Shown in pieces: positions 1-64,000 of a DNA stretch of 64,000 bases. Each line of letters starts with the position of its first letter. The stretch's first letter is position 1. Position numbers and translations under genes: made by a program. The notes under the pieces are model-generated. The model saw only the letters and a program-made list of their open reading frames with translations, was not told the DNA's origin and searched no databases. Origin of the DNA: Pseudomonas paralcaligenes (GTDB lineage Bacteria > Pseudomonadota > Gammaproteobacteria > Pseudomonadales > Pseudomonadaceae); NCBI RefSeq assembly GCF_019655855.1, contig NZ_BPFX01000007.1:372001-436000 (forward strand), read 5' to 3'.

Positions 1-2054
1 ACCTGGCGGCGAGCGGCTACCGCCCGGCCTACTGGAAGCCGGAAGACTCGGTGCTGCTGTTCTGCCTGCTCAACTTCGGCCTGTCGGTCAACCTGCAAGA
101 GGAGATCGCCTCGCTGACCCTCGCCGACAAGGTGGGCGCCGACAAGCTCGCCTGGCTGCTGCCCACCTATCCGGACGAACCGTTGCCCTTCGAGGAAGCC
201 GAGAAGCTGCGCGGCCTGAGCCTGGCCGGCAGGATCCCGGGCCTGGCCGCGGTGAACCAGGCCGCCGGCCAGGTGGCGGCCCTCAACATGTTCGGCGTCG
301 CCGCCTCCAACAACTGGGCCATCGCCCCGCGCAACAGCCGCAGCGGCAGGAGCCTACTGGCCAACGACACCCACCTGCCGCTGTCGATGCCCTCGATCTG
401 GAACTTCGTGCAGATCCGCTCGCCGAAATTCCAGGCCGCCGGCGTGTCCATCGCCGGAGTGCCGGCCGTGGTCGCCGGCTACAACGGCAAGCTGGCCTGG
501 GGCATCACCATGGTCATGGGCGACAACCAGGATCTGTTCCTGGAGAAGGTCAAGCGCGAGGGCAACCGCCTCCACTACCTGGCCGACGGCAAGTGGCAGC
601 CCGCCCGCGAGCGCCAGGAAACCTTCTTCATCCGTGGCCAGAAGCCGATCCGCGAGACCATCTGGGAGACCCGCAACGGCCCGCTGCTCAACTCGGCCCT
701 CGGCGAGCGCAAGTCACCCCTGCAGCCGCTACCGCTATCCAGCGGCTACGGGCTGGCGCTGCGCACCATCCAGGGCGAGGCGGACCGCTCGCTCGACGCC
801 TTCTTCGATCTGTCCAACGCCCAGTCGGTGGAACAGGCCTTCGAGGCCACCCGCGAGATCCGCGCCGCCGCGCTGAACATCGTGTTCGCCGATGCCCGAC
901 AGATCGGCTGGCAGGTCACCGGCCGCTACCCGAACCGCAAACAGGGCACCGGCCTGGTGCCGTCGCCCGCCTGGGACGGCGCCTACGACTGGGACGGTCA
1001 TGCCGACCCCATGCTCCATCCCTACGATCAGGACCCGGCCCAGGGCTGGCTGGGCACCGCCAACCACCGCATCGTGCCGCGCGGCTACGGCATGCAGCTG
1101 TCCAACTCCTGGTTCTACCCGGAACGCGCCGAGCGCATCGCGCAGCTGGCCGGCACGGGAAGGCACGACCAGAAGAGCATGATCGCCATGCAGTACGATC
1201 AGACCACGCCCTTCGTCGGCAAGCTGCAGGCGATGTTCGACGCGCCGGGCATGGCCGAGCCGCTGAAGAAGGCCATCGCCGCCCTGCCGGCCGCCGAGCG
1301 TGCCCGGGCCGAAGAGGCCCACAAGCGGCTGATGGCCTTCGACGGCCGCCTCGCCGCCACCTCCGCCGACGCCGCCCTGTACGGCGCCTTCCTCCAGGAA
1401 AGCGCCAAGGCGACCTTCCTCGACGAACTGGGCCCGGAAACCGGCCCGGCCTGGCAGGCGCTGGTGGACATCGCCAACAACAGCTACTCGGCCCAGGCCG
1501 ACCACCTGCTGGGCCGTGACGACAGCCCGTTCTGGGACGACGTGAAGACGCCGCAGAAGGAAGACAAGGCCGCCATCCTGGCGCGCAGCCTGGCCAGCGC
1601 GGTCGCCTACCTGGAACGCGAACTGGGCGCCGACCGCAACGCCTGGCAGTGGGGCAAGCTGCACCAGTACCGCTGGACCAGCAACGCCACGAAGATGGCG
1701 CCCTACCTGAGCGCCAGCCAGCGCAGCGGCATCGAGTCCATCGCCGGCTATCTGGACCGCGGCCCCTACCCGGCCGGCGGCGACCACGGCACCCTCAACG
1801 TGGCCGCCTATGCCTGGGGCAAGGACTTCGACGTGTGGCTGGTCCCGGCCATGCGCATCGTGGTCGACTTCGGCCTGGAAGAGCCGATGATCGGGGTCAA
1901 CAGTTCGGGGCAGTCCGGCAACCCGGCCAGCCCGCACTACGCCGACGGCATCGAGGCCTGGCTCAAGGGTGGCTACATGAGCTTCCCCTTCCAGGGCCGC
2001 AACATCGACAAGGTCTACGGCAGCAAGCGCCTGCTGCTGACGCCGGGCCAGTAG
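1..2054 (+). CDS. Penicillin acylase family protein (QuiP-like), 5' truncated
   Basis: Ntn-hydrolase of the penicillin acylase / acyl-homoserine-lactone acylase family, probably periplasmic. The reading frame is open from base 3, so the start and the signal peptide lie before the window. The β-chain nucleophile is the Ser of the AASNNW motif (codon 306-308), preceded by part of the α chain and linker. Downstream motifs typical of the family include [30 protein letters not shown] and the C-terminal [11 protein letters not shown]. Members cleave amide-linked acyl chains; QuiP of P. aeruginosa acts on long-chain acyl-homoserine lactones. Family assignment is firm, the substrate is an inference. 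Confidence 0.85.
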
Positions 2055-2484
2055 GCCCGGCTCGGGGGTATCGCCGTCCCGCCACCGCGATACCTCCGCC
2101 GCTTCGCTGCGTCTGCGCCATCCCCGCTCCCGCTCGACACCCTCTATCCCGGGGCTTCCGTTCGTCGCCGCCGACGCTCTGACGCGGGCTCGGCTCGTGC
2201 CGTTTCGTCGTGAAAAACACCTTGCGCATCAATCTCATAGAAAGAGGGAATCGGCCGTCAATTTACCGCCAATTTATAGACGCCAATATAACGACGAACG
2301 GTGATTATCAAAGCTCCGGTGGCTCCGTATAAAGCGCGCCAAGCCCGGTCGGCATCGCCGTCCAGGCGGGCAAGCGCTTCATTTCGTGTGCGAGATACTG
2401 GCAGGGCGGCTAGGCAGTTCTAAGTGTCGTGATCGACCTGCGCTCCGAATGAATTTTCCAGTTTCTCTCGGAGCCACACGCGAC
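2055..2484. other. Intergenic region with inverted repeat and AT-rich stretch
   Basis: No convincing gene. Shortly after the acylase stop, an 11-bp stem with one G-T wobble (2064-2074 with 2087-2097) could act as its terminator or 3' stabiliser, although no T-run follows. Around 2250-2335 the composition becomes AT-rich against the GC-rich background, a likely promoter zone for the alginate lyase; no clear -35/-10 pair could be fixed. Confidence 0.4.
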
Positions 2485-3165
2485 ATGATCGACCTCAACA
2501 CCTGGAACCTGACCATCCCCGTCGGCGAGCCGGCGACCACCATCACCACCCCCCTGCTGTCTTCCGGTTACCAGGACGACTACTTCAGGCACATCAACGG
2601 CACCCTGTTCTTCTGGGCCCCCGTCGACGGCACCACCACCAAGAACGCCAAGTACCCACGCAGCGAACTGCGCGAGACCTACGCCGACGGCAAGCTGCGC
2701 AACTGGAAGTACAAGGAAGCCGACAACCACCTGCGCGCGACCCTGAAGGTCACCCAGGTGCCGTCCACCGGCAAGATCGTGGTCGGCCAGATCCACAACG
2801 TGGAAGGCGACGATCCGCCCATCAAGCTGCAGTACCAGTACAGCGGCTCGACGAAGACCGGCAGCATCGTCGCCATCTACCGCCTGAAGCCGGGCATCGC
2901 CACGTCCAGCGTCATCGTGCAGCGCAACGTGCCGCTGGGCGGCGCGTTCTCCTACACCATCACCCTGACCAAGGGCGGCACCCTGGCGGTGTACACCAAG
3001 ACGCCGACCACCGAGACGGCCAAGTGGAGCGCCAGGCTGGACCCGGCCTGGGCCGCGCAGACTCTCTATTTCAAGGCCGGTAGCTACGTGCAGGACAACG
3101 CCGGCAACAACACCGAGGCCGGCTCGGTGAGCTTCACCAAGCTGCAGGTCGAGCACCTCAAATAG
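2485..3165 (+). CDS. Polysaccharide lyase family 7 (alginate lyase)
   Basis: Single-domain PL7 alginate lyase (alginate_lyase2 fold), 226 residues, cleaving alginate by β-elimination. The three family hallmarks are present in order: RSELRE near residue 57, QIHNVE near 96, and YFKAGSYVQ near 200. The start MIDLNTW at 2485 is preferred because GGAG lies 11 bases upstream; an upstream in-frame ATG at 2449 has no ribosome site. No signal peptide is visible from this start, as I recall for the short P. aeruginosa PL7 enzyme. It stands alone, followed by a repeat element. Confidence 0.88.
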   Translation: MIDLNTWNLTIPVGEPATTITTPLLSSGYQDDYFRHINGTLFFWAPVDGTTTKNAKYPRSELRETYADGKLRNWKYKEADNHLRATLKVTQVPSTGKIVVGQIHNVEGDDPPIKLQYQYSGSTKTGSIVAIYRLKPGIATSSVIVQRNVPLGGAFSYTITLTKGGTLAVYTKTPTTETAKWSARLDPAWAAQTLYFKAGSYVQDNAGNNTEAGSVSFTKLQVEHLK

Positions 3166-3176
3166 GACGAGTACCG

Positions 3177-3290
3177 GTAGGGCGCGCCGCGCGCACCGAG
3201 GGCAGCCCCCATGCTCCCCGAGCGACCGCCGCGCACCCTGCGCGGCGGTGTCGAGCCGCTCCCGCATGCGGTGCGCGCAGCGCACCCTAC
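3177..3290. repeat. REP-like inverted repeat, GTAGGG(T/C)GCGC family
   Basis: Begins GTAGGGCGCGCCGCGCGCACC and ends with the imperfect reverse complement GGTGCGCGCAGCGCACCCTAC, with an additional GC-rich hairpin between them. It belongs to the same family as 5464-5527. Position just after a stop codon fits a dispersed extragenic palindromic element. Confidence 0.75.
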
Positions 3291-3376
3291 GGGCACATCG
3301 AGGGCGGGCGTTAAGAACCCATGAGCATATGGGCCACGACCTGCGCCACGAAACAGTTTAAAAACAGTCCTTTACA

Positions 3377-3438
3377 CTCGATTTGTAGCACTACACTTCA
3401 AATCGAGCGGCTAACCCCGCTCCCGGCGGGGTCTTATT
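3377..3438 (+). terminator. Tandem hairpins, the second terminator-like
   Basis: Two consecutive stem-loops precede the next gene. The first pairs CTCGATTTG (3377-3385) with CAAATCGAG (3399-3407), a perfect 9-bp stem. The second pairs ACCCCGC (3414-3420) with GCGGGGT (3426-3432) and is followed by CTTATT. The second looks like a weak intrinsic terminator. The pair could be a leader attenuator or a small RNA rather than the end of the alginate lyase transcript. Confidence 0.45.
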
Positions 3439-3495
3439 AGAATCAAGAAAAGCTGCCAGGCACCTGACCCCGCCGGCACCTCTCGCGAGGGCCTC

Positions 3496-3975
3496 ATGGG
3501 AATTGCCGCCAGCGACTTGTGCCAGCACGTCATCCGCCCGACCCTGCTCTACCTGGGTCGCCACTCTCCAGCCGCGGAAGCCCTGCTGCTGGGGACCGCC
3601 GCCAGCCAGTCGGCCCTCGGCAGCGCGCTCTCCTGCGGCGAGGGATACGGCCTCTACCGCATCAGCGAAGACCGCCACCGGCAGCTCTGGGACCTGCACC
3701 TGGCGCGCGACCCGGACCTCGCCAGCCTGGTCCGCGGCCTGGCCAGCCAACACGCCTTTCTCGCCGCGCCGCACCTCGAACTGACCGTCAACCTGCGCTA
3801 CGCCACGGCCATCGCCTGGATGCTGGTGGAGAGCGAACAGGCCCCGCTGCCGGAGGCCCACGACCTCCATGGACTGGCCCGGACCTGGCGCCAGGTGTTC
3901 CAGCCTCACGGCCGTCTGCGCGACTTCCTGCAGGCCTGGCGGCAGCACGTACCGCTCGCCCCGCAGGCCGCCTGA
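3496..3975 (+). CDS. Phage-type small protein, lysozyme-like fold suspected
   Basis: 159-residue protein beginning MGIAASDLCQHVIRPTLLYL. The pattern VIRPTL-x(4)-SPAAE-xLLLGTAA-x(3)-LG followed by GYGLYRISEDRH resembles small proteins of tailed phages whose N-terminal part looks like a transglycosylase/lysozyme core (ESGLG...LGIYQ-like). Here the usual ES pair of that motif reads QS, so catalytic activity is doubtful. GAGG lies seven bases before the ATG. No other phage genes adjoin it, suggesting a domesticated or orphan gene. Function unknown. Confidence 0.45.
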   Translation: MGIAASDLCQHVIRPTLLYLGRHSPAAEALLLGTAASQSALGSALSCGEGYGLYRISEDRHRQLWDLHLARDPDLASLVRGLASQHAFLAAPHLELTVNLRYATAIAWMLVESEQAPLPEAHDLHGLARTWRQVFQPHGRLRDFLQAWRQHVPLAPQAA

Positions 3976-4133
3976 CGGAAAAAAGGCTGAACCTTTTCAG
4001 AGACTTGCAAGTCACTGCCAAGCCGGTCCCCGCTTAACGAAACTTCACAAAAAGCCCGTTCCAGAGCGGTTGGCAAGGTCCGGCAAAACCGTTAGCTTGC
4101 CGCCCCCTGGTTCCACCGCTCGTGAGCACCCTA

Positions 4134-5402
4134 ATGAAAAATCTCTGGTTGAAGACTTCCATCGCACTGGCCGTCGGCGCGATTTCCACTCACAGCCTGG
4201 GCAACGGAATTGCCATCAACGAACAGAGCGTCAGCGGCATGGGCACCTCCTTCGCCGGCCGCGCGTCCACCGCCAACGATGCCACCGTGCTGTTCGGCAA
4301 CCCGGCCGGCCTGACCAAGCTGGAGCGCCCGGAAGTGGTCGGCGGCTTCGGCCTGGTCAAGGCCCAGGTGGACCTGGACGACGCCAGCGCGCCGACCTCC
4401 AAGGGCGACATGGTGCCACTGACCCCGGTGCCCTTCGCCTATTACGCCAGTCCGATCGACGAGCAGTGGAGCTGGGGCCTGGGCCTGTACGTGCCCTACG
4501 CGCTGATCAGCGACTACGAGAAGAGCTTCGGCGGCCGCTTCAAGGGCCAGTACAGCAAGGTGGAAGTGGTCACCCTGCAGCCGACCATCAGCTACGCGAT
4601 CAACGACCGCGTGTCCGTGGGCTTCGGCCCGACCATCAACAAGATCAAGGGCAAGCTGGTCAACAAGCTGGACAACAGCGCCGTCGGCGGCACCGGCGAG
4701 ACCAAGGTCGGCATCAAGGGCGACGACGTGGCCTACGGCTTCAACGCCGGCGTGCTGGTCGACATCACCGACCGGCTGGCCTGGGGCCTGACCTACCACT
4801 CCAAGGTCGACTACACCCTGGAAGGCCGCACCCGGGTCACCGGCGGCACCGGCCTGGTCGGCCTGTTCAACGGCGACTACGACGGCCAGCTGGACTTCAC
4901 CACCCCGGAAACCGTCGACACCTCGATCAGCTACAAGCTCGACGACCGGTGGACCCTCTACGCGGGCAGCACCTTCACCCGCTGGAGCCGCCTGGACAAG
5001 ATCGTGGTGGAGAACGAAGGCACCCCGCTGGGCGTGCTGGACGAGATCAGCGAAGAGCTGAAGTGGCATGACACTTGGTCCTACGCCATCGGCGCCTCCT
5101 ACCAGCTCAACCCGCAGTGGGTGCTGCGCACCGGCTTCGCCATCGACCCGTCGCCGGCGGAAAACGCCCACCGCTCCGTGCGCATCCCGGTGGGCAACCG
5201 CAAGGTGTTCTCGCTGGGCGCCGGCTGGACGCCGAGCCCCGACCTGAGCATCGACGTGGCCTACTCCTACCTGCATGAGAACCCCGCCAAGGTCAACCAG
5301 TCCGCCACCGAACTGGCCGGCGTGGAGATCGCCCCGGGCTTCAGCGCCGAGTACAACAACAGCGCCCACGGCGTGGGCCTGCAGGCCAGCTACCGCTTCT
5401 GA
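4134..5402 (+). CDS. FadL/OmpP1-type outer-membrane transporter
   Basis: 422-residue β-barrel of the FadL (Toluene_X) family for uptake of long-chain fatty acids or other hydrophobic molecules. A signal peptide (MKNLWLK plus a hydrophobic stretch) precedes the N-terminal segment NGIAINEQSVSGMGTSFAGR, the plug/hatch region with the conserved NPAGLT. The chain ends in aromatic ..ASYRF, as expected for outer-membrane insertion. ATG 4134 is chosen over an in-frame GTG at 4122 because it gives the standard signal peptide; neither has a strong ribosome site. A strong terminator follows at once. Confidence 0.88.
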   Translation: MKNLWLKTSIALAVGAISTHSLGNGIAINEQSVSGMGTSFAGRASTANDATVLFGNPAGLTKLERPEVVGGFGLVKAQVDLDDASAPTSKGDMVPLTPVPFAYYASPIDEQWSWGLGLYVPYALISDYEKSFGGRFKGQYSKVEVVTLQPTISYAINDRVSVGFGPTINKIKGKLVNKLDNSAVGGTGETKVGIKGDDVAYGFNAGVLVDITDRLAWGLTYHSKVDYTLEGRTRVTGGTGLVGLFNGDYDGQLDFTTPETVDTSISYKLDDRWTLYAGSTFTRWSRLDKIVVENEGTPLGVLDEISEELKWHDTWSYAIGASYQLNPQWVLRTGFAIDPSPAENAHRSVRIPVGNRKVFSLGAGWTPSPDLSIDVAYSYLHENPAKVNQSATELAGVEIAPGFSAEYNNSAHGVGLQASYRF

Positions 5403-5422
5403 CGGCAGCCCCTGCGGCCACG

Positions 5423-5451
5423 AAAAAGCCGGGCCCAGTGCCCGGCTTTTT
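5423..5451 (+). terminator. Intrinsic terminator after the FadL-type gene
   Basis: Perfect stem AAAAAGCCGGGC / GCCCGGCTTTTT with a short loop and a T-run, beginning 20 bases after the stop codon. The A-tract on the other side also makes it usable from the minus strand. Confidence 0.92.
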
Positions 5452-5463
5452 CATGCCCGCTTC

Positions 5464-5527
5464 GTAGGGTGCGCCGTGCGCACCAGGGATTGCATGCAGG
5501 CTTGCCGGTACGCGCGGCGCGCCCTAC
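5464..5527. repeat. REP-like inverted repeat, GTAGGGTGCGC family
   Basis: Starts GTAGGGTGCGCCGTGCGCACC and ends in the imperfect complement GGTACGCGCGGCGCGCCCTAC. Same family as 3177-3290. It lies between the convergent FadL-type and glutathione peroxidase genes. Confidence 0.75.
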
Positions 5528-5540
5528 ACCTGCCCGGCGA

Positions 5541-6083
5541 TCAGGGGGCGATGGCCTTCTCGATGGCGGCGATCAGGGCCTCGTCGTCCGGCTTGGTCCG
5601 GCTGGAGAAGCTGGCGATCACCTTGCCGTCGCGGCCGACCACGTACTTGTAGAAGTTCCAGCGCGGCGCGCTGCTCTGCTGCGCCAGCTCGCGGAACAGG
5701 GGGATGGCATCGTCGCCGCGGATCACCTGGGGCTCGCTCATGGCGAAGGTCACGCCGTAGTCGATGAAGCACACCTTGGCGGTTTCCGCGGAGTCGTCGG
5801 CCTCCTGGCGGAAGTCGTCCGAAGGCACGCCAAGCACTTCCAGCCCCTGCGCCCGGTAGCGCTGGTAGAGCGCCTCCAGCCCCTTGAACTGGGGCGTGAA
5901 GCCGCAGCGGCTGGCGGTGTTGACCACCAGCAGCGGCTTGCCGGCGAAGCGCTGGCAGAGGTCGATGCGCTCCTTGGAACGCAACTGTTGCAGGTCGCCC
6001 TGCAGCATCGGCGGACATTCCTCCGCCCAGAGCGGAGCGGCGAACAGCGAGGCCAGGGCCAGCAGGGCGATACGCAGGGTCAT
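5541..6083 (-). CDS. Periplasmic glutathione peroxidase family protein
   Basis: 180-residue thiol peroxidase of the glutathione peroxidase family. A Sec signal peptide ([20 protein letters not shown]) exports it. The peroxidatic residue is Cys60 in [12 protein letters not shown], a cysteine rather than selenocysteine; the family motif WNFYKY follows near residue 147. Export suggests reduction of periplasmic or membrane lipid peroxides. The start at 6083 has GGAGAG at proper spacing; an upstream in-frame ATG at 6113 would bury the signal peptide. It sits downstream of the MFS/MarR pair, an order I recall in P. aeruginosa. Confidence 0.88.
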
Positions 6084-6144
6084 GTCGATCTCTCCGAACG
6101 TGAATAGCGGCAACGCTACTCGCCCGCGCCCGCCCCGGCAATGC

Positions 6145-6267
6145 TCAGCACAGGTTCATGTTCAACTGCAGCAGGGCCAGCCCGCCATGGCTCCAGCCCC
6201 ACCAGGCCAGCGCCAGCAGGGCGCCGAGCAGAAGCGCGGCGAGGCCGATGCCCAGCCTGCGGCTCAC
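6145..6267 (-). CDS. Forty-residue membrane peptide coupled to MFS gene
   Basis: Small protein starting [20 protein letters not shown], one hydrophobic helix of about 20 residues followed by a short tail ending NMNLC. Its GTG start overlaps the TGA stop of the MFS gene (GTGA), the arrangement of translationally coupled genes. The positive N terminus and single helix suggest an inner-membrane peptide, perhaps a subunit or modulator of the transporter. Function unknown; support comes from the overlap and the membrane-like composition. Confidence 0.6.
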
Positions 6268-7472
6268 GCCGGCTCCGCCGCGCGCAGGCGGGCCACCGGC
6301 TGCTCGCGCACCGGCCAGTTGAGGGCCGCCGCCAGCAGGCCGAACAGGATAGACAGCTGCCAGACCCGGTCGTAGCTGCCGGTGTGGTCGTACAGGTAGC
6401 CGCCCAGCCAGCCGCCGAGGAACGAGCCGATCTGGTGGAACAGGAACACGATGCCGCCGAGCATGGACAGGTTGCGCACCCCGAACAGGGTGGCCACCGT
6501 GCCGTTGGTCAGCGGCACCGTGGACAGCCACAGCAGCCCCATCGCCATGCCGAAGGCGTAGGCGCTCCACTCGGTCAGCGGGGAGTAGACGAAGGCGACG
6601 ATCACCAGGGTGCGCAGCAGGTACAGCGCGGTGAGCAGGCGCGGCTTGGACAGGTGGCCGCCGAGCCAGCCCGCGATGTAGGTGCCGAACACGTTGAACA
6701 GGCCCACCAGCGCCAGCACCGTGGTGCCGACCGAGGCCGGCAGGTGCTGGTCGACCAGGTACGACGGCAGGTGCACGCCGATGAACACCACCTGGAAGCC
6801 GCAGACGAAGAAGCCCAGCGCCAGCAGCCAGAAACCGGAGTGGCCACAGGCCTCGCGCAGCGCCTCGCCCAGGCTCTGCTCGGTGCCGGCGGGCACCGGC
6901 AGGGGCGCGTCGCGCACCATCAGCGCCAGCGGCGCGATCAGGGCCACCAGCATGCCCAGGGCGAGCAGCGCCGAGGACCAGCCGAGCCAGCCGATCAGCC
7001 CCAGGGTGCCCGGCAGCATGGCGAACTGGCCGAAGGAACCGGCGGCGGCGGCGATACCCATGCCAAGGCTGCGCTTCTCCGGCGGCAGCGCGCGACCGAC
7101 CACGCCGAGCAGCACCGAGAAGGAGGTGCCGGACAGGCCGATGCCGATCAGCAGGCCCGCGCTCAGGGACAGCGACAGCGCCGAGTCGGCGCCGGCCATC
7201 AGCGCCAGGCCCGCCGCGTAGAGCAGCCCGCCGCCGATGATCGCGCGGCGCGCGCCGAGGCGGTCGGCCAGGGCCCCGGTGATCGGCTGGGCCAGGCCCC
7301 AGATCAGGTTCTGCAGGGCGATGGCGAAGGCGAACACCTCGCGCCCCCAGCCGTACTCGCCGCTCATCGGCGAGAGGAACAGGCCGAAGCCATGCCGGGT
7401 GCCCAGGGACAGGGCGAGAATCAGCGATGCTCCCAGCAGGACCCAGCCCGCCTTGCGCCACGGATCAGTCAT
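6264..7472 (-). CDS. MFS transporter
   Basis: 402-residue major facilitator with about 12 hydrophobic segments. The cytoplasmic loop 2-3 motif ADRLGARRAIIGGG is the MFS motif A (G-x3-D-x2-G-x-R). The start MTDPWRKAG at 7472 has GGAGAT eight bases upstream. It directly follows the MarR regulator in the same direction and precedes the coupled 40-residue peptide, so MarR-MFS-peptide probably form one transcript. Likely an exporter induced by a MarR ligand; substrate not determinable from sequence. Confidence 0.88.
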   Translation of the reverse strand: MTDPWRKAGWVLLGASLILALSLGTRHGFGLFLSPMSGEYGWGREVFAFAIALQNLIWGLAQPITGALADRLGARRAIIGGGLLYAAGLALMAGADSALSLSLSAGLLIGIGLSGTSFSVLLGVVGRALPPEKRSLGMGIAAAAGSFGQFAMLPGTLGLIGWLGWSSALLALGMLVALIAPLALMVRDAPLPVPAGTEQSLGEALREACGHSGFWLLALGFFVCGFQVVFIGVHLPSYLVDQHLPASVGTTVLALVGLFNVFGTYIAGWLGGHLSKPRLLTALYLLRTLVIVAFVYSPLTEWSAYAFGMAMGLLWLSTVPLTNGTVATLFGVRNLSMLGGIVFLFHQIGSFLGGWLGGYLYDHTGSYDRVWQLSILFGLLAAALNWPVREQPVARLRAAEPA

Positions 7473-7498
7473 GTGTGTATCTCCGCGGGCCGCGCCCG

Positions 7499-7912
7499 TC
7501 AATCGATGGTTTCCAGATCGTCCAGCAGGCGCATCAGCGCCGCCCGCTGGTCCTCGCCCAGGCGCTGCGCCAGCGCCTGCTGGGCCTGCTCCCACAGCGG
7601 CGCGCCTCGCGCCAGCACATGCGCCCCGGCATCGGTCAGCGCCACCCGTCGGCTGCGCTGGTCGGCGCCCTCACCGAGCCGCACCAGGCCCATGCCCTCC
7701 ACCACCCGCAGGTTGCGCCCGAGGGTGCTGCGATCCAGCCCGAGCGCCTCGGCCAGCGCCGAGATGCTCGGCTCGCCCAGGCGCTGCAGGTTGCGCAGCA
7801 GCGAGAATTGGGCGGCATTGAGCCCGACATCGGCCAGGGCGTCGTCGTAGATACGGGTCACGCCGCGGCTGGCGCGGCGCAGCTTGGTACAGAGGCATTG
7901 GGTAGGCAGCAT
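7499..7912 (-). CDS. MarR family transcriptional regulator
   Basis: 137-residue winged-helix regulator starting MLPTQCLCTKLRRASRGVTR. The MarR winged helix spans about residues 35-100 (FSLLRNLQR, SALAEALGLDRSTLGRNLRVVEGMGLV, then the wing RRVALTDAG). N-terminal cysteines CLC could be redox- or ligand-sensing. It lies just upstream of the MFS gene. A 20-bp palindrome sits immediately before the start, suggesting autoregulation. An in-frame ATG at 7987 would add 25 residues; the shorter start is preferred by similarity to known MarR N termini, though no strong ribosome site precedes it. Confidence 0.85.
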   Translation of the reverse strand: MLPTQCLCTKLRRASRGVTRIYDDALADVGLNAAQFSLLRNLQRLGEPSISALAEALGLDRSTLGRNLRVVEGMGLVRLGEGADQRSRRVALTDAGAHVLARGAPLWEQAQQALAQRLGEDQRAALMRLLDDLETID

Positions 7913-7914
7913 GG

Positions 7915-7934
7915 ATACAGGTATATACCCGTAT
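7915..7934 (-). promoter_or_regulatory. Palindromic operator candidate for the MarR gene
   Basis: ATACAGGTATATACCCGTAT is a 20-bp near-perfect inverted repeat ending two bases before the proposed MarR start. Its centre TATATA can also serve as a -10 element. If so, the message is nearly leaderless and repressor binding would block RNA polymerase directly. Binding is inferred from position and symmetry. Confidence 0.5.
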
Positions 7935-7988
7935 TTGCCGAACAGGCAGTTACAGTTGGACGATAAGGCAGCGGCACAGATGAACACC

Positions 7989-8039
7989 GTAGGGCGGGTG
8001 AAACCCGCATCCGGGTCACGCGGGTTTCACCCGCCCTAC
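7989..8039. repeat. REP element, GTAGGGCGGGTGAAACCCG family, overlapping cobS stop
   Basis: A 51-bp inverted repeat: GTAGGGCGGGTGAAACCCG, short loop, CGGGTTTCACCCGCCCTAC. Other copies lie at 47123-47176 and, partly degenerate, at 30348-30407. Its right end contributes the TAG stop of cobS (8036-8038), and it may also serve as the 3' hairpin of the cob operon. Confidence 0.9.
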
Positions 8040-8773
8040 GCGATCAGCGCCAGGGCCAGCAGCACCGCGCACTCGCCCAGCTCCAGCAGGGCGCCGGCGG
8101 TGTCGCCGGTGGTGCCGCCCAGGCGCGCGACGAAGGCCCGGCGCAGCAGCCAGAAGCACAGCGCCGCGGCAACCAGCGCCCACAGCGCGCTCCAGCCCAG
8201 CGGCAGCATGGCCAGGCCATGGCCGGCCAGCAGCAGCGGCAGGCGCTCGCGGGGCAGATGCTCGGCCAGCGCCGCGCCCAGGCCCCCGGCCCGCACATAG
8301 ACGGTAGTCAGGAACAGCAGCGGCAGCAGCGCGCGGCCCAGCCAGGGCGCCAGCAACAGGCCGGCCCAGGTGCCGCGCTCGATCAGCACGGCCAGGGCGG
8401 CGAACTTGAGCAGCAGGACCAGCACCAGCACGACCACGGCGATGGGCCCGCTGCGCGGGTCCTTCATGATCGCCAGGGTGCGCTCCCGGTCGCCGTAGCC
8501 GCCCACCCAGGCATCGGCGCTGTCGGCCAGGCCGTCCAGGTGCAGGCCGCCGGAGAGGCCGACCCAGAACGCCAGCAACAGCGCCGCTTGGAGCAGCGCC
8601 GGGGTATCGCCGAGCAGCCCGTGCAACCCCAGCAGCAGGCCGCCGATCAGCAGCCCCACCAGCGGATACCAGAGCAGCGAGCGGCCGACCTGCCGCGCCT
8701 CCGGCATGCCGGGCAGGCGCACTGGCAGGCGGGTGAGGAACTGCAGGGCGATCAGCAGCGGCTGCGGCAGCAT
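8036..8773 (-). CDS. cobS: Adenosylcobinamide-GDP ribazoletransferase (cobalamin synthase)
   Basis: 245-residue integral membrane enzyme joining α-ribazole (or its 5'-phosphate) to adenosylcobinamide-GDP, the last assembly step. The family core GGLHLDGLADSADAWVGGYGDRERTLAIMKDPRSGPIA (about residues 75-112) carries the acidic metal-binding residues, followed by several hydrophobic helices. It is the last gene of the minus-strand cob operon, 16 bases after the phosphatase gene. The stop codon is formed by a REP element, so the original C terminus may have been altered. Confidence 0.95.
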   Translation of the reverse strand: MLPQPLLIALQFLTRLPVRLPGMPEARQVGRSLLWYPLVGLLIGGLLLGLHGLLGDTPALLQAALLLAFWVGLSGGLHLDGLADSADAWVGGYGDRERTLAIMKDPRSGPIAVVVLVLVLLLKFAALAVLIERGTWAGLLLAPWLGRALLPLLFLTTVYVRAGGLGAALAEHLPRERLPLLLAGHGLAMLPLGWSALWALVAAALCFWLLRRAFVARLGGTTGDTAGALLELGECAVLLALALIA

Positions 8774-8789
8774 CAGGCTCGGGCCCGCG

Positions 8790-9362
8790 TCAGGCTTCGA
8801 CCAGCTTCAGGCCCGACTCGACGCTCAGGCGGTGCAGCGCGCCGTAGCCCACCTCCACCTGCAGCAACTGGCCCTCCGGCAGGTTGCGGGCGCGGGCCAG
8901 CAGCAGGCGCATCACGCCGCCGTGGGTGATCAGCAGCACGCGCTGGCCGTCCAGCTCGGCCTGCAGGCGCTCGACGGCGCCGAGCACGCGCGCGGCGAAG
9001 TCGCGCACCGGCTCGGCTTCCGGCGGGGTGAAGTGATAGGGATCGTTCCAGAATTGGCCGAGCGCTTCCGGGTCTTCCAGCAGCACTTCCGCCGAGTTGC
9101 GGCCTTCCCAGGCGCCGAAGTGCAGCTCGCGCAGGTCGGCTTCGATACGCAGCGGCAGGCCAAGGCCTTCCGCGAACGCGCGGGCGAAGCTCTCGCAACG
9201 CTGCAGCGGCGAGCTGATCACCAGGTCCCAGCCGCTCTGCCCGGCCAGGGCCAGCTGCATCTGCTGGCGGCCCTGCTCGGTCAGCGCGTCGTCGCTGCTG
9301 CCGCGAAAGCCGGGGCCGGCGTCGGTCACGCCGTGGCGCAACATGTCCAGGGAAAGAGTCAT
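8790..9362 (-). CDS. cobC: α-ribazole phosphatase (histidine phosphatase family)
   Basis: 190-residue phosphoglycerate-mutase-type phosphatase removing phosphate from α-ribazole-5'-phosphate or from cobalamin-5'-phosphate. The catalytic LRHG motif is at residues 8-11 (His10), with SSPLQRC near 50, ELHFGAWEG near 78 and the second histidine in LLITHGG near 145. Its ATG overlaps the cobT stop (ATGA). Note that the name cobC is also used for the decarboxylase at 12454-13440 in the other nomenclature. Confidence 0.93.
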
Positions 9363-10414
9363 TGCTTGTCCTCAACCAGTGCTTCAGAAAAGGTGGCCAT
9401 GCCGCCGTGCAGCGCGCAGGCCAGTTTGATCAGGGGCAGCGCCAGGGCCGCTCCGCTGCCCTCGCCCAGGCGCAGGCCGAGGTCGAGCAGCGGGGTGGCG
9501 TCGAACTCGGCCAGCAGCGCGGCGTGGCCCGGCTCGGCGCCGGCATGGGCGAACAGCAGCCAGGGCCGCACGCCGGGATTCAGGCGCGCGGCGCACAGGG
9601 CCGCCGCCGTGCAGATGAAGCCGTCGACCACGGCCGGGATGCCGGCCTGGGCGCAGGCGACGTAGGCGCCGGCCAGTGCCGCCAGCTCGAAGCCACCGAC
9701 CCGGCGCAGGGCCTCCAGCGGCTCGCCCAGATGATCCGCGTGCAGGGTCAGCGCGCGCTCGATCACCACCTGTTTGTGGTGCACACCGTCGAGGTCCAGC
9801 CCGGTGCCGGGCCCGGTCAGCTGGTCCGGGCTCAGGTCGCCCAGGGCGCAGGCCAGGGCGGTGGCGGCGCTGGTGTTGCCGATGCCCATCTCGCCGGCGA
9901 GCAGCAGGTCGCAGCCCTCGGCCAGGGCCTCCGCCACCGCGTCGCGGCCGGCCTGCAGGGCAGCGGCGCACTGCTCGACGCTCATCGCCGGCTCGACGGC
10001 GAAGTTGGCGGTGCCGGCACCCAGGCGCAGGTGGCGCACGCCGGGCAGCTCCAGTGCCGGGTCGATGGTGCCCAGGTCGATCAGGCGCAGCGGCACGCCC
10101 TGCTCCCGGGCCAGCACGCTGACCGCCGCGCCGCCGGCGACGAAGTTGCCGAGCATCTGCGCGGTGACCGCCTGCGGATAGGCCGACACGCCCTCGGCGA
10201 CCACGCCGTGGTCGCCGGCGAACAGCACCAGCTGCGGCCGGGCGATGGACGGTCGCTCGCGCCCCTGCAGCGCGGCCATGCGCACGGCCAGCGCCTCCAG
10301 CGCGCCGAGGGCGCCGCGCGGCTTGGTCAGCTGCGCCTGGCGCGCCAGGGCGGCGGCCTCGGCGGCGGCGTCGGGCTGGCGGCAGGCGAACTGCCACCAG
10401 GGCGATGAAGTCAT
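9359..10414 (-). CDS. cobT: Nicotinate-nucleotide-dimethylbenzimidazole phosphoribosyltransferase
   Basis: 351-residue CobT that activates 5,6-dimethylbenzimidazole with nicotinate mononucleotide to give α-ribazole-5'-phosphate. Recognisable blocks are [46 protein letters not shown], the GPGTGLD loop, and EPGH near residue 305 before the C-terminal [16 protein letters not shown]. The ATG at 10414 is preceded by AAAGGAG and overlaps the cobU stop (ATGA). Works with BluB, which makes its base substrate in the same operon. Confidence 0.95.
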
Positions 10415-10941
10415 AGCGGCTCTCCTTTGAGCAGCATGGGCAGGCCAGCGACGGTGAACACCACCCGCCCGGCGCGTTCGGCCACGGCCTGGTGCAGCCA
10501 GCCGGCCTCGTCGACGTAGCGGCGGGTCAGCTCGCCCAGCGGCACCACGCCCAGGCCGGTCTCGTTGCTGACCAGGACGATGCGTCCCGGCAGCTCCGCC
10601 AGCGTCGCCAGCGCCGCCAGGAAGGCGTCGCGCTCCAGGGCCAGGCGGTTCTCGTCCTCCAGCATCAGCAGGTTGGTCAGCCACAGGGTCAGGCAGTCGA
10701 CCAGCAGGCAGCGCCGGGGGGCGGCATTGTCGCGCAGGGCGCGGGCCAGTTCGAGGGGTTCTTCCACCAGGCCCCATTCGGCCGGGCGCGAGGCGCGGTG
10801 GTGAGCGATGCGCGTGGCCATCTCGCCGTCCCAGGCCCGGCCGGTGGCGATATAGGTGACGTCCAGGCCGCTCTGCGCGGCCAGCCGCTCGGCCAGGCGG
10901 CTCTTGCCGGAGCGGGCGCCACCGAGGATCAGTTCGAGCAT
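10411..10941 (-). CDS. cobU: Adenosylcobinamide kinase / guanylyltransferase
   Basis: 176-residue bifunctional CobU (CobP) that phosphorylates adenosylcobinamide and then forms adenosylcobinamide-GDP. Walker A GGARSGKS occupies residues 7-14, the guanylylated His region is [12 protein letters not shown] near 45, and [14 protein letters not shown] and [11 protein letters not shown] are conserved. Start at [15 protein letters not shown] 64-bp gap separates it from cobQ and contains one arm of a TGTGGGAGCGGCCTCGGCCGC-type Pseudomonas repeat, the only sizeable spacer within the operon. Confidence 0.95.
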
Positions 10942-11005
10942 CGGGGTTTCCTGTCTAGAGTCGGTGGGCGTGCGATCGCGGCCGAGGCCGCTCCCACAAC
11001 AGCGG

Positions 11006-12457
11006 CTACAGGCCACATAGTTCGCGGAGCAGGCGGGTGTCCAGATGCGCCTCGACCAGGTCAGCCAGGCGCTCGATGTCGCGCTCCCGGCGCGCATGGT
11101 AATCCACCTGGCGCGCCTCGCGCAGGCCCGCCCAGGCGAGCAGCGCGGCGCAGGCCGCCGGTTGCTCGAACAACCCGTGCAGGTAGGTGGCCATGACCTG
11201 GCCGTCGGCGCTCAAGGCGCCGTCGCCGCGACCGTAGTCCAGCACCACGGCCGGCCGTGCCAGAGCCGGGCCGGCGCTGACCCCGGCATGGATCTCGTAG
11301 CCGCTCACCGGCAGGTCGCCCAGGGCCAGGCGGCCATGTACGTTGCGCAATTGCTTCTCAGGCTCCAGCACGGTGGCGTAGTCGAGCAGGCCGAGCCCCG
11401 CGCTGCTGCCGGCCGGGCCTTCCAGGCCGTGGGGGTCGTCGATGCGCGTGCCGAGCATCTGCAGCCCGCCACAGATGCCGAGGAGCTTGCCGCCGTAACG
11501 CAGGTGGCGGGCGATGGCGGCGTCCCAGCCGTGCTCGCGCAGACGCGCCAGGTCGGCACGCACGCTCTTGGAGCCGGGCAGGATGATCAGGTCGGCCGGC
11601 GGAATCGCCTGGCCGGGGCCGATGAACCGCAGGTCGACCTGCGGGTGCAGGCGCAGCGGGTCGAAGTCGGTGTGGTTGCTGATGCGCGGCAGCACCGGCA
11701 CGGCGACCCGCAGCACCTCGCGCTCCTTGTCCGGCTGCAGCACCTGTACCGCATCCTCGGCCTCCAGGTGGAAGTCCATCAGGTACGGCAGCACACCGAG
11801 CACCGGCTTGCCGGTGCGTTGCTCCAGCCAGTCCAGCCCCGGTTGCAGCAGGGCGATGTCGCCGCGGAAGCGGTTGATGACGAAGCCTTTGACCCGTGCC
11901 CGCTCGCTGTCCGAGAGCAGCTCCAGGGTGCCGACCAGATGGGCGAACACGCCGCCCTTGTCGATGTCGGCGATCAGGATCACCGGGCAGTCCACCGCCT
12001 CGGCGAAGCCCATGTTGGCGATGTCGCCGGCGCGCAGGTTGATCTCGGCCGGCGAACCGGCGCCCTCCACCATCACCACCGGGTATTGCGCCGCCAGGCG
12101 CGCGTGGGATTCAAGCACCGCCGCACGGGCGACGCACTTGTAGTCGTGGTAGGCCACCGCATTCATATTGCCGACCGCCCGGCCCTGGATGATCACCTGG
12201 GCGCCGGTGTCGGAGTTGGGCTTGAGCAGCACCGGGTTCATGTCGGTGTGCGGCGCCAGCCCGGCCGCCTGGGCCTGCACCGCCTGGGCGCGGCCGATCT
12301 CGCCGCCGTCGGCGGTCACCGCGCTGTTCAGCGCCATGTTCTGTGGCTTGAACGGCGCCACGCTCACGCCCTGGCGCCGGAGCCAGCGGCACAGGGCGGT
12401 CACCAGGGTGCTCTTGCCGGCATCCGAGGTGGTGCCCTGGACCATGAGCGTGGTCAT
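11006..12457 (-). CDS. cobQ: Cobyric acid synthase
   Basis: 483-residue glutamine-dependent amidotransferase that amidates positions b, d, e and g of adenosylcobyrinate a,c-diamide. N-terminal dethiobiotin-synthetase-like ATPase with [14 protein letters not shown] (residues 5-18) and [13 protein letters not shown]-terminal class I-like glutaminase with [12 protein letters not shown] carrying the nucleophilic Cys, and the late His in [10 protein letters not shown]. Start overlaps the preceding stop (ATGA). The length is normal. Confidence 0.96.
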
Positions 12458-13440
12458 GCCGGCATCTCCTTCAGGGCCTGTTCCAAGCGGCGCCAGCCGG
12501 CCTCGTCGCCGGGCAGGCCGAAGCGCAGGCAGCGGGTCTCGGCGAACAGGCGCAGGAGGATGCCGCGCCGGGCGAAGTAACCGTGCAGGCCCACCGCCTG
12601 CGGGTGGTGGACCAGCTGGAACAGCGCGGTGCCGCCGGCCGGGGCCAGGCCGCAGGCGCTGAGCAGCACGGCCAGGCGCAGGCCATCGACCCGCAGGCGC
12701 TCGCGCTGGCGCCACTGCCCCTCGCCGTCGCCCAGCAACGCCCTGGCCACCGCCCGCGCCGGGCCGCTGACCGACCATGGTCCGAGCAGCTCGGACAGGC
12801 GCTCCAGCAGTGCGGCCTCGGCCAGCACGAAGCCCAGGCGGATGCCGGCCAGGCCGAAGAACTTGCCGAACGAGCGCAACACGATCAGCCCTGGCCGCTG
12901 GCTGTCGGCGACCAGGCTGTGCTCCGGCGTGCAGTCCATGAAGGCCTCGTCCACCAGCAGCCAGCCGCCGCGCTCGGCCAGCCGCGCATGCCAGCCGAGC
13001 AGGCGCTCGCGCTCGATCAGCCGGCCGGTGGGGTTGTTCGGGTTGACCACCAGCAGCACATCCAGCCGCTCCAGGCTGCGCTCGACCGCGCCCTCGCCCA
13101 GTTCGACCACCAAGTGACCCTCACGGCGCCAGGCCTCGGCGTGCTCGGCGTAGGCCGGCGACACGATGCCCACCCGGCTGCCGTCGCGGCACAAGCGCGG
13201 CAACGCCTGGATCGCTGCCTGGGAACCGGCCACCGGCAGCAGCGCCGGGGCACCGTAGTAGTCGCGGGCCAGTGCCTCCAGTCCGTCGTCAGCCTCCGGC
13301 AGGCACTGCCAGGCGGAGGCGGGAATCGCCGGCAGCAGCCAGCCATAGGGGGCGATGCCGGTCGACAGGTCGAGCCAGTCCGCCAGCGGGATGCCGTAGC
13401 GCCGCGCCGCCTCGCGCAGCCGTCCGCCGTGTTCAAGCAA
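12454..13440 (-). CDS. cobC: Threonine-phosphate decarboxylase (PLP-dependent)
   Basis: 328-residue fold-type I aminotransferase-like enzyme making (R)-1-amino-2-propanol phosphate from L-threonine phosphate for the lower ligand arm. The Schiff-base lysine lies in [17 protein letters not shown] near residue 182; [11 protein letters not shown] and [10 protein letters not shown] are the cofactor-binding signatures. Called cobC in P. denitrificans and cobD in Salmonella nomenclature. Starts eight bases inside the cbiB gene and overlaps cobQ by four bases. Confidence 0.93.
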
Positions 13441-14338
13441 GGCACAGCCCTCCCGCGACCAGTATCAGCAGCCACAGAGCGACGCCGCCGTACACCAGGT
13501 TGAGCGCCCGCTCGATGTCCCGTGCCCGCGGCGGCGCGCCCTCGCCCAGCTGCGGACGCTGCTCCTCGATGCCGTGGTAGACCGCCGAACCGCCCAGGCT
13601 GACGCCCAGGGCGCCGGCGCCCGCCGCCATCACCGGGCCGGCGTTGGGGCTGTCCCACAGCGGCGCCTGTCGCCGCCAGCAGCGCAGCGCCAGACGGGTG
13701 CGGCCGAGCAGCGCATAGGTCAGCGCCACCAGGCGCGCCGGCAGGTAGTTGAGCAGGTCGTCGATCTTCGCCGCCGCCCAGCCGAAGCGCTCGAAGCGTT
13801 CGTTGCGATAACCCCACATGGCGTCCAGGGTGTTGCTCAGGCGGTACAGCATCACGCCCGGCGCGCCGAGCAGGCAGAACCAGAACAGCGCGGCGAACAC
13901 CGCGTCCGAGCCGTTCTCCAGCACCGACTCGGTGCCCGCGCGGGCAACACCGGTGGCGTCCAGTTCGGCGGTGCGCCGGCTGACCAGGTAGCCGACCCGC
14001 TGGCGCGCCCGGGGCAGGTCGCCCAGGCGCAGGGCCTGGGCCACCGGCAAGGCGTGCTGGCCGAGGCTCTTGAGGCCGACGGCGAAATACAGGGCGAGGA
14101 TGTCCAGCAGCCAGCCCAGGCTGGTCAGGCTCAGCAGCCAGACCAGCACCACCGGCGGCAGCACCGCCAGGCACCAGCCGCTGACGCCGTGGCTGCGCCA
14201 GCCACGGCCGCCGGCGTTGAGGCGCTGCTCGATGCGCCGGGCCAGTTCGCCGAAGCCCACCAGCGGGTGCCAGCGGCGCGGCTCGCCGAGCCAGGCGTCC
14301 AGGCCCATGCCGGCCAGGGCGGACAGCGCCACGCTCAC
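13433..14338 (-). CDS. cbiB: Adenosylcobinamide-phosphate synthase
   Basis: 301-residue integral membrane enzyme (CobD in P. denitrificans naming) attaching aminopropanol (phosphate) to adenosylcobyrate. Signatures: [18 protein letters not shown] at the N terminus, [31 protein letters not shown] in the middle and LNYLPARL, plus several hydrophobic helices. The GTG start overlaps the bluB stop as GTGA, implying translational coupling. Confidence 0.95.
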
Positions 14339-14985
14339 GACCGCCGGCCCCACTGGTCGGCGAACACCAGTTCGTCCAGCGGGCGCTCGTCGGCCCAGCC
14401 CTCCTCCACCAGCATCGGCCGCTCGTAGAAGCCGCTCACCGGCCCCAGGCACAGCACCGCCACCGGCTGGCTGCCTTCCGGCATACCGAGCAGTTCGGCC
14501 AGGGCGAGCGGATCGAACAGCGACACCCAGCCCATGCCCAGGCCCTCGGCGCGGGCCGCCAGCCACAGGTTCTGGATCGCACAGCTGACCGAGGCCAAGT
14601 CCATCTGCGGCAGGGTGCGCCGGCCGAACACATGGGCCTCGCGGCCGTCCATCAGGGCCGCTACCAGCAATTCGGCGCAATCGCGGATGCCTTCGACCTT
14701 GAGCCGCATGAACGCATCGCCGCACTCGCCCAGGGCCTCGGCGGTGCGCACCCGCTCGGCCTCGACCAGGGTGTGGATGCCGTCGCGCAGCTCCGGCCGG
14801 GTGATGCGGACGAAGCGCCAGGGCTGCATCAGGCCGACGCTGGGCGCCTGGTGCGCGGCCCGCAGCAGGTGCGCCAGCAGCTCCGGCTCGACCCGCCCAC
14901 CAGCGAAGTGGCGCATGTCGCGGCGTTCGGCGATGGCGCGGTAGACCGCGGCACGCTCCTCGGCGCTGAAGGCGTGCTCGCTCAT
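14335..14985 (-). CDS. bluB: 5,6-dimethylbenzimidazole synthase
   Basis: 216-residue nitroreductase-fold flavodestructase that fragments FMNH2 with oxygen to give 5,6-dimethylbenzimidazole, the lower base. Hallmarks: [17 protein letters not shown] near residue 21, [17 protein letters not shown] near 44, and the C-terminal [19 protein letters not shown]. Its presence means the organism can make its own lower base aerobically. Overlaps cbiA by ATGA. Confidence 0.95.
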
Positions 14986-16277
14986 GGCGCCAGCAGCCGC
15001 GCCGTCGCCCAGGGGTTGGACGGCAGGTAGAAGTGGATGTAGGAGGCGGTCAGCCGGCCGCTGCGGAACACCGCCTCGGCCACCGGCTTGCCGTTCGGGC
15101 AGGTGCCCCGGGCCAGCGGCGCCTGGGCGCAGTCCAGCACGGAATGGTGGTAGGTGTGCCCGCGCAGGCGCCCTTCCGGCAGCTCCACTTCCTGCAGTGC
15201 CAGCGCCGCCAGGCGCGGCTGCATGACCGCGCGGCCCGGCAGCAGGCCGAGAAGTTCGGCGCTCGCGCCCTGCTTGTCGGTCAGCGCCTCGAGCAGGTAG
15301 AGCATGCCGCCGCACTCGGCGAGGAGCGGCTTGCCGGCCACGTGGTGGGCGCAGATGGCGTCGAGCATCGAGCGGTTTTCCGCCAGTTGCCGCAGGTGCA
15401 GCTCGGGGTAGCCGCCAGGCAGGTAGAGGCTGTCCACCTCCGGCAGGCCCGCGTCGGCCAGGGGCGAGAAGAACACCAGCTCGGCGCCCAGCTCGCGCAG
15501 CAGGTCGAGGTTGGCCTGATAGAGGAAGGCGAAACTGGTGTCGCGGGCCACGCCGATGCGCACCCCGGCCAGCAGCGGCTCGCTGGCGGGCGCGGCGGGC
15601 GCGGTGAAGCCCACCGGCGCCGGCAGCAGCTCGCCGGCGCTGGCCAGCAGGGCATCGGCGGCAGCGTCCAGGCGTGCGTCCAGGTCAGCCAGTTCCTCGG
15701 CCTGGATCAGCCCCAGGTGGCGGCGCGGCAGCTCCAGCGCGGCGGAGCGCGGCAGGCCGCCGAACCAGCGCATGCCCGGCGCCAGGCTGCCCTGCAGGAT
15801 GCCATTGTGGCGCTCGCTGCCAGTGCGGTTGGCCAGCACGCCGGCGAACGGCAGGCCGGGCTGGAAGTGGGCCAGGCCGTAGGCCATGGCGCCGAAGGTC
15901 TGGGCCATGGCGCCGGCGTCGATCACGCCCAGCACCGGCACCTCCAGGCGGCGCGCCAGGTCGGCGGCCGAGGGGCTGCCGTCGAACAGCCCCATCACCC
16001 CTTCGATCAGGATCAGGTCGGCCTCGCCCGCCGCCTGCCAAAGCAGGCGCCGGGTCTCCGCCTCGCCGACCATCCACAGGTCGAGCTGGTACACCGGCGC
16101 GCCGCTGGCGCGGGCGAGGATCATCGGGTCGAGGAAGTCGGGGCCGCACTTGAACACCCGCACGCGCTTGCCGGCACGGCTGTGCAGGCGCGCCAGAGCG
16201 GCGGTCACGGTGGTCTTGCCCTGACCGGAGGCCGGCGCGGCGATCAGCAAGGCCGGGCAGTGGCGTGGCTCGGCCAT
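14982..16277 (-). CDS. cobB: Cobyrinate / hydrogenobyrinate a,c-diamide synthase
   Basis: 431-residue glutamine amidotransferase amidating the a and c carboxylates (CobB in the aerobic pathway, CbiA in the anaerobic). N-terminal ATPase motif [15 protein letters not shown] (residues 13-27) and [20 protein letters not shown]-terminal glutaminase [13 protein letters not shown] with the nucleophilic Cys, and the late YHHS / YIHFY motifs. The start shares one base with the cobO stop. Should not be confused with the sirtuin also named cobB. Confidence 0.95.
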
Positions 16278-16888
16278 CAGAACTCGATCCCTTTCTGCGC
16301 CTTAACCCCGGCCTTGAAGGCATGCTTGACCAGGGTCATCTCGGTGACGGTATCAGCCGCCTCGATCATCCCCGGCTGCGCGCCGCGGCCAGTCACCACC
16401 ACGTGCTGCAGCAGCGGTCGCGCCTCGATGTCGGCGAGCACCTCGTCCAGCTGCAGGTAGCCGTGCTTGAGGGCGATGTTCAGCTCGTCCAACACCACCA
16501 GGCCGACGTTCTCGTCGGCCAGCAGCGTGCGTGCCACCTTCCAGGCCTCGCCGGCCATGGCGATGTCGCGCTGGCGGTCCTGGGTCTCCCAGGTGAAGCC
16601 CTCGCCCATGACGAACCAGCGCACCTCATCGGGGAAACGGCGGAAGAAGGCTTCCTCGCCGGTGCTGGCGGCGCCCTTGATGAACTGCACCACGCCGACC
16701 TTCATACCGTGGCCGAGGGCGCGGGCGACCATGCCGAAGGCGGAGCTGCTCTTGCCCTTGCCGTTGCCGGTGTGCACCAGCAGCAGGCCGTACTCGTCCC
16801 GGGCCTGGGCGATCTTCTCGTCGATCAGCGCCTTCTTGCGCTGCATGCGCGCCTTGTGGCGGGCGTCGCGTTCGGCCGATTCGCTCAT
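16277..16888 (-). CDS. cobO: Cob(I)yrinic acid a,c-diamide adenosyltransferase (BtuR/CobO type)
   Basis: 203-residue ATP:corrinoid adenosyltransferase forming the Co-C bond. P-loop HTGNGKGKSSSAFG at residues 39-52, VQFIKGAASTGEE near 68, and VVLDELNIALKHGYL near 130. First gene of the minus-strand cob operon; its ATG (16888) has a GGAGCC-type ribosome site and lies about 125 bases downstream of the cobalamin riboswitch. Confidence 0.95.
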   Translation of the reverse strand: MSESAERDARHKARMQRKKALIDEKIAQARDEYGLLLVHTGNGKGKSSSAFGMVARALGHGMKVGVVQFIKGAASTGEEAFFRRFPDEVRWFVMGEGFTWETQDRQRDIAMAGEAWKVARTLLADENVGLVVLDELNIALKHGYLQLDEVLADIEARPLLQHVVVTGRGAQPGMIEAADTVTEMTLVKHAFKAGVKAQKGIEF

Positions 16889-17013
16889 GTCGGGCTCCTG
16901 GGCACCCTGCGCGCACGGGAGGTCCGGGCGCGGAATCAATCGGGGCAGGAGGAAAAGGCGGCGGCCGGGCGCAGGCCCGCAACCGCAGAGCCCGCCGCAC
17001 TGCCGTGGATCGC

Positions 17014-17201
17014 GACAGGCCGGTCTCCGGGCTCGTGAGCCAGGCTTCGCGCCTGCGGATCGCGCCTTCCCGTGCCGGGGCACAGTGGCGTCGAGCGACC
17101 CTTGTCTCACCTACCGTTGCGGGGGCAGCGCCGGATTCTTCGTGGCGAATGGACCGGCTTCCCTGTTTCACCCGCGAACGCCGCGCGCCGGGGCACCTGA
17201 A
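17014..17201 (-). promoter_or_regulatory. Cobalamin riboswitch controlling the cobO operon
   Basis: Reading the minus strand: GGTGCC near 17195, GGGTGAAACAGGGAAGCCGGT (broken here as GGGTGAAACAGGG then AAGCCGGT), GCTGCCCCCGCAACGGT, the B12 box GCCACTG (17083-17089), and the closing arm CCCGGAGACCGGCCTG. These are the conserved elements of the adenosylcobalamin aptamer in the right order. It sits in the leader of cobO and should repress the operon when cobalamin is plentiful. Boundaries are approximate. Confidence 0.95.
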
Positions 17202-17336
17202 GCAGGCGCGCAGCTTAGGGGCTGTTGCCGCTCCGGTGCAAGCCGCGTCGCGGCGCGCCGCCCGGCAGATGGGTCGAACCCCGGGGGCCGGCGGGGTTCA
17301 CAACCCAGACGACCGACCTTACCCGAGGAGAACGCC

Positions 17337-17669
17337 ATGGTCCGTGAACGCTACGCTTCCTGCATCCAGGCCTGCAGCGCCTGCGCCATCGCCTGCGAAA
17401 CCTGCGCCGCCGCCTGCCTCAAGGAGCCCGACCTGCAGCACATGGCCAACTGCATCGCCTGCGACATCGACTGCGCCGACCTGTGCCGCCTGGCCGAACG
17501 CCTGATGGCCCGCGACAGCCCGCTGTGCGACGAGATCCTGCGCCTCTGCGCGATAGCCTGCCAGGCCTGCGCCGAAGCCTGCGGCGAACACCAGCACGAC
17601 CACTGCCAGCAATGCGCCCAGGCCTGCCAGCGCTGCGTGGAGGAATGCGAGGCCGCGCTCGGGGCCTGA
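17337..17669 (+). CDS. Four-helix copper-storage-type cysteine-rich protein (DUF326)
   Basis: 110-residue protein with 20 cysteines in C-x3-C and C-x2-C spacing (CIQACSACAIACETCAAAC and repeats), the pattern of Csp-type four-helix bundles whose thiols line the core and bind Cu(I). No signal peptide, so a cytosolic Csp3-like store is expected. CGAGGAG precedes the ATG at good spacing. It is divergent from the cobO operon; the gap holds the riboswitch on the opposite strand. Copper binding is inferred from the family. Confidence 0.85.
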   Translation: MVRERYASCIQACSACAIACETCAAACLKEPDLQHMANCIACDIDCADLCRLAERLMARDSPLCDEILRLCAIACQACAEACGEHQHDHCQQCAQACQRCVEECEAALGA

Positions 17670-17831
17670 GCCCAGGCAGCTTGCCGCCCAGCATTCGGCA
17701 GGCGCACCAAACCGCATGCTGCAGCTGATGAAGGGGAGTACCGGGGTTCTTCGCGCGAACGGACAGCTTCCCTACGCCCCTTCCGCCGCTGGTCGAGGCA
17801 CCGGCACAGCGCACAGGACCCGCCATCCGAA

Positions 17832-17860
17832 TTGCAGCAAGTCCGAATACAGTCTATATA
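17832..17860 (+). promoter_or_regulatory. σ70-type promoter of the toxin-antitoxin operon
   Basis: TTGCAG (17832-17837), a 17-base spacer and TATATA (17855-17860) form a good -35/-10 pair about 100 bases before the antitoxin start. The interval 17670-17831 shows no gene. Confidence 0.6.
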
Positions 17861-17958
17861 TGGACCGCACAGCACAGCACGCCGTAACCGGCACGCTCTC
17901 TTGAAGGCAGCCACCCCCAGCCCGGGGCTGGCGTCCTTCCACCACCAGGAGACAGGCC

Positions 17959-18246
17959 ATGAAAGTCCAAACCATCAGCTACCTGAAGCAGCATGCTGCT
18001 TCGCTGGACCTCAGCGAACCGATGGTCATCACCCAGAACGGCGTACCGGCCTATGTGGTCGAGTCCTATGCCGAGCGCAAACGCAGGGATGAAGCCCTGG
18101 CGCTGATCAAGCTGCTGTCTTTCGCCGAGCGCGACAAGAGCGAAGGCCGCCTGATCTCGGGGGATACCTTGCTGGAACGCTTGAAACAGCGCAGCCCGTC
18201 TGCCCAGGGAGCGGCAGGAGCCAAGTCCGATGAGCAAGCCGATTGA
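17959..18246 (+). CDS. Phd/YefM-type antitoxin
   Basis: 95-residue antitoxin. The N-terminal part [37 protein letters not shown] is a Phd/YefM DNA-binding fold (residues 1-50); the C-terminal half, rich in charged residues and ending SDEQAD, should wrap and neutralise the toxin. Ribosome site AGGAGACAGGCC precedes the ATG. The downstream toxin gene overlaps it by 17 bases, the usual antitoxin-first order; autorepression is expected. Confidence 0.85.
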
Positions 18247-18571
18247 TATCCACTATGCCACGACCGCCGAAGAAAGCCTGATCTCCCAACTCCACCACCT
18301 GACGCCTCACCACAGTGTCGAGCTGGCACAGGCCAGGCTGGTCGAGCTGATCCGGAACGCAGAGAAACGCCTGAAAGAACACCCACTGTCAGCCCCGGTA
18401 TGCCAGCAAGCCGCCTTGCTGGGCGTCAGTCATTATCGGGAACTGCACCTGGCGGACTACCGCATCCTCTACCAATACGACGAAGCCGAGGCGCTGGTGA
18501 TGGTTGCCTTGATTCTGCGTCAACGCCAGAGCATCGAAGAACAGCTGATCAACTACTGCCTCATGCGCTGA
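18230..18571 (+). CDS. RelE/ParE-superfamily toxin
   Basis: 113-residue toxin candidate. The segment ...[66 protein letters not shown] follows the RelE/ParE pattern: two helices, then strands with the RE-x3-DYRILY signature and a terminal R-Q-x-Q-S-I-E. Translation starts inside the antitoxin gene. It could be an mRNA interferase or a gyrase poison; the sequence does not decide. Ends four bases from the convergent O-methyltransferase. Confidence 0.82.
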
Positions 18572-18575
18572 TCGC

Positions 18576-19238
18576 TCAGCGCTTGCGGCAGATGCTCAGG
18601 CCGTCGCCCAGCGGCAGCAGGCTGAGGTCGAGCCGGGAGTCGCGGCGCAGGCCGCGGTTGAGCGACTGGATGGCGCGGGTGTCGGCGCTGTCCGGGTTCT
18701 GTTCCAGCACCCGGCCACTCCACAGCACGTTGTCGAACAGGATCAGCCCGCCCCTGCGCGCCAGCACCAGCGCGTGCTCCAGGTACACCGGGTAGTTGGC
18801 CTTGTCCGCGTCGATGAAGATCAGGTCGAAGCTCTCGCCGTGGCCGCCGCGCTCCAGTGCGCTGAGGGTCTCCAGCGCCGGCGCCAGGCGCAGGTCGATG
18901 CGCTCCGCCACCCCGGCCTCCTGCCAGTAGCGCTCGGCGATGGCGTTGTAGTCGCCAGGCAGGTCGCAGCAGGTCAGGCGCCCGTCCTCGCCAGCGGCCT
19001 GGGCCATGCACAGGGCGCTGTAGCCGGTGTAGGTGCCGATCTCGAGGATCTTGCGCGCGCCGCAGAGCTGCGCCAGCAGGGCCATGAACTGGCCCTGCTC
19101 GGGGGCGATCTGCCAGCCTGCCGAGGGCAGCTTCGCGGTTTCCTCGCGCAGGCGCTTGAGCAGCGGCGACTCGCGCAGGGAGACATCGAGCAGGTACTGG
19201 TAGAGGGCGTCGTCGAGGGCGAGGGTGCGGTTGGTCAT
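18576..19238 (-). CDS. SAM-dependent O-methyltransferase (CCoAOMT-like)
   Basis: 220-residue class I methyltransferase of O-methyltransferase family 3. SAM-binding motif I ILEIGTYTGYSALCMAQA lies at about residues 64-81, then DLIFIDADKANYPVYLEHAL and LILFDNVLWSGRV supply the metal-binding acidic residues seen in catechol-type members. Substrate unknown. Its ATG overlaps the stop of the NlpC lipoprotein (ATGA), so the two are probably cotranscribed. Confidence 0.88.
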   Translation of the reverse strand: MTNRTLALDDALYQYLLDVSLRESPLLKRLREETAKLPSAGWQIAPEQGQFMALLAQLCGARKILEIGTYTGYSALCMAQAAGEDGRLTCCDLPGDYNAIAERYWQEAGVAERIDLRLAPALETLSALERGGHGESFDLIFIDADKANYPVYLEHALVLARRGGLILFDNVLWSGRVLEQNPDSADTRAIQSLNRGLRRDSRLDLSLLPLGDGLSICRKR

Positions 19239-19756
19239 GGCTGGCGCGCCAGGTGGCCGGCGGCCAGGACGCGCTTGGCGCCGAGGTAGCTCTTCTGCCA
19301 GTAGGCCTGGGTCAGGTGGTCCAGGCGCACGGTGCCGCCGCTGGACGGCGCATGCACGAAGCGCCCCTCGCCCACATAGATGCCGGCGTGGGTGACCTTG
19401 CCGCCGCCGTTGGTGGCGAAGAACACCAGGTCGCCGCTCTGCAGCTCGCCGCGGCCGACGTCTGGCACGCGCAGGTTGATCATGTCGCGGGTCGAGCGCG
19501 GCAGCTGGATGCCGGCGGCGTTGCGGTAGACGTAGCCGATCAGGCCGCTGCAGTCGAAGCCGCTCTCTGGCGTATTGCCGCCGTAGCGGTACGGCGTGCC
19601 GTTCAGGCCGATGGCGCTGATCACCACGTCATCGGCGCTGGCACCGACGATGGGAAAGAGCGCGACGGGTTCGTAGGCAGGTGGAGGGGGATTGCCGGCG
19701 CATGCGGTGAGCAGCGCGGCGAGGGCTAGCAGGGAGAGGCGAGCCGTGGAATGCAT
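19235..19756 (-). CDS. NlpC/P60 family lipoprotein peptidase
   Basis: 173-residue peptidoglycan endopeptidase. Signal peptide with lipobox LLTAC (Cys19) anchors it to a membrane; the NlpC/P60 domain spans about 45-165 with catalytic Cys in SGFDCSG, His in KVTHAGIYVG and third residue in RFVHAPSS. Family members cleave stem-peptide bonds in cell-wall turnover. A second gene of the same type lies directly upstream at 19827, probably an old tandem duplication. Confidence 0.92.
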   Translation of the reverse strand: MHSTARLSLLALAALLTACAGNPPPPAYEPVALFPIVGASADDVVISAIGLNGTPYRYGGNTPESGFDCSGLIGYVYRNAAGIQLPRSTRDMINLRVPDVGRGELQSGDLVFFATNGGGKVTHAGIYVGEGRFVHAPSSGGTVRLDHLTQAYWQKSYLGAKRVLAAGHLARQP

Positions 19757-19826
19757 GGGCGGGCGTCCTGGCCGGAATGCGCCCTACTCTGCCGGCTCGC
19801 CGCCGCGGGCGCAAGGCCCGCGACGC

Positions 19827-20429
19827 TCAGCGATGCGCTTCGCGCGGCTCCGGCGCCATGGCCAAGACGCGCTTGGCTTCCATGTAGCTGCGGCTCCAGT
19901 AGCTGTCGTCCAGGCTGTCCACCCGCACGCCGCCGCTGCGGCTGCTGCTGGAGTGGATGAACTGGTCGTCGCCCAGGTAGATGCCGGCGTGGCTGACGCG
20001 GCCGCGGCCACGGTTGTTGAAGAAGATCAGGTCGCCCGGTTCCAGGTCGCTGCGCGAGACCAGCGGCGCGTCCAGGTTGATCAGTTCGCGGGTCGAGCGT
20101 GGCAGCTGCATGCCCGCCTCTTCCTTGAACAGGAAGCCGACGAAGCCGCTGCAGTCGAAGCCGCTGGTCACCGAGGTGCCACCCATGCGGTAGCGGGTGC
20201 CGACCAGGGACAGGCCATGGGCCAGGATGCTGTCCGCCAGCGAAGGCAGCTCGTAGGCGTTGTCGTCCGAGAATTCCACCACCGGCTCTTCGTCGAAGAC
20301 GAACTCGACGGGTTGCTGCTGGGGCTTGTGAGCCAGATCCATCTGGGGCTGCTGCGGCGCCTGGGTGGCGCAGGCCGCCAGCAGGGCTGAGAGTGCAATG
20401 GGCACGAGGGGTGCGAAGCGCTTTAGCAT
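19827..20429 (-). CDS. NlpC/P60 family lipoprotein peptidase (paralogue)
   Basis: 200-residue paralogue of the next gene. Lipobox LLAAC, a Gln/Pro-rich linker of about 20 residues, then an NlpC/P60 domain with catalytic Cys in SGFDCSGF, His in RVSHAGIYLGDDQ and FIHSSSS. Start taken at the ATG 20429 (MLKRFAPL); a GTG two codons upstream is possible, and no strong ribosome site favours either. Shares the C-terminal YW-x2-SY-x-AKRVLA with its neighbour. Confidence 0.92.
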   Translation of the reverse strand: MLKRFAPLVPIALSALLAACATQAPQQPQMDLAHKPQQQPVEFVFDEEPVVEFSDDNAYELPSLADSILAHGLSLVGTRYRMGGTSVTSGFDCSGFVGFLFKEEAGMQLPRSTRELINLDAPLVSRSDLEPGDLIFFNNRGRGRVSHAGIYLGDDQFIHSSSSRSGGVRVDSLDDSYWSRSYMEAKRVLAMAPEPREAHR

Positions 20430-20499
20430 GGGCACGACCGTGTCTGTCTGGGTTTTTGTTGGGGCGCGACTATGCCGCCTATCGAGGCGATTTGCAAAT

Positions 20500-21267
20500 T
20501 CAATACCCGGGAATGTGACTCAGTAGTTCCGGCAAAACGTCTGACGCCCTCCCCGCCAGACGCAGGTCCACCCGGCGACTGATATCGGTCTCCCGGGGAT
20601 TCACTTCGACGGTGAAACCCCCGTCCCTGCTGGCCTGCACCACCGGCTCGACGATGTAGGGGAAGCTCGCGGTAGTGCCCACCGCGATAACCACCTCGAA
20701 GCCCTGCCGCACTTGGTCATAAAGCCGACCAATGGCATCCTCGGGCAGCATTTCCTCGAACAGCACCACCGGAGGGCGCAGCACGCCCCCGCAGCGGGCA
20801 CAGCGCGGCGGAAGCGGCCGCCGCAAGTGTTCGGCCAGCTCGGCGTCCTCCGCCCCGCAGGACTGGCAGAACAGCGGCGCCAGCTCGCCGTGGATCTCGA
20901 TCAGGCGCTCGGCCGGCGAGCCGGCGGCGCGGTGGTAGCCGTCGATGTTCTGGGTCAGCACCCAGCAGCCCGGCTTGCGCCGCTGCAGCTCGGCGATGGC
21001 GGCGTGGCCGGCGTTGGGCACGGCGCCGAGGCAGGCCTCGCCGAGCTGGGCCAGGTATTTCCAGCACAGCGCCGGGTCGCGCTGCAGCATCGGCCCGGAC
21101 AGCGCCGCCTCGATCGGCAGCCCCTCCGCCGTCAGGCCGTTGTACAGGCCGCCCAGGCCACGATAGGTCGGCAGCCCGGAATCCGCCGAGAGCCCGGCGC
21201 CGGTGATGACCAGGATGCGCTCGGCGCCCTGGATGGCCCGGGCGACGCGGATGATCTCCTCCTGCAT
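20500..21267 (-). CDS. NAD-dependent protein deacylase (Sir2 family)
   Basis: 255-residue sirtuin. NAD-binding GAGLSADSGLPTYRG (residues 23-37), LTQNIDGYH near 104, catalytic His in IEIHGEL near 124, and the zinc site CQSC...CARC (about 133-162), followed by GTTASF and the cofactor VN motif. The start at 21267 has AGGAGACAGGC directly upstream. Bacterial members deacylate lysines, e.g. acetyl-CoA synthetase. The neighbouring glycosylase ends 18 bases upstream in the same direction. Confidence 0.92.
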   Translation of the reverse strand: MQEEIIRVARAIQGAERILVITGAGLSADSGLPTYRGLGGLYNGLTAEGLPIEAALSGPMLQRDPALCWKYLAQLGEACLGAVPNAGHAAIAELQRRKPGCWVLTQNIDGYHRAAGSPAERLIEIHGELAPLFCQSCGAEDAELAEHLRRPLPPRCARCGGVLRPPVVLFEEMLPEDAIGRLYDQVRQGFEVVIAVGTTASFPYIVEPVVQASRDGGFTVEVNPRETDISRRVDLRLAGRASDVLPELLSHIPGY

Positions 21268-21285
21268 GCCTGTCTCCTGGCGCAC

Positions 21286-21957
21286 TCAGTGGTTGACGGT
21301 GAAGGACAGCATCATCGACAGCTGGCACAACGGCCGGCCGCTCTGCGCCTGCCACTCGTTGAAGGCGGCCTGCACCGCGGCCAGCTCCTTCTGGCTGGTC
21401 GGCGCCTTGTCGATGATTTCCTGGGCCTTGAGCGCGGCGACCATGTCGTTGCTGGGAATGAAAGTGTCCTTGCCGACCATGCGCAGGAAGCGCGGCGCCG
21501 ACAGGCCGCCGAGCTGGTTGCCGTGCTTGGCCAGGTACTTCCACAGGCCGACGATATCGCTCGCCGGCCAGTCGGCGATCAGCGCGCCGAAGCTGCCCTT
21601 CTCCTTGCGCACGTCGAGGATGAACTGGGCATTGCGCGGCACGCTCTTGAGCTTGCCCAGGTGGCGGATCAGGCGCGTGTCCTGCATCAGCCGCTCCAGA
21701 TGCTCGGCGCCCATCAGCACCACCTTCTCCGGGTCGAAGCCGAAGAACACTTCCTCGAACGCCGGCCACTTGGCGTCCACCAGGCTGTGCTTGAGGCCGG
21801 CGCGGAATATCCGCAGGGCCATCTGCGACAGGTAGCGGTCGTCGCCCAGCACGCGCAGTTCGGCCTCGCTCACGGGCTGCGGCAACCTGGCCTCCAGGGC
21901 GGCGGCCGAGCCGAAGCGGTTGAGGCAGTATTCGTGCAGCCACTGATAGTCGCGCAT
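21286..21957 (-). CDS. DNA-3-methyladenine glycosylase I family protein
   Basis: 223-residue HhH-fold protein resembling Tag-type 3-methyladenine glycosylases, with KHSLVDAKWPAFEEVFFGFDPEKV (about residues 55-79) and VPRNAQFILDVRKEKGSFGALIADWP in the helix-hairpin-helix region. It lacks an obvious cluster of the zinc-binding Cys/His seen in E. coli Tag, so it may be a divergent branch. GAGG lies eight bases before the ATG. Likely base-excision repair; possible co-transcription with the sirtuin. Confidence 0.75.
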   Translation of the reverse strand: MRDYQWLHEYCLNRFGSAAALEARLPQPVSEAELRVLGDDRYLSQMALRIFRAGLKHSLVDAKWPAFEEVFFGFDPEKVVLMGAEHLERLMQDTRLIRHLGKLKSVPRNAQFILDVRKEKGSFGALIADWPASDIVGLWKYLAKHGNQLGGLSAPRFLRMVGKDTFIPSNDMVAALKAQEIIDKAPTSQKELAAVQAAFNEWQAQSGRPLCQLSMMLSFTVNH

Positions 21958-22028
21958 GGGGGGGCCTCGTCGATCCGATGGCCGCACAGGTTGCCCGCAA
22001 CCCTCGCCGCCGCGCAATATCGCCCGTC

Positions 22029-22325
22029 ATGGACGATCCGCTCGAAACCTTGTTCCAGCACTGCCAGGCCCTGCTGCGCGGCGATGCCGACACCCTCGCC
22101 CGCCTGCGCGAGGCCGGCTTCGCCTGCGCGCCCGGCCACTGGGAGTTCCTGCTGCCGCAGCTGCACCGCTGGCTGGCGCCGCAGTGGGACTACCCGCGCC
22201 TGCGCCAGGCGCTCTACGCCAGCGACCTGAACAGCCGTCTCAGAGGGCTGGGCGGCGAGATCGCCATCGCCGACAACCGGGGCAACGTCGACCTCAGTCG
22301 CTACTGCCTGCGTCGTCTTTCCTGA
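22029..22325 (+). CDS. Hypothetical protein, 98 residues
   Basis: Not recognised. The protein is mostly helical-looking with many Leu, Trp and Arg residues ([20 protein letters not shown], then [39 protein letters not shown] split here only in description). It starts 72 bases from the divergent glycosylase gene and its last 32 bases overlap the 3' end of convergent cobM. The frame is continuous with sensible composition, so it is probably real. Confidence 0.55.
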
Positions 22326-23061
22326 ACAGGTGACGGGTGGCCTCGGCGTAGAGCGCCGAGTCGGCGAAGTCCGCCGCCTCCAGCACCCGGCCGACAAGGA
22401 TCAGCGCGGTGCGGCGGAAGTCCTTGTCGCGCACTTTCTCTTCGATGTCCGCCAGGGTGCCGCGCACCCAGTCCTGGTCCGGCCAGCTGGCGCGATGGAC
22501 CACCGCGACCGGGCAATCGCAGCCATAGTGCGGCAGCAGTTCCTCGACGATGCTCGGCAGGTGGCGCACGCCCAGGTGGATCGCCAGGGTCGCGCGGTGG
22601 CTGGCCAGGGCGCCCAGTTCCTCGCCCGTCGGCATCGGCGAGCTGTGCCCATAGCGGGTGAGGATCACCGTCTGCGCCACCTCGGGCAGGGTCAGCTCGG
22701 CCTCCAGCAGCGCCGCGCAGGCCGCCGTGGCGGTGACGCCAGGGATGATCTCGAAGGGAATGCCCAGCGCCCGCAGTTCGCGGATCTGCTCGCCGATGGC
22801 GCCGTACAGCGAGGGATCGCCGGAATGCACCCGGGCCACGTCCTGCCCCTTGGCATGGGCCTCGGCCAGCAGGGCGACGATCTGCTCCAGATGCAGCTCG
22901 GCGGTGTTCACCACCCGCTCGGCGCCATGCCCCTGGAGCACGGCTTCCGGCACCAGCGAGCCGGCGTAGAGGATCACCGGACAGCTGCGGATCAGTCGCT
23001 GGCCCTTGACGGTGATCAGCTCCGGATCGCCGGGGCCGGCACCGATGAAATAGACGGTCAT
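22294..23061 (-). CDS. cobM: Precorrin-4 C11-methyltransferase
   Basis: 255-residue SAM-dependent tetrapyrrole methylase converting precorrin-4 to precorrin-5. N-terminal [18 protein letters not shown] is the tetrapyrrole-methylase signature; [17 protein letters not shown] (about residues 79-95) and [24 protein letters not shown] (split motif near 104-127) are typical of CobM/CbiF. Ends inside the convergent 98-residue gene. Separated from cobE by 265 bases containing a MITE-like repeat, so cobM probably has its own promoter. Confidence 0.95.
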
Positions 23062-23165
23062 TGAGTTACCCCGATGTCAGAGCCTGCTCGCGACCTTGCG
23101 AGCCAGAGATAAGTGAAAACGGCTGAGGAAGCAGAGTTTACAGACGGCAGATGAGCATTCCGAAA

Positions 23166-23299
23166 GGCTATGTCCCCGTTACGTATCGGTGGCGCAATCC
23201 TGCGTTCGTGGGCGCGGTTAGGCGGCATTCCGATTGGCCGTGACATTCGAGGATGAATCCGCTCCCACAAGGGGTACGACAACTCACGTGGACATAGCC
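23166..23299. mobile_element. MITE-like 134-bp element with terminal inverted repeats
   Basis: Ends are GGCTATGTCCCCGT and its complement ACGTGGACATAGCC, 13 of 14 positions matching. There is no coding frame inside, only GC-rich sequence with a CCGCTCCCACAAG repeat arm. It lies in the spacer between cobE and cobM. No target duplication is evident, so mobility is inferred only from the ends and size. Confidence 0.4.
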
Positions 23300-23326
23300 G
23301 ACGCGCAGCAGATCACGGGCAGGCGC

Positions 23327-23713
23327 TCAGGCGCGGGCGATGGCCAGGGTAGCAGCGGCGCTGCGCTGCTTGCTGCAGAGCAGCGTCGCGGAACGGCCGG
23401 AGCGCTGCGCAGCGCCCGCCAGGGCGCTGGCCTCTGCCACGGAAGGCGCACCGATCAGCTCGCGTACCGGTTCCGAATGCTCGCTCAGCTGCGACTCGTG
23501 CGCCGCCAGTCGCTCGGCGGAGAAGAAGGTCAGGGGCAGGTCGAGTTCGGCAGCCAGTTGCACCAGCCCGGCCTCGCCGCGCTTGTGCTCGCTGCTGGCC
23601 AGGCCATCCAGCGCGCTCAGCGGCAGCGCAAGCTGCCGCAAGGTCCGTTCCAGCAGTTCGCGCAGCTCGGCCGCCGTGCAGCCCCGACGGCAGCCGAGAC
23701 CGGCGATGGTCAC
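23327..23713 (-). CDS. cobE: Cobalamin biosynthesis protein CobE
   Basis: 128-residue CobE/CbiG C-terminal-domain protein of the aerobic cobalamin pathway; exact biochemical role unsettled. IAGLGCRRGCTAAELRELL at the N terminus, LASSEHKRGEAGLVQLA and the C-terminal LLCSKQRSAAATLAIAR are family motifs. The GTG at 23713, just after the cbtA stop, is preferred; a GTG at 23740 would overlap cbtA by 23 bases. Third gene of the riboswitch-led cbtB-cbtA-cobE set. Confidence 0.88.
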   Translation of the reverse strand: MTIAGLGCRRGCTAAELRELLERTLRQLALPLSALDGLASSEHKRGEAGLVQLAAELDLPLTFFSAERLAAHESQLSEHSEPVRELIGAPSVAEASALAGAAQRSGRSATLLCSKQRSAAATLAIARA

Positions 23714-23717
23714 CGGT

Positions 23718-24437
23718 TCAGGCGTCCCGGCGGGCGCCACGGCCGAAGAACCAGGCAGCGGCCAGGCCGAGGGCGGCCCAGAACACCGCGTTGGTCAGCA
23801 GCGAGGCCAGGATGAACTCGCGCTCCAGGGCGGCCGGCGCCAGGCTCTCGTGCACCTCCGGGTGCGGCGCGCCGATCAGGTGCGGCACGGCCAGCAGCAC
23901 CAGGCCGACGACGCGCAGCGCCCAGTTGCGGCCGAAGGCGATCAGGCCCAGGCCGGCGGCGGTGGCGACGGCGGTGCCGATCCACCAGTACTGGCGCAGC
24001 AGCAGGTCGGCGGCGGCGGTGCCCGGCAGCTCCGGCGGCAGGCCGGCGGACGGCGCCAGGCTGAACACGGCGAAGCCGCCCAGGCCCCACAGCAGGCCCT
24101 GCCAGGTGCGGTTCGGCGCGCGCAGGGTGAACAGGCCAGCCAGCATCAGGGCGAAGCCGACGGCCACCACCAGATTGCTCAGGCCGGTGGACAGGGTGCG
24201 CTGCCAGCCATCCTCGGGCGCCCAGGCTTCCTCGTCATGACTGTGGCCGGCGGCCCCGTCGTCGTGTGCGTGGGCGACGGCCTGTTCGCCGTGGCTGTGC
24301 TCGGCCACCGGCTCGGCAGTCTCGAAGGTTTCCGCCTGGAGGATCAGCGGGGTGACCCACAGGCTCTGCAGCAGGGTCAGGACAATGGCGGCCAGCAGGC
24401 CAGAGAAGCCCGCGGTCTGGGCGATGCGCTTGATCAT
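23718..24437 (-). CDS. cbtA: Cobalt transporter subunit CbtA
   Basis: 239-residue membrane protein of the CbtAB cobalt uptake system. About five hydrophobic segments; after the first comes a histidine-rich loop (EHSHGEQAVAHAHDDGAAGH and HSHDEE, residues 47-72) that should bind cobalt. Conserved RTLSTGLSNLVVAVGFAL follows. Starts 11 bases downstream of cbtB on the minus strand. Linked to cobE and preceded by a cobalamin riboswitch, so cobalt import is switched off when the coenzyme is abundant. Confidence 0.92.
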   Translation of the reverse strand: MIKRIAQTAGFSGLLAAIVLTLLQSLWVTPLILQAETFETAEPVAEHSHGEQAVAHAHDDGAAGHSHDEEAWAPEDGWQRTLSTGLSNLVVAVGFALMLAGLFTLRAPNRTWQGLLWGLGGFAVFSLAPSAGLPPELPGTAAADLLLRQYWWIGTAVATAAGLGLIAFGRNWALRVVGLVLLAVPHLIGAPHPEVHESLAPAALEREFILASLLTNAVFWAALGLAAAWFFGRGARRDA

Positions 24438-24448
24438 GGCGGGCGGTC

Positions 24449-24634
24449 TCAGTGGCAGGGGAAGGCGGCGCTGTGGCGGGTATCGTGGGCGGCGTTGTGC
24501 ATCGCCTCGATGTGCGAGAAGCCGGCGAAGAAGATCAGCAGCGCGCCGAGCAGGCAGCTGCCGGCGGCGATGGTCAGGCGCTTGGACAACGGGAGCGAAA
24601 CGGAATCGGAGGACGACAGCGTGCGGCTGGACAT
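24449..24634 (-). CDS. cbtB: Cobalt transporter subunit CbtB
   Basis: 61-residue small subunit with one transmembrane helix (LTIAAGSCLLGALLIFFAGF, about 20-39) and a C-terminal metal-binding tail FSHIEAMHNAAHDTRHSAAF ending CH. This helix-plus-histidine-tail layout is characteristic of CbtB. GGAAGG precedes the ATG. First gene after the minus-strand riboswitch. Confidence 0.93.
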   Translation of the reverse strand: MSSRTLSSSDSVSLPLSKRLTIAAGSCLLGALLIFFAGFSHIEAMHNAAHDTRHSAAFPCH

Positions 24635-24747
24635 GATGAGCACCTTCCAGGGGTTGACGGACCGGTAGAAGGAACGCAGCACGCGTACGGCCACGGAGGC
24701 CACGAGCCGGCGTACGCCCGCCCACCGCGGGTTGCCAAACAAGGGAT

Positions 24748-24945
24748 TCAGGCCGGTCTCCGGGCTTGCGACGCCTTTGCAGGAACCGGGTCGGCCTTCC
24801 CATGCGCGTGGCACAGTGGCGTGGTTGACCCGTCGATCGCTTACCGTTGCGGGGGCAGCGCCGGACTCGCCTCCCCTGGTCTGGAGAGTGCCCACCGGCT
24901 TCCCGTTTCACCTCGCGCACGGCGGCGAGAGGCACCTGAAACAGC
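24748..24945 (-). promoter_or_regulatory. Cobalamin riboswitch controlling cbtBA-cobE
   Basis: On the minus strand: AGGTGCC, GTGAAACGGGAAGCCGGTGG, GGCGCTGCCCCCGCAACGGT, B12 box GCCACTG (24814-24820) and CCCGGAGACCGGCC. All aptamer landmarks match the copy at 17014-17201. It lies about 115 bases before cbtB. Confidence 0.95.
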
Positions 24946-25027
24946 CTTTCTAGAACATCACGAAGCCCCACCCAGCGTCAACCGCGCGGTTGACCACATC
25001 CCAGGCACTGCGTAGCCTTGCGCCCTT

Positions 25028-25205
25028 TCCGAGGTTCTTCTTCGCCAGCCGAAGAAGCTAAGAGGGAACAGGGTCTTTCAAGCCCTGGCTGCCCCCGCAA
25101 CTGTGAACGGACGAGGCTCCCCGATAGACCACTGCCAACCGGCGGGAAGGTGGGGAAGCGCGGCAACGCTGCCGCACGCCGTAAGCCAGGAGACCTGCCT
25201 CGCAA
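25028..25205 (+). promoter_or_regulatory. Cobalamin riboswitch controlling cobW-cobN
   Basis: Plus-strand aptamer: GAGGTTCTTC, AAGAGGGAACAGGGTC, GGCTGCCCCCGCAACTGT, the B12-box variant ACCACTGCC (25128-25136), and GCCAGGAGACCTGCCT at 25185-25200. It diverges in sequence from the two minus-strand copies, being of the GGTTC...GGGAA subtype. About 110 bases separate it from cobW. Its 5' end is under 90 bases from that of the opposite riboswitch. Confidence 0.93.
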
Positions 25206-25312
25206 ACGTTTCGACAACCGGGCGGGGTGATCCGGTGGTGTTCGGCCCTCGCTCGTCCGCGCGTGCCCCGCCCTGCCCGTCCGTCCATTCCACGACGTTC
25301 CCGGGGCTCTCC

Positions 25313-26362
25313 ATGCAATCGCTCGCCAAACTTCCCGTTACCATCGTCACCGGCTTCCTCGGCGCCGGCAAAACCACCCTGCTGCGCCACCTGCTGGCCA
25401 ACGCCGGCGGCCGCCGCATCGCGGTGATCGTCAACGAATTCGGCGAGCTGGGCATCGACGGCGCCATCCTCAAGCAGTGCGCCATCGGCTGCACCGAGGA
25501 AGAGGCCAACGGCCGTGTCTACGAACTGGCCAACGGCTGCCTGTGCTGCACCGTGCAGGAAGAGTTCTTCCCGGTGATGCGCGAGCTGGTGGCACGCCGC
25601 GGCGAGCTGGACCACATCCTGATCGAGACCAGCGGCCTGGCCCTGCCCAAGCCGCTGGTGCAGGCCTTCAACTGGCCGGAAATCCGCACCGCCTGCACCG
25701 TCGACGCGGTGATCACCGTGGTCGACAGCCCGGCCGTGGCCGCCGGCACCTTCGCCGCCTTCCCCGAGCAGGTGGACGCCCAGCGCAAGCAGGACCCGAA
25801 CCTGGACCACGAATCACCACTGCACGAGCTGTTCGCCGATCAGCTCGCCAGCGCCGACCTGGTGGTACTGAACAAGACCGACCTGCTCGACGCCGACGCC
25901 CTGGCCGCCGTGCGCGCCGAGGTGGCCGAGGAGCTGCCGCCATCGGTCAAGGTGATCGAGGCCCAGGGCGGCGACCTGCCGCTGAGCGTGCTGGTCGGCC
26001 TCAACTGCGAGACCGAGCTGCACATCGACGCCCGCCGTACCCACCACGACGAGGAAGACGAGGACCACGACCACGACGAGTTCGACTCCTTCGATGTGGT
26101 CCTGCCGGAAGCCGAGGAAGCGCGCCTGCTGGCCGCCCTGAAGGACGCCGTGGCCAAGCACGGCATCCTGCGCGTCAAGGGCTTCGCCGCCATCCCCGGC
26201 AAGGCCATGCGCCTGCTGGTACAGGGCGTCGGCCAGCGCTTCGACCGCCACTTCGACCGCGCCTGGGGCGCCGATGAAGCGCGGCAGAGCCGCCTGGTGC
26301 TGATCGGCCAGGCACTGGACCGCGCCGCCATCGAAGCAGAGCTGAAGGCGGCGCTGACGTGA
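25313..26362 (+). CDS. cobW: CobW-type P-loop GTPase metallochaperone
   Basis: 349-residue G3E-family GTPase. Walker A GFLGAGKTTLLRHLL (residues 14-28), the metal-binding CLCC motif in ANGCLCCTVQEEF near 78, Walker B / switch IETSGLALP, and NKTD base specificity near 186. A histidine/acidic stretch (HHDEEDEDHDHDEFD, about 244-258) should bind metal. C-terminal CobW_C domain present. Proposed to deliver cobalt to the cobaltochelatase CobN encoded next. The start is at MQSLAKLP; ribosome site weak. Confidence 0.94.
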   Translation: MQSLAKLPVTIVTGFLGAGKTTLLRHLLANAGGRRIAVIVNEFGELGIDGAILKQCAIGCTEEEANGRVYELANGCLCCTVQEEFFPVMRELVARRGELDHILIETSGLALPKPLVQAFNWPEIRTACTVDAVITVVDSPAVAAGTFAAFPEQVDAQRKQDPNLDHESPLHELFADQLASADLVVLNKTDLLDADALAAVRAEVAEELPPSVKVIEAQGGDLPLSVLVGLNCETELHIDARRTHHDEEDEDHDHDEFDSFDVVLPEAEEARLLAALKDAVAKHGILRVKGFAAIPGKAMRLLVQGVGQRFDRHFDRAWGADEARQSRLVLIGQALDRAAIEAELKAALT

Positions 26363-26384
26363 CGGGTCCGAGCCGTCTATGGCT

Positions 26385-26495
26385 CCCTCACCCCCGGCCC
26401 CTCTCCCGAGGGGAGAGGGGTGCAAAGCCATGCTCAGCTGAAACCATGGCGCCGCACCAACTCCCTCTCCCTCCGGGAGAGGGCTGGGGTGAGGG
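26385..26495. repeat. Inverted repeat CCCTCACCCC...GGGGTGAGGG
   Basis: Outer arms CCCTCACCCC (26385 on) and GGGGTGAGGG (ending 26495) flank two inner hairpins built from CCCCTCTCCCGAGGGGAGAGGGG and CCCTCTCCCTCCGGGAGAGGG, described here by parts. This is a known type of dispersed repeat in Pseudomonas and relatives. It sits between cobW and cobN and may modulate read-through. Confidence 0.7.
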
Positions 26496-26523
26496 TCTCC
26501 CAGGCAGCTCGGAGCCCTGACCC

Positions 26524-29500
26524 ATGCACCTCCTGCGCGCCCAGGCCGGCGTCACCCTGCCGGCCGACAGCATCGCCGACCTCGGCCAGACCCCGGCCGA
26601 GCTGGTGATCCTCTGCACCGGCGACTCCCACCTGTCGCTGCTGGCCGAAGTGGCGCGCGAGCTACCCAAGGACTTCCCCAGCCTGCGCCTGGCCAGCCCG
26701 GCGCAGTTGCCCAATCACGCTTCCGTGGACTTCTACGTCGAGGAAGTGCTGCGCCACGCCAAAGTCATCCTGATCTCGGTGCACGGCGGCGTCAGCTACT
26801 GGCGCTACGGCATCGAGCGCTTGGTCGAGCTGGGTCGCCAAGGTACGAAGATCATCCTGGTGCCCGGTGACGACAGCCCCGATCCCGAGCTGAGCGCGCT
26901 GAGCAATGTGCCGAGCAAAGACAGCCAGCGCCTGTGGCAGTACCTGCGCCAGGGCGGCGCGGACAACGCCCGCCATCTGCTGCACTGCGTCGCCAGCCGC
27001 TGGCTGAACCGCGACTACCCGTGGAGCGAGCCACGCGCCCTGCCGCGCACGCTGATCCATCACCCGCGCCACGGCGAGGCAACCCTCGACCACTGGCGCG
27101 CCGACTGGCAGCCGGGCCGGCCGGTGGCGGCGCTGCTGTTCTACCGCGCCCAGGTACAGGCTGGTAACACCGCCTTCGTCGACACCTTCTGCCAGCGCCT
27201 GCAGGCCCAGGGCCTCAACCCGCTGCCCATCGCCGTCGCCAGCCTCAAGGAAACCGAATGCCTGGCGCAGGTCGAGGCCTGGCTGGACGAAACCGACACG
27301 TCGGTGATCCTCAATACCACCGGCTTCGCCCAGTCCAACCCGGAAGCGCCACAGGAGCGACCGTTCCGTCGCGACGTGCCGGTGCTGCAGGCACTCTGCG
27401 CCCTCGATAGCGAGGAGCAATGGCAGGCCAGCGCCCAGGGCCTGGGCCCGCGCGACCTGGCCATGCATATCGCCCTGCCCGAACTGGACGGCCGCCTGAT
27501 CACCCGACCGATCAGCTTCAAGGGCGTGGCCGCGCGCAGCGAGCGCAGCCAGAGCGACGTGGTGCGCTATCGCCCGCACCTGCCAGGCATGGACTTCGTC
27601 GCCGAGCTGGCGCTGCGCTGGACCCGGCTTGCGGCCAAGATCAACGCCGACAAGCGCGTCGCCCTGATCCTGGCCAACTACCCGACCCGCGACGGTCGCA
27701 TCGGCAACGGCGTCGGCCTGGACACCCCCGCCGCCGCGCTGAATATCCTGCGTGCCCTGCAGCATCAGGGTTATCCGGTCGAAGGCCTGCCGCACGACGG
27801 CACCGCGCTGATTCACCAGTTGCTCGGCGGCGTGACCAATGACCTCGACAACCTCGACTTGCGCCCCTGCGCCCAGAGCCTGGCGCTGGACGACTACCAG
27901 CACTGGTTCGCCAACCTGCCCGAGGCCAACCAGCGCGCCGTGCTGGAGCGCTGGGGCCCGCCCGAGCAGGACCCGATGTACCGCAGCGGCCGGCTGATGA
28001 TCGCCGGCCTGCGCTTCGGCCTGACCTTCGTCGGCATCCAGCCGGCACGTGGCTACCAGCTGGATGCCGCAGCGGTGTACCACGACCCGGACCTGGTGCC
28101 GCCACACGGCTATCTGGCCTTCTACTGCTGGCTACGCACGGCCTTCGCCGTCGACGCGCTGATCCACGTCGGCAAGCACGGCAACCTGGAGTGGCTGCCG
28201 GGCAAGAGCGTTGGCCTGTCCGAGGCCTGCTGGCCGAGCGCGATCCTCGGCCCGCTGCCCAATCTCTACCCCTTTATCGTCAACGACCCCGGCGAGGGCG
28301 CCCAGGCCAAGCGCCGCACCCAGGCGGTGATCCTCGACCACCTGATGCCGCCGCTGACCCGCGCCGAGAGCTACGGCCCGCTGCGTGACCTGGAGCGCCT
28401 GGCCGACGAGTATTACGAGGCCAGCCAGCTCGACCCGCGCCGCGCCGTGGAGCTGCGTGGCGAGATCCAGCGCAAGGTGCGCGAGGCCAGCCTCGACCGC
28501 GAGCTGGGCCTGCAGGTCAACGACGATCCGGACAGCTGGCTGCCGCAACTGGACGCCTACCTGTGCGACCTCAAGGAATCGCAGATCCGTGACGGCCTGC
28601 ACTGCTTCGGCGAATCACCGAGCGGGCGCCTGCGCCGCGACACCCTGCTGTCCCTGGTGCGCATCCCGCGTGGCGACGGTCACGGCCAGCACGCCAGCCT
28701 GCTGCGCGCCCTGGCCCAGGACCTGGCGCTGGACTTCGACCCGCTCGGCGGCGAGCCGGCCAAACCCTGGAACGGCCCGCGTCCAGATTGCCTGCAAGCA
28801 CTCAGCGACGATCCCTGGCGTAGCCGCGGCGACACTCGCGAGCGCCTGGAGCTGCTGGCCCTACAACTGATCGAACAGCCCGAATCGCCCGCGCCCGGCC
28901 CCTCCAGCGCCGCGGTACTGAACGAGCTACGCGGCCATATCGCCCCGCTGCTGGATGCCTGCGGCAGCGCCGAGATGAACGGTCTGCTCGCGGCGCTTGA
29001 GGGCCGCTTCGTGCCGCCGGGCCCAAGCGGCGCACCCAGCCGCGGGCGCCTGGACGTGCTGCCCACTGGCCGCAACTTCTATTCGGTGGACGTGCGCCAC
29101 CTGCCCACGCCCACCGCCTGGCGTATCGGCGTGCAGAGCGCTGAGCGCCTGCTGGAGCGCCACCTGCAGGACGAGGGCGAGCACCTGCAGCGCCTGGGCC
29201 TGTCAGTGTGGGGCACGGCGACCATGCGCACCGGCGGCGACGACATCGCCCAGGCCCTGGCCCTGCTCGGCGTGCGCCCGGTGTGGCAGCCCGGCAGCCA
29301 GCGGGTCGAACGCATCGAAGTACTGCCGCTGGAACAGCTCGGCCGCCCACGGGTGGACGTAACCCTGCGCGTATCCGGCTTCTTCCGCGACGCCTTCGCC
29401 AACCTGATCCGCCTATTCGACCAGGCCGTGCAGGCAGTGGCCGAGTTGGACGAGCCGGAAAACATGAACCCGCTGGCCGCCCGCGTCTGGCAGGAAACCC

Positions 29501-30258
29501 TGTCCCATCAGGACCAAGGGCTGGACCCGGTCGAGGCACGGCGCCAGGCCGGCTGGCGCATCTTCGGCGCCAAGCCGGGCGCCTATGGCGCCGGCATCCA
29601 GAATGCGGTGGAAGAACGCCTGTGGCAGACCCGCGCCGATCTCGCCGAGGTCTACCTGAACTGGGGCGGCTACGCCTATGGCCAGGGCGCCGAGGGTTTG
29701 CCGGCGCGTGCGCAGTTCGCCGAACGCCTGCAGCAGCTGCAGGCGGTGCTGCACAACCAGGACAACCGCGAGCACGACATCCTCGATTCCAACGACTACT
29801 ACCAGTTCCAGGGCGGCATGCTGGCGGCGGTCGAGACCCTGCGCGGCGCCAAGGCCGCCAGCTACTTCGGCGACAGCAGCCAGCCGGACAACCCGCGCAT
29901 CCGCACCCTCAAGGAAGAACTCGGCCGCGTGGTGCGCGCCCGCGCGGTGAACCCCAAGTGGATCGCCGGAATGAAGCGCCACGGCTACAAGGGCGCCTTC
30001 GAGCTGGCCGCCACGGTCGACTATCTGTTCGGTTTCGACGCCACCAGTGAACTGGTCGACGACCACCAGTACGCCCTGTTGGCCGATGCCTACCTGCTGG
30101 ACAAGGACACCCGCGACTTCATCCAGCAGCACAATCCCGGCGCGTTGCAGGACATGCTCGAACGCCTGCTGGAAGCCCAGCAGCGCGGCCTCTGGCAGCA
30201 GCCCGGCGAGTACCGGGCGGCGCTGGAAAACCTGCTGCTGGATGCGGAGGAGTCATGA
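26524..30258 (+). CDS. cobN: Cobaltochelatase large subunit CobN
   Basis: 1244-residue CobN, the tetrapyrrole-binding subunit of aerobic cobaltochelatase inserting cobalt into hydrogenobyrinate a,c-diamide. Signatures include RPISFKGVAARSERSQSDVVRY near 329, LILANYPTRDGRIGNGVGLDTP near 382, IHVGKHGNLEWLPGKSVGLS near 547, and MRTGGDDIAQALALLGVRPVW near 901. Length is normal. Downstream of cobW; partner ATPase subunits lie beyond the DAHP synthase gene. Confidence 0.96.
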   Translation: MHLLRAQAGVTLPADSIADLGQTPAELVILCTGDSHLSLLAEVARELPKDFPSLRLASPAQLPNHASVDFYVEEVLRHAKVILISVHGGVSYWRYGIERLVELGRQGTKIILVPGDDSPDPELSALSNVPSKDSQRLWQYLRQGGADNARHLLHCVASRWLNRDYPWSEPRALPRTLIHHPRHGEATLDHWRADWQPGRPVAALLFYRAQVQAGNTAFVDTFCQRLQAQGLNPLPIAVASLKETECLAQVEAWLDETDTSVILNTTGFAQSNPEAPQERPFRRDVPVLQALCALDSEEQWQASAQGLGPRDLAMHIALPELDGRLITRPISFKGVAARSERSQSDVVRYRPHLPGMDFVAELALRWTRLAAKINADKRVALILANYPTRDGRIGNGVGLDTPAAALNILRALQHQGYPVEGLPHDGTALIHQLLGGVTNDLDNLDLRPCAQSLALDDYQHWFANLPEANQRAVLERWGPPEQDPMYRSGRLMIAGLRFGLTFVGIQPARGYQLDAAAVYHDPDLVPPHGYLAFYCWLRTAFAVDALIHVGKHGNLEWLPGKSVGLSEACWPSAILGPLPNLYPFIVNDPGEGAQAKRRTQAVILDHLMPPLTRAESYGPLRDLERLADEYYEASQLDPRRAVELRGEIQRKVREASLDRELGLQVNDDPDSWLPQLDAYLCDLKESQIRDGLHCFGESPSGRLRRDTLLSLVRIPRGDGHGQHASLLRALAQDLALDFDPLGGEPAKPWNGPRPDCLQALSDDPWRSRGDTRERLELLALQLIEQPESPAPGPSSAAVLNELRGHIAPLLDACGSAEMNGLLAALEGRFVPPGPSGAPSRGRLDVLPTGRNFYSVDVRHLPTPTAWRIGVQSAERLLERHLQDEGEHLQRLGLSVWGTATMRTGGDDIAQALALLGVRPVWQPGSQRVERIEVLPLEQLGRPRVDVTLRVSGFFRDAFANLIRLFDQAVQAVAELDEPENMNPLAARVWQETLSHQDQGLDPVEARRQAGWRIFGAKPGAYGAGIQNAVEERLWQTRADLAEVYLNWGGYAYGQGAEGLPARAQFAERLQQLQAVLHNQDNREHDILDSNDYYQFQGGMLAAVETLRGAKAASYFGDSSQPDNPRIRTLKEELGRVVRARAVNPKWIAGMKRHGYKGAFELAATVDYLFGFDATSELVDDHQYALLADAYLLDKDTRDFIQQHNPGALQDMLERLLEAQQRGLWQQPGEYRAALENLLLDAEES

Positions 30259-30275
30259 ATGCCACGCCTCCCGTC

Positions 30276-30341
30276 GTAGGAACGAGCTCTGCTCGCGAAA
30301 CTGTTGTGCCGCATCCATTCGCGAGCAGAGCTCGCTCCTAC
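30276..30341. repeat. REP element, GTAGGAACGAGCTCTGCTCGCGAA family
   Basis: A 66-bp inverted repeat: GTAGGAACGAGCTCTGCTCG at one end and the complement CGAGCAGAGCTCGCTCCTAC at the other. Lies 17 bases after cobN and may form its 3' hairpin. Confidence 0.85.
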
Positions 30342-30347
30342 AGGTAT

Positions 30348-30407
30348 GTAGCCCGGATGCAATCTGGGAACGCGCCCCAAAGCCCGCGCGGGTTTCACCC
30401 GCCCTAC
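30348..30407. repeat. REP element, GTAGCCCGGATG...CCCGCCCTAC type
   Basis: Begins GTAGCCCGGATGCAATC and ends CGCGGGTTTCACCCGCCCTAC (arms only partly complementary). The right arm is the same as in 7989-8039. It forms a pair with the preceding repeat between convergent cobN and the DAHP synthase gene. Confidence 0.7.
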
Positions 30408-30446
30408 GCCAGCCTCGCGCCATATCTCCCAAGAGAGAGACGAAGC

Positions 30447-31520
30447 TCAGCGCCCCGCCCGCAGCCGCTCGGCCGCCTCGCGCAGCATCGCCTCGGTGCC
30501 GCTCCAGCCCAGGCAGCCGTCGGTGATCGACACGCCGTAGCGCAGCTCACTGGACAGCGCCTGGCAGCCATCCTCCAGATGGCTCTCCAGCATCACCCCG
30601 CGCAGGCTGGCGTCGCCGGCCAGGCGCTGGTCGAGCACGTCGCTCAGCACCGCCGGCTGGCGCAGCGGGTCCTTGCCGCTGTTGGCGTGGCTACAGTCGA
30701 CCATGATGCGCGCGGCGATGCCCTGCTTCTCCAGGCTCGCCCGCGCCACGGCCACGCTGGCCGCATCATGGTTCGGCCCGCCATGGCCGCCGCGCAGCAC
30801 CAGGTGGGTATCCGGGTTGCCGTCGGTCTCGACCAGTGCCGGGCGGCCCAGGCCGTCCACGCCGAAGTGCTGGTGCGGGTGCGCCGCCGAGCGCATGGCA
30901 TCGCAGGCAATCGACAGGCTGCCATCGGTACCGTTCTTGAAGCCCACCGGCACATCCAGGCCGCTGACCAGCTCGCGGTGCACCTGCGATTCGCTGGTGC
31001 GCGCGCCGATGGCGGCCCAACCCAGCAGGTCGTCGAAGTAGCCCGCCACCAGCGGCTGCAGCAGCTCGGTGGCCACCGGCAGGCCGCGTTCGAGCATGGC
31101 CAGCATCAGCCGGCGCGACAGTTCCAGGCCGCCGACCATGTCGCCGCTGCCGTCCAGCTGCGGGTCATAGACCAGGCCCTTCCAGCCGATGGTGGTGCGC
31201 GGCTTCTCGACGTAGGCACGCATCACCAGCAGCAGCTGGTCGCTCACCTCGGGGGCCAGTGCGGCCAGGCGGTCGGCGTATTCGAGGGCGGAAATCGGAT
31301 CGTGCAGGGAACAGGGGCCGACGACGACCAGCAGGCGCGAGTCGGAGCCGTCGAGCACGGCGCGGATGGCCTCGCGCTGGGTCTGTACCTGGCTGGTGAG
31401 AGCGGCGGACAGCGGCAGGCGCTGGCGCAGATCGGTGGGGTTCGGCAGCGGCGTTGCGCGGCGGCGAGTGGTGGAAGGCGGCACGGCTTGTGCGCGCAGA
31501 GCGGTAACGGAAGCATTCAT
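30447..31520 (-). CDS. aroF: Class I 3-deoxy-7-phosphoheptulonate (DAHP) synthase
   Basis: 357-residue DAHP synthase, first enzyme of the shikimate pathway (PEP + erythrose 4-phosphate). Signatures: VVGPCSLHDPISALEYADRL near 68, MRAYVEKPRTTIGWKGLVYDP near 99, GARTSESQVHRE, VGFKNGTDGS and IMVDCSHANSGK near 267. The N-terminal extension (first 35 residues) is of the AroFGH type that carries allosteric sites. The symbol is generic: the effector is not evident. Preceded by a two-stage peptide leader, so expression should answer to aromatic aminoacyl-tRNA supply. Confidence 0.94.
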   Translation of the reverse strand: MNASVTALRAQAVPPSTTRRRATPLPNPTDLRQRLPLSAALTSQVQTQREAIRAVLDGSDSRLLVVVGPCSLHDPISALEYADRLAALAPEVSDQLLLVMRAYVEKPRTTIGWKGLVYDPQLDGSGDMVGGLELSRRLMLAMLERGLPVATELLQPLVAGYFDDLLGWAAIGARTSESQVHRELVSGLDVPVGFKNGTDGSLSIACDAMRSAAHPHQHFGVDGLGRPALVETDGNPDTHLVLRGGHGGPNHDAASVAVARASLEKQGIAARIMVDCSHANSGKDPLRQPAVLSDVLDQRLAGDASLRGVMLESHLEDGCQALSSELRYGVSITDGCLGWSGTEAMLREAAERLRAGR

Positions 31521-31565
31521 GGCTGTGGTCCTCGCCCGGCGTGGCCTCATGCCACGCGCGGCGCG

Positions 31566-31670
31566 CTATCTGGGTGTTCGACTGGAATCTCGGTGGTGCG
31601 CGGCAGCGCTGCTAAATCGCCAGGCGGAGGTGCGGTAGCTGCGGTAAGAAGTGCGGTAGTAAGCGGTCAT
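31566..31670 (-). CDS. Tyr-rich 34-residue upstream reading frame of aroF
   Basis: Starts MTAYYRTSYRSYRTSAWRFS: four Tyr within the first 12 residues, then Trp and Phe. AGAGGA lies seven bases before the ATG. The frame lies between the intrinsic attenuator (31711-31750) and aroF, ending 45 bases before its start. A 7-bp stem (GCGTGGC/GCCACGC) follows its stop. A second regulatory peptide acting on translation or on rho is inferred; it could also be a chance frame. Confidence 0.5.
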   Translation of the reverse strand: MTAYYRTSYRSYRTSAWRFSSAAAHHRDSSRTPR

Positions 31671-31710
31671 GTTTCGATCCTCTGTGTGCATCGTGTTGGC
31701 CTTGTGGGCC

Positions 31711-31750
31711 GAAAAAACAAAAACCCCGGTCGGGTGGCCGACCGGGGTTT
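31711..31750 (-). terminator. Intrinsic terminator (attenuator) in the aroF leader
   Basis: On the minus strand, AACCCCGGTCGG pairs with CCGACCGGGGTT around a short loop and is followed by TTTGTTTTTT. It lies 50 bases after the stop of the YFFYGYWF leader peptide and about 190 bases before aroF, the position of a transcription attenuator. Confidence 0.88.
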
Positions 31751-31799
31751 CGTGAAACTGGCTGGTGGCGACCCTTTGCTCTGGGGCGCCTGTGGGGTA

Positions 31800-31928
31800 T
31801 CAGGCGCGCCGCTGGCTAAACCAATACCCATAAAAGAAATAAGCGACGGCCTCGACCTGCGCGCGCACGCCTGCCACGCCGACAGCGGCGGAGCGAACAA
31901 GGCGGTTCAGGGAAGGACGAGACGACAT
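31800..31928 (-). CDS. Aromatic-amino-acid leader peptide of aroF
   Basis: 42-residue peptide starting MSSRPSLNRLVRSAAVG and containing the block AYFFYGYWFSQRRA at its C terminus: three Tyr, three Phe and one Trp within eight consecutive codons (TAT TTC TTT TAT GGG TAT TGG TTT). GGAG stands six to seven bases before the ATG. Ribosome stalling at this block, when charged Phe/Tyr/Trp tRNAs are scarce, would prevent formation of the downstream terminator. This is the standard logic of attenuation; the anti-terminator fold was not computed. Confidence 0.85.
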   Translation of the reverse strand: MSSRPSLNRLVRSAAVGVAGVRAQVEAVAYFFYGYWFSQRRA

Positions 31929-32147
31929 GCTGATCTCCAAAACGATGGTTACCACGCTAACCGATCGTCCCTCCCACTTTCAACCCTTGGAACCTGCTTA
32001 CGACCTCCTGGCTGTCGGCCATACGGCGTTAAAAGCAGCCTCGGAATGCTCATGTACTACTTGTACATTGCGCTTCCTCGGCCACTTTTGCCTTGTCTGG
32101 CTCTAATCCAGAAGCTCGTAAACAGATTCACCACTTGAGGTAACGCC

Positions 32148-33149
32148 ATGCAGCCCCACTTCCCCCTGGCCGCCGTGGTGGCCGCCGACGAGCTCAAGCT
32201 GGCGCTGTGCCTGGCCGCCATCGACCCAGCTCTGGGCGGCGTGCTGATCGAAGGCCCACGCGGCATGGCCAAGTCCACCCTGGCGCGCGGCGTGGCCGAC
32301 CTGCTCGACGGCGGGCGCCTCGTCACCCTGCCGCTGGGCGCCAGCGAGGAACGCATCGTCGGCACCCTCGACCTGGATGCCGCACTCGGCGAGGGCCGCG
32401 TGCGCTTCTCCCCCGGCGTGCTGGCCAACGCCCACGGCGGCGTGCTCTACGTCGACGAGGTCAACCTGCTGCCCGACCACCTGGTGGACCTGCTGCTCGA
32501 CGTCGCCGCCAGCGGCATCAACCACATCGAGCGCGATGGCCTATCACACAGCCACCCAGCGCGCTTCGTGCTGATCGGCACCATGAACCCCGAGGAAGGC
32601 GAGCTGCGCCCGCAACTGCTCGACCGCTTCGGCCTCAAGGTGCAGCTCGGTGGCACGCCCGAACCGGCGCAGCGCGCGGAAATCGTCCGCCGCCGCCTGG
32701 CCTTCGACGGCGCCCCCGAAGCCTTCCTCGCCCAGTGGCAAGGTGAGCAGGACGCCCTGCGCCAGCGCTGCATGGATGCCCGCCAGCGCCTGGGCGCAAT
32801 CGCCCTGGACGACGCCAGCCTGGACGCCATCGCCCAGCGCTGCTTCGCCGCCGCCGTCGATGGCCTGCGCGCCGACTTGGTGTGGCTGCGCGGCGCCCGC
32901 GCCCACGCGGCCTGGCGCGGCGCCAGCCAGATCGAAGCGCAGGACATCGACGCCCTGGAGCCCTTCGTCCTCGCCCACCGCCGTCGCGAACACACGCCGC
33001 CCGCCGCTAGCCCGCCGCCAGCACCAAACCAGTCGCAACAGCAGCCAGCACAACCGGACCAGGGCGAAGGCCAGTGGGGCGCAATGCCGCCGCAGACCGT
33101 GGCCGTCGGCGAGCGGCGCGAGCCACCGAACTGGCCAAAAAAGCCCTGA
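32148..33149 (+). CDS. ChlI/BchI-like AAA+ ATPase of cobaltochelatase
   Basis: 333-residue AAA+ ATPase related to the magnesium chelatase I subunit. Walker A GPRGMAKSTLAR (36-47), Walker B GGVLYVDEVNLL (about 97-108), sensor 1 LIGTMNPEEGELRPQLLDRFG (about 142-162). The last 45 residues are a Pro/Gln-rich linker like the one joining I- and D-type domains in ChlD. In pseudomonads lacking a classical CobS/CobT chelatase pair, such a ChlI/ChlD-like pair next to cobN is thought to drive cobalt insertion. GAGG precedes the ATG; overlaps the VWA gene by 76 bases. Confidence 0.88.
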   Translation: MQPHFPLAAVVAADELKLALCLAAIDPALGGVLIEGPRGMAKSTLARGVADLLDGGRLVTLPLGASEERIVGTLDLDAALGEGRVRFSPGVLANAHGGVLYVDEVNLLPDHLVDLLLDVAASGINHIERDGLSHSHPARFVLIGTMNPEEGELRPQLLDRFGLKVQLGGTPEPAQRAEIVRRRLAFDGAPEAFLAQWQGEQDALRQRCMDARQRLGAIALDDASLDAIAQRCFAAAVDGLRADLVWLRGARAHAAWRGASQIEAQDIDALEPFVLAHRRREHTPPAASPPPAPNQSQQQPAQPDQGEGQWGAMPPQTVAVGERREPPNWPKKP

Positions 33150-33841
33150 GCATCCGCCCGCGCCAGGCCCCAGGCGCGGATGCCCTACCCCTCCCCGGCC
33201 AGGCCCAAGGCGGACGCAGCGGCGCTCGCAGCACGGGCACGCCCACGCGCATCGACTGGCCAGCAACGCTCACCCACGGCCGCCCGCACCGCCGCGCCGA
33301 CCTACACTGGCACGCCCGCCGCCTGCGCCCCGGCGAGCTGTGGCTGGTGATCGTCGACGCCTCGGCCAGCACCCGCCGCCACGGCGCCCTGGCCCAGGCC
33401 AAGGGCCTGCTCGCCGAGCTGTTCGCCAGCGCCTACCGCCAGCGCGCGCGCCTGGCCGTGCTCGAAGCCGGCGGCGCCCAGCCGCGCTGGCTATGGCAGG
33501 GACAGAAGGCATCGCCTGAACTGCACGCCTGGCTGCACCAGCTCGGCGCCGGCGGCGGCACGCCGATCATCGAGGCGCTGCAATTGGCCACGCCCTGGTT
33601 GCTCCGTCGCCAGCACCACAAACCGGGCGAACAACAGCGCCTGCTGCTGCTCACCGACGGCCGCCTGCGCGACTGGCCGCAGCTTGCCGCGCTACCCTGC
33701 CCCGGCCTGCTGCTGGACATCGAGCGCGCGCCCATCCGCCTCGGCCGCGCCCGCCAGCTGGCCGGCGAGCTGGGCGCCGACTACCACCATATCGACGAAC
33801 TGGCGCCAGCCTCCCGCGCGCCCACCTGGAACAGACCATGA
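33074..33841 (+). CDS. VWA-domain subunit of cobaltochelatase (ChlD-like)
   Basis: About 255 residues: a basic linker (RGRRRAARATELAKKALSIR), then a von Willebrand A domain from about residue 85 with a complete MIDAS site (DASAS near 95, GGGTPIIEAL near 157, LLTDGR near 189). Pairs with the preceding ATPase to form the ATP-hydrolysing half of the chelatase. The GTG at 33074 is the most upstream plausible start; the real start inside the linker is uncertain. Overlaps cobF by four bases (ATGA). Confidence 0.83.
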   Translation: MGRNAAADRGRRRAARATELAKKALSIRPRQAPGADALPLPGQAQGGRSGARSTGTPTRIDWPATLTHGRPHRRADLHWHARRLRPGELWLVIVDASASTRRHGALAQAKGLLAELFASAYRQRARLAVLEAGGAQPRWLWQGQKASPELHAWLHQLGAGGGTPIIEALQLATPWLLRRQHHKPGEQQRLLLLTDGRLRDWPQLAALPCPGLLLDIERAPIRLGRARQLAGELGADYHHIDELAPASRAPTWNRP

Positions 33842-34605
33842 AAGAACTGCTGCTGGTCGGCATCGGCGCCGGCGACCCGGATTACATCACCCATCAGGCG
33901 ATCAAAGCCCTGCGCCGCAGTGATGTGATCTTCCTGATGGACAAGGGCCCGGCCAAACACAAGCTCAACGCCCTGCGCCGGGAAATCTGCGAGAGCTTCC
34001 TCGAAGGCCACAACCCACGCTTCGCCGAGGGCCAGCAGCCGGAGCGCGAACACGACGCCGCCGACTACCGTGCCAGCGTGGACGAGCTGAACCGCGACAA
34101 GCAGGCAGTGTTCGAGCAACTGATCGACGAGCAGATGAGCGACGGAGAAGTCGCCGCCTTCATGGTCTGGGGCGACCCCTCGCTGTACGACAGCAGTATC
34201 CGCATCATCGAGTCCATCGCAGCAACGCGTAGCGACCTCAGCTATGACGTGATCCCCGGCATCACCAGCCTGCAGGCCCTCACCGCCCGCCACCGCATAC
34301 CGCTGAACCAGATCGGCCGCGCCGTGGAAATCACCACCGGCCGCCTGCTCGCCGAGGGCTGGCCCCGGGGCGTGGACAGCGTGGCGGTGATGCTCGACGC
34401 CAAGGACACCTACCTACGCTTCGTCGGCCAGCAGCTGCACATCTACTGGGGCGCCTACGTGGGCACGACGGACGAAATCCTCATCGCCGGCCCGCTGGAC
34501 GAGGTGGCCGAACGCATCGCCACGACCCGCACCCAGGCGCGGGAGCGCAACGGCTGGATCATGGACAGCTATCTGCTGCGCAAAAACGGATCAGCGGCGG
34601 GCTGA
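33838..34605 (+). CDS. cobF: Precorrin-6A synthase (deacetylating)
   Basis: 255-residue tetrapyrrole methylase that methylates C1 of precorrin-5 and extrudes acetate, a step specific to the aerobic pathway. MKELLLVGIGAGDPDYITHQA at the N terminus, VWGDPSLYDSSIRIIE near 109, and VIPGITSLQALTARHRIPLNQIG near 140. Its ATG overlaps the VWA gene stop. Presence confirms that the oxygen-dependent route is used. Confidence 0.95.
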   Translation: MKELLLVGIGAGDPDYITHQAIKALRRSDVIFLMDKGPAKHKLNALRREICESFLEGHNPRFAEGQQPEREHDAADYRASVDELNRDKQAVFEQLIDEQMSDGEVAAFMVWGDPSLYDSSIRIIESIAATRSDLSYDVIPGITSLQALTARHRIPLNQIGRAVEITTGRLLAEGWPRGVDSVAVMLDAKDTYLRFVGQQLHIYWGAYVGTTDEILIAGPLDEVAERIATTRTQARERNGWIMDSYLLRKNGSAAG

Positions 34606-34783
34606 GCGCGCCTGTCGGAGCAAACATCCAATCTGTGTGTTGCCCCGCACACCATCGCTCGTGGCGCGTTGGATCACCTGATTGGCGCCCTTGGGCGTGC
34701 TGGCGAAGGTACACACGGGCACACTCGGGATAACGGACGCCCACCCGGGCAGGCCGACCCATCAGACTCTGCAGGAGAGCACC

Positions 34784-35956
34784 ATGTCCAGAGGCGCCCC
34801 GATTCCCCGCGACCCCGCCAACGATTACTCCAACGAGCAGGCCAGCGCGCGCCGCGACTTCGTCAAGCAACAGACCGGCGCCTCGCTGGATACGGTCGGC
34901 AAGTACGCCATCGACCCGGAAGTCACCCGCGGCAACATCGAGAACTTCATTGGCGTGGTGCAGATGCCCCTTGGGCTGGCCGGCCCCCTGCGGATAGAGG
35001 GTGAGCACGCGTGCGGCGACTTCTACGTGCCGATGGCCACCACCGAAGGCACCCTGCTGGCCAGCTACAGCCGGGGCATGCGCGCCATCAGCGCGTCGGG
35101 TGGGGTGAAGACCACCGTGGTCAAGCACTCCATGCAGCGCGCGCCGGTGTTCCTCTTCGAGAACGCGCTGCAGGCCCGCGAATTCGGCGCCTGGCTGGTC
35201 AGCGAGTTCGAGACGATTAAGGCGGTGAGCGAAACCACGACCCGCAGCGGCAAGCTGTTCGAGATCGAGCAGTACCCCGTGGCCAACATGCTCTACACCC
35301 GCTTCTGCTACACCACCGGCGATGCCGCCGGACAGAACATGACCAGCAAGGCCACCTTCGCCGCCTGCGAATGGATCAAGGCCAACCACCCCTTGCAGCC
35401 GCGCTACATCCTCTCCGGCGCCCTCGACACCGACAAGAAGCACTCGGCCATGAACATGATCCAGACCCGCGGCAAACGGGTGATCGCCGAGTTCACCCTC
35501 AAGCGTGAAGTGGCCCATGAGCTGCTGCGCGTCGACCCCGCCAACCTCTACCGCTACCGGCAGATCGCTGCCGTGGGAGCCTTCCAGGCCGGCTCGGCGT
35601 ACAGCGGCGCGCATTCGGCCAACGGGCTGGCGGCGCTGTACATCGCCACCGGACAGGACGCGGCCAACGTGGCCGAATCCCACGGCGGCATCACCTACGG
35701 GCAGTTGCTGGACAACGGCGACTACTACTGGTCGGTGACCCTGCCGGCGGTGATCTGCGCGACCCACGGCGGCGGCACCGGCCTGCCGACCCAGCGCGAA
35801 TGCCTGGAGATGCTGGGCTGCTACGGCGCCGGCAAGGCCGACAAGCTGGCGGAAATCATCGCCGCGGTGGTGCTGGCCGGCGACGTTTCGCTGACCTCGG
35901 CGATCCTGGCCGGGGACTGGGTCAGCAGCCATGAGGCGCTGGGGCGCAATCGCTGA
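34784..35956 (+). CDS. Hydroxymethylglutaryl-CoA reductase, class I-like
   Basis: 390-residue HMG-CoA reductase converting HMG-CoA to mevalonate (or the reverse). The whole catalytic set is visible: Glu88 in MATTEGTLLAS, Lys218 in LDTDKKHSAMNMI, Asp292 in ATGQDAANV and His383 in VSSHEALGRNR; NADPH-binding GDAAGQNMTSKAT begins at 179 and ENFIGVVQMPLGLAGPL at 53. These blocks match class I (eukaryal/archaeal) rather than the class II catabolic enzyme of P. mevalonii. GCAGGAGAG precedes the ATG. No other mevalonate gene is nearby. Rare in Pseudomonas; role unknown. Confidence 0.9.
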   Translation: MSRGAPIPRDPANDYSNEQASARRDFVKQQTGASLDTVGKYAIDPEVTRGNIENFIGVVQMPLGLAGPLRIEGEHACGDFYVPMATTEGTLLASYSRGMRAISASGGVKTTVVKHSMQRAPVFLFENALQAREFGAWLVSEFETIKAVSETTTRSGKLFEIEQYPVANMLYTRFCYTTGDAAGQNMTSKATFAACEWIKANHPLQPRYILSGALDTDKKHSAMNMIQTRGKRVIAEFTLKREVAHELLRVDPANLYRYRQIAAVGAFQAGSAYSGAHSANGLAALYIATGQDAANVAESHGGITYGQLLDNGDYYWSVTLPAVICATHGGGTGLPTQRECLEMLGCYGAGKADKLAEIIAAVVLAGDVSLTSAILAGDWVSSHEALGRNR

Positions 35957-36083
35957 GGTCGTGGTAGGCGCACGTGGCGCGGGCAGGGAAACGAGCTCTC
36001 GGTACAGGCTCCAGTAACCCTGGAGTCTCGCCGCACCAGCGGCGGCGGTATGGCGCGGACAGCTATACCGGCCACTGTCGCTT

Positions 36084-36254
36084 TCACGACTCGCCGTCGA
36101 TCTTGTCGGAGAACCAGTTGACCAGCATGTAGGGAATCACAGAGGGAAAGAAATAAAGCGGATTGCGCTGGTAGATCGCGAAGGCGATGCCGCTCCAGCA
36201 GATCAGGGCTGCGCCCCATCTGAATTTGTCCGACAGCTTGAGGGGCTCTTTCAT
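36084..36254 (-). CDS. Small membrane protein, 56 residues
   Basis: Starts MKEPLKLSDKFRWGAALICW and has two hydrophobic stretches (WGAALICWSGIAFAIY and LYFFPSVIPYMLVNWF) with a charged tail ending DKIDGES, probably a two-helix inner-membrane hairpin. Not recognised. Ribosome site is weak (GGGA). It could extend to an upstream start at 36302. Lies convergent to the HMG-CoA reductase gene. Confidence 0.5.
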   Translation of the reverse strand: MKEPLKLSDKFRWGAALICWSGIAFAIYQRNPLYFFPSVIPYMLVNWFSDKIDGES

Positions 36255-36353
36255 CCGGTCCCGACTCCGTGGTGACCCGCGAACGTACAAGGCACGAAGC
36301 AATACTCACCCTATCCCTGGGCTATTCCGCAAAGGCCGTCACACTTCCAGCGC

Positions 36354-36411
36354 ATGACAGCTGTCATCCGCTTTAATCGCGTTGACATCCGACACGCTTC
36401 GGATGTTGAAT
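36354..36411 (+). promoter_or_regulatory. Promoter with two palindromes before the RNA-repair operon
   Basis: ATGACAGCTGTCAT (36354-36367) is a perfect 14-bp palindrome. It is followed by TTGACA (36382-36387), an 18-base spacer and TTGAAT (36406-36411). The spacer carries an inverted repeat ACATCCGA/TCGGATGT (36385-36392, 36399-36406). This looks like a regulated σ70 promoter with operators, about 180 bases before the ligase gene. No σ54 -24/-12 element was found here. The remaining spacer to 36593 shows no gene. Confidence 0.5.
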
Positions 36412-36593
36412 CCGCGCCCTTATTTCCACCCTCTCCTTCAGTGGTGAACGAAGTGCCTCGCGCCAGCCAACTCGCCTGATACCGACGACGGTCCATCGTG
36501 CCTGATGGCTGCCCGCACCCGCGTGGCCGCTTCCCACATTCTGCCCGCCTGAACCTTGTCGTCGGTTTTCCCTATTTCCTATGGAGAAAACCC

Positions 36594-37454
36594 ATGAACA
36601 TGGATTTCCGCGCCTATGCGCAAAACCTCGAGCTGCACAAATACCCACGCACTCCGCACCTGGAGGGCTCCCGCCTGCAACCAGGCGACACGGATACCGA
36701 TCAGGTCCGTTATTCCTCCCTGACCGGTCGGTGGCTGGTCGTCGAGGAAAAGCTGGATGGCGCGAATGCCGGCATCAGCTTCTCGGCCGCCGGTGAACTG
36801 CTCCTGCAGTCCCGCGGCCACTACCTGACCGGCGGCGGCCGGGAACGGCAGTTCAACCTCTTCAAGCAATGGGCCGTAGCTCATGAGGACTGGTTGTTGA
36901 GCCGCCTCGAAGACCGATACGTACTGTTCGGAGAATGGCTGCACAAGAAGCACTCGGTGTTCTACGACCACCTGCCGCACTTCTTCTGCGAGTTCGACGT
37001 CTGGGACCGGGCGCGAGGCGTGTTCCTGTCGACAGCCGCCCGACGCCAGCTTCTACGGGGCGGCCCGGTGCTCTCCGTTCCGGTCCTTCATGAAGGGCCG
37101 GCGCCGGCGCGGCTCAGGGACCTGCTCGACCTGGTCGGTGATTCCCAGGCCAAGTCGGTGACCTGGGGCTGCGCGTTCGAAGCCACGGTGCAGCGGGAAG
37201 GACTGGACCTGGAACGCGCCTGGCGACAGTGCGACAAGTCGAGCGTGATGGAAGGCCTGTACCTGAAGCTCGAAGACGAGAGCGAAACGACCGGACGCCT
37301 CAAATGGGTCCGCAGGGACTTCGTCCAGGCCATCCTGGACGCGGACCAGCACCATGCGAACCAGCCCTTCATCCCGAACCTGCTGGCGGACGGGGTAGAC
37401 CTCTACTCCCCTCGCCTCTCGAGGGACTGGAACGGCTTGCGGCGCGGCTACTGA
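36594..37454 (+). CDS. ATP-dependent RNA ligase family protein
   Basis: 286-residue nucleotidyltransferase of the RNA ligase superfamily. Motif I EEKLDGAN with the AMP-accepting Lys53, motif III LFGEW (111-115), motif IIIa FFCEFDVWD (130-138), motif IV MEGLYLKLED (219-228) and motif V LKWVR (236-240) are all in order, so catalysis is expected. A C-terminal tail of about 45 residues follows. GGAG precedes the ATG. Seals 3'-OH/5'-phosphate ends; the neighbouring HD-kinase would prepare these ends. DNA ligation cannot be excluded. Confidence 0.9.
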   Translation: MNMDFRAYAQNLELHKYPRTPHLEGSRLQPGDTDTDQVRYSSLTGRWLVVEEKLDGANAGISFSAAGELLLQSRGHYLTGGGRERQFNLFKQWAVAHEDWLLSRLEDRYVLFGEWLHKKHSVFYDHLPHFFCEFDVWDRARGVFLSTAARRQLLRGGPVLSVPVLHEGPAPARLRDLLDLVGDSQAKSVTWGCAFEATVQREGLDLERAWRQCDKSSVMEGLYLKLEDESETTGRLKWVRRDFVQAILDADQHHANQPFIPNLLADGVDLYSPRLSRDWNGLRRGY

Positions 37455-37469
37455 GGGAGAACATGAGAC

Positions 37470-38621
37470 ATGGACATTCGACAACTGAAAGGCCTGGTAC
37501 CCGTACCCGGCCAAAACCTCGACGCGAAGGCGTGCCTGGAGGCCATCCCGGCCCTGGCCCGGCTGGCGAGTACGCCCCAGGACCCGTACTACCACGCCGA
37601 AGGTGATGTGTGGACGCACACCTGCATGGTGGTCGAGGCGCTGCTCGCCCAACCGGTCTACCAGCAGGCGACCGAGGAACAGCGCTTCGTGCTGTTCATC
37701 GCCGCCCTGCTGCACGACATCTCGAAGCCGGACACCACGGTGATCGATACTGAGACCGGCCGCATCGGCCAGCCGGGCCACTCACGTCGCGGCGCCATCG
37801 ACGCGCGCCTGCTGCTGTGGCGTGCGGGCGTGCCTTTCGCGCTGCGGGAGCAGGTCTGCCGGATCATCTCGGTACATCAGCTCCCGTTCTTCGCGCTCTC
37901 GGGCAACCGCAGCGGACAAAGCCCAGAGTTCATCCTGCACAAGCTGTCGTGGGAACTCCCGGTATGGATGCTGTGCGCAGTCGCTGAAGCGGACATGCAG
38001 GGGCGGTCCTACGAAGGGAAGCAAGGCGTCCTCGACGAGATCGAGCTGTTCCGGGAGCTGGCTGCGGAGGAAGGCTGCCTGCATGGGCCACGCGCCTTCG
38101 TGGATGACTACACCCGGGTCCAGTATTTCCGCGGCGCCCGCGTGCACCCCGACTACGCGCTGCACGAGCCGGAAGGCTCTCGCGTCATCGTGTTGTCCGG
38201 CATGCCCGCCAGCGGCAAGAACACCTGGGTGGCCAGGCACCACTCAGACCTGCCGGTGGTCTCGTTCGACGACGCCCGCGAGGCGCTGGGCCTGCGCCAT
38301 GGCGAGAACGAAGGGGCGGCCGCCCACTTCGCGATCGACCAGGCGAAGGCACTTCTGCGCGAGAAAAAGCCCTTCGTCTGGAACTCGACGCACCTGTCGG
38401 CCCAGATGAGAAAAAAGACCCTCGACCTGCTGTACGCCTACCAGGCGAACGTGCAGATCGAATACCTGGAGATGCCCGAGAAGGAGATCTACCGGCGCAA
38501 CAGCAGCCGGGATACCAGCCTGCGCAACGACGACATCCGGCGAATGCTGTTCAAGTGGGAGGTGCCACTGCCAACCGAAGCGCACCGGGTTCGTTACCAC
38601 GGCGACCAAGGCGCTTTTTAG
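37470..38621 (+). CDS. HD phosphoesterase fused to polynucleotide kinase (HD-Pnk)
   Basis: 383-residue two-domain end-healing enzyme. N-terminal HD domain: His50 in VWTHTCMV, HD pair 82-83 in LLHDISKPD, His104 and His136, Asp175. It should remove 2',3'-cyclic phosphate or phosphate ends. C-terminal P-loop kinase from about 238: GMPASGKNTW (244-253), VVSFDDAR near 264 and the lid RRNSSRD near 342, phosphorylating 5'-OH ends. The domain order matches the HD-Pnk enzymes described from Runella. It follows the ligase by 15 bases, giving a complete healing-and-sealing operon. Confidence 0.9.
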   Translation: MDIRQLKGLVPVPGQNLDAKACLEAIPALARLASTPQDPYYHAEGDVWTHTCMVVEALLAQPVYQQATEEQRFVLFIAALLHDISKPDTTVIDTETGRIGQPGHSRRGAIDARLLLWRAGVPFALREQVCRIISVHQLPFFALSGNRSGQSPEFILHKLSWELPVWMLCAVAEADMQGRSYEGKQGVLDEIELFRELAAEEGCLHGPRAFVDDYTRVQYFRGARVHPDYALHEPEGSRVIVLSGMPASGKNTWVARHHSDLPVVSFDDAREALGLRHGENEGAAAHFAIDQAKALLREKKPFVWNSTHLSAQMRKKTLDLLYAYQANVQIEYLEMPEKEIYRRNSSRDTSLRNDDIRRMLFKWEVPLPTEAHRVRYHGDQGAF

Positions 38622-38680
38622 GTGGCGATGGGGGCATTCCATCTGATGGCCGTATGCTGGAAATACGCTGTTCGGAGATG

Positions 38681-38803
38681 GAGGCTGCCGTCGACGGCAG
38701 CCTCATGCGAATGATCGCTTTCGGTCGGAGGCAGACTTGGAAGTCGTCTGATTTCGGGCAGAAGGAGACGCTGGCAGATGGCAGCGTCTAATCCTAATTT
38801 AGA
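38681..38803. terminator. Inverted repeats between convergent operons
   Basis: A perfect 24-bp palindrome (38681-38704; arms GAGGCTGCCGTC/GACGGCAGCCTC), a stem AGACGCTG/CAGCGTCT (38766-38773, 38782-38789) and GTCTAA/TTTAGAC (38785-38803) lie between the RNA-repair operon and the convergent flavoprotein gene. None has a clean T-run; probably a bidirectional 3' region. Confidence 0.45.
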
Positions 38804-39758
38804 CTCTAAGCAGTGCTGCCTTCGCCTCTGTATATTCGCGCTTGAGCTGCGCGACATATTGGGCCACCGCTTGCACCCGGCTGATCGAGCCGATGCCCTG
38901 GCCGCAGCCCCAGATGTCTTTCCAGGCCTTCTTGGCGTCGCCGCCGAAGTTCATCTGGCTCGGGTCGCTCTGCGCCAGGGCGTTGGGATCCAGGCCGGCG
39001 GCGATGATCGACGGCTTCAGGTAGTTGCCGTGCACGCCGGTGAAGAGGTTGCTGTAGACAATGTCGTCGGACGAGCACTCGACGATGGCCTTCTTGTAGG
39101 TGTCGGCGGCATTGGCCTCCTCAGTGGCGATGAAAGCCGAGCCGATATAGGCGAAGTCGGCGCCCATGGCCTGGGCGGCCAGCACCGCGCCACCGGTAGA
39201 GATGGAGCCGGATAACGCCAGCGGGCCATCGAACCACTGGCGGATCTCCTGGATCAGGGCGAACGGGCTCTTCTCTCCGGCATGGCCGCCGGCACCCGCG
39301 GCGACGGCGATCAGGCCGTCGGCGCCCTTCTCGATCGCCTTGCGGGCGAAGGCGTTGTTGATCACGTCATGCAGTACCACGCCGCCATAGGAATGCGCCG
39401 CCGCGTAGATGTCCTCGCGCGCGCCCAGCGAGGTGATGATGATCGGCACCCGGTACTTCACGCAGAGCGCCATGTCGTGCTCCAGGCGGTCGTTGCTGCG
39501 GTGCACGATCTGGTTGATGGCGAACGGTGCCGCGGGGCGGTCGGGATTGTCCCGGTTATAGGCCGCCAGGGTCTCGGTTATCTCCGCCAGCCAGTCTTCC
39601 AGCAATGAGGCGGGACGTGCGTTGAGCGCCGGCATGGAACCGACCACGCCGGCCTTGCACTGCTCGATCACCAGCTTGGGATTGCTGATGATGAACAGCG
39701 GCGAGCCGATCACCGGGAAGGGCAAGCGATCCAGCGGTGCGGGCAATCTGGACATCAT
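38799..39758 (-). CDS. Nitronate monooxygenase-family flavoprotein
   Basis: 319-residue FMN TIM-barrel of the nitronate monooxygenase / enoyl reductase-like family. FPVIGSPLFIISNPKLVIE at the N terminus, GHAGEKSPF (loop with catalytic-type His in AGGHAG near 180), and the phosphate-binding SGSISTGGAVLAAQAMGADFAYIGSAF near 205. GGAG precedes the ATG at 39758. In acyl-CoA catabolic clusters such proteins can be dehydrogenases or reductases (IpdC in steroid degradation is one). Last gene of the minus-strand set starting at 43654; true substrate unknown. Confidence 0.82.
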   Translation of the reverse strand: MMSRLPAPLDRLPFPVIGSPLFIISNPKLVIEQCKAGVVGSMPALNARPASLLEDWLAEITETLAAYNRDNPDRPAAPFAINQIVHRSNDRLEHDMALCVKYRVPIIITSLGAREDIYAAAHSYGGVVLHDVINNAFARKAIEKGADGLIAVAAGAGGHAGEKSPFALIQEIRQWFDGPLALSGSISTGGAVLAAQAMGADFAYIGSAFIATEEANAADTYKKAIVECSSDDIVYSNLFTGVHGNYLKPSIIAAGLDPNALAQSDPSQMNFGGDAKKAWKDIWGCGQGIGSISRVQAVAQYVAQLKREYTEAKAALLRV

Positions 39759-39811
39759 GAACTCCTGTTTCCTGTGCGAGATGGCGCCTGTTCGGCAGGC
39801 GCCGGTTGTGC

Positions 39812-40495
39812 TCAAACTACAGGGATACCACGCTGCCCGGCCAGCCCCACGAGTGTGGGACGCAGGCCGCGCTTGATCGCCGTGTAGGTGGCGCGATCAC
39901 GGGTCGCCATATCGGCGGCCAGGGCCATCGCGGCGGGCAGCACCCGGTCTTCCGGCAGGGCCTGATGCACCACCTCGCGGCGCGCACACTCCTCCCCTCC
40001 CCAGGCATTGCCGGTGAGCGCCAGCTCGTCGATGGCGGCGCGGTTGGGCAGCAGACGGACGATGTCCAGCAGCGCCGGGGTGAAGGGCAGTTTGATCTTC
40101 ACCTCCGAGAAGCAGAAACGGCCGCGATCGGCGCGCATCAGACGGAAATCGCTGGCCGTGGCGATTAGCGCGCCGCCGGCATAGGCGTTGCCATTGATAG
40201 CTGCCACCACCGGCAGGTTGAGCAGGCCCAGGCGAATCAGGAAATTCTCCAGCCGCGTGGCGAAGGCCATGGGGTTCTTCTGCCGCATCAGCCAGGGCAG
40301 GTTGATGCCATTGCAGAAGGTCTTGGGGTCGGTGCTGATGATCACCAGCGCGGCATCACCACGCTCATGCTCGATCGCAGCGAAGTTCTCCAGGTACTCC
40401 TGCAGCACCTCGTCGCACAGCAGGTTGCCGGCCTCGCCATTGGTCAGGGTTAGGACGAAGACCCCGTCGTGCTTTTCCAACTTCATCGTGCTCAT
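39812..40495 (-). CDS. Enoyl-CoA hydratase/isomerase family protein
   Basis: 227-residue crotonase. The oxyanion-hole segments are FCNGINLPWL near residue 61 and NGNAYAGGALIATASDFRLM near 100. The usual hydratase glutamate region reads CFSEVKIKLPFTPALLD, so one catalytic glutamate (E) is present in the position of Glu144-type residues but the second is not evident; an isomerase or C-C hydrolase role is possible. GGAG ten bases before the ATG. Lies 17 bases downstream of the acyl-CoA dehydrogenase gene. Confidence 0.82.
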   Translation of the reverse strand: MSTMKLEKHDGVFVLTLTNGEAGNLLCDEVLQEYLENFAAIEHERGDAALVIISTDPKTFCNGINLPWLMRQKNPMAFATRLENFLIRLGLLNLPVVAAINGNAYAGGALIATASDFRLMRADRGRFCFSEVKIKLPFTPALLDIVRLLPNRAAIDELALTGNAWGGEECARREVVHQALPEDRVLPAAMALAADMATRDRATYTAIKRGLRPTLVGLAGQRGIPVV

Positions 40496-40512
40496 GAGCG
40501 GCTCCTGTGCGA

Positions 40513-41709
40513 CTACTTCAGCTGCGCCGACGACAGACCCAGCACGGCACGGGCGACGATCAACTGCTGGATTTGCTGAGTGCCCTCGAAGATGTCGAGG
40601 ATCTTGGAATCACGGGCGAACTTCTCCAGCAGGTACTCCTCGCTGAAGCCCAGAGTCGAGCAGAGCTCGACGCAGCGCAGCGTGACCTGATTGCCCATGC
40701 GCCCCGCCTTTGCCTTGGCCATGGATGCCTCCATGGAGTTGGGCCGCTTGTTGTCCGCCATCCAGGCCGCCTTCAGGCTGAGCAGGCGCGCCGCCTCGTA
40801 GTCGGCCTCCATGCGATAGATCTCCGCCTCCAGCGCGCTGGCGTTCCACAGGCTGCGCTCGTAGCTCGGCGTAAAGCCCTCGCGACCGAGGATCTCGTAC
40901 AGCAGATCGAGCGCCGCCCGCGCCACGCCCAAGGCCATGGCGGCGACCACCGGACGGGTATTGTCGAAGGTTTGCATGGCGCCGCCGAGGGCCTGCTTGG
41001 CATCCTCGGCGATCTCCGCCGAGCCCAGCACGTGATCCTTGGGGATACGGCAGTCGGTGAAGCTGATGGCGGCCGTGTCGGAGACGCGGAAGCCCAACTT
41101 CGGCTCCAGGCGCACCACCTGCATGCCCGGCGCGCCCTTGGGCACGATGAAGGACTTGATCGCGCGCTTGCCGAGCTTCTTGTCCAGCGTCGCCCACACC
41201 ACCACCGCATCACAGAACTGGCCGGCGGTGACGAAGATCTTCTCGCCGTTGAGCACCCACTCATCACCGTCCAGCCGTGCGCTGGTGACGATATTGGCGG
41301 TATCCGAGCCGGCGCCCGGCTCGGTGATGGCCATGGCGCACCACAACTTGCCGAACTTCTCGCGCTGCTCGGGTGTGCCCACGGCGGTGATCGCCGCATT
41401 GCCCAGGCCAAGGCCCGGAATGCTGTTGAGCATGGCCACGTCGCCCCAGCTCATTTCCGCGGTGGTCAGCACCGCCATCATGTTCTGGCCGTTCTTCACC
41501 CCGGCGGACGGCGCGCGCTCGCCTTTCTCGGCCGGAATGTTCATGACCCCGGTCGTCCTGATCATGTCGGCCACCGGAACCAGCTCGATGGGCTTGGCAT
41601 GCTCAGCCTTGTCGTACTTGCGACTGATGGGACGGAACACTTGCTTGGCCAGCGTGCGCGCCATGTTTGGCATGGTCAGCAGCTTGGCGGGGATTTCCAG
41701 ATTGATCAT
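40513..41709 (-). CDS. Acyl-CoA dehydrogenase
   Basis: 398-residue flavin enzyme. FAD/substrate motifs: MAITEPGAGSDTANIVTSA near 125, VLNGEKIFVTAG near 150; catalytic glutamate candidate in LDIFEGTQQIQQLIVARAVLG near 375 (position typical of medium/short-chain enzymes). Directly follows a second acyl-CoA dehydrogenase gene by 15 bases, suggesting a heteromeric enzyme like those that handle bulky acyl-CoAs in steroid-type pathways. Confidence 0.9.
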   Translation of the reverse strand: MINLEIPAKLLTMPNMARTLAKQVFRPISRKYDKAEHAKPIELVPVADMIRTTGVMNIPAEKGERAPSAGVKNGQNMMAVLTTAEMSWGDVAMLNSIPGLGLGNAAITAVGTPEQREKFGKLWCAMAITEPGAGSDTANIVTSARLDGDEWVLNGEKIFVTAGQFCDAVVVWATLDKKLGKRAIKSFIVPKGAPGMQVVRLEPKLGFRVSDTAAISFTDCRIPKDHVLGSAEIAEDAKQALGGAMQTFDNTRPVVAAMALGVARAALDLLYEILGREGFTPSYERSLWNASALEAEIYRMEADYEAARLLSLKAAWMADNKRPNSMEASMAKAKAGRMGNQVTLRCVELCSTLGFSEEYLLEKFARDSKILDIFEGTQQIQQLIVARAVLGLSSAQLK

Positions 41710-41724
41710 TTTGCTTTCCTCGCC

Positions 41725-42840
41725 TCAGATGATGGCCGCGCCTTCGAGCAGGCCGATGGCCCGCAGGTTGCGGTAGAAGAGCTCCACCAGGTGTTCGCGG
41801 ATAAAGCCATGCCCGCCGAGCAGCTGGATGCCGTTGCTGCCGATCTCCATGGCCTTCTCGGCGCAGAGCACGCGGGCCAGATAGGCCTCCTTGTGGAAGT
41901 CGAGGCCCTGTTCGGCGCGCGATGCCGCGCGCCAGGTCAGCAGGCGCATACCCTCCAGCTCGATGGCCATGTTCGCCACCATGAAGGCCACGGACTGGCG
42001 CTGGGCGATGGGCTCGCCGAAGGCCTTGCGCTCGTTCACGTAGGGCACCACGTAATCCAACACCGCTTGGCAGGTGCCCACCGCCAGCGCGCAGGTGCCG
42101 ATGCGTGCCAGATCCACCAGGCGCTGCAGATCGAAGGCCTTCTCGTCCTCGCCGAGTCGAGCGGAAGCTTCCACCTGCACCTCCTCGAAGCGGATGCGCG
42201 CCAGCTCCAGCGCCTTGAGGCCCATGGTCTCCTCGCGCATCGCGCTCACTCCTGCAGTACCGCGCTCGACGATAAAGGCGGCTGTGCCCTCCTCGTCCTG
42301 CAGCTGCACCACCACCAGCAGCAATTCGGCCGACAGGCCCAGCGCCACCAGGGACTTCTCGCCATTGAGCACGTAGCCCGAGCCCTCACGGCGCGCGGTG
42401 GTGCGCAGCTCGCTGGCCTCGAAACGCGCCCGCGGCTCCATCAGAGCCACGCTGGCGGCGATGAAGCTCTCGCCGGCCAGGCGCGGCAGGTACTTCTCCT
42501 GCTGGGCCTGGCTGCCCTGATCGAGCAGCGTGTTGACGAAGGACAGTGGCGTCACCGCGCCCAGCGCCAGGGACATGTCGCCCCAGGCCAGATCCTCGAT
42601 GGCCAGCATGTTGGAGATGGGCGAACGTGCGGCGCCCGCACCGCCCAGTGCCTCGGGAATCGGCATCAGGGTGAGGCCCAGCTCCAGGCTGCGGGCATAG
42701 AAGTCCGCCGGCACAGCGGTGGCCTCGTCGGCCTCGCGGCTATGGCTACGCAGGACGTCCTGGGCGAAGCGCTGCAGCGATTCGCGCGTCATGCGCTGAT
42801 CGTCGCTCAGGTTCAGGTCGAAGGGCTGATTGTTGGTCAT
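41725..42840 (-). CDS. Acyl-CoA dehydrogenase, second subunit-like
   Basis: 371-residue acyl-CoA dehydrogenase homologue. N-terminal helical domain to about 110, β-domain with VLNGEKSLVAL near 157, C-terminal helices with ERKAFGEPIAQRQSVAFMVANMA near 268 and LGGHGFIREHLVELFYRNLRAIGLLEG. The usual TEPxAGSD flavin motif is replaced by MEPRARFEASELRT, implying weakened FAD/substrate contacts as seen in non-catalytic partner subunits. Pairs with the next gene. Confidence 0.85.
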   Translation of the reverse strand: MTNNQPFDLNLSDDQRMTRESLQRFAQDVLRSHSREADEATAVPADFYARSLELGLTLMPIPEALGGAGAARSPISNMLAIEDLAWGDMSLALGAVTPLSFVNTLLDQGSQAQQEKYLPRLAGESFIAASVALMEPRARFEASELRTTARREGSGYVLNGEKSLVALGLSAELLLVVVQLQDEEGTAAFIVERGTAGVSAMREETMGLKALELARIRFEEVQVEASARLGEDEKAFDLQRLVDLARIGTCALAVGTCQAVLDYVVPYVNERKAFGEPIAQRQSVAFMVANMAIELEGMRLLTWRAASRAEQGLDFHKEAYLARVLCAEKAMEIGSNGIQLLGGHGFIREHLVELFYRNLRAIGLLEGAAII

Positions 42841-42871
42841 GGCGCTCTCTTGCGGTTAAGGACTACGGGAC

Positions 42872-43654
42872 TCAACCCATCAGGGCCTGGGTGATGGCAC
42901 CCGAGCCGCCCAGCGCCAGGCCGCCATCCACCGACAGCACCACGCCGGTGACATATCCGGCCTGCGGCGAGCAGAGCCAGAGCGCGGCATTGCTGATGTC
43001 TTCCAGCTGACCGAAGCGGCCCAGCGGTACCGAGCGCACCCAGGCGGCATGCGCCTTGGCATTCGGCGCCAGGCGCGCCATGCCCTCGGTGCCTTCGATG
43101 GGGCCCGGGGCGATCGAGTTGACGCGCACGCCGGACTGGCCCCACTCGATGGCCAGGGTGCGGGTCAGCTGGTCGACGCCGGCCTTGGCCGCGCACACGT
43201 GCGCCTGCAGCGGCGTCGGCATCCAGCTCTGCCCGGCGCTGATGTTGACGATGCGCGCGCCCGGCTTGCGCAGGTGCGGGAAGGCCGCGCGCAGCACGTT
43301 GAAGGTGCCGAGCAGGTCGATGTCGACCACGGTGCGGAAGGCGTTGGACGACATGTTGGCCGCCGGGGCCAGGAAGTTGCCGGCCGCGCCGGACACCAGC
43401 ACATCGATCGGGCCGATTTGTTCGGCGGTGGCCGCCAGGGCGGTGGCCACGCCGTCGAAGTCGCGCACATCGGCGACGAAGCCGCGGACTTCACCGCCAT
43501 GGCGGAGCAGCTGGGCCACGGCCACGTCGAGCTTGTCCTGGCTGCGGCCGAGAATGGCCACGCTGGCACCGGCCTGGGCGAAGGCATCAGCGATGCCGAG
43601 ATTGATCCCGCTGCTGCCGCCGGCAATGAACACAACCTGCTTGGAGAAGCTCAT
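42872..43654 (-). CDS. SDR, 2,4-dienoyl-CoA reductase (DECR2-like)
   Basis: 260-residue short-chain dehydrogenase. NADP motif GGSSGINLGIADAFAQAGA (12-30), SGAAGNFLAPAANMS near 88, and AHVCAAKAGVDQLTRTLAIEWG near 152, followed by VNSIAPGPIEGTEGM. The classical Tyr of YxxxK is absent (Val at that position) while Lys is kept, exactly the pattern of peroxisomal-type dienoyl-CoA reductases, which also share APGPIxGTEG. Reduces 2,4-dienoyl-CoA with NADPH. First gene of the 43654-38799 set, divergent from the AraC regulator. Confidence 0.85.
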   Translation of the reverse strand: MSFSKQVVFIAGGSSGINLGIADAFAQAGASVAILGRSQDKLDVAVAQLLRHGGEVRGFVADVRDFDGVATALAATAEQIGPIDVLVSGAAGNFLAPAANMSSNAFRTVVDIDLLGTFNVLRAAFPHLRKPGARIVNISAGQSWMPTPLQAHVCAAKAGVDQLTRTLAIEWGQSGVRVNSIAPGPIEGTEGMARLAPNAKAHAAWVRSVPLGRFGQLEDISNAALWLCSPQAGYVTGVVLSVDGGLALGGSGAITQALMG

Positions 43655-43768
43655 CGTTGCACCTCGTACTCATGGATTGATGGGTACGCAGTGTTGGCTC
43701 GCTTGCCCCTGGGGTCGATGCCGTGATACGACATAAATATGGCAAAAATAGCCAACTAGGATTTCGCC

Positions 43769-44809
43769 GTGAATGTCGATCTGAGCCAACCCGTGATCCC
43801 CGCCCGCTACGCCCGCGGCCTGCTGACGGCCGCCGAAGCCCGCGGCCTGTTGCGCGCCGAACTGATGGCAATGGCGCGTATCGACGAGGCGGATCTGAGC
43901 GGGCGCGGTGCGCGGGTCAGCACCAAGCAGTTCTCCCAGCTCTACGGCGGCATCGTCATCGGCCTGCAGGACGAATCCTGCGGCCTGCACTCGCGGGCGG
44001 TACCGATAGGCGGGATCGAAATGCTCTGCCGGGCGGCGCTGACCACCACGACGCTACAGAGCTGTCTGCCGGTTCTGGCCCGTTGCATCGCCCTGGTGAT
44101 GGGCGATTTTCGCGCCGAGTTCCAGGCCGAAACCCGCACCCAGCGCGCACGGCTCAACCTGTTCGAGATGGTGCCGCCCACAGGTGATCGTGCCCTCGCC
44201 TACGAGCTGGCCCTGTTCACCCTCTGCGGCGTGCTCTCCTGGCTGTTCGGTCAACGGGTACCACTGAGTTCGGTGTCCCTGCCGCTCGGCAAGCCCCGCC
44301 ACGCCATGGCCCTGAGCATGCTGCTGGCCGCACCCCTGCACTTCGAGGCCGAGATGGCCAGCATCGAGTTCGCCGCCGACACCATGGCGCTGCCCATCGT
44401 CCGCACGCCGGAGGAGATCTCCCGGCTGATGCGCCGCGCGCCGGCCAGCTTCATCGAGGTGCTGGTCGAGCAGGCCGAGCTGCCAGCCCGCCTAGTCGCC
44501 ATGCTGCAACAGAGCATGCCGCACCCGCTGACCCTGGAAGAGGCGGCCTCGCACATGGCCATGTCGCCGCGCACTCTGCACCGCAAGCTGGCCGCGCTGG
44601 GCGAGAGCTTCCAGAGCATCAAGGACGGCTGGCGCTTTCGCCAGGCCATGCAGCTGCTGTCGTGCACGGACACGCCGGTCAAGCAGATCGCCGCCGACCT
44701 CGGCTTCTCCGATCAGGCCACCTTTCGCCGCGCCTTCGCCCAGTGGGCGGGCCACCCGCCCGGCACGCTGCGCAAGGCCCGCCAGGATGCTGCCAAGCCA
44801 CAGTCATAG
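43769..44809 (+). CDS. AraC family transcriptional regulator
   Basis: 346-residue regulator. N-terminal two thirds is the arabinose-binding-type domain of the OruR/VirF-like group (GIVIGLQDESCGLHSRAVPIG near 57); C-terminal AraC HTH pair: LTLEEAASHMAMSPRTLHRKLAALGESF near 252 and VKQIAADLGFSDQATFRRAFAQWAGHPPGTLR near 300. GTG start with AGGA eight bases upstream. It diverges from the dienoyl-CoA reductase gene with a 114-base gap that contains TGGCAAAAATAGCCA, a possible operator. Probably the activator of the acyl-CoA block. Confidence 0.9.
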   Translation: MNVDLSQPVIPARYARGLLTAAEARGLLRAELMAMARIDEADLSGRGARVSTKQFSQLYGGIVIGLQDESCGLHSRAVPIGGIEMLCRAALTTTTLQSCLPVLARCIALVMGDFRAEFQAETRTQRARLNLFEMVPPTGDRALAYELALFTLCGVLSWLFGQRVPLSSVSLPLGKPRHAMALSMLLAAPLHFEAEMASIEFAADTMALPIVRTPEEISRLMRRAPASFIEVLVEQAELPARLVAMLQQSMPHPLTLEEAASHMAMSPRTLHRKLAALGESFQSIKDGWRFRQAMQLLSCTDTPVKQIAADLGFSDQATFRRAFAQWAGHPPGTLRKARQDAAKPQS

Positions 44810-44858
44810 TGGCGATATCTGCAATTTTCTCTGTCTCCATTTCGCTCAGGCTGCAGGC

Positions 44859-44886
44859 AAAAAAACGGGAGGCCTAAGGCCTCCCG
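44859..44886 (-). terminator. Intrinsic terminator after the FadB-like gene
   Basis: Stem CGGGAGGCC/GGCCTCCCG with a three-base loop, followed on the minus strand by seven T. It sits between convergent AraC and FadB-like genes. Confidence 0.9.
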
Positions 44887-44946
44887 AAAGGGACACTGGA
44901 ACTCACGCATTTGCTCCAGTGCAGGGTCATGCGCTAGCTCGTCCGC

Positions 44947-47103
44947 TTAGAACAGCTCTGCGCGATTGGCTTTCTCGACCAGTAATGCTGGCGGCTGGAA
45001 GCGTTCGCCATAGCGTTCGGCAAGCTGCCGGGCGCGGCTGACGAAGGCCTGCAAGCCATACTGGTTGACGTACTGCAGGGCACCACCGGTCCAGGCGGCG
45101 AAACCGATGCCGAAGATCGAGCCGATATTGGCGTCGGCGGTGGAGGTCAGCACGCCCTCCTCCACGCAGCGCACGGTGTCGATGGCCTGGGCGAAAAGGA
45201 AGCGGTCACGCAAGTCTTCACGCGGAATCTGCTGCTCGGTTTTCTCGAAACGCGCCTTGAGCTCCGGCCACAGGTATTTCCTGCCACCTTCGGGGGCGCC
45301 CGCCGCGGGGTACTCGTAGAATCCACCGCCGGCCGCCTTGCCCGAACGCTTGAACTCGAGCATCAGGTCGACGATGGCAAAGGCTGGGTGCTGCGGCAGG
45401 GCCTTGCCTTCTGCCTTGAGATCCTCGATGTTCTGGTTGCGGATATGCGCGGCCAGGCTCAGGGATATCTCATCGGAAATCGCCAGCGGGCCGACCGGCA
45501 TGCCCACGTTGAGCGCCTCGTTCTCGATCATCGCGGCCGGCACACCCTCGCCGAGCATGGCGATGCCCTCGTTGATGAAGGTGGCGAACACCCGCGAGGT
45601 GAAGAAGCCGCGGGCGTCCTTGACCACGATCGGGGTCTTCTTGATCTGCAGCACGTAGTCGAAGCCACGGGCCAGGGTCTCGTCACTGGTCTTCTCGCCG
45701 CGGATGATCTCCACCAGCGGCATCTTGTCGACCGGGCTGAAGAAGTGCAGGCCGATAAATTTGTCCGGGCGCCGCACCGCAGTCGCCAGGCCGGTGATCG
45801 GCAGGGTCGAGGTGTTGGAGGCGACCACAGCATCCGGTAGCGCGGCAGCCTCGGCGGCGGCGTTGACCTTGGCCTTCAGACCGCGATCCTCGAACACCGC
45901 CTCGATGACCAGGTCGCAGCTGTCAAGATCGGCGTCGCTGGCGGTCGGCTTGATCCGCGCCAGGAAGGCATCGCGCTTGTCAGCGGTCATCTGACCCTTG
46001 GCGACTTTCTTGTCGAGCAGCTTGGCCGAGTAGGCCTTGCCCTTCTCTGCCGCTTCGAGCGAAACATCCTTGAGCACTACCTCTATACCGGCGGCCGCCG
46101 ACACATAGGCGATGCCGGCGCCCATCATGCCGGCGCCGAGCACCCCGACCTTCTTGGTCACGTACTGCGGAATACCCTGCGGGCGCGAGCTGCCGGCGTT
46201 GATCTCGTTGAGCTGGAACCAGAAGGTACCGATCATGTTCTTCGCCACCTGGCCGGTCACCAGTTCGGTGAAGTAGCGCGCCTCGATGATCTGCGCAGTG
46301 TCGAAGTCGACCTGGGCGCCCTCGACGGCGGCACACATGATCTTCTCCGGCGCCGGGAAGCAACCCTTGGTCTTGCTACGCAGCACGCTCGGCGCGATGA
46401 CCAGCATCTGCGCCATGGCCGGCGAACTCGGCGTGCCGCCGGGGATCTTGTAGCCCTTCACGTCCCATGGCTGCACGGCGACCGGGTTGGCCGCGATCCA
46501 GGCGCGGGCTTTACTAAGCAGCGCTTCGCGGCTATCGGCCAGGTCATGGATTAGACCAGCCTTCAGAGCGGCCTCGGCCCGCACCTTTTTGCCTTCGGCC
46601 AGATACGGCAACGATTTCTCCAGCCCCAGCAGGCGCACCATACGCACCACGCCGCCGCCTCCCGGTAGCAGGCCCAGGGTCACTTCCGGCAGGCCTAGCT
46701 GCACATGGCTTTCGTTCAGGGCGATGCGGTGGTGGCAGGCCAGGCAGATTTCCCAGCCGCCGCCCAGCGCGGCACCGTTGATCGCGGCTACCACCGGCTT
46801 GCCCAGGCTCTCCAGGCGACGCAGCTGGCCCTTGAGTTCGAGGATGCCGGCGTAGAAGCGCGGCGCATCGGCCTTGCCGATGGTGACCAGTTCATTGAGG
46901 TCGCCGCCGGCGAAGAAGGTCTTCTTCGCGGAGGTGACGATCACGCCGGCGATGGAGTCCTTCTCGGCCTCCAGACGGGCGACGGTCTGAGTCAGCACCT
47001 CACGGAACACCGCATTCATGGTGTTGGCGCTCTGGCCGGGCATATCGATGGTCAGGACAACGATATTGTCCTGGCCCTTTTCGTAACGGATGGCGTCAGT
47101 CAT
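44947..47103 (-). CDS. FadB-like 3-hydroxyacyl-CoA dehydrogenase / enoyl-CoA hydratase
   Basis: 718-residue bifunctional β-oxidation protein. N-terminal crotonase domain (1-200) with FFAGGDLNELV near 63 and INGAALGGGWEICLA near 106 plus GLPEVTLGLLPGGGG; central NAD domain GVLGAGMMGAGIAYVSAAAG near 318 and FIGLHFFSPVDKMPLVEII near 445; C-terminal 3HCDH_C domain from about 500. No thiolase domain; its partner is the upstream thiolase gene. AAGGA precedes the ATG. Confidence 0.93.
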   Translation of the reverse strand: MTDAIRYEKGQDNIVVLTIDMPGQSANTMNAVFREVLTQTVARLEAEKDSIAGVIVTSAKKTFFAGGDLNELVTIGKADAPRFYAGILELKGQLRRLESLGKPVVAAINGAALGGGWEICLACHHRIALNESHVQLGLPEVTLGLLPGGGGVVRMVRLLGLEKSLPYLAEGKKVRAEAALKAGLIHDLADSREALLSKARAWIAANPVAVQPWDVKGYKIPGGTPSSPAMAQMLVIAPSVLRSKTKGCFPAPEKIMCAAVEGAQVDFDTAQIIEARYFTELVTGQVAKNMIGTFWFQLNEINAGSSRPQGIPQYVTKKVGVLGAGMMGAGIAYVSAAAGIEVVLKDVSLEAAEKGKAYSAKLLDKKVAKGQMTADKRDAFLARIKPTASDADLDSCDLVIEAVFEDRGLKAKVNAAAEAAALPDAVVASNTSTLPITGLATAVRRPDKFIGLHFFSPVDKMPLVEIIRGEKTSDETLARGFDYVLQIKKTPIVVKDARGFFTSRVFATFINEGIAMLGEGVPAAMIENEALNVGMPVGPLAISDEISLSLAAHIRNQNIEDLKAEGKALPQHPAFAIVDLMLEFKRSGKAAGGGFYEYPAAGAPEGGRKYLWPELKARFEKTEQQIPREDLRDRFLFAQAIDTVRCVEEGVLTSTADANIGSIFGIGFAAWTGGALQYVNQYGLQAFVSRARQLAERYGERFQPPALLVEKANRAELF

Positions 47104-47122
47104 TTTCTGATTCCTTGGCTGC

Positions 47123-47176
47123 GTAGGGCGGGTGAAACCCGTGTCTGCTTGTTTGCGCGGGTTGCACCCGCCCTAC
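47123..47176. repeat. REP element, GTAGGGCGGGTGAAACCCG family
   Basis: GTAGGGCGGGTGAAACCCG, spacer, CGCGGGTTGCACCCGCCCTAC with one arm mismatch. Lies inside the thiolase-FadB operon, three bases after the thiolase stop on the minus strand, where it may adjust relative expression. Confidence 0.9.
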
Positions 47177-47179
47177 CGG

Positions 47180-48385
47180 TCAAATACGTTCGATGATGGT
47201 CGCGATGCCCATGCCGCCGCCCACGCAGAGGGTGGCCAGGCCGTAGCGCAACTCGCGCTTCTCCAGCTCGTCGAGCAGGGTGCCGAGGATGGCGCAGCCG
47301 GTAGCGCCCAGCGGATGGCCCATGGCGATGGAGCCGCCGTTGACGTTGACCTTGTCCTCGCTCACGCCCATCTCCTTCATGAACTTCATGACGACGGAGG
47401 CAAACGCTTCGTTGACCTCGAACAGGTCGATGTCCTCCACCGAGAGCCCAGCCTTGGCCAGCGCCTTGCGCGTGGCCGGCGCCGGGCCAGTGAGCATGAT
47501 GGTCGGGTCGGTGCTGGTCACGGCGGTGGCGACAATACGGCCACGCGGTTTCAGGCCCAGCTCTTTCCCCTTGGCCTCCGAACCAATCAGCATCAGTGCG
47601 GCGCCATCGACGATTCCCGAGCTGTTGCCCGGGGTGTGCACGTGCTCGATGCGCTCGACGTGGCTGTACTTGCGCAGGGCGGTGGCGTCGAAGCCCATCT
47701 GACCCATCATCTCGAAGCTTGGCTTGAGCTTGCCCAGGCCCTCGAGCGTGCTGTCACCACGGATAAATTCGTCGTGGTCGAGGATGACGATGCCGTTCTG
47801 ATCACACACCGGCACCAGCGACTTGTTGAACGAGCCATCGGCGCTGGCCCGTGCGGCCTTCTTCTGCGAGCGCAGGGCGAAGCTGTCGACGTCCGTGCGC
47901 GAGAAACCCTCGATGCTGGCAATCAGGTCGGCACCCACGCCTTGGGGCACGAAGTTGGCCTGCATATTGGTAGCCGGATCCAGCGCCCAGGCGCCGCCAT
48001 CGGAACCCATGGGGATACGCGACATGGATTCCACGCCGCCGACCACCACTAGGTCCTCGAAGCCGGAACGCACCTTCATCGCGCCGATGTTCACCGCCTC
48101 CAGGCCCGAGGCGCAGAAGCGGTTGAGCTGTACGCCGGACACGCATTCGGCCCAGTCGGCGGCCAGCACGGCGGTCTTGGCGATATCCGAGCCCTGGTCA
48201 CCGATCGGCGTCACGCAGCCGAGCACCACATCGTCGACCTGGGCGGTATCGAGCTGATTGCGCTGCTGCAGCGCCTTGAGCAGGCCGACCACCAAGTCGA
48301 TCGGTTTGACGCTGTGCAGCGCGCCATCCTTCTTGCCCTTGCCGCGTGGCGTACGCACGGCGTCGTAAATATAAGCCTCGGTCAT
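47180..48385 (-). CDS. Thiolase (acetyl-CoA C-acetyltransferase type)
   Basis: 401-residue thiolase. Nucleophile Cys in [13 protein letters not shown] near 92, His in [18 protein letters not shown] near 357, and second Cys in [11 protein letters not shown] near 387. Catalyses thiolytic release of acetyl-CoA (or propionyl-CoA) from 3-ketoacyl-CoA. AGAGGC precedes the ATG. Upstream of the FadB-like gene, together giving the last three β-oxidation reactions. Confidence 0.94.
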
Positions 48386-48613
48386 GACTGCCTCTTGGAT
48401 ATGAACATTAAGAGTGGCGCTAGGCCATTTAACGAGTCTTCCGACTCAGTAACTTCGAAGTCGCCGCCCAAGTTGAACCGCATCGATTCAACGGCCGAAC
48501 GCGACCCGCTCCACCCAGTTACAAACCGGGTGAACTCGAACTTGTTTGAATAGCTGTTGGCGCCTGGAATTATTGGTTCGCGCCTGTTCGCCATCTATAG
48601 CGAGAGCGGACAG

Positions 48614-48638
48614 TGATGTGGCCTTTGTTGCCACATCA
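48614..48638. other. Perfect hairpin overlapping a stop codon
   Basis: TGATGTGGC (48614-48622) pairs with GCCACATCA (48630-48638), a 9-bp stem including the stop codon of the acyl-CoA dehydrogenase gene that ends at 48636. It has no T-run, so a processing or stability hairpin is as likely as a terminator. The remaining spacer 48386-48613 shows no gene and presumably holds the thiolase promoter. Confidence 0.45.
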
Positions 48639-49775
48639 GTCCAGCAATGAGCGGGCGATGATTTCCTTCATGATTTCCGACGTGCCCGCGAGAATCCGCC
48701 CGACTCGCTCGTCCTGATACAGGCGGCAGATTTCGTACTCTTCCATGTAGCCCGCGCCGCCATGCAGCTGGACGCCCTCGTCCACCATGCGGCCGAATAC
48801 TTCGCTGGCGTAGAGCTTGGCGCGCGAGGCATCTACCGCATCCAGCTGGCCCTGCAGATGCGCCTCGACGCAGCGATCCACGTAGACATGGGCGATATCG
48901 ATCTCAGCATCCAGTGCGGCCAGCTTGAAGCGGGTGTTCTGCAGCTTGCTCAGCGGCTTGCCGAACACCTTGCGCTCGCGCACGAAGTCGCGGGTCAGCT
49001 CCAGCGCCAGGCGCGCCGCGGCGACGCTGCTGCAGGCGGCGATCAGGCGCTCTTCCGCCAGGCCCTGCATCAGGTGGTAGAAGCCGCCATGCACCTGGCC
49101 CAGGACATTGGCCTTCGGCACCCGGACGTCATGGAAGAACAGCTCGGCGGTGTCCTGGGATTTCAGGCCCATCTTCTGCAAGTTGCGCCCTCGTTCGAAG
49201 CCCGGCATGCCACGCTCGACCAGGAACAGGGTGACGCCGTGCGGGTTCTCCGCATGGGTACGCGCCGCCACTATCACCACATCGGCGTTGATGCCGTTGG
49301 AGATGTAGGTCTTGGAGCCATTCAGCAGCCAGTGGTCGTCCTGCTCCACCGCGCGGGTCTTCATGCCGGCCAGGTCGGAGCCGGCGTCGGGCTCGGTCAT
49401 GGCGATGGCGAGAATGGTCTCGCCGCTGATCATCCCCGGCAGCAGGCGCTGCTTCTGCTCGGCGCTGCCGAAATGCTCGATATAGGGGCCGACCAGGCGA
49501 CTGTGCAGGGTGATGAAGTAGCCGCGGTCGCCATGCAGGGTGTTTTCCTCGATGAGGATCTGCTCGTAGCGGAAGTCCTTCAGCCCGAGCCCGCCGTATT
49601 GCTCGTCGGCCCACATGCACAGGTAGCCCTGTGCGCCAGCCTTGCGGAAGGCCTCGCGGTCGACGATGTTGGCCTCGCGCCAGCTTTCGCTGTGCGGGCG
49701 GATTTCCTGCTGGAAGAACTTGCGGGCCGAATCGCGGAACTGCTCCATCTCGGGTTCGAACGGGCGGCGCTGCAT
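48636..49775 (-). CDS. Acyl-CoA dehydrogenase (long-chain/isovaleryl type)
   Basis: 379-residue acyl-CoA dehydrogenase. IAMTEPDAGSDLAGMKTRA near 123 and WLLNGSKTYISNG near 148 bind FAD and substrate. The C-terminal LAGTSEIMKEIIARSLL has Ala where short-chain enzymes carry the catalytic Glu; instead a Glu is found in GLAEERLIAA near 244, the position used in long-chain and isovaleryl enzymes. GGAGG precedes the ATG. Forms an operon with the acyl-CoA ligase gene 52 bases upstream. Confidence 0.92.
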   Translation of the reverse strand: MQRRPFEPEMEQFRDSARKFFQQEIRPHSESWREANIVDREAFRKAGAQGYLCMWADEQYGGLGLKDFRYEQILIEENTLHGDRGYFITLHSRLVGPYIEHFGSAEQKQRLLPGMISGETILAIAMTEPDAGSDLAGMKTRAVEQDDHWLLNGSKTYISNGINADVVIVAARTHAENPHGVTLFLVERGMPGFERGRNLQKMGLKSQDTAELFFHDVRVPKANVLGQVHGGFYHLMQGLAEERLIAACSSVAAARLALELTRDFVRERKVFGKPLSKLQNTRFKLAALDAEIDIAHVYVDRCVEAHLQGQLDAVDASRAKLYASEVFGRMVDEGVQLHGGAGYMEEYEICRLYQDERVGRILAGTSEIMKEIIARSLLD

Positions 49776-49827
49776 GGGAGCCTCCTGGGGTTGGTATCGG
49801 GTAGTAGGGATGGATCAGGCGGTGCCG

Positions 49828-51531
49828 TCACTCCCACAGCACGGCGGTGCGGGAGTTCGACCAGAGCGCGATCTGTGCGCTGTAGTGGCGCTCGATCTCG
49901 TGCCGCTTGATCTTCATGGTGGGCGTGAGCAGGCCGCTGTCGATGCTCCAGCTTTCCCGCACCACCACCAGGCAATGCAGGGCGGTCTCCTTGGGTACGC
50001 CGGCGTTCACCTTGCGCCCCAGGTCTTCCAGCTCCAGCGCCATGGCCTCCCGGGCACGCGGGTCGGCAGCCTCGGCGCGGGCGCTGTCGGTCAGCACCAA
50101 CAGCGCCACGGGCTGGGGCATGCCCTCGCCGCACACGCAGCAGACCTCGATCAGCGGGTGGTTGCCCAGCTGTTGCTCGATGGGCGCCGGCGGCACGTAC
50201 TTGCCCTTGGCGGTCTTGAACAGATCCTTGGAGCGCCCGGTGATGCGCAGACGCCCCTCTGCATCCAGCTCGCCGAGATCGCCGGTGCGCAGATAGCCAT
50301 CGGCGGTCAGATCCTCGGCGGTCTTCTCCGGGTTCTTGTAGTAGCCCAGCATGCCGCCGGGACTCTTGACCAGGATCTCGCCGGTGTCCGAGAGCTTGCA
50401 GGACACACCCAGATTGGCGCGGCCGATACAGCCGTGCACGGCGCCATCGCGGCGGATGCCGTGGGAGTAGCCGAAGTTCTCGGTCATCCCGTAGACCTCC
50501 TTCATCTCCAGGCCGAGCTGCTGGTACCAGCGGAAGACCTCCGGCGGCAGCGGCGCCGAGCCGGTGATGGCGAGCCGGGCATGCTCCAGGCCGAGGCCTG
50601 CCAGCACCCCGCGCTTCACTCGACTGCCAAGCAGCGGGATAGTGAACAGCCAGCGCTGCAGCCAGGGCGCGATCTGCGCATTGACCCCCGCCTGGAACTT
50701 GCTCCACAGCCGAGGCACCGAGAAGAACGCCGTCGGCCGGGCACGCTGCAGATCCGCACGGAAGGTATCGAGCGACCAGGCGAAGAACACCTGCGCACCG
50801 CAGTACAGCGACAGACACTCGACATAGGCCCGCTCCGCCGTGTGCGCCAGGGGCAGGTAGGAGAGAAAACGCTCCCGCTCGGTAAAGCCGAATTCGGCTC
50901 TGGTGCCCTCGAGAATCGCGGACATGCTCTGGAACGTGTGCATGACGCCCTTGGGCCGACCCGTACTGCCCGAGGTGTAGATGATGGTGGCCAGCGCCGC
51001 AGGCTCGGGCGCGACTGGCTGCAGCAGCGGCGTTGCTGCCGCGACCAGCTTCTCCCAATGGGGCGCATCGACCTCGGGCGAGAACGGCAAGCGGATACAG
51101 GGCAGGCCTGCAGGAATGGCCGGACCGAGCTGCGCCCAGTTGTCGCCATTGCCATCCAGCTTGCCGATGAACAGCAGGGCCGCCTCGCTGTGCTCCAGCA
51201 CATAGCCGAAGTTGTCGGCATCGAGCGTTGGGTAGATCGGAACCGACACATGCCCCGCCACCATGATCGCCAGATCGGCCATGATCCAGTGGGCGGTGTT
51301 CTTGCCCAGCAATGCAATCCGGCTGCCTGGCAGCAGGTCGAGGGATTTCAGGTGACCGGCCATGCGCCGCACCTGATCCGCCACCACGGCCCAGCTGTAG
51401 CTCTTGGCGACACCCTCGGCATCGGGCTGAACCAGATACATATCTTCAGGCTTGGTCAGTTCCCAATGAAAAAGAAGCTCCACAAAACTCTTGGATGCTA
51501 GAGCCAAACTATCCGGAGCAATGGCATTCAT
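49828..51531 (-). CDS. AMP-forming acyl-CoA ligase (FadD-like)
   Basis: 567-residue adenylate-forming ligase. P-loop-like IIYTSGSTGRPKGVMHT near 188, ITGSAPLPPEVFRWYQQLGL near 330, KEVYGMTENFGYSHG near 352, LRTGDLGELDAEGRLRITGRSKD near 425, and catalytic Lys in LLTPTMKIKRHEIE near 540. Related to long-chain (FAA1-type) ligases. Activates a carboxylic acid for the neighbouring β-oxidation enzymes; exact acid unknown. Confidence 0.92.
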   Translation of the reverse strand: MNAIAPDSLALASKSFVELLFHWELTKPEDMYLVQPDAEGVAKSYSWAVVADQVRRMAGHLKSLDLLPGSRIALLGKNTAHWIMADLAIMVAGHVSVPIYPTLDADNFGYVLEHSEAALLFIGKLDGNGDNWAQLGPAIPAGLPCIRLPFSPEVDAPHWEKLVAAATPLLQPVAPEPAALATIIYTSGSTGRPKGVMHTFQSMSAILEGTRAEFGFTERERFLSYLPLAHTAERAYVECLSLYCGAQVFFAWSLDTFRADLQRARPTAFFSVPRLWSKFQAGVNAQIAPWLQRWLFTIPLLGSRVKRGVLAGLGLEHARLAITGSAPLPPEVFRWYQQLGLEMKEVYGMTENFGYSHGIRRDGAVHGCIGRANLGVSCKLSDTGEILVKSPGGMLGYYKNPEKTAEDLTADGYLRTGDLGELDAEGRLRITGRSKDLFKTAKGKYVPPAPIEQQLGNHPLIEVCCVCGEGMPQPVALLVLTDSARAEAADPRAREAMALELEDLGRKVNAGVPKETALHCLVVVRESWSIDSGLLTPTMKIKRHEIERHYSAQIALWSNSRTAVLWE

Positions 51532-51632
51532 TTTTGTTATCCCCGCTCGTTACTACCGACAAGAACTGCCCCAGGCTGCCTTAGCTCTTTCGCTAAGCTG
51601 GCCTGGACGGTTAGTTGAACATTGGGGAGCGA

Positions 51633-51697
51633 TTGTCGAGTCACACTGCGCAGCCAGCTATTGCAGCAGCTGCCATCGATATGGCCAGACTCGACAA
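51633..51697. other. Long inverted repeat upstream of the acyl-CoA ligase
   Basis: TTGTCGAGTC (51633-51642) and GACTCGACAA (51688-51697) are exact complements separated by 45 bases containing further small CAGCT-type repeats. The region 51532-51826 has no gene. The repeat may be an operator pair or an RNA stem in the ligase promoter region. Confidence 0.4.
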
Positions 51698-51826
51698 ATG
51701 AGAGGGATTGTTATGCTGGCGAATCACCCAACGAAGCGGGAGTTCGTAGAGCGACGTAACCACCGCTGGTGAAGGACCGCTAATTGATCGGTAGCTGCCG
51801 TTCAAGAAACAGTAGCGACGTCCACG

Positions 51827-51862
51827 AAAAACGGGATAGCAGATTAAACCCGCTATCCCGTT
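51827..51862 (-). terminator. Intrinsic terminator of the meta-cleavage operon
   Basis: AACGGGATAGC (51830-51840) pairs with GCTATCCCGTT (51852-51862); read on the minus strand the stem runs into TTTTT. It lies about 80 bases after the SDR stop and marks the operon end. Confidence 0.88.
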
Positions 51863-51942
51863 GCTGGCTGTGCTGACCCGATGGGCACTGCCGGCCATCT
51901 GTTCAGAGCCCAAGCCATGAGTCTACCCCTGCCCGCTCCGCA

Positions 51943-52794
51943 CTACCCCCTGCTTATCCAGCCTTCGCTTCGGCGCCACAGCTCCGCGGCCAGAGCCGGA
52001 TCACAGGCAACCGGGGATGGCTGTTCTTCCCTGCTATCGGCGTAATAGCGCCCGGTTTGACCGGTCACTCGGGGATCGGTTGCGCAGTACAACGTCGTAG
52101 CGGCTCCGTCCTCTTCACTGCGCATAAACAGCTTGATCACCCACGCGAGCATCGAAGGCAGTGCTCGCCATACGTCTGTCGCGACCACGCCGGGATGAAC
52201 CGCATAGGTCGTGACGCCGGTCCCCTCCAGGCGACGAGCCAGTTCCTTGGCATGCAGCAGGTTCGCCAGCTTCGCGACTGCGTACTCCTGTAGCGCCGTA
52301 CGACTTCGCGTCGGCTGGCGCACCCGGTCAAAGTCGATTCCCTGGGCATGGCGATGCGCCTTGCTGGAGAGCATGACGATACGTGCCGGGGCCGACTCGA
52401 CAAGTCGTTCCTTCAGCAACTCGACCAGCAGGAAGTGGCCTACGTGGCAGGTGCCGAATGCCAGTTCGAAGCCGGAGGTGGTCATGCCTCGCTGCCCCGC
52501 CAGCCCCGCATTACAGATCAACAGATGGAGGTGCAGGCCCCGCTTGAGAAAGGCATCGGCACAGCGGCGAACCGAGCCGAGATCGCCCAGGTCGAGCAGC
52601 AGGAACTCGGCCTGGGCTGTGCCGTCACTCAGGCTCTGGATTTCCTCGAGTACAGGACGTGTGCGTGCCTCGGAACGGCAGGCCAGGAACACCCGATATC
52701 CTTGCAGCGCCAGCGTGCGAGCGGTGACCCGGCCGATACCGGAGTTGGCGCCAGTCACCAGAGCGACCTTCCCGTTTGATTGAACACGTGGCAT
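51943..52794 (-). CDS. Short-chain dehydrogenase, retinol-dehydrogenase-like
   Basis: 283-residue SDR. Cofactor motif TGANSGIGRVTARTLALQG (14-32), LLICNAGLAGQRGMT near 90, active-site Ser in VMLSSKAHRH near 140 and EYAVAKLANLLHAKEL with the YxxxK pair near 168. VHPGVVATDVWR follows. The closest type is the retinol dehydrogenase/WW-domain oxidoreductase group, which favours hydrophobic alcohols or ketones. Last gene of the meta-cleavage operon, 15 bases after the aldolase. Confidence 0.85.
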   Translation of the reverse strand: MPRVQSNGKVALVTGANSGIGRVTARTLALQGYRVFLACRSEARTRPVLEEIQSLSDGTAQAEFLLLDLGDLGSVRRCADAFLKRGLHLHLLICNAGLAGQRGMTTSGFELAFGTCHVGHFLLVELLKERLVESAPARIVMLSSKAHRHAQGIDFDRVRQPTRSRTALQEYAVAKLANLLHAKELARRLEGTGVTTYAVHPGVVATDVWRALPSMLAWVIKLFMRSEEDGAATTLYCATDPRVTGQTGRYYADSREEQPSPVACDPALAAELWRRSEGWISRG

Positions 52795-52809
52795 CGGGCT
52801 GTCCCTGTT

Positions 52810-53850
52810 TCAGGTGGGTAGTGCCTGGCCTTTTAGCTTGAGCAGATCCAGGGCGACGTCGACGATCATATCCTCCTGGCCGCCGACCATGCGCCGCTCG
52901 CCCAACTCGACCAGGATATCCAGGGTCTTCAGGCCGTATTTGGCAGCGGCGACTTCGGCATGGCGCAGGAAGCTGGAGTACACGCCCGCGTAGCCGAGGC
53001 CGAGGGTCTCGCGGTCGACCCGCACCGGGCGGTCCTGCAGTGGGCGGACGATGTCGTCGGCCGCGTCCATCAGGGTGTAGAGATCGGTGCCGTGGTTCCA
53101 GCCCAGGCGTTCGGCGGCGGCGATGAACACCTCCAGCGGCGCGTTGCCGGCACCGGCGCCCATGCCGGCCAGACTGGCGTCGATGCGGTCACAGCCCTCC
53201 TCCACCGCGGCGATGGAGTTGGCCACACCGAGCGACAGGTTGTGGTGGGCGTGCATGCCGGTCTGCGTTTCCGGCTTGAGCACCGCCTTGAAGGCACGCA
53301 TGCGGTCGCGGATATCGTTCATGTTCATCGCGCCGCCGGAGTCGGCCATGTAGATGCACTGCGCACCATAGCTCTCCATGAGCTGGCCCTGGCGAGCCAG
53401 CTCTTCGGGCGGAACCATATGGCTCATCATCAGAAATCCGACGGTGTCCATGCCCAGCTCGCGGGCGTACTCGATGTGCTGCCTGGACACATCCGCCTCG
53501 GTGCAGTGGGTGGCCACGCGCACGATACGCGCGCCGGCCTCATAGGCGTTCTTCAGGTCGTGCACGGTGCCGATGCCGGGCAACAGCAGGGTGGCGATCC
53601 TGGCGTGGCTGATCTCGCTGGCCACCGCCTCGATGTATTCGAGGTCGGAGTGCTTGCCGAAGCCGTAGTTGAAGGAGGAGCCCTGCAGGCCGTCGCCGTG
53701 GGCCACCTCAATGGAGTCCACCCTGGCCTTGTCCAGGGCGCGGGCGATGGCGCGCACGTCGCCCAGGCCGTACTGGTGGCGGATGGCGTGGCTGCCGTCG
53801 CGCAGGGTGACGTCGGAGATGTACAGCTTCTTGCTCGGGTCGAAAGTCAT
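52810..53850 (-). CDS. mhpE: 4-hydroxy-2-oxovalerate aldolase
   Basis: 346-residue class II (metal) aldolase splitting 4-hydroxy-2-oxovalerate (or longer homologue) into pyruvate and an aldehyde. [18 protein letters not shown] (11-28) holds the catalytic Arg-Asp pair; [15 protein letters not shown] near 166 and the metal-binding HAHHNLSLG near 199. Partner of the acylating aldehyde dehydrogenase, with which it normally forms a channelling complex. GAGGAG precedes the ATG. Confidence 0.95.
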
Positions 53851-53861
53851 GTTCGCGCTCC

Positions 53862-54818
53862 TCAGCCGTTGCGCGTCGCGTTGTTCAGGATCGACTGCGC
53901 CATGCGCTCGGCGGTGGCCAGCGCGGCGGAGGTCATGATGTCGAGGTTTCCGGCATAGGCCGGCAGGTAGTGGGCGGCGCCTTCGACCTCGAGGAACACC
54001 GAGGTCTTCAACCCGTAGAACTGGCCGTGGCCGGGGATGTTCAGCGGCGCGGATTCGGGGATGACGTCGAACTGCACCTTCTGCTTCAGCCGGTAGCCCG
54101 GCACGTAGGCCTGCACCGCGGCGGCCATCTCCTCGATGCTCGCCTCGACCTCGGCCTGGTCGGCCGCCTCGGAGAGCACGAACACCGTGTCGCGCATCAT
54201 CAGCGGCGGCTCGGCCGGGTTCATGATGATGATGGCCTTGCCCTTGGCCGCGCCGCCGATCACCTCGATGGCCTTGCTGGTGGTCTCGGTGAATTCGTCG
54301 ATATTGGCGCGGGTGCCGGGGCCGGCGGACTTGCTGGCGATGGAGGCGATGATCTCGGCGTAGTGGACCCTGGCCACCCGCGACACCGCCGCGACCATCG
54401 GGATGGTCGCCTGGCCGCCGCAGGTGACCATGTTGACGTTGAGCTGGTCGAGGTTCTGCTCCAGGTTGACCACCGGCACGCAGTAGGGGCCGATGGCCGC
54501 GGGGGTCAGGTCGATCAGGCGGATGCCCGGCTTCACGCCACGCAGGAAGCCGGAGTTCCAGACGTGCGCGCCGGCGCTGGTGGCATCGAAGACGAAGTCG
54601 ATCTCGTCGAACACAGGCAATCGGCTCAGGCCCTCGACCCCCTCGTGGGTGATGGCCACGCCCAGGCGCTCCGCGCGGGCCAGGCCGTCGGACGCCGGGT
54701 CGATGCCGACCATGGCGCCCATTTCCAGGTACTGCGCGTTGCGCATCACCTTGATCATCAGGTCGGTGCCGATGTTGCCGGAACCGACGATGGCGACTTT
54801 GAGTTTCTTGGTGCTCAT
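53862..54818 (-). CDS. mhpF: Acetaldehyde dehydrogenase (acylating)
   Basis: 318-residue MhpF/DmpF-type enzyme oxidising the aldolase product to acyl-CoA with NAD and CoA. NAD fold [17 protein letters not shown] (9-25), catalytic Cys in [18 protein letters not shown] near 133, and [14 protein letters not shown] near 75. Ends 11 bases before the aldolase gene. Confidence 0.95.
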
Positions 54819-54840
54819 TCCGTTTCTCCAGGCCGGCGGC

Positions 54841-55632
54841 TCAATGGAAGTGGCAGCCGACTTCGCCCAGGCGAGTCAGGCGCAGGTGCAGGTGATCGCC
54901 GGGGACGACCTGGGTCATGGGGCCGAGGGCGCCGGACAGCAGCACATCGCCGGCCACCAGCGGGCGACCGAACTCGGCCATGGTGCGGGCCAGCCACAGG
55001 CAGGCATCCAGCGGGTTGCCCAGGCAGGCGGCGCCGACGCCGATGGAGGCCTGGCGGCGGTTCTTCTCCAGCAGCATGCCCTCCAGGCGCAGGTCCAGAG
55101 CCGACAATCGCGTGGGTTGCTTGCCCAGCACGTAGAGGGCGGAAGAGGCGTTGTCCGCCACCGTGTCGGCCAGGGTGATCTTCCAGTCGACGATGGCGGA
55201 GTCGACGATCTCGATGGCCGGCAGCAGGTACTCCACCGCGCTCATCAGCTCGGCCAGCGTGGTGTCGGCATCGGGCAGGTCACGACCGAGGACGAAGGCG
55301 ATCTCGCCCTCGGCCTTGGGCTGGATCAGCCGGCTGCAGTCGACGCCTTCGCCATCGGCGATCTCCATGTCGGCGAACAGCATGCCGAAGTCCGGCTGGT
55401 CCACGCCCAGCTGCTGCTGCACCGCAGTGGATGTGAGGCCGACCTTGCGCCCGACCAGCCGCCGCCCCTGGTCCAGAGCGCGCCGGGTGTTGATCTCCTG
55501 CACGGCGTAGGCCTCGGTCAGGGTGGTGATGCCGAAGGTCGCCGAGATCTGTGCGCAGGGCTCTCGCCATTGCCGCGCCTGTGCCAGCGCGTCGGCGGCC
55601 TGTTCCAGCTTCTTCAGGGCGTCGCGGCTCAT
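54841..55632 (-). CDS. mhpD: 2-oxopent-4-enoate hydratase
   Basis: 263-residue fumarylacetoacetase-fold hydratase adding water to 2-hydroxypenta-2,4-dienoate. [24 protein letters not shown] near 60, the metal-binding [13 protein letters not shown] near 107, and [33 protein letters not shown] near 185 are conserved. Overlaps the FAD monooxygenase stop (ATGA). Confidence 0.93.
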
Positions 55633-57374
55633 GCGCTTTTCCTCATGTCGGCGACGTTCGCCTGGCCGACGGCCAGGTTCGGCCGCCAGCCCAGCTGGCG
55701 TTTGAGTTCGGCCAGCGCAGTGTCCAGCTGCTCGGCGGGCACCAGGGCGAAGACAAACTTGTCCGGTCGTACCACGGCGATCAGATCACGACCGCGTCCT
55801 GCACGCTTGAACCAGCGCACCAGATCCTCATCGGGCTCCTCGACCTCGACCAGATCGGCGGGACTGAAACGTTGCACGCCCATGCCCTGTGGGCGGCCGC
55901 CGAAGGGGAACAGCGTGACGTAGCGGGTATCCAGCGCGGACAGGAACTGCCGGGACTCGGCAGACAGGGCAACCCGCGGGTTGTTCTCCAGGCCAAGCAG
56001 GGCGAAGCCCTCCCCGAGCACTTCGTCGAGCGGCACGCGCTTCCCCTTGAACGTGCGGACTTCCGGCTGGGGCAACAGCGTGCCGGCCACGTCCCGGCGG
56101 TCGCTCCTGGGCAGCCCCAGGTAGGAACCGGGCTTGTAGGTCGGGGTGGGCTTGAAGCCACCCTCGCGCAGCCACTTGCCCAGTACCGGGGTGGCATTCA
56201 AGACCCTGACGGCGGCGTTGCGCAGCGCCGTCTTGAACGGATTCGACATGGAGACGAAGTCTTTCATCCTCACCGAGATGTCGATCATCGCCTTGGCATG
56301 GTGGTAGCGCTCGCTGCCGTAGGTGTCGAGCAGCTTGTCGGCGGCCTTGCCGCGCAGCACCGCCTCCAGCTTCCAGGCCAGGTTGTAGGCGTCACGCACA
56401 CCGGAGCTCATGCCCTGGCCCATGAATTGCGGAGTCATGTGCGCGGCGTCGCCGGCCAGCAGCACGCGGCCCTTGCGCCACTCGCGGGCGACCAGGGCGT
56501 TGAAGGTGTAGACCAGCTTGCGCTTGACCTCGAACCTGTCCGGATCAACGTAACGGCTGAGCAACTGCCGTACCGTGGCCGGGTCTTCCATGTACTCCTT
56601 GGTCTGGCCGGGCATCAGCATGAACTCGAAGCGGTGGAAGCGCCCCGGCTGCGGGCAGCTGACCACCGGGCAGCCCGGATCGCAGATGAAGTTGAAGTAG
56701 GGAATGTGGCGCAGCGCGTCTTCCCCTTCCTTCATCTCCAGGTCGACCACCAGCCAGGGCTCGGGGAAGTTCTTGCCATCCATGCCGATGCCGAGCTTCT
56801 CGCGCACCGTGCTGCGACCGCCGTCGGCACCGACCAGGTAGCGCGCCTTGAGAGTGACCGGCGCCGGGTCGACGTCGAGATCGACGCGGCTGCCGTCGCC
56901 ATCGCCGAAACGGCAGCTCTGCGTGGCCTGGTGAGTGAGGGTGACCAGTTCGCCATCCTGCTCGAAGTCCACCAGTTCGCGCCCGCGCACCACTTTCACC
57001 GTCGGGTGGTTCGCCAGCAGGTCGCTGAGCCTGGTCTCCAGCCAGGGCTGGTAGAGGAAGTTGATCACCGGCCAGCCGAAGCGGCGCTTGAGCTGCCAGT
57101 AGCGGCCGATCACCCGTCCATCCGGGAAGGTCCACTGGGCGGGCGTATCGATCTGCATGTCGGCCGCCAGATCCTCGGCGACACCGGCGGCCTGCATCAC
57201 GCGCATGCACTCGTCGTCGGTATAGACCGCACGGGCATTGCCGTAGAACACCGGTTCGCGCTCCAGCACCAGCACCGACAGGCCGCGCTTGCCGAGCAGG
57301 TGGGCCAGCGTGGCGCCGGTCGGGCCGAGGCCGGCGATGACGACGTCGACGATTTCAGAATTGTGTGTAGTCAT
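55629..57374 (-). CDS. MhpA-like FAD-dependent aromatic hydroxylase
   Basis: 581-residue group A flavoprotein monooxygenase. ADP-binding VIAGLGPTGATLAHLLGKRG (10-29), the family block YGNARAVYTDDECMRVMQ near 46, DG motif VGADGGRSTVREKLG near 180, and GD motif VLLAGDAAHMTPQFMGQGM near 300. Resembles 3-(3-hydroxyphenyl)propionate hydroxylase, which ortho-hydroxylates a phenol to a catechol; somewhat longer than E. coli MhpA. The substrate here is probably a different, bulkier phenol. Start MTTHNSE at 57374, eight bases after the dioxygenase gene. Confidence 0.88.
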   Translation of the reverse strand: MTTHNSEIVDVVIAGLGPTGATLAHLLGKRGLSVLVLEREPVFYGNARAVYTDDECMRVMQAAGVAEDLAADMQIDTPAQWTFPDGRVIGRYWQLKRRFGWPVINFLYQPWLETRLSDLLANHPTVKVVRGRELVDFEQDGELVTLTHQATQSCRFGDGDGSRVDLDVDPAPVTLKARYLVGADGGRSTVREKLGIGMDGKNFPEPWLVVDLEMKEGEDALRHIPYFNFICDPGCPVVSCPQPGRFHRFEFMLMPGQTKEYMEDPATVRQLLSRYVDPDRFEVKRKLVYTFNALVAREWRKGRVLLAGDAAHMTPQFMGQGMSSGVRDAYNLAWKLEAVLRGKAADKLLDTYGSERYHHAKAMIDISVRMKDFVSMSNPFKTALRNAAVRVLNATPVLGKWLREGGFKPTPTYKPGSYLGLPRSDRRDVAGTLLPQPEVRTFKGKRVPLDEVLGEGFALLGLENNPRVALSAESRQFLSALDTRYVTLFPFGGRPQGMGVQRFSPADLVEVEEPDEDLVRWFKRAGRGRDLIAVVRPDKFVFALVPAEQLDTALAELKRQLGWRPNLAVGQANVADMRKSA

Positions 57375-57382
57375 GGCGTTTC

Positions 57383-58366
57383 CTACAGCGGGGAGTACTC
57401 GGCGCGGCGCAGCGAGCGCAGGCCTTGGCCGAAATTGCCCAGGTTGGTCTTGAGCGTGTTCCAGGTACCAGGCTTCTGGGGTTTGTGGCCCCACAGGCTG
57501 ATGCCCTTGTAGGTCGCGATCTGCCAGCTGGCCTCGTCGACTTCCAGGGCGTTCCAGCCCAGCTCCAGTTCGAAACCGGAGGGGGTGAGGACGTAGAACG
57601 ACTGCTCGCGGTCGTTGGGGTGTTCGCCGATTTCGTGGGCCATCTCGAAGCCCAGTCGACGGCAGCGCAGGAAGGCATCGGTCAGCCCGCTCACCGAGGT
57701 GGTCAGCAGGTTCATGTGCTGGGCCTTGGTGCGAATCGGGTCGAGCGCAAGGCCGCGCACCTGGGCGATGGCGATCGAGTGGTGGCGCGGATTGACGCGG
57801 AAGAACTCGATGTCGACGGTCACGCCAGCCAGTTGCTCGACGATGGTGTCGCTCTGCCGGGCATCGAAGATTTCCTGCCAGAAGCGGCGCATGTCCTTGC
57901 CGCGACGGCTGGTGATCGCCAGGTGGCCCATGCCGGCCTCGCCGGTGATGAAGCCTTCGCTGAGCATGCTCAGCGGCTCGTCGGTGGTCAGCGGCTCGAT
58001 GAACAGCTCGATGGCCATGCGCTTGGGCCCGATCACCCGCCAGAAACGCACCACGCCGCGTTCGGCGGCTTCCGCCGCGCTGCTTTCGTGGATGGCGATG
58101 CCGCGAGTCTTCAGCCGTTGCAGCACGATGTCCAGGGTGTCCTGGTCGCTCAGCTGCCAACCGATGGCGGCGAAGTCTTCCGCCGGACCGCGTTTGACGA
58201 TGATGCGGCGTTGGTGCTGGTCCATGCGCAAGGCCAGCAACTGGCTGTCCACGTGCTCCAGGTGCAGGCCGATACCGTCCTGCAGCAGGGCCTGCCAGCG
58301 CTCCAGCCGGCTCGACTCGATGACCGCATAGCCCATGCTGCTGGCGCCGAAGATGTCCTGTTTCAT
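57383..58366 (-). CDS. Type I (VOC) extradiol ring-cleavage dioxygenase
   Basis: 327-residue two-domain vicinal-oxygen-chelate dioxygenase like BphC/HsaC. Fe(II) ligands are His148 (MGHLAIT), His217 (KAQHMNLL) and Glu268 (ELELGW); acid-base His195/196 in NPRHHSIA and Tyr258 before TPSGFE are also present, so it is catalytically complete. Cleaves the catechol made by the hydroxylase next to a hydroxyl group. It replaces the LigB-type MhpB of enteric mhp pathways. GGAG precedes the ATG. Confidence 0.93.
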   Translation of the reverse strand: MKQDIFGASSMGYAVIESSRLERWQALLQDGIGLHLEHVDSQLLALRMDQHQRRIIVKRGPAEDFAAIGWQLSDQDTLDIVLQRLKTRGIAIHESSAAEAAERGVVRFWRVIGPKRMAIELFIEPLTTDEPLSMLSEGFITGEAGMGHLAITSRRGKDMRRFWQEIFDARQSDTIVEQLAGVTVDIEFFRVNPRHHSIAIAQVRGLALDPIRTKAQHMNLLTTSVSGLTDAFLRCRRLGFEMAHEIGEHPNDREQSFYVLTPSGFELELGWNALEVDEASWQIATYKGISLWGHKPQKPGTWNTLKTNLGNFGQGLRSLRRAEYSPL

Positions 58367-58381
58367 AGGTACTCCGTACGC

Positions 58382-59251
58382 TCAGGCCGGGTTGTGGCAG
58401 GCGAGGAAGCCGGCGGTGACGGCGTTGAATTCGTCTGCACGCTCCCACTGCACCCAGTGCCCGGTCTTGCTGAACAGGTACAGGTCGCAGTTGGGCATGC
58501 GCTTGCGCAGCGTCTCGCCGCCACTGGGGCGATTGACCTTGTCCTCCGCCCCCCACAGCACCAGGGTCGGCACCTGGCACTGGGCGAGGCGTGCGTCGCG
58601 GGTGAAGTCCATGCGCAGCGCAGCCTTCAGGCCTGGCGGGCGACGCAGCGGCGGAGCGGCGACCACTTCCGGGTCGATGCTGGAGCGGTAGCGCTCGGCG
58701 ATCATGGCATCGGTCACCAGGCTGCCGTCGTAAACGAGGGACTCGCGGATGAAGCGGGTAATCTTCTCCAGCGTCGGGCCTTCGCCGTTGTAGTAGTCGA
58801 GCAGTTGGTTCAGCCCCTTGGCGGGGAGTCTGCGCGTGGTGTTGATCCCGCCAGGGCCCATCAGCACCAGGGCCGAGACCCGCGCCGGCGCCTCCAGCGC
58901 CATGCGCAGCGCGCAGGCGCCGCCGAGGGAGTTGCCGACCAGGTGGGCCGACTTGATCTGCAGGACGTCGAGCAGGCCGAGCATGCTCCTGGCCAGATCG
59001 CCGAAGGGGTCACTGCGATCCAAGCCCTTGGTCGACTGGCCATAGCCGGGCATGTCCACCACCAGCACGCGGAACTGTTTGGCCAGTGCCTCGATGTTGC
59101 GCGAGTAGTTGGACATGCCCGAGGCGCCCGCGCCGCCGCCGTGCAGCATGAGCAGAGGATGGCCCTGGCCGGCCTCGCTGAGGAATATCTGCCGCCGGCC
59201 GACGCTGACATGGCGGGATGTGAGGCCTGGAATGGCTGCGTTGTGGGTCAT
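58382..59251 (-). CDS. Meta-cleavage product C-C hydrolase
   Basis: 289-residue α/β-hydrolase of the MhpC/BphD/HsaD group, cutting the ring-fission product to a carboxylic acid and 2-hydroxypenta-2,4-dienoate. Oxyanion HGGGAGASG (37-45), nucleophile Ser108 in GNSLGGA, Asp237 in WGAEDKVN and His265 in TGHWVQWE. First gene of the operon; GGAG eight bases before the ATG, and a σ70 promoter overlapped by an operator lies just upstream. Confidence 0.93.
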   Translation of the reverse strand: MTHNAAIPGLTSRHVSVGRRQIFLSEAGQGHPLLMLHGGGAGASGMSNYSRNIEALAKQFRVLVVDMPGYGQSTKGLDRSDPFGDLARSMLGLLDVLQIKSAHLVGNSLGGACALRMALEAPARVSALVLMGPGGINTTRRLPAKGLNQLLDYYNGEGPTLEKITRFIRESLVYDGSLVTDAMIAERYRSSIDPEVVAAPPLRRPPGLKAALRMDFTRDARLAQCQVPTLVLWGAEDKVNRPSGGETLRKRMPNCDLYLFSKTGHWVQWERADEFNAVTAGFLACHNPA

Positions 59252-59289
59252 GTGCGCTCCAGAGATACCTGCTGGTTGTCGTGCCAATT

Positions 59290-59325
59290 AATCTACAATT
59301 GCTCATATATGAACACAAGTGCTCA
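59290..59325 (-). promoter_or_regulatory. Promoter and TetR-type operator of the meta-cleavage operon
   Basis: On the minus strand, TTGTGT (59318-59313), a 17-base spacer and TAGATT (59295-59290) form the promoter. The -35 element lies inside the palindrome TGAACACAAGTGCTCA (59310-59325, plus-strand reading). A second, overlapping dyad GCTCATATATGAAC fills the spacer. The palindrome recurs beside tetR and before the amidohydrolase. Confidence 0.75.
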
Positions 59326-59374
59326 TTTTAATACTGTAGTGATCTCACTCGCTGATGCGAGCGCTGCCTGCTCG

Positions 59375-59398
59375 TAAAAGGCCGCCCCGCAGGGCGGC
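59375..59398 (-). terminator. Terminator after the DUF1329 gene
   Basis: GCCGCCC (59381-59387) pairs with GGGCGGC (59392-59398) around CGCA; on the minus strand the stem is followed by CTTTTA. It isolates the DUF1302/DUF1329 transcript from the meta-cleavage operon promoter. Confidence 0.75.
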
Positions 59399-59439
59399 AA
59401 GGGTCTAGGGCGGAACGCCTTCGACGGGAGTAGCCGGGG

Positions 59440-60804
59440 TCAGCGAATGCCCGCGTTGCGCAGAGCCGCCGGGGTGTATTCGGCGGCCAGCGAAGAGAAG
59501 CCGAACTCGATCGGGTCCTTCTCCTCGTTGCGCATGCCGGAGACGATGTAGCGGCCATTGATCAGGTCATACAGGGCCTCGGCACCCAGCCACGGCACCT
59601 GCACGTCGTACAGCGGCGTCAGATGCCCCTCCGCGGTGCGCCACAGCGTGCCGCGCGAGTCGTAGTGATCCGCCAGGGCGATCTGCCAGGAGTCTTCGTC
59701 GATGAAGAACACCCGCCTGGCGTAGATATGGCGCTCGCCCTTTTTCAGGGTGCCCTCGACCTCCCACACGCGGTGCAGTTCATAGCGCGTGTGGGCCGGG
59801 TTCAGGTGGCCGGGATGGACGATGTCGCTGTACTTCAGCGTCGGCGAGTCCAGCTTGAAGCTGTTGTAGGGGATGTAGATCTCGCGCTTGCCGACCAGCT
59901 TCCAGTCGTAGCGGTCGGGCGCCCCGTTGTACATGTCCAGGTTGTCGGCGACCCGCTGCCCCTCGGAGGCCGGGTACGGCCCGTCGTAGGAAATCTGCGG
60001 AGCGCGACGCACACGACGCTGGCCGGCGTTGTAGATCCAGGCCATGCGCGGCTCTTTCACCTGGTTCAGGGTCTCGTGCACCAGCACCACGTCGCCGGCC
60101 TGGCGCGCCGGAGCGGTGACCAGCTGCCGGTAGTAGAACAGCACGTTGCCGGGCTTGGCCGGATTGAAGTCCTTGATCCGGTCGCGGAAGGTGAACTGCT
60201 GCTTGAAGTACACCGGCATGAACTTGCCGCTGGCCAGTGGCGTGGCCTGCACGTGGATGCGCTTGGCACTGCCGCCACGGTAGCGGGTGATGTGGTTCCA
60301 CAGCACTTCCAGGCCGTTCTGCGGGATCGGGAATGGAATGGCGGTCGAGAAGTCGACCAGGCCGTTGCCGCCCTCGACCAGCCTGGCCCTGATCGCGTTC
60401 TCCTTCGCCGCCTGGTAGACGGCATCGGGCAGGCTGGCACTGCGATGACTCGGATAAACCGGTATCTGGTAGGTGGCGTATCGCTTGAGCATCGCCTGCT
60501 GGCCAGGACTCAACTTGTCCTGGTACTGGGCCGCGTTCTGCGCGGTGATGGTGAACAGCGGCTGCTCGTTGGCGAAGGGGTTGCTAAGGAAGCCCTGGGC
60601 GCTGAGTGTCCCGGCGTCCTTGGGCAGGCCACCGGTCCAGGCAGGGATGCTGCCATCGGCGTTGCCGTCCATTTCGGCGCCGATGGGGGTCAGGCCGGAG
60701 CCAAGCTGGTTGGCCTGATCGGGACTGACCGCCGCCAGGGCGGTGTGGCTGGCGAGGGTGCAGGCAAGGGCGAATGAGCACGCCGAGAGCATTTTATTAT
60801 TCAT
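59440..60804 (-). CDS. DUF1329 periplasmic/outer-membrane lipid-binding-type protein
   Basis: 454-residue DUF1329 protein with a Sec signal peptide (cleavage near ALAAVS at 24-25). Conserved blocks: LGSGLTPIGAEMDGNADGSIPAWTGG (split, residues 34-59), AQYQDKLSPGQQAMLKRY, and the C-terminal LWRTAEGHLTPLYDVQVPW. The family is repeatedly encoded beside DUF1302 barrels in clusters for hydrophobic compounds and is structurally LolB-like; uptake or envelope transfer of such compounds is inferred. 14 bases downstream of the DUF1302 gene. Confidence 0.9.
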   Translation of the reverse strand: MNNKMLSACSFALACTLASHTALAAVSPDQANQLGSGLTPIGAEMDGNADGSIPAWTGGLPKDAGTLSAQGFLSNPFANEQPLFTITAQNAAQYQDKLSPGQQAMLKRYATYQIPVYPSHRSASLPDAVYQAAKENAIRARLVEGGNGLVDFSTAIPFPIPQNGLEVLWNHITRYRGGSAKRIHVQATPLASGKFMPVYFKQQFTFRDRIKDFNPAKPGNVLFYYRQLVTAPARQAGDVVLVHETLNQVKEPRMAWIYNAGQRRVRRAPQISYDGPYPASEGQRVADNLDMYNGAPDRYDWKLVGKREIYIPYNSFKLDSPTLKYSDIVHPGHLNPAHTRYELHRVWEVEGTLKKGERHIYARRVFFIDEDSWQIALADHYDSRGTLWRTAEGHLTPLYDVQVPWLGAEALYDLINGRYIVSGMRNEEKDPIEFGFSSLAAEYTPAALRNAGIR

Positions 60805-60818
60805 CTGGGTAACTCCAC

Positions 60819-62675
60819 TTAGAACGACACGGCGAAACTCAGGGCGACGTAGTCGCGATCGGCCATCGCGTTGTAGTCGCCGCCGAAGTAGTCGGTGTAG
60901 GCGAGGCTGGCGGTGTAGGTATTGAGGTAGACGGCGTCCAGCCCCAGGCTGATGGCCTTGGAGCCTTCGTTGAAGCCGGGCTCTGGCCCGTAACCGTTGA
61001 CGTCGTGGCTCCAGGCCAGGCTGGGCCTGAGTTCGACGCCGTCGATCACATTGCTGTACTCCCAGATCGCGCGAACGCGGTAACCCCAGGAGGTGCTGGT
61101 GGTGAAGCCGTCGTCGGTGCAGTACCTGGGCGTCCTGGTATTGATCTGGGTCGTGCAGATGCTGTTGTCGGCCAGCTCACCCATGCCGAAGGTGGTGCTG
61201 CGGCCATAGCGCAGGCCGTCGCCGCCCATGCCGCCGACGTGGGTCACGCCGGCTTCGCCGACCAGGGTGAGGCGATCCGCCCCCATGACCTGGTCGAAGA
61301 AGTGGGTGGCGGTGACTTGGGCCTGGGTCAGCTCCTTGCGCTGGTAACCGGACATCGTGGCGCTGTTGGCAGCGGTGAAGTAGCCCGACGACAGCACGGG
61401 TGAGAAATTGGGATCACCGAAGAAAGACGCGACGATGTCGACCGCGCTGATCTGGATCGGCATGTTCGGCCGGTAGCTGATCTCGCCGGAGAGCGTGGTG
61501 CCGGTCGGCAGGATGGTGCTGAAGCTCAGGCCGTACAGCTGGATGTCTTCCGGGTAATCCGCGAAGTACTGCGAGGTGCCCAGGCGGTATCCCTGGACCA
61601 GGGCCTGGCCCTGGGCGCTGCCGACCACGGCACTGCATATCGCCGGGTCGTCGATGCCGAGGTTGGCGCAGGCCTGGCTGGCGAAACCCAGATCGGCCAT
61701 GTGCGAGCTGCTGATGCCGCTGATGTAGGGCATGCGGCTGTGGTAGTTCATGAAGTAGGCGGCGAACTCACTGTTCAGCTCCGGGGCGAACCAGCGCAAC
61801 GCGGCGCCCCACTGGCCGTCATCGCGGGCGTCGTTGTCACCCGCGCGCGGAATACGAATGCCCTCGTTGGTCAGATCGACGCCGAAAGGTGAAAGCGCGG
61901 CCTGGGCCAGGGCGTTCTGATCCAGCGCGGGACCGGCGACCAGGCCGGTGCAACCATCGGCAATCGCATCGTTGGGCGCGAAGAAGGTGCCGCAGTTGTC
62001 GATGACGCTCTGATCCCACTCCAGCTGGTAGAACAGCTCCGCGGTCAGGTTATCCGTGAGGTTCTGCGACAGGTAGAACATGTTGACCGGGATCAGGGCC
62101 TCCTTGATCTCCGAACCGGGGCGGCGAAACGCGGCGACATCGACCGGGTTGATGCTGTTGATCCCCCCCTGGATGAAGGTGCTCTCGCCCCAGCTCACCA
62201 CCTGCTTGCCGAGGCGAATCGTCCCCGGCAGATCGGCGATGGTGTAGCCGTGGTAGGCGAAGGCATCGAGCAGCTGCACGCCGCTGGATTGGGCGCCGGT
62301 CTTGCGATTGTGGTCGTCGATGTCCTTGAACAGGCGGCTCTCGTCCTTCAGCTCGAAGTCGTACCAGTACTTGCCGCGCAGGAACACGCCGCTCTCGCCG
62401 TGGCTCAGCTGCAGGTCGTGGATGCCCTTGAAGATCTTGGAGAAGGTCTCGCCCTTCTTGAAGTTGCGCCGACCGTCGTCAGTGACGCTGCTGCCGAGCA
62501 GATCGGGATCGGCGTTGCGCAGTGCCCAGCTGGCACCGATGGACAGGGTGGAATCCAGCTGGCCATCGATCTCGCCGATGGAAAAGTCGATGGCCTGGGC
62601 CGACGCGGAAAACAGGGTTGCAAGGCTGATTGCATTGGCGAGCCGGGCTGGCCGCCATCGGGGTTGCTTGAGCAT
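60819..62675 (-). CDS. DUF1302 outer-membrane β-barrel protein
   Basis: 618-residue DUF1302 protein with signal peptide ending near ASAQA, then IDFSIGEIDGQLDSTLSIGASWALR (split) and conserved RLGKQVVSWGESTFIQGGINSINPVD near 155. Alternating β-strand composition and the terminal ..VALSFAVSF fit an outer-membrane barrel. ATG at 62675 has AGAGG at good spacing; a GTG two codons upstream is possible. Probably a porin for the hydrophobic growth substrate; transcribed with the DUF1329 gene. Confidence 0.9.
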   Translation of the reverse strand: MLKQPRWRPARLANAISLATLFSASAQAIDFSIGEIDGQLDSTLSIGASWALRNADPDLLGSSVTDDGRRNFKKGETFSKIFKGIHDLQLSHGESGVFLRGKYWYDFELKDESRLFKDIDDHNRKTGAQSSGVQLLDAFAYHGYTIADLPGTIRLGKQVVSWGESTFIQGGINSINPVDVAAFRRPGSEIKEALIPVNMFYLSQNLTDNLTAELFYQLEWDQSVIDNCGTFFAPNDAIADGCTGLVAGPALDQNALAQAALSPFGVDLTNEGIRIPRAGDNDARDDGQWGAALRWFAPELNSEFAAYFMNYHSRMPYISGISSSHMADLGFASQACANLGIDDPAICSAVVGSAQGQALVQGYRLGTSQYFADYPEDIQLYGLSFSTILPTGTTLSGEISYRPNMPIQISAVDIVASFFGDPNFSPVLSSGYFTAANSATMSGYQRKELTQAQVTATHFFDQVMGADRLTLVGEAGVTHVGGMGGDGLRYGRSTTFGMGELADNSICTTQINTRTPRYCTDDGFTTSTSWGYRVRAIWEYSNVIDGVELRPSLAWSHDVNGYGPEPGFNEGSKAISLGLDAVYLNTYTASLAYTDYFGGDYNAMADRDYVALSFAVSF

Positions 62676-62919
62676 CTTCACTACCTCTTGTTGTTCTTGT
62701 GTTGCGACGCAGGCCCTTTTTGCGGGACGAGCCGGCCCGTACAGGTCATCGAGGGCTCGATGAATTCCGTATTTCTGGAAGTGGTGGGTATTACGCCCTG
62801 CGCACTAGCGGGCGCTTGATCAGCAGAAGTGCCTGACTGGCCTAACCTGCTTGTTCACTTTTTTCAGGCAATAAGCTCCTCCTGCGCATCACATGGTGCG
62901 CTTTGCAGAACCGGGTTTA
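62676..62919. other. Spacer upstream of the DUF1302 gene
   Basis: No gene. Presumably contains the promoter of the DUF1302/DUF1329 pair. Only half-site resemblance to the TetR palindrome (TTCTTGTGTT near 62692) was seen, so control by the same regulator is uncertain. Confidence 0.35.
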
Positions 62920-63528
62920 TCAGTCGTCTAGAGTCGGTAACTCTGGGAGCGGAGCAGTGGCAAATGCTCGAGCTTCATCAGCTGGAACACCCAACCCTCG
63001 CAGGACAAACTCCGCGGTATCGGCGCCGGCATCGCGCCACGTCTTATGCCCTTGCAGGACGAGACTGATAGCCGACAGAACCGCTCCAGCGATCAGGCCA
63101 ATGGCGGACAAGAGTTGATCCTGACGGAAGCTGTAGCGCTGACTGGCAAGGCCTTCCAGCACGTCTCTCACAGGTGGGCCATCCCACAGAGCCTGCATCG
63201 ATACATGCGAGGCGGCGTAGCGCACCAGGAAGCTGCCCCAGTGGCGCTCCTCATGGGCACGGCGGATATAGAAGCGAACCCCGTTGGACAGTCGCTGCGC
63301 CGGATCCAGCCCAGGGGCCGCGCTCTTGCCAACCCGCTCGTTCATTTCGGATGCCAGCTCGGTGGCGACCGTCTCGAACAACGTTTCGATGGATTCGAGA
63401 TTCTTGTAGATGGTGTTGCGCGCCAGCCCCGCCTTCTGCGCCAGTTCACTGACGTTAACGTCCGCCAGTTCCTTCTGGGCGAACAGCTGGAGGGCCGCTT
63501 CATGGATGCGCTTTTGAATGATGCTCAC
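62920..63528 (-). CDS. TetR family transcriptional regulator
   Basis: 202-residue TetR-type regulator. N-terminal HTH: IIQKRIHEAALQLFAQKELADVNVSELAQKAGLARNTIYKNLESIETLF (residues 3-51, shown as one domain), with the recognition helix around LARNTIYKNLES. The all-helical ligand domain follows. GTG start at 63528 with GAAGG upstream. A palindromic site (63554-63569) lies 26-41 bases before the start, implying autoregulation; two more sites suggest it controls the meta-cleavage operon and the divergent amidohydrolase. Confidence 0.9.
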   Translation of the reverse strand: MSIIQKRIHEAALQLFAQKELADVNVSELAQKAGLARNTIYKNLESIETLFETVATELASEMNERVGKSAAPGLDPAQRLSNGVRFYIRRAHEERHWGSFLVRYAASHVSMQALWDGPPVRDVLEGLASQRYSFRQDQLLSAIGLIAGAVLSAISLVLQGHKTWRDAGADTAEFVLRGLGVPADEARAFATAPLPELPTLDD

Positions 63529-63553
63529 GGCTATAGACCTTCGAGACGTCGAA

Positions 63554-63569
63554 TGCGCACAAGTGAACA
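63554..63569 (-). promoter_or_regulatory. TetR operator candidate before tetR
   Basis: TGCGCACAAGTGAACA shares the CACAAGTG core and most flanking positions with the sites at 59310-59325 and 63740-63755. Position immediately upstream of the tetR start fits negative autoregulation. Confidence 0.6.
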
Positions 63570-63729
63570 CCACTGATCACGACAAATCAACCACGAAATC
63601 GTCTATTTTTTAGCCTGAAATCACCAGACAACCCATGAAATAGGTCTGTAACAGGCATTACAGAGGCCATGAGCGCGGCGAGAAGCAGATGAAGCAAGGG
63701 TTACAGGCAAGCCAAGACGTGATCCACCC

Positions 63730-63759
63730 TTGACCGTATTGATCACAAGTGCTCATTAT
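63730..63759 (+). promoter_or_regulatory. Promoter with embedded TetR operator, amidohydrolase gene
   Basis: TTGACC (63730-63735), an 18-base spacer and CATTAT (63754-63759) form the promoter. The spacer contains TGATCACAAGTGCTCA (63740-63755), the third copy of the palindrome. Bound repressor would occlude RNA polymerase. The start codon lies 65 bases further on. Confidence 0.65.
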
Positions 63760-63824
63760 GGATCAAGTGTGTTAGCGGTGAGTCGCCGACCGACTCGAAT
63801 CTCATGCTCGCCAAGGTATCCCTC

Positions 63825-64000
63825 ATGGCCATCAAGCAAGGGCGCATAGACGTCCACCACCACGTAATCCCCCCTGCCTTCGTCGCCACCATGCAAGTTA
63901 AGGGCATCGAGAAGGTCGCGGGCGCCCCGCTTCCCAGGTGGACTCCGGAGAAATCCATTGCCGTGATGGATGCCAACGGCATTCAGACCGCGATCACCTC
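63825..64000 (+). CDS. Amidohydrolase (ACMSD-like decarboxylase family), 3' truncated
   Basis: The first 58 codons of a gene running past the window end. Starts MAIKQGRIDVHHHVIPPAFV; the HHH near residues 11-13 supplies the HxH metal ligands of amidohydrolase_2 proteins, followed by PLPRWTPEKSIAVMDANGIQTAI, the typical layout of ACMSD/γ-resorcylate-decarboxylase relatives. AAGG stands eight bases before the ATG; an in-frame ATG at 63804 is less likely. Probably a decarboxylase or hydrolase of the same aromatic pathway. Confidence 0.82.
   Translation, partial: MAIKQGRIDVHHHVIPPAFVATMQVKGIEKVAGAPLPRWTPEKSIAVMDANGIQTAIT

Follow-up and report, generated by a model that had tools for sequence, protein, structure and literature searches.

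A conserved tyrosine-rich second reading frame lies between a probable attenuator and aroF in Pseudomonas and its relatives

The leader of an aroF-type gene was analyzed within a 64,000-nucleotide stretch of Pseudomonas paralcaligenes DNA (hereafter the window), where direct reading of the minus strand gave the order ORF1, terminator, ORF2 and aroF (Table 1). The original prediction had described a 42-residue leader peptide with the aromatic run AYFFYGYWF, an intrinsic terminator behind it, and a 34-residue second frame with its own ribosome site; all three are present and their coordinates proved exact. The aroF product matched PRK12755.1 (504.6 bits) and TIGR00034 (429.5 bits), both above their NCBIfam cut-offs, and we take PA2943 to be the orthologue in P. 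aeruginosa. The gene is flanked by cobN and by a gene for a cobaltochelatase-like ATPase (its best match scored below cut-off), with cobF farther out, which sets an aromatic-synthesis gene among cobalamin genes (26524-34605). Between cobN and aroF lies a 24-nt inverted repeat (30276-30341; 96% complementary, arms 18 nt apart), presumably of the Pseudomonas REP type. No aromatic cluster was seen in the 801 bases read at a DAHP synthase paralogue in the same genome.

Table 1 Features of the aroF leader, in window coordinates
Feature	Position	Strand	Basis
Shine-Dalgarno site of ORF1, GGAGA	31934..31938	-	direct sequence reading
ORF1, 42-residue leader peptide with AYFFYGYWF	31800..31928	-	translation MSSRPSLNRLVRSAAVGVAGVRAQVEAVAYFFYGYWFSQRRA
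Attenuator RNA, match to Rfam RF00627 "Pseudomonas sRNA P15"	31723..31842	-	96.5 bits, E 2.8e-20
Intrinsic terminator hairpin, stem of 14 pairs, then TGTTTTTT	31720..31751	-	sequence scan
Shine-Dalgarno site of ORF2, AGAGGA	31678..31683	-	sequence
ORF2, 34-residue Tyr-rich second leader frame	31566..31670	-	translation MTAYYRTSYRSYRTSAWRFSSAAAHHRDSSRTPR
Frozen core TGGCGATTTA (Trp-Arg-Phe), kept as nucleotides	31613..31622	-	Arg and Phe codon counts
CCTCCGCCTGGCG within ORF2, predicted partner of 31541-31530 (aroF ribosome site), window clade only	31618..31630	-	folds
CGAACAC, another conserved stretch, just before the ORF2 stop	31574..31580	-	Arg-Thr codon counts
Hairpin between the ORF2 stop codon and the aroF ribosome site	31533..31565	-	single-sequence fold
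Shine-Dalgarno site of aroF, GAGGA	31529..31533	-	sequence and fold
aroF-type DAHP synthase (3-deoxy-7-phosphoheptulonate synthase), ATG at 31520	30447..31520	-	NCBIfam

The trp and phe leaders work by attenuation, and the first half of the aroF leader is built like the trp and pheA attenuators, with a frame of the ORF1 type, aromatic codons, hairpins and a terminator ahead of a biosynthetic gene. The covariance model score of 96.5 bits, against a gathering threshold of 70, places the window's sequence in the P15 family, and a P15 match was also found in five of the ten relatives scanned. The match spans the ORF1 aromatic codons through the terminator, and local hairpins precede the terminator both in the predicted fold and in the P15 structure. 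Orthologous loci whose upstream sequence was long enough numbered 79 (80 minus L066), and among these a simple pattern detected an ORF1-type aromatic cluster in 75; an aromatic frame is visible by eye in three that the pattern missed (L068, L071 and L080), and the 520 bases inspected for the last, L078, held none. A crude rule placed a terminator 3' of ORF1 in 68 of the 79. Stage one therefore has both the product-codon frame and the terminator ahead of the gene that mark an attenuator, and from these sequence features it looks like a ribosome-mediated transcription attenuator of the DAHP synthase gene. The proposal that this part answers to Phe, Tyr and Trp is borne out in its anatomy (the cluster and the terminator), from which we infer the response itself. 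P15 reportedly came from a bioinformatic sRNA screen, and Rfam types it as a gene (sRNA), not as a leader; it coincides with the aroF attenuator and has probably been misclassified as a Pseudomonas sRNA gene.

The core of ORF2, GGCG[AC]TTT[AT], was found in 75 of the 79 orthologous leaders and was absent from four, all titled as Salinicola (L064, L065, L069 and L070). A family search added 27 loci (L114-L140), every one with ORF2: 26 were detected by script and one, L136, by eye, its Trp having changed to Gly while the bases GGCGATTTA were kept. When the script was applied without its aromatic filter to the 107 loci of the orthologue and family searches, a GGCG-any-TT[T/C] frame was recovered in 102 and none in five; what the filter had removed were unrelated frames at other places in five loci, and no ORF2 had been lost to it in this set. 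One ORF2 missed by the script (L034) was seen by eye. At the level of the order, ORF2 is present in L143, L144, L146 and L147, and seven loci (L141, L142, L145 and L148-L151) have, by eye, an ORF1-type frame and terminator without ORF2. The script returned no ORF2 match in L152-L165, whose DAHP synthases are 51-54% identical. Ahead of the ORF2 start, GAGG, AGGA or GGAG occurs in 151 of 152 loci, a set for which entry required a looser 3-base match. A protein search retrieved 86 relatives of the 50-residue form of ORF2 found in the fluorescens group, and all readable source names among them are hypothetical or uncharacterised protein; no Rfam family matched ORF2 in the window or the ten loci scanned.

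Stage one without stage two was thus observed in 11 related loci (the four Salinicola and the seven order-level ones), which shows stage two to be dispensable for the attenuator. Judged from this distribution rather than from a tree, ORF2 seems to be an accessory to an attenuator of wider occurrence, either lost or independently absent where it is missing. The same 11 loci, which keep an ORF1-type frame and have no ORF2, are the one point in favor of ORF2 being a random frame, chance or decay, 3' of an ordinary attenuator. Against this, 152 loci (83 after thinning) conserve the ribosome site, the in-frame Tyr run and the frozen core; because ORF2 is conserved the chance reading is refuted, and we regard its probability as negligible. 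Conservation of both frames had been put forward as a check, with loss of the second frame, of its Tyr codons or of the terminator hairpin in close relatives refuting two stages. No such loss was seen in close relatives: ORF1 cluster and ORF2 core each persist in 75 of 79 leaders, and Tyr codons are kept in close and distant relatives alike. On comparative grounds, ORF2 is a strongly conserved, probably regulatory element.

Composition was examined after thinning the ORF2s of the 152 loci at 93% similarity to 83 distinct ones, all required to contain at least two Tyr or Phe. Of the 1,179 residues from the start to W-R-F, 24.7% are Tyr; beyond that motif the share is 0.1% of 2,050. At least one Tyr precedes the core in 83/83 and at least two in 82/83, the last lying one to nine codons before the Trp of the core (within six codons in 77/83). 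The position of Tyr floats between species and its codons vary silently (TAC 248, TAT 100), so that decoding of Tyr codons fits better than a fixed nascent-chain motif. Synonymous-biased substitution, also expected from the original prediction, was seen in some architectures of ORF2 and not in others. In the commonest (39 distinct), pS/pN was 0.371/0.143 before the core and 0.172/0.133 after it, and in a related architecture (5 sequences) it was 0.321/0.137 before the core. Contrast was weak or lacking in window-like architectures (0.504/0.366, 0.49/0.432 and 0.217/0.274) and weak in one further architecture (0.624/0.424). As this set was also selected for part of the core, along with two or more aromatic residues, the value of 0/0 for W-R-F says little. 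By these substitution counts, clear contrast is confined to fluorescens-like architectures, and purifying selection at the peptide level is weak in window-like ones. Stage two shares one feature of a translational attenuator, a selected leader frame with its own ribosome site.

Codon use at the core was counted in 93 distinct ORF2s selected by TGGCG-any-TT[T/C] and at least two aromatics, a selection under which the Arg and Phe codons could vary at the third position alone; L095 (a misplaced hit) and L109 were set aside. L109 has an intact core and a frame shifted near its end, either a natural variant or a sequencing error. The Arg codon is CGA in 92/93 and the Phe codon TTT in 93/93, the exceptions around the core being CGC in L060 and a Cys after W-R-F in L138. 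Elsewhere CGA is rare, accounting for 68 of 1,986 Arg codons (3.4%) in the first 300 codons of aroF genes and for 2 of 125 Arg codons before the core in ORF2s. The frozen CGA and TTT set against this rarity indicate that the core (UGG CGA UUU) is held as nucleotides or specific codons, beyond its amino acids alone, as far as codon counts can tell.

Such conservation raises the possibility that the core is the binding site of a trans-acting factor, a protein or a small RNA, with ORF2 coding secondary. From Pseudomonas to Halomonas the core stays frozen at its synonymous sites, and a second CGA is conserved too, the Arg of an Arg-Thr pair near the ORF2 end being CGA in 59/62. The same reading leaves unexplained why Tyr is confined to the region before the core, why the start site is conserved and why Tyr codons change silently, and we consider it distinctly improbable. 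Several other roles for the core were considered and set aside. Complementary 8-mers to the core occur between -400 and +230 in 92/103 loci compared with 41/103 in shuffles; pairing with GGGUCGCC of the P15 region was rejected because this partner changes in some lineages (e.g., L017, by eye) while the core stays constant. Programmed frameshifting was rejected since inspection revealed no slippery heptamer and the aroF frame is not constant relative to ORF2. Several positions fit an RNA polymerase pause site, but the +1 base varies (by eye), and tRNA mimicry and pairing with 16S rRNA were likewise dropped by eye. A search of the window's genome with the pattern TGGCGNTTTANC gave one other exact TGGCGATTTAGC, at L113:1501-1512, where the next bases resemble those after the aroF core and a HAD-like frame lies downstream (by eye); with its different context and reading frame, this was put down to coincidence.

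A pattern with further complementary segments after the core matched 71 loci. In 26 aligned representatives (including L147, added by hand and one base out of register), the post-core stretch is gapless except for a 3-nt insertion in L077. Helix 1 (8 pairs) begins 8 nt past the UUU codon and helix 2 (6 pairs) interleaves with it, giving an H-type pseudoknot. Across the 26 rows, 94.5% of cells were paired (helix 1, 90.9%; helix 2, 99.4%), with a covariation score of 0.186 and both-side changes at 4 pairs in 13 cells; one helix 1 pair (columns 22 and 46) is unpaired in 13/26, and the number of pair types was equalled in 42/500 shuffles. Partners slid by +3 (one codon) still scored 0.121, with 11 both-side cells and 54.3% paired, so that coding phase accounts for part of the covariation signal. 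Since the 26 rows had been picked with a pattern that included helix 2, a recount was made without any helix pattern (thresholds of at least 6 of 8 helix 1 pairs and at least 5 of 6 helix 2 pairs). Both helices were found at fixed positions in 34 of 36 distinct long-form ORF2s, L075 and L183 failing, and in 0 of 38 distinct short-form ORF2s, the window's kind. A pseudoknot model (R1), used with stricter filters, hit 18 of 390 genomes of the order, once per genome, five hits belonging to the window's family and the remaining 13 to a single further family; the window's own locus scored 18.7 bits (E 3.06) and falls outside the pseudoknot group. Based on these pairings, an H-type pseudoknot is a feature of the long-form relatives.

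Ribosome pausing is favored by a pseudoknot at the mRNA entry site, a short distance downstream, and the H-type pseudoknots of pausing and frameshift sites likewise have two stems at a fixed short distance after two codons. They differ from the case here in that the aroF leader has neither a slippery heptamer nor a constant aroF frame, and the window's ORF2 has no pseudoknot. The resemblance suggests that ORF2 might encode an arrest peptide, whose W-R-F chain would halt the ribosome at CGA-UUU when aromatic product is abundant, aided by the pseudoknot and lowering AroF. W-R-F is near-universal among ORF2s, CGA is a rare codon here, and the pseudoknot stands 8 nt past UUU at the same place in the aligned rows, as the pausing geometry would have it. 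Yet the part of the peptide ahead of W-R-F differs among species in where its residues fall and how they are spaced, unlike that of arrest peptides as we know them, the locus with Gly for Trp (L136) keeps the nucleotides, and short-form ORF2s lack the pseudoknot altogether; arrest by the peptide is an improbable reading.

The region joining ORF2 to aroF takes two forms. In Pseudomonas-like loci a hairpin starts within a few bases of the ORF2 stop, and its far side meets the aroF ribosome site or falls just short of it (26 structures). The stop-to-start stretch folds at -24.4 kcal/mol in the window and at -7.6 to -28.8 kcal/mol in 50 representatives thinned from 125 (the weakest being L060 at -7.6 and L063 at -11.0). 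The hairpin comes from single-sequence folds, and RNAalifold on the ragged junction alignments gave almost no consensus (-0.35 and -0.97). In 16 loci labeled Halomonas-like as a group, by their likeness to Halomonas-titled loci, the ORF2 stop and the aroF start overlap or are 2-8 nt apart; in three more of this kind (L179, L183 and L073) the distance is 22-26 nt. Under both layouts a ribosome finishing ORF2 would be close to the aroF ribosome site, an arrangement suggestive of coupling. The terminator scan found no second intrinsic terminator after ORF2 in the window.

How ORF2 might act on the aroF site was explored by folding, with models that leave out pseudoknots, co-transcriptional folding and proteins. 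In the predicted window fold, CCTCCGCCTGGCG of ORF2 (31630-31618) pairs with 31541-31530 and covers the aroF Shine-Dalgarno site. Placing a ribosome on the last Tyr codon raised the predicted openness of the aroF site and start in the window (0.41 without, 0.57 with it) and in L114 (0.15 without, 0.56 with it); among codon shuffles the window ranked at 0.38 of 16 shuffles, which is unremarkable, and L114 at 0.06. Mean openness without and with the ribosome was 0.396/0.367 in 20 Halomonas-like, 0.419/0.420 in 25 long-form and 0.447/0.470 in 38 short-form loci, and a gain above 0.1 was predicted in 8 of the 83 (0/20, 1/25 and 7/38, respectively). Over these 83 loci, real ORF2s were no better at closing the aroF site than their codon-shuffled versions (mean ranks 0.516, 0.585 and 0.518), and own-species pairing of ORF2 with the aroF site was hardly better than swapped pairing (mean ranks 0.483, 0.458 and 0.403). 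Core-anchored helices of at least 8 pairs occurred in 34% of own, 20% of swapped and 4% of shuffled combinations for the 38 short-form loci, in 16%, 8% and 3% for the 25 long-form Pseudomonas-like loci, and in 15%, 18% and 4% for the 20 Halomonas-like loci. The pseudoknot does not act as a general switch of the aroF site either, as openness barely moved: without and with it, means were 0.311 and 0.356 in 18 Halomonas-like loci (control mask, 0.322) and 0.347 and 0.323 in 25 other loci, L061 and L076 having been dropped beforehand. The idea that ORF2 sequesters the aroF ribosome site in general thus found weak or no support over the 83 loci; masking is predicted by the folding models in the window's clade and fails as a general rule.

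These observations can be arranged into a mechanism with two checks. At stage one, ORF1 with its Tyr, Phe and Trp codons would control formation of the P15 terminator. When transcription continues beyond it, another ribosome would translate ORF2, for which the evidence is its conservation, and a shortage of Tyr, Trp or Phe tRNA would halt this ribosome among the Tyr codons or on reaching W-R-F. The halted ribosome would then adjoin the nucleotide-frozen RNA element, with the pseudoknot next to it in many species, and its position may alter the translation of aroF, whose ribosome site lies close by. If other leader peptides are a guide, starvation would yield more AroF. In the window's clade, the folds predict that a stopped ribosome would free the aroF ribosome site from its pairing with ORF2 bases; other clades would need another step. 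We put a two-stage leader with a ribosome-read second check acting around aroF translation at close to an even chance. Its fuller form is more tentative, somewhat short of even: that the Tyr-rich frame sets the ribosome against a near-invariant nine-nucleotide element (joined by a pseudoknot in the long form) and so tunes AroF per read-through transcript, as an undescribed class of leader. A ribosome-read check leaves the frozen AUUUA part of the core unaccounted for.

In a different role for ORF2, its translation would govern whether Rho, or a nuclease of the RNase E type at the AU-rich core, reaches the RNA between the terminator and aroF. RNase E cleaves at the consensus RN/WUU, which is fitted by the core GAUUU, AU-rich amid RNA that is GC-rich; much of what would otherwise go untranslated past the terminator is taken up by ORF2, and parts past the core look C-rich (by eye). 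Plain Rho polarity would work in the wrong direction, however, since a stalled ribosome bares the RNA downstream, and the seven order-level loci with ORF1 and without ORF2 also speak against such a role. Control through Rho, which the original prediction had suggested beside translation, or through a nuclease is judged unlikely, and the ribosome-read check on aroF translation is kept as the preferred reading.

The two-stage layout is, by its recurrence across the leaders compared, conserved, and it is undescribed as far as was searched. The frozen core, the pseudoknot of many relatives and the arrangement of stop, hairpin and ribosome site at aroF go beyond the original prediction. If the two-stage reading is true, the pseudomonad entry into aromatic synthesis would be checked twice per mRNA, in transcription and then through a second peptide, and P15, now listed as a small RNA, would become the opening half of a leader. 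It would also bring in an RNA element not described before, with a pseudoknot and a W-R-F core frozen at the nucleotide level, and offer a compact system for asking why two sensors stack on one gene. To our knowledge, textbook attenuators have no second aromatic reading frame after the terminator.

Titles and abstract openings of the open-licence literature gave no description of an ORF2 leader, a search in which older work on pseudomonad DAHP synthases or P15 may be missing. Premature 3' ends in P. aeruginosa leaders are discussed in one study, aroF not being among the passages seen (PMC8297930). The rimP leader, with its tandem terminators, is also made of two stacked regulatory units, but these are two terminators; the parts of that source consulted mention no second peptide, and a term search of them gave no aroF, DAHP or P15 (PMC2965389). 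At ermB, according to the sections available to us, two leader peptides (ErmBL and ErmBL2) are both needed for induction by translational attenuation (PMC8274638). The likeness lies in two short leader frames before one gene; the ermB inducer is an antibiotic (PMC8274638), whereas the aroF leader has pathway-product codons and an intrinsic terminator between its frames. On the portions seen, the ermB leader is the nearest precedent found for stacked peptides.
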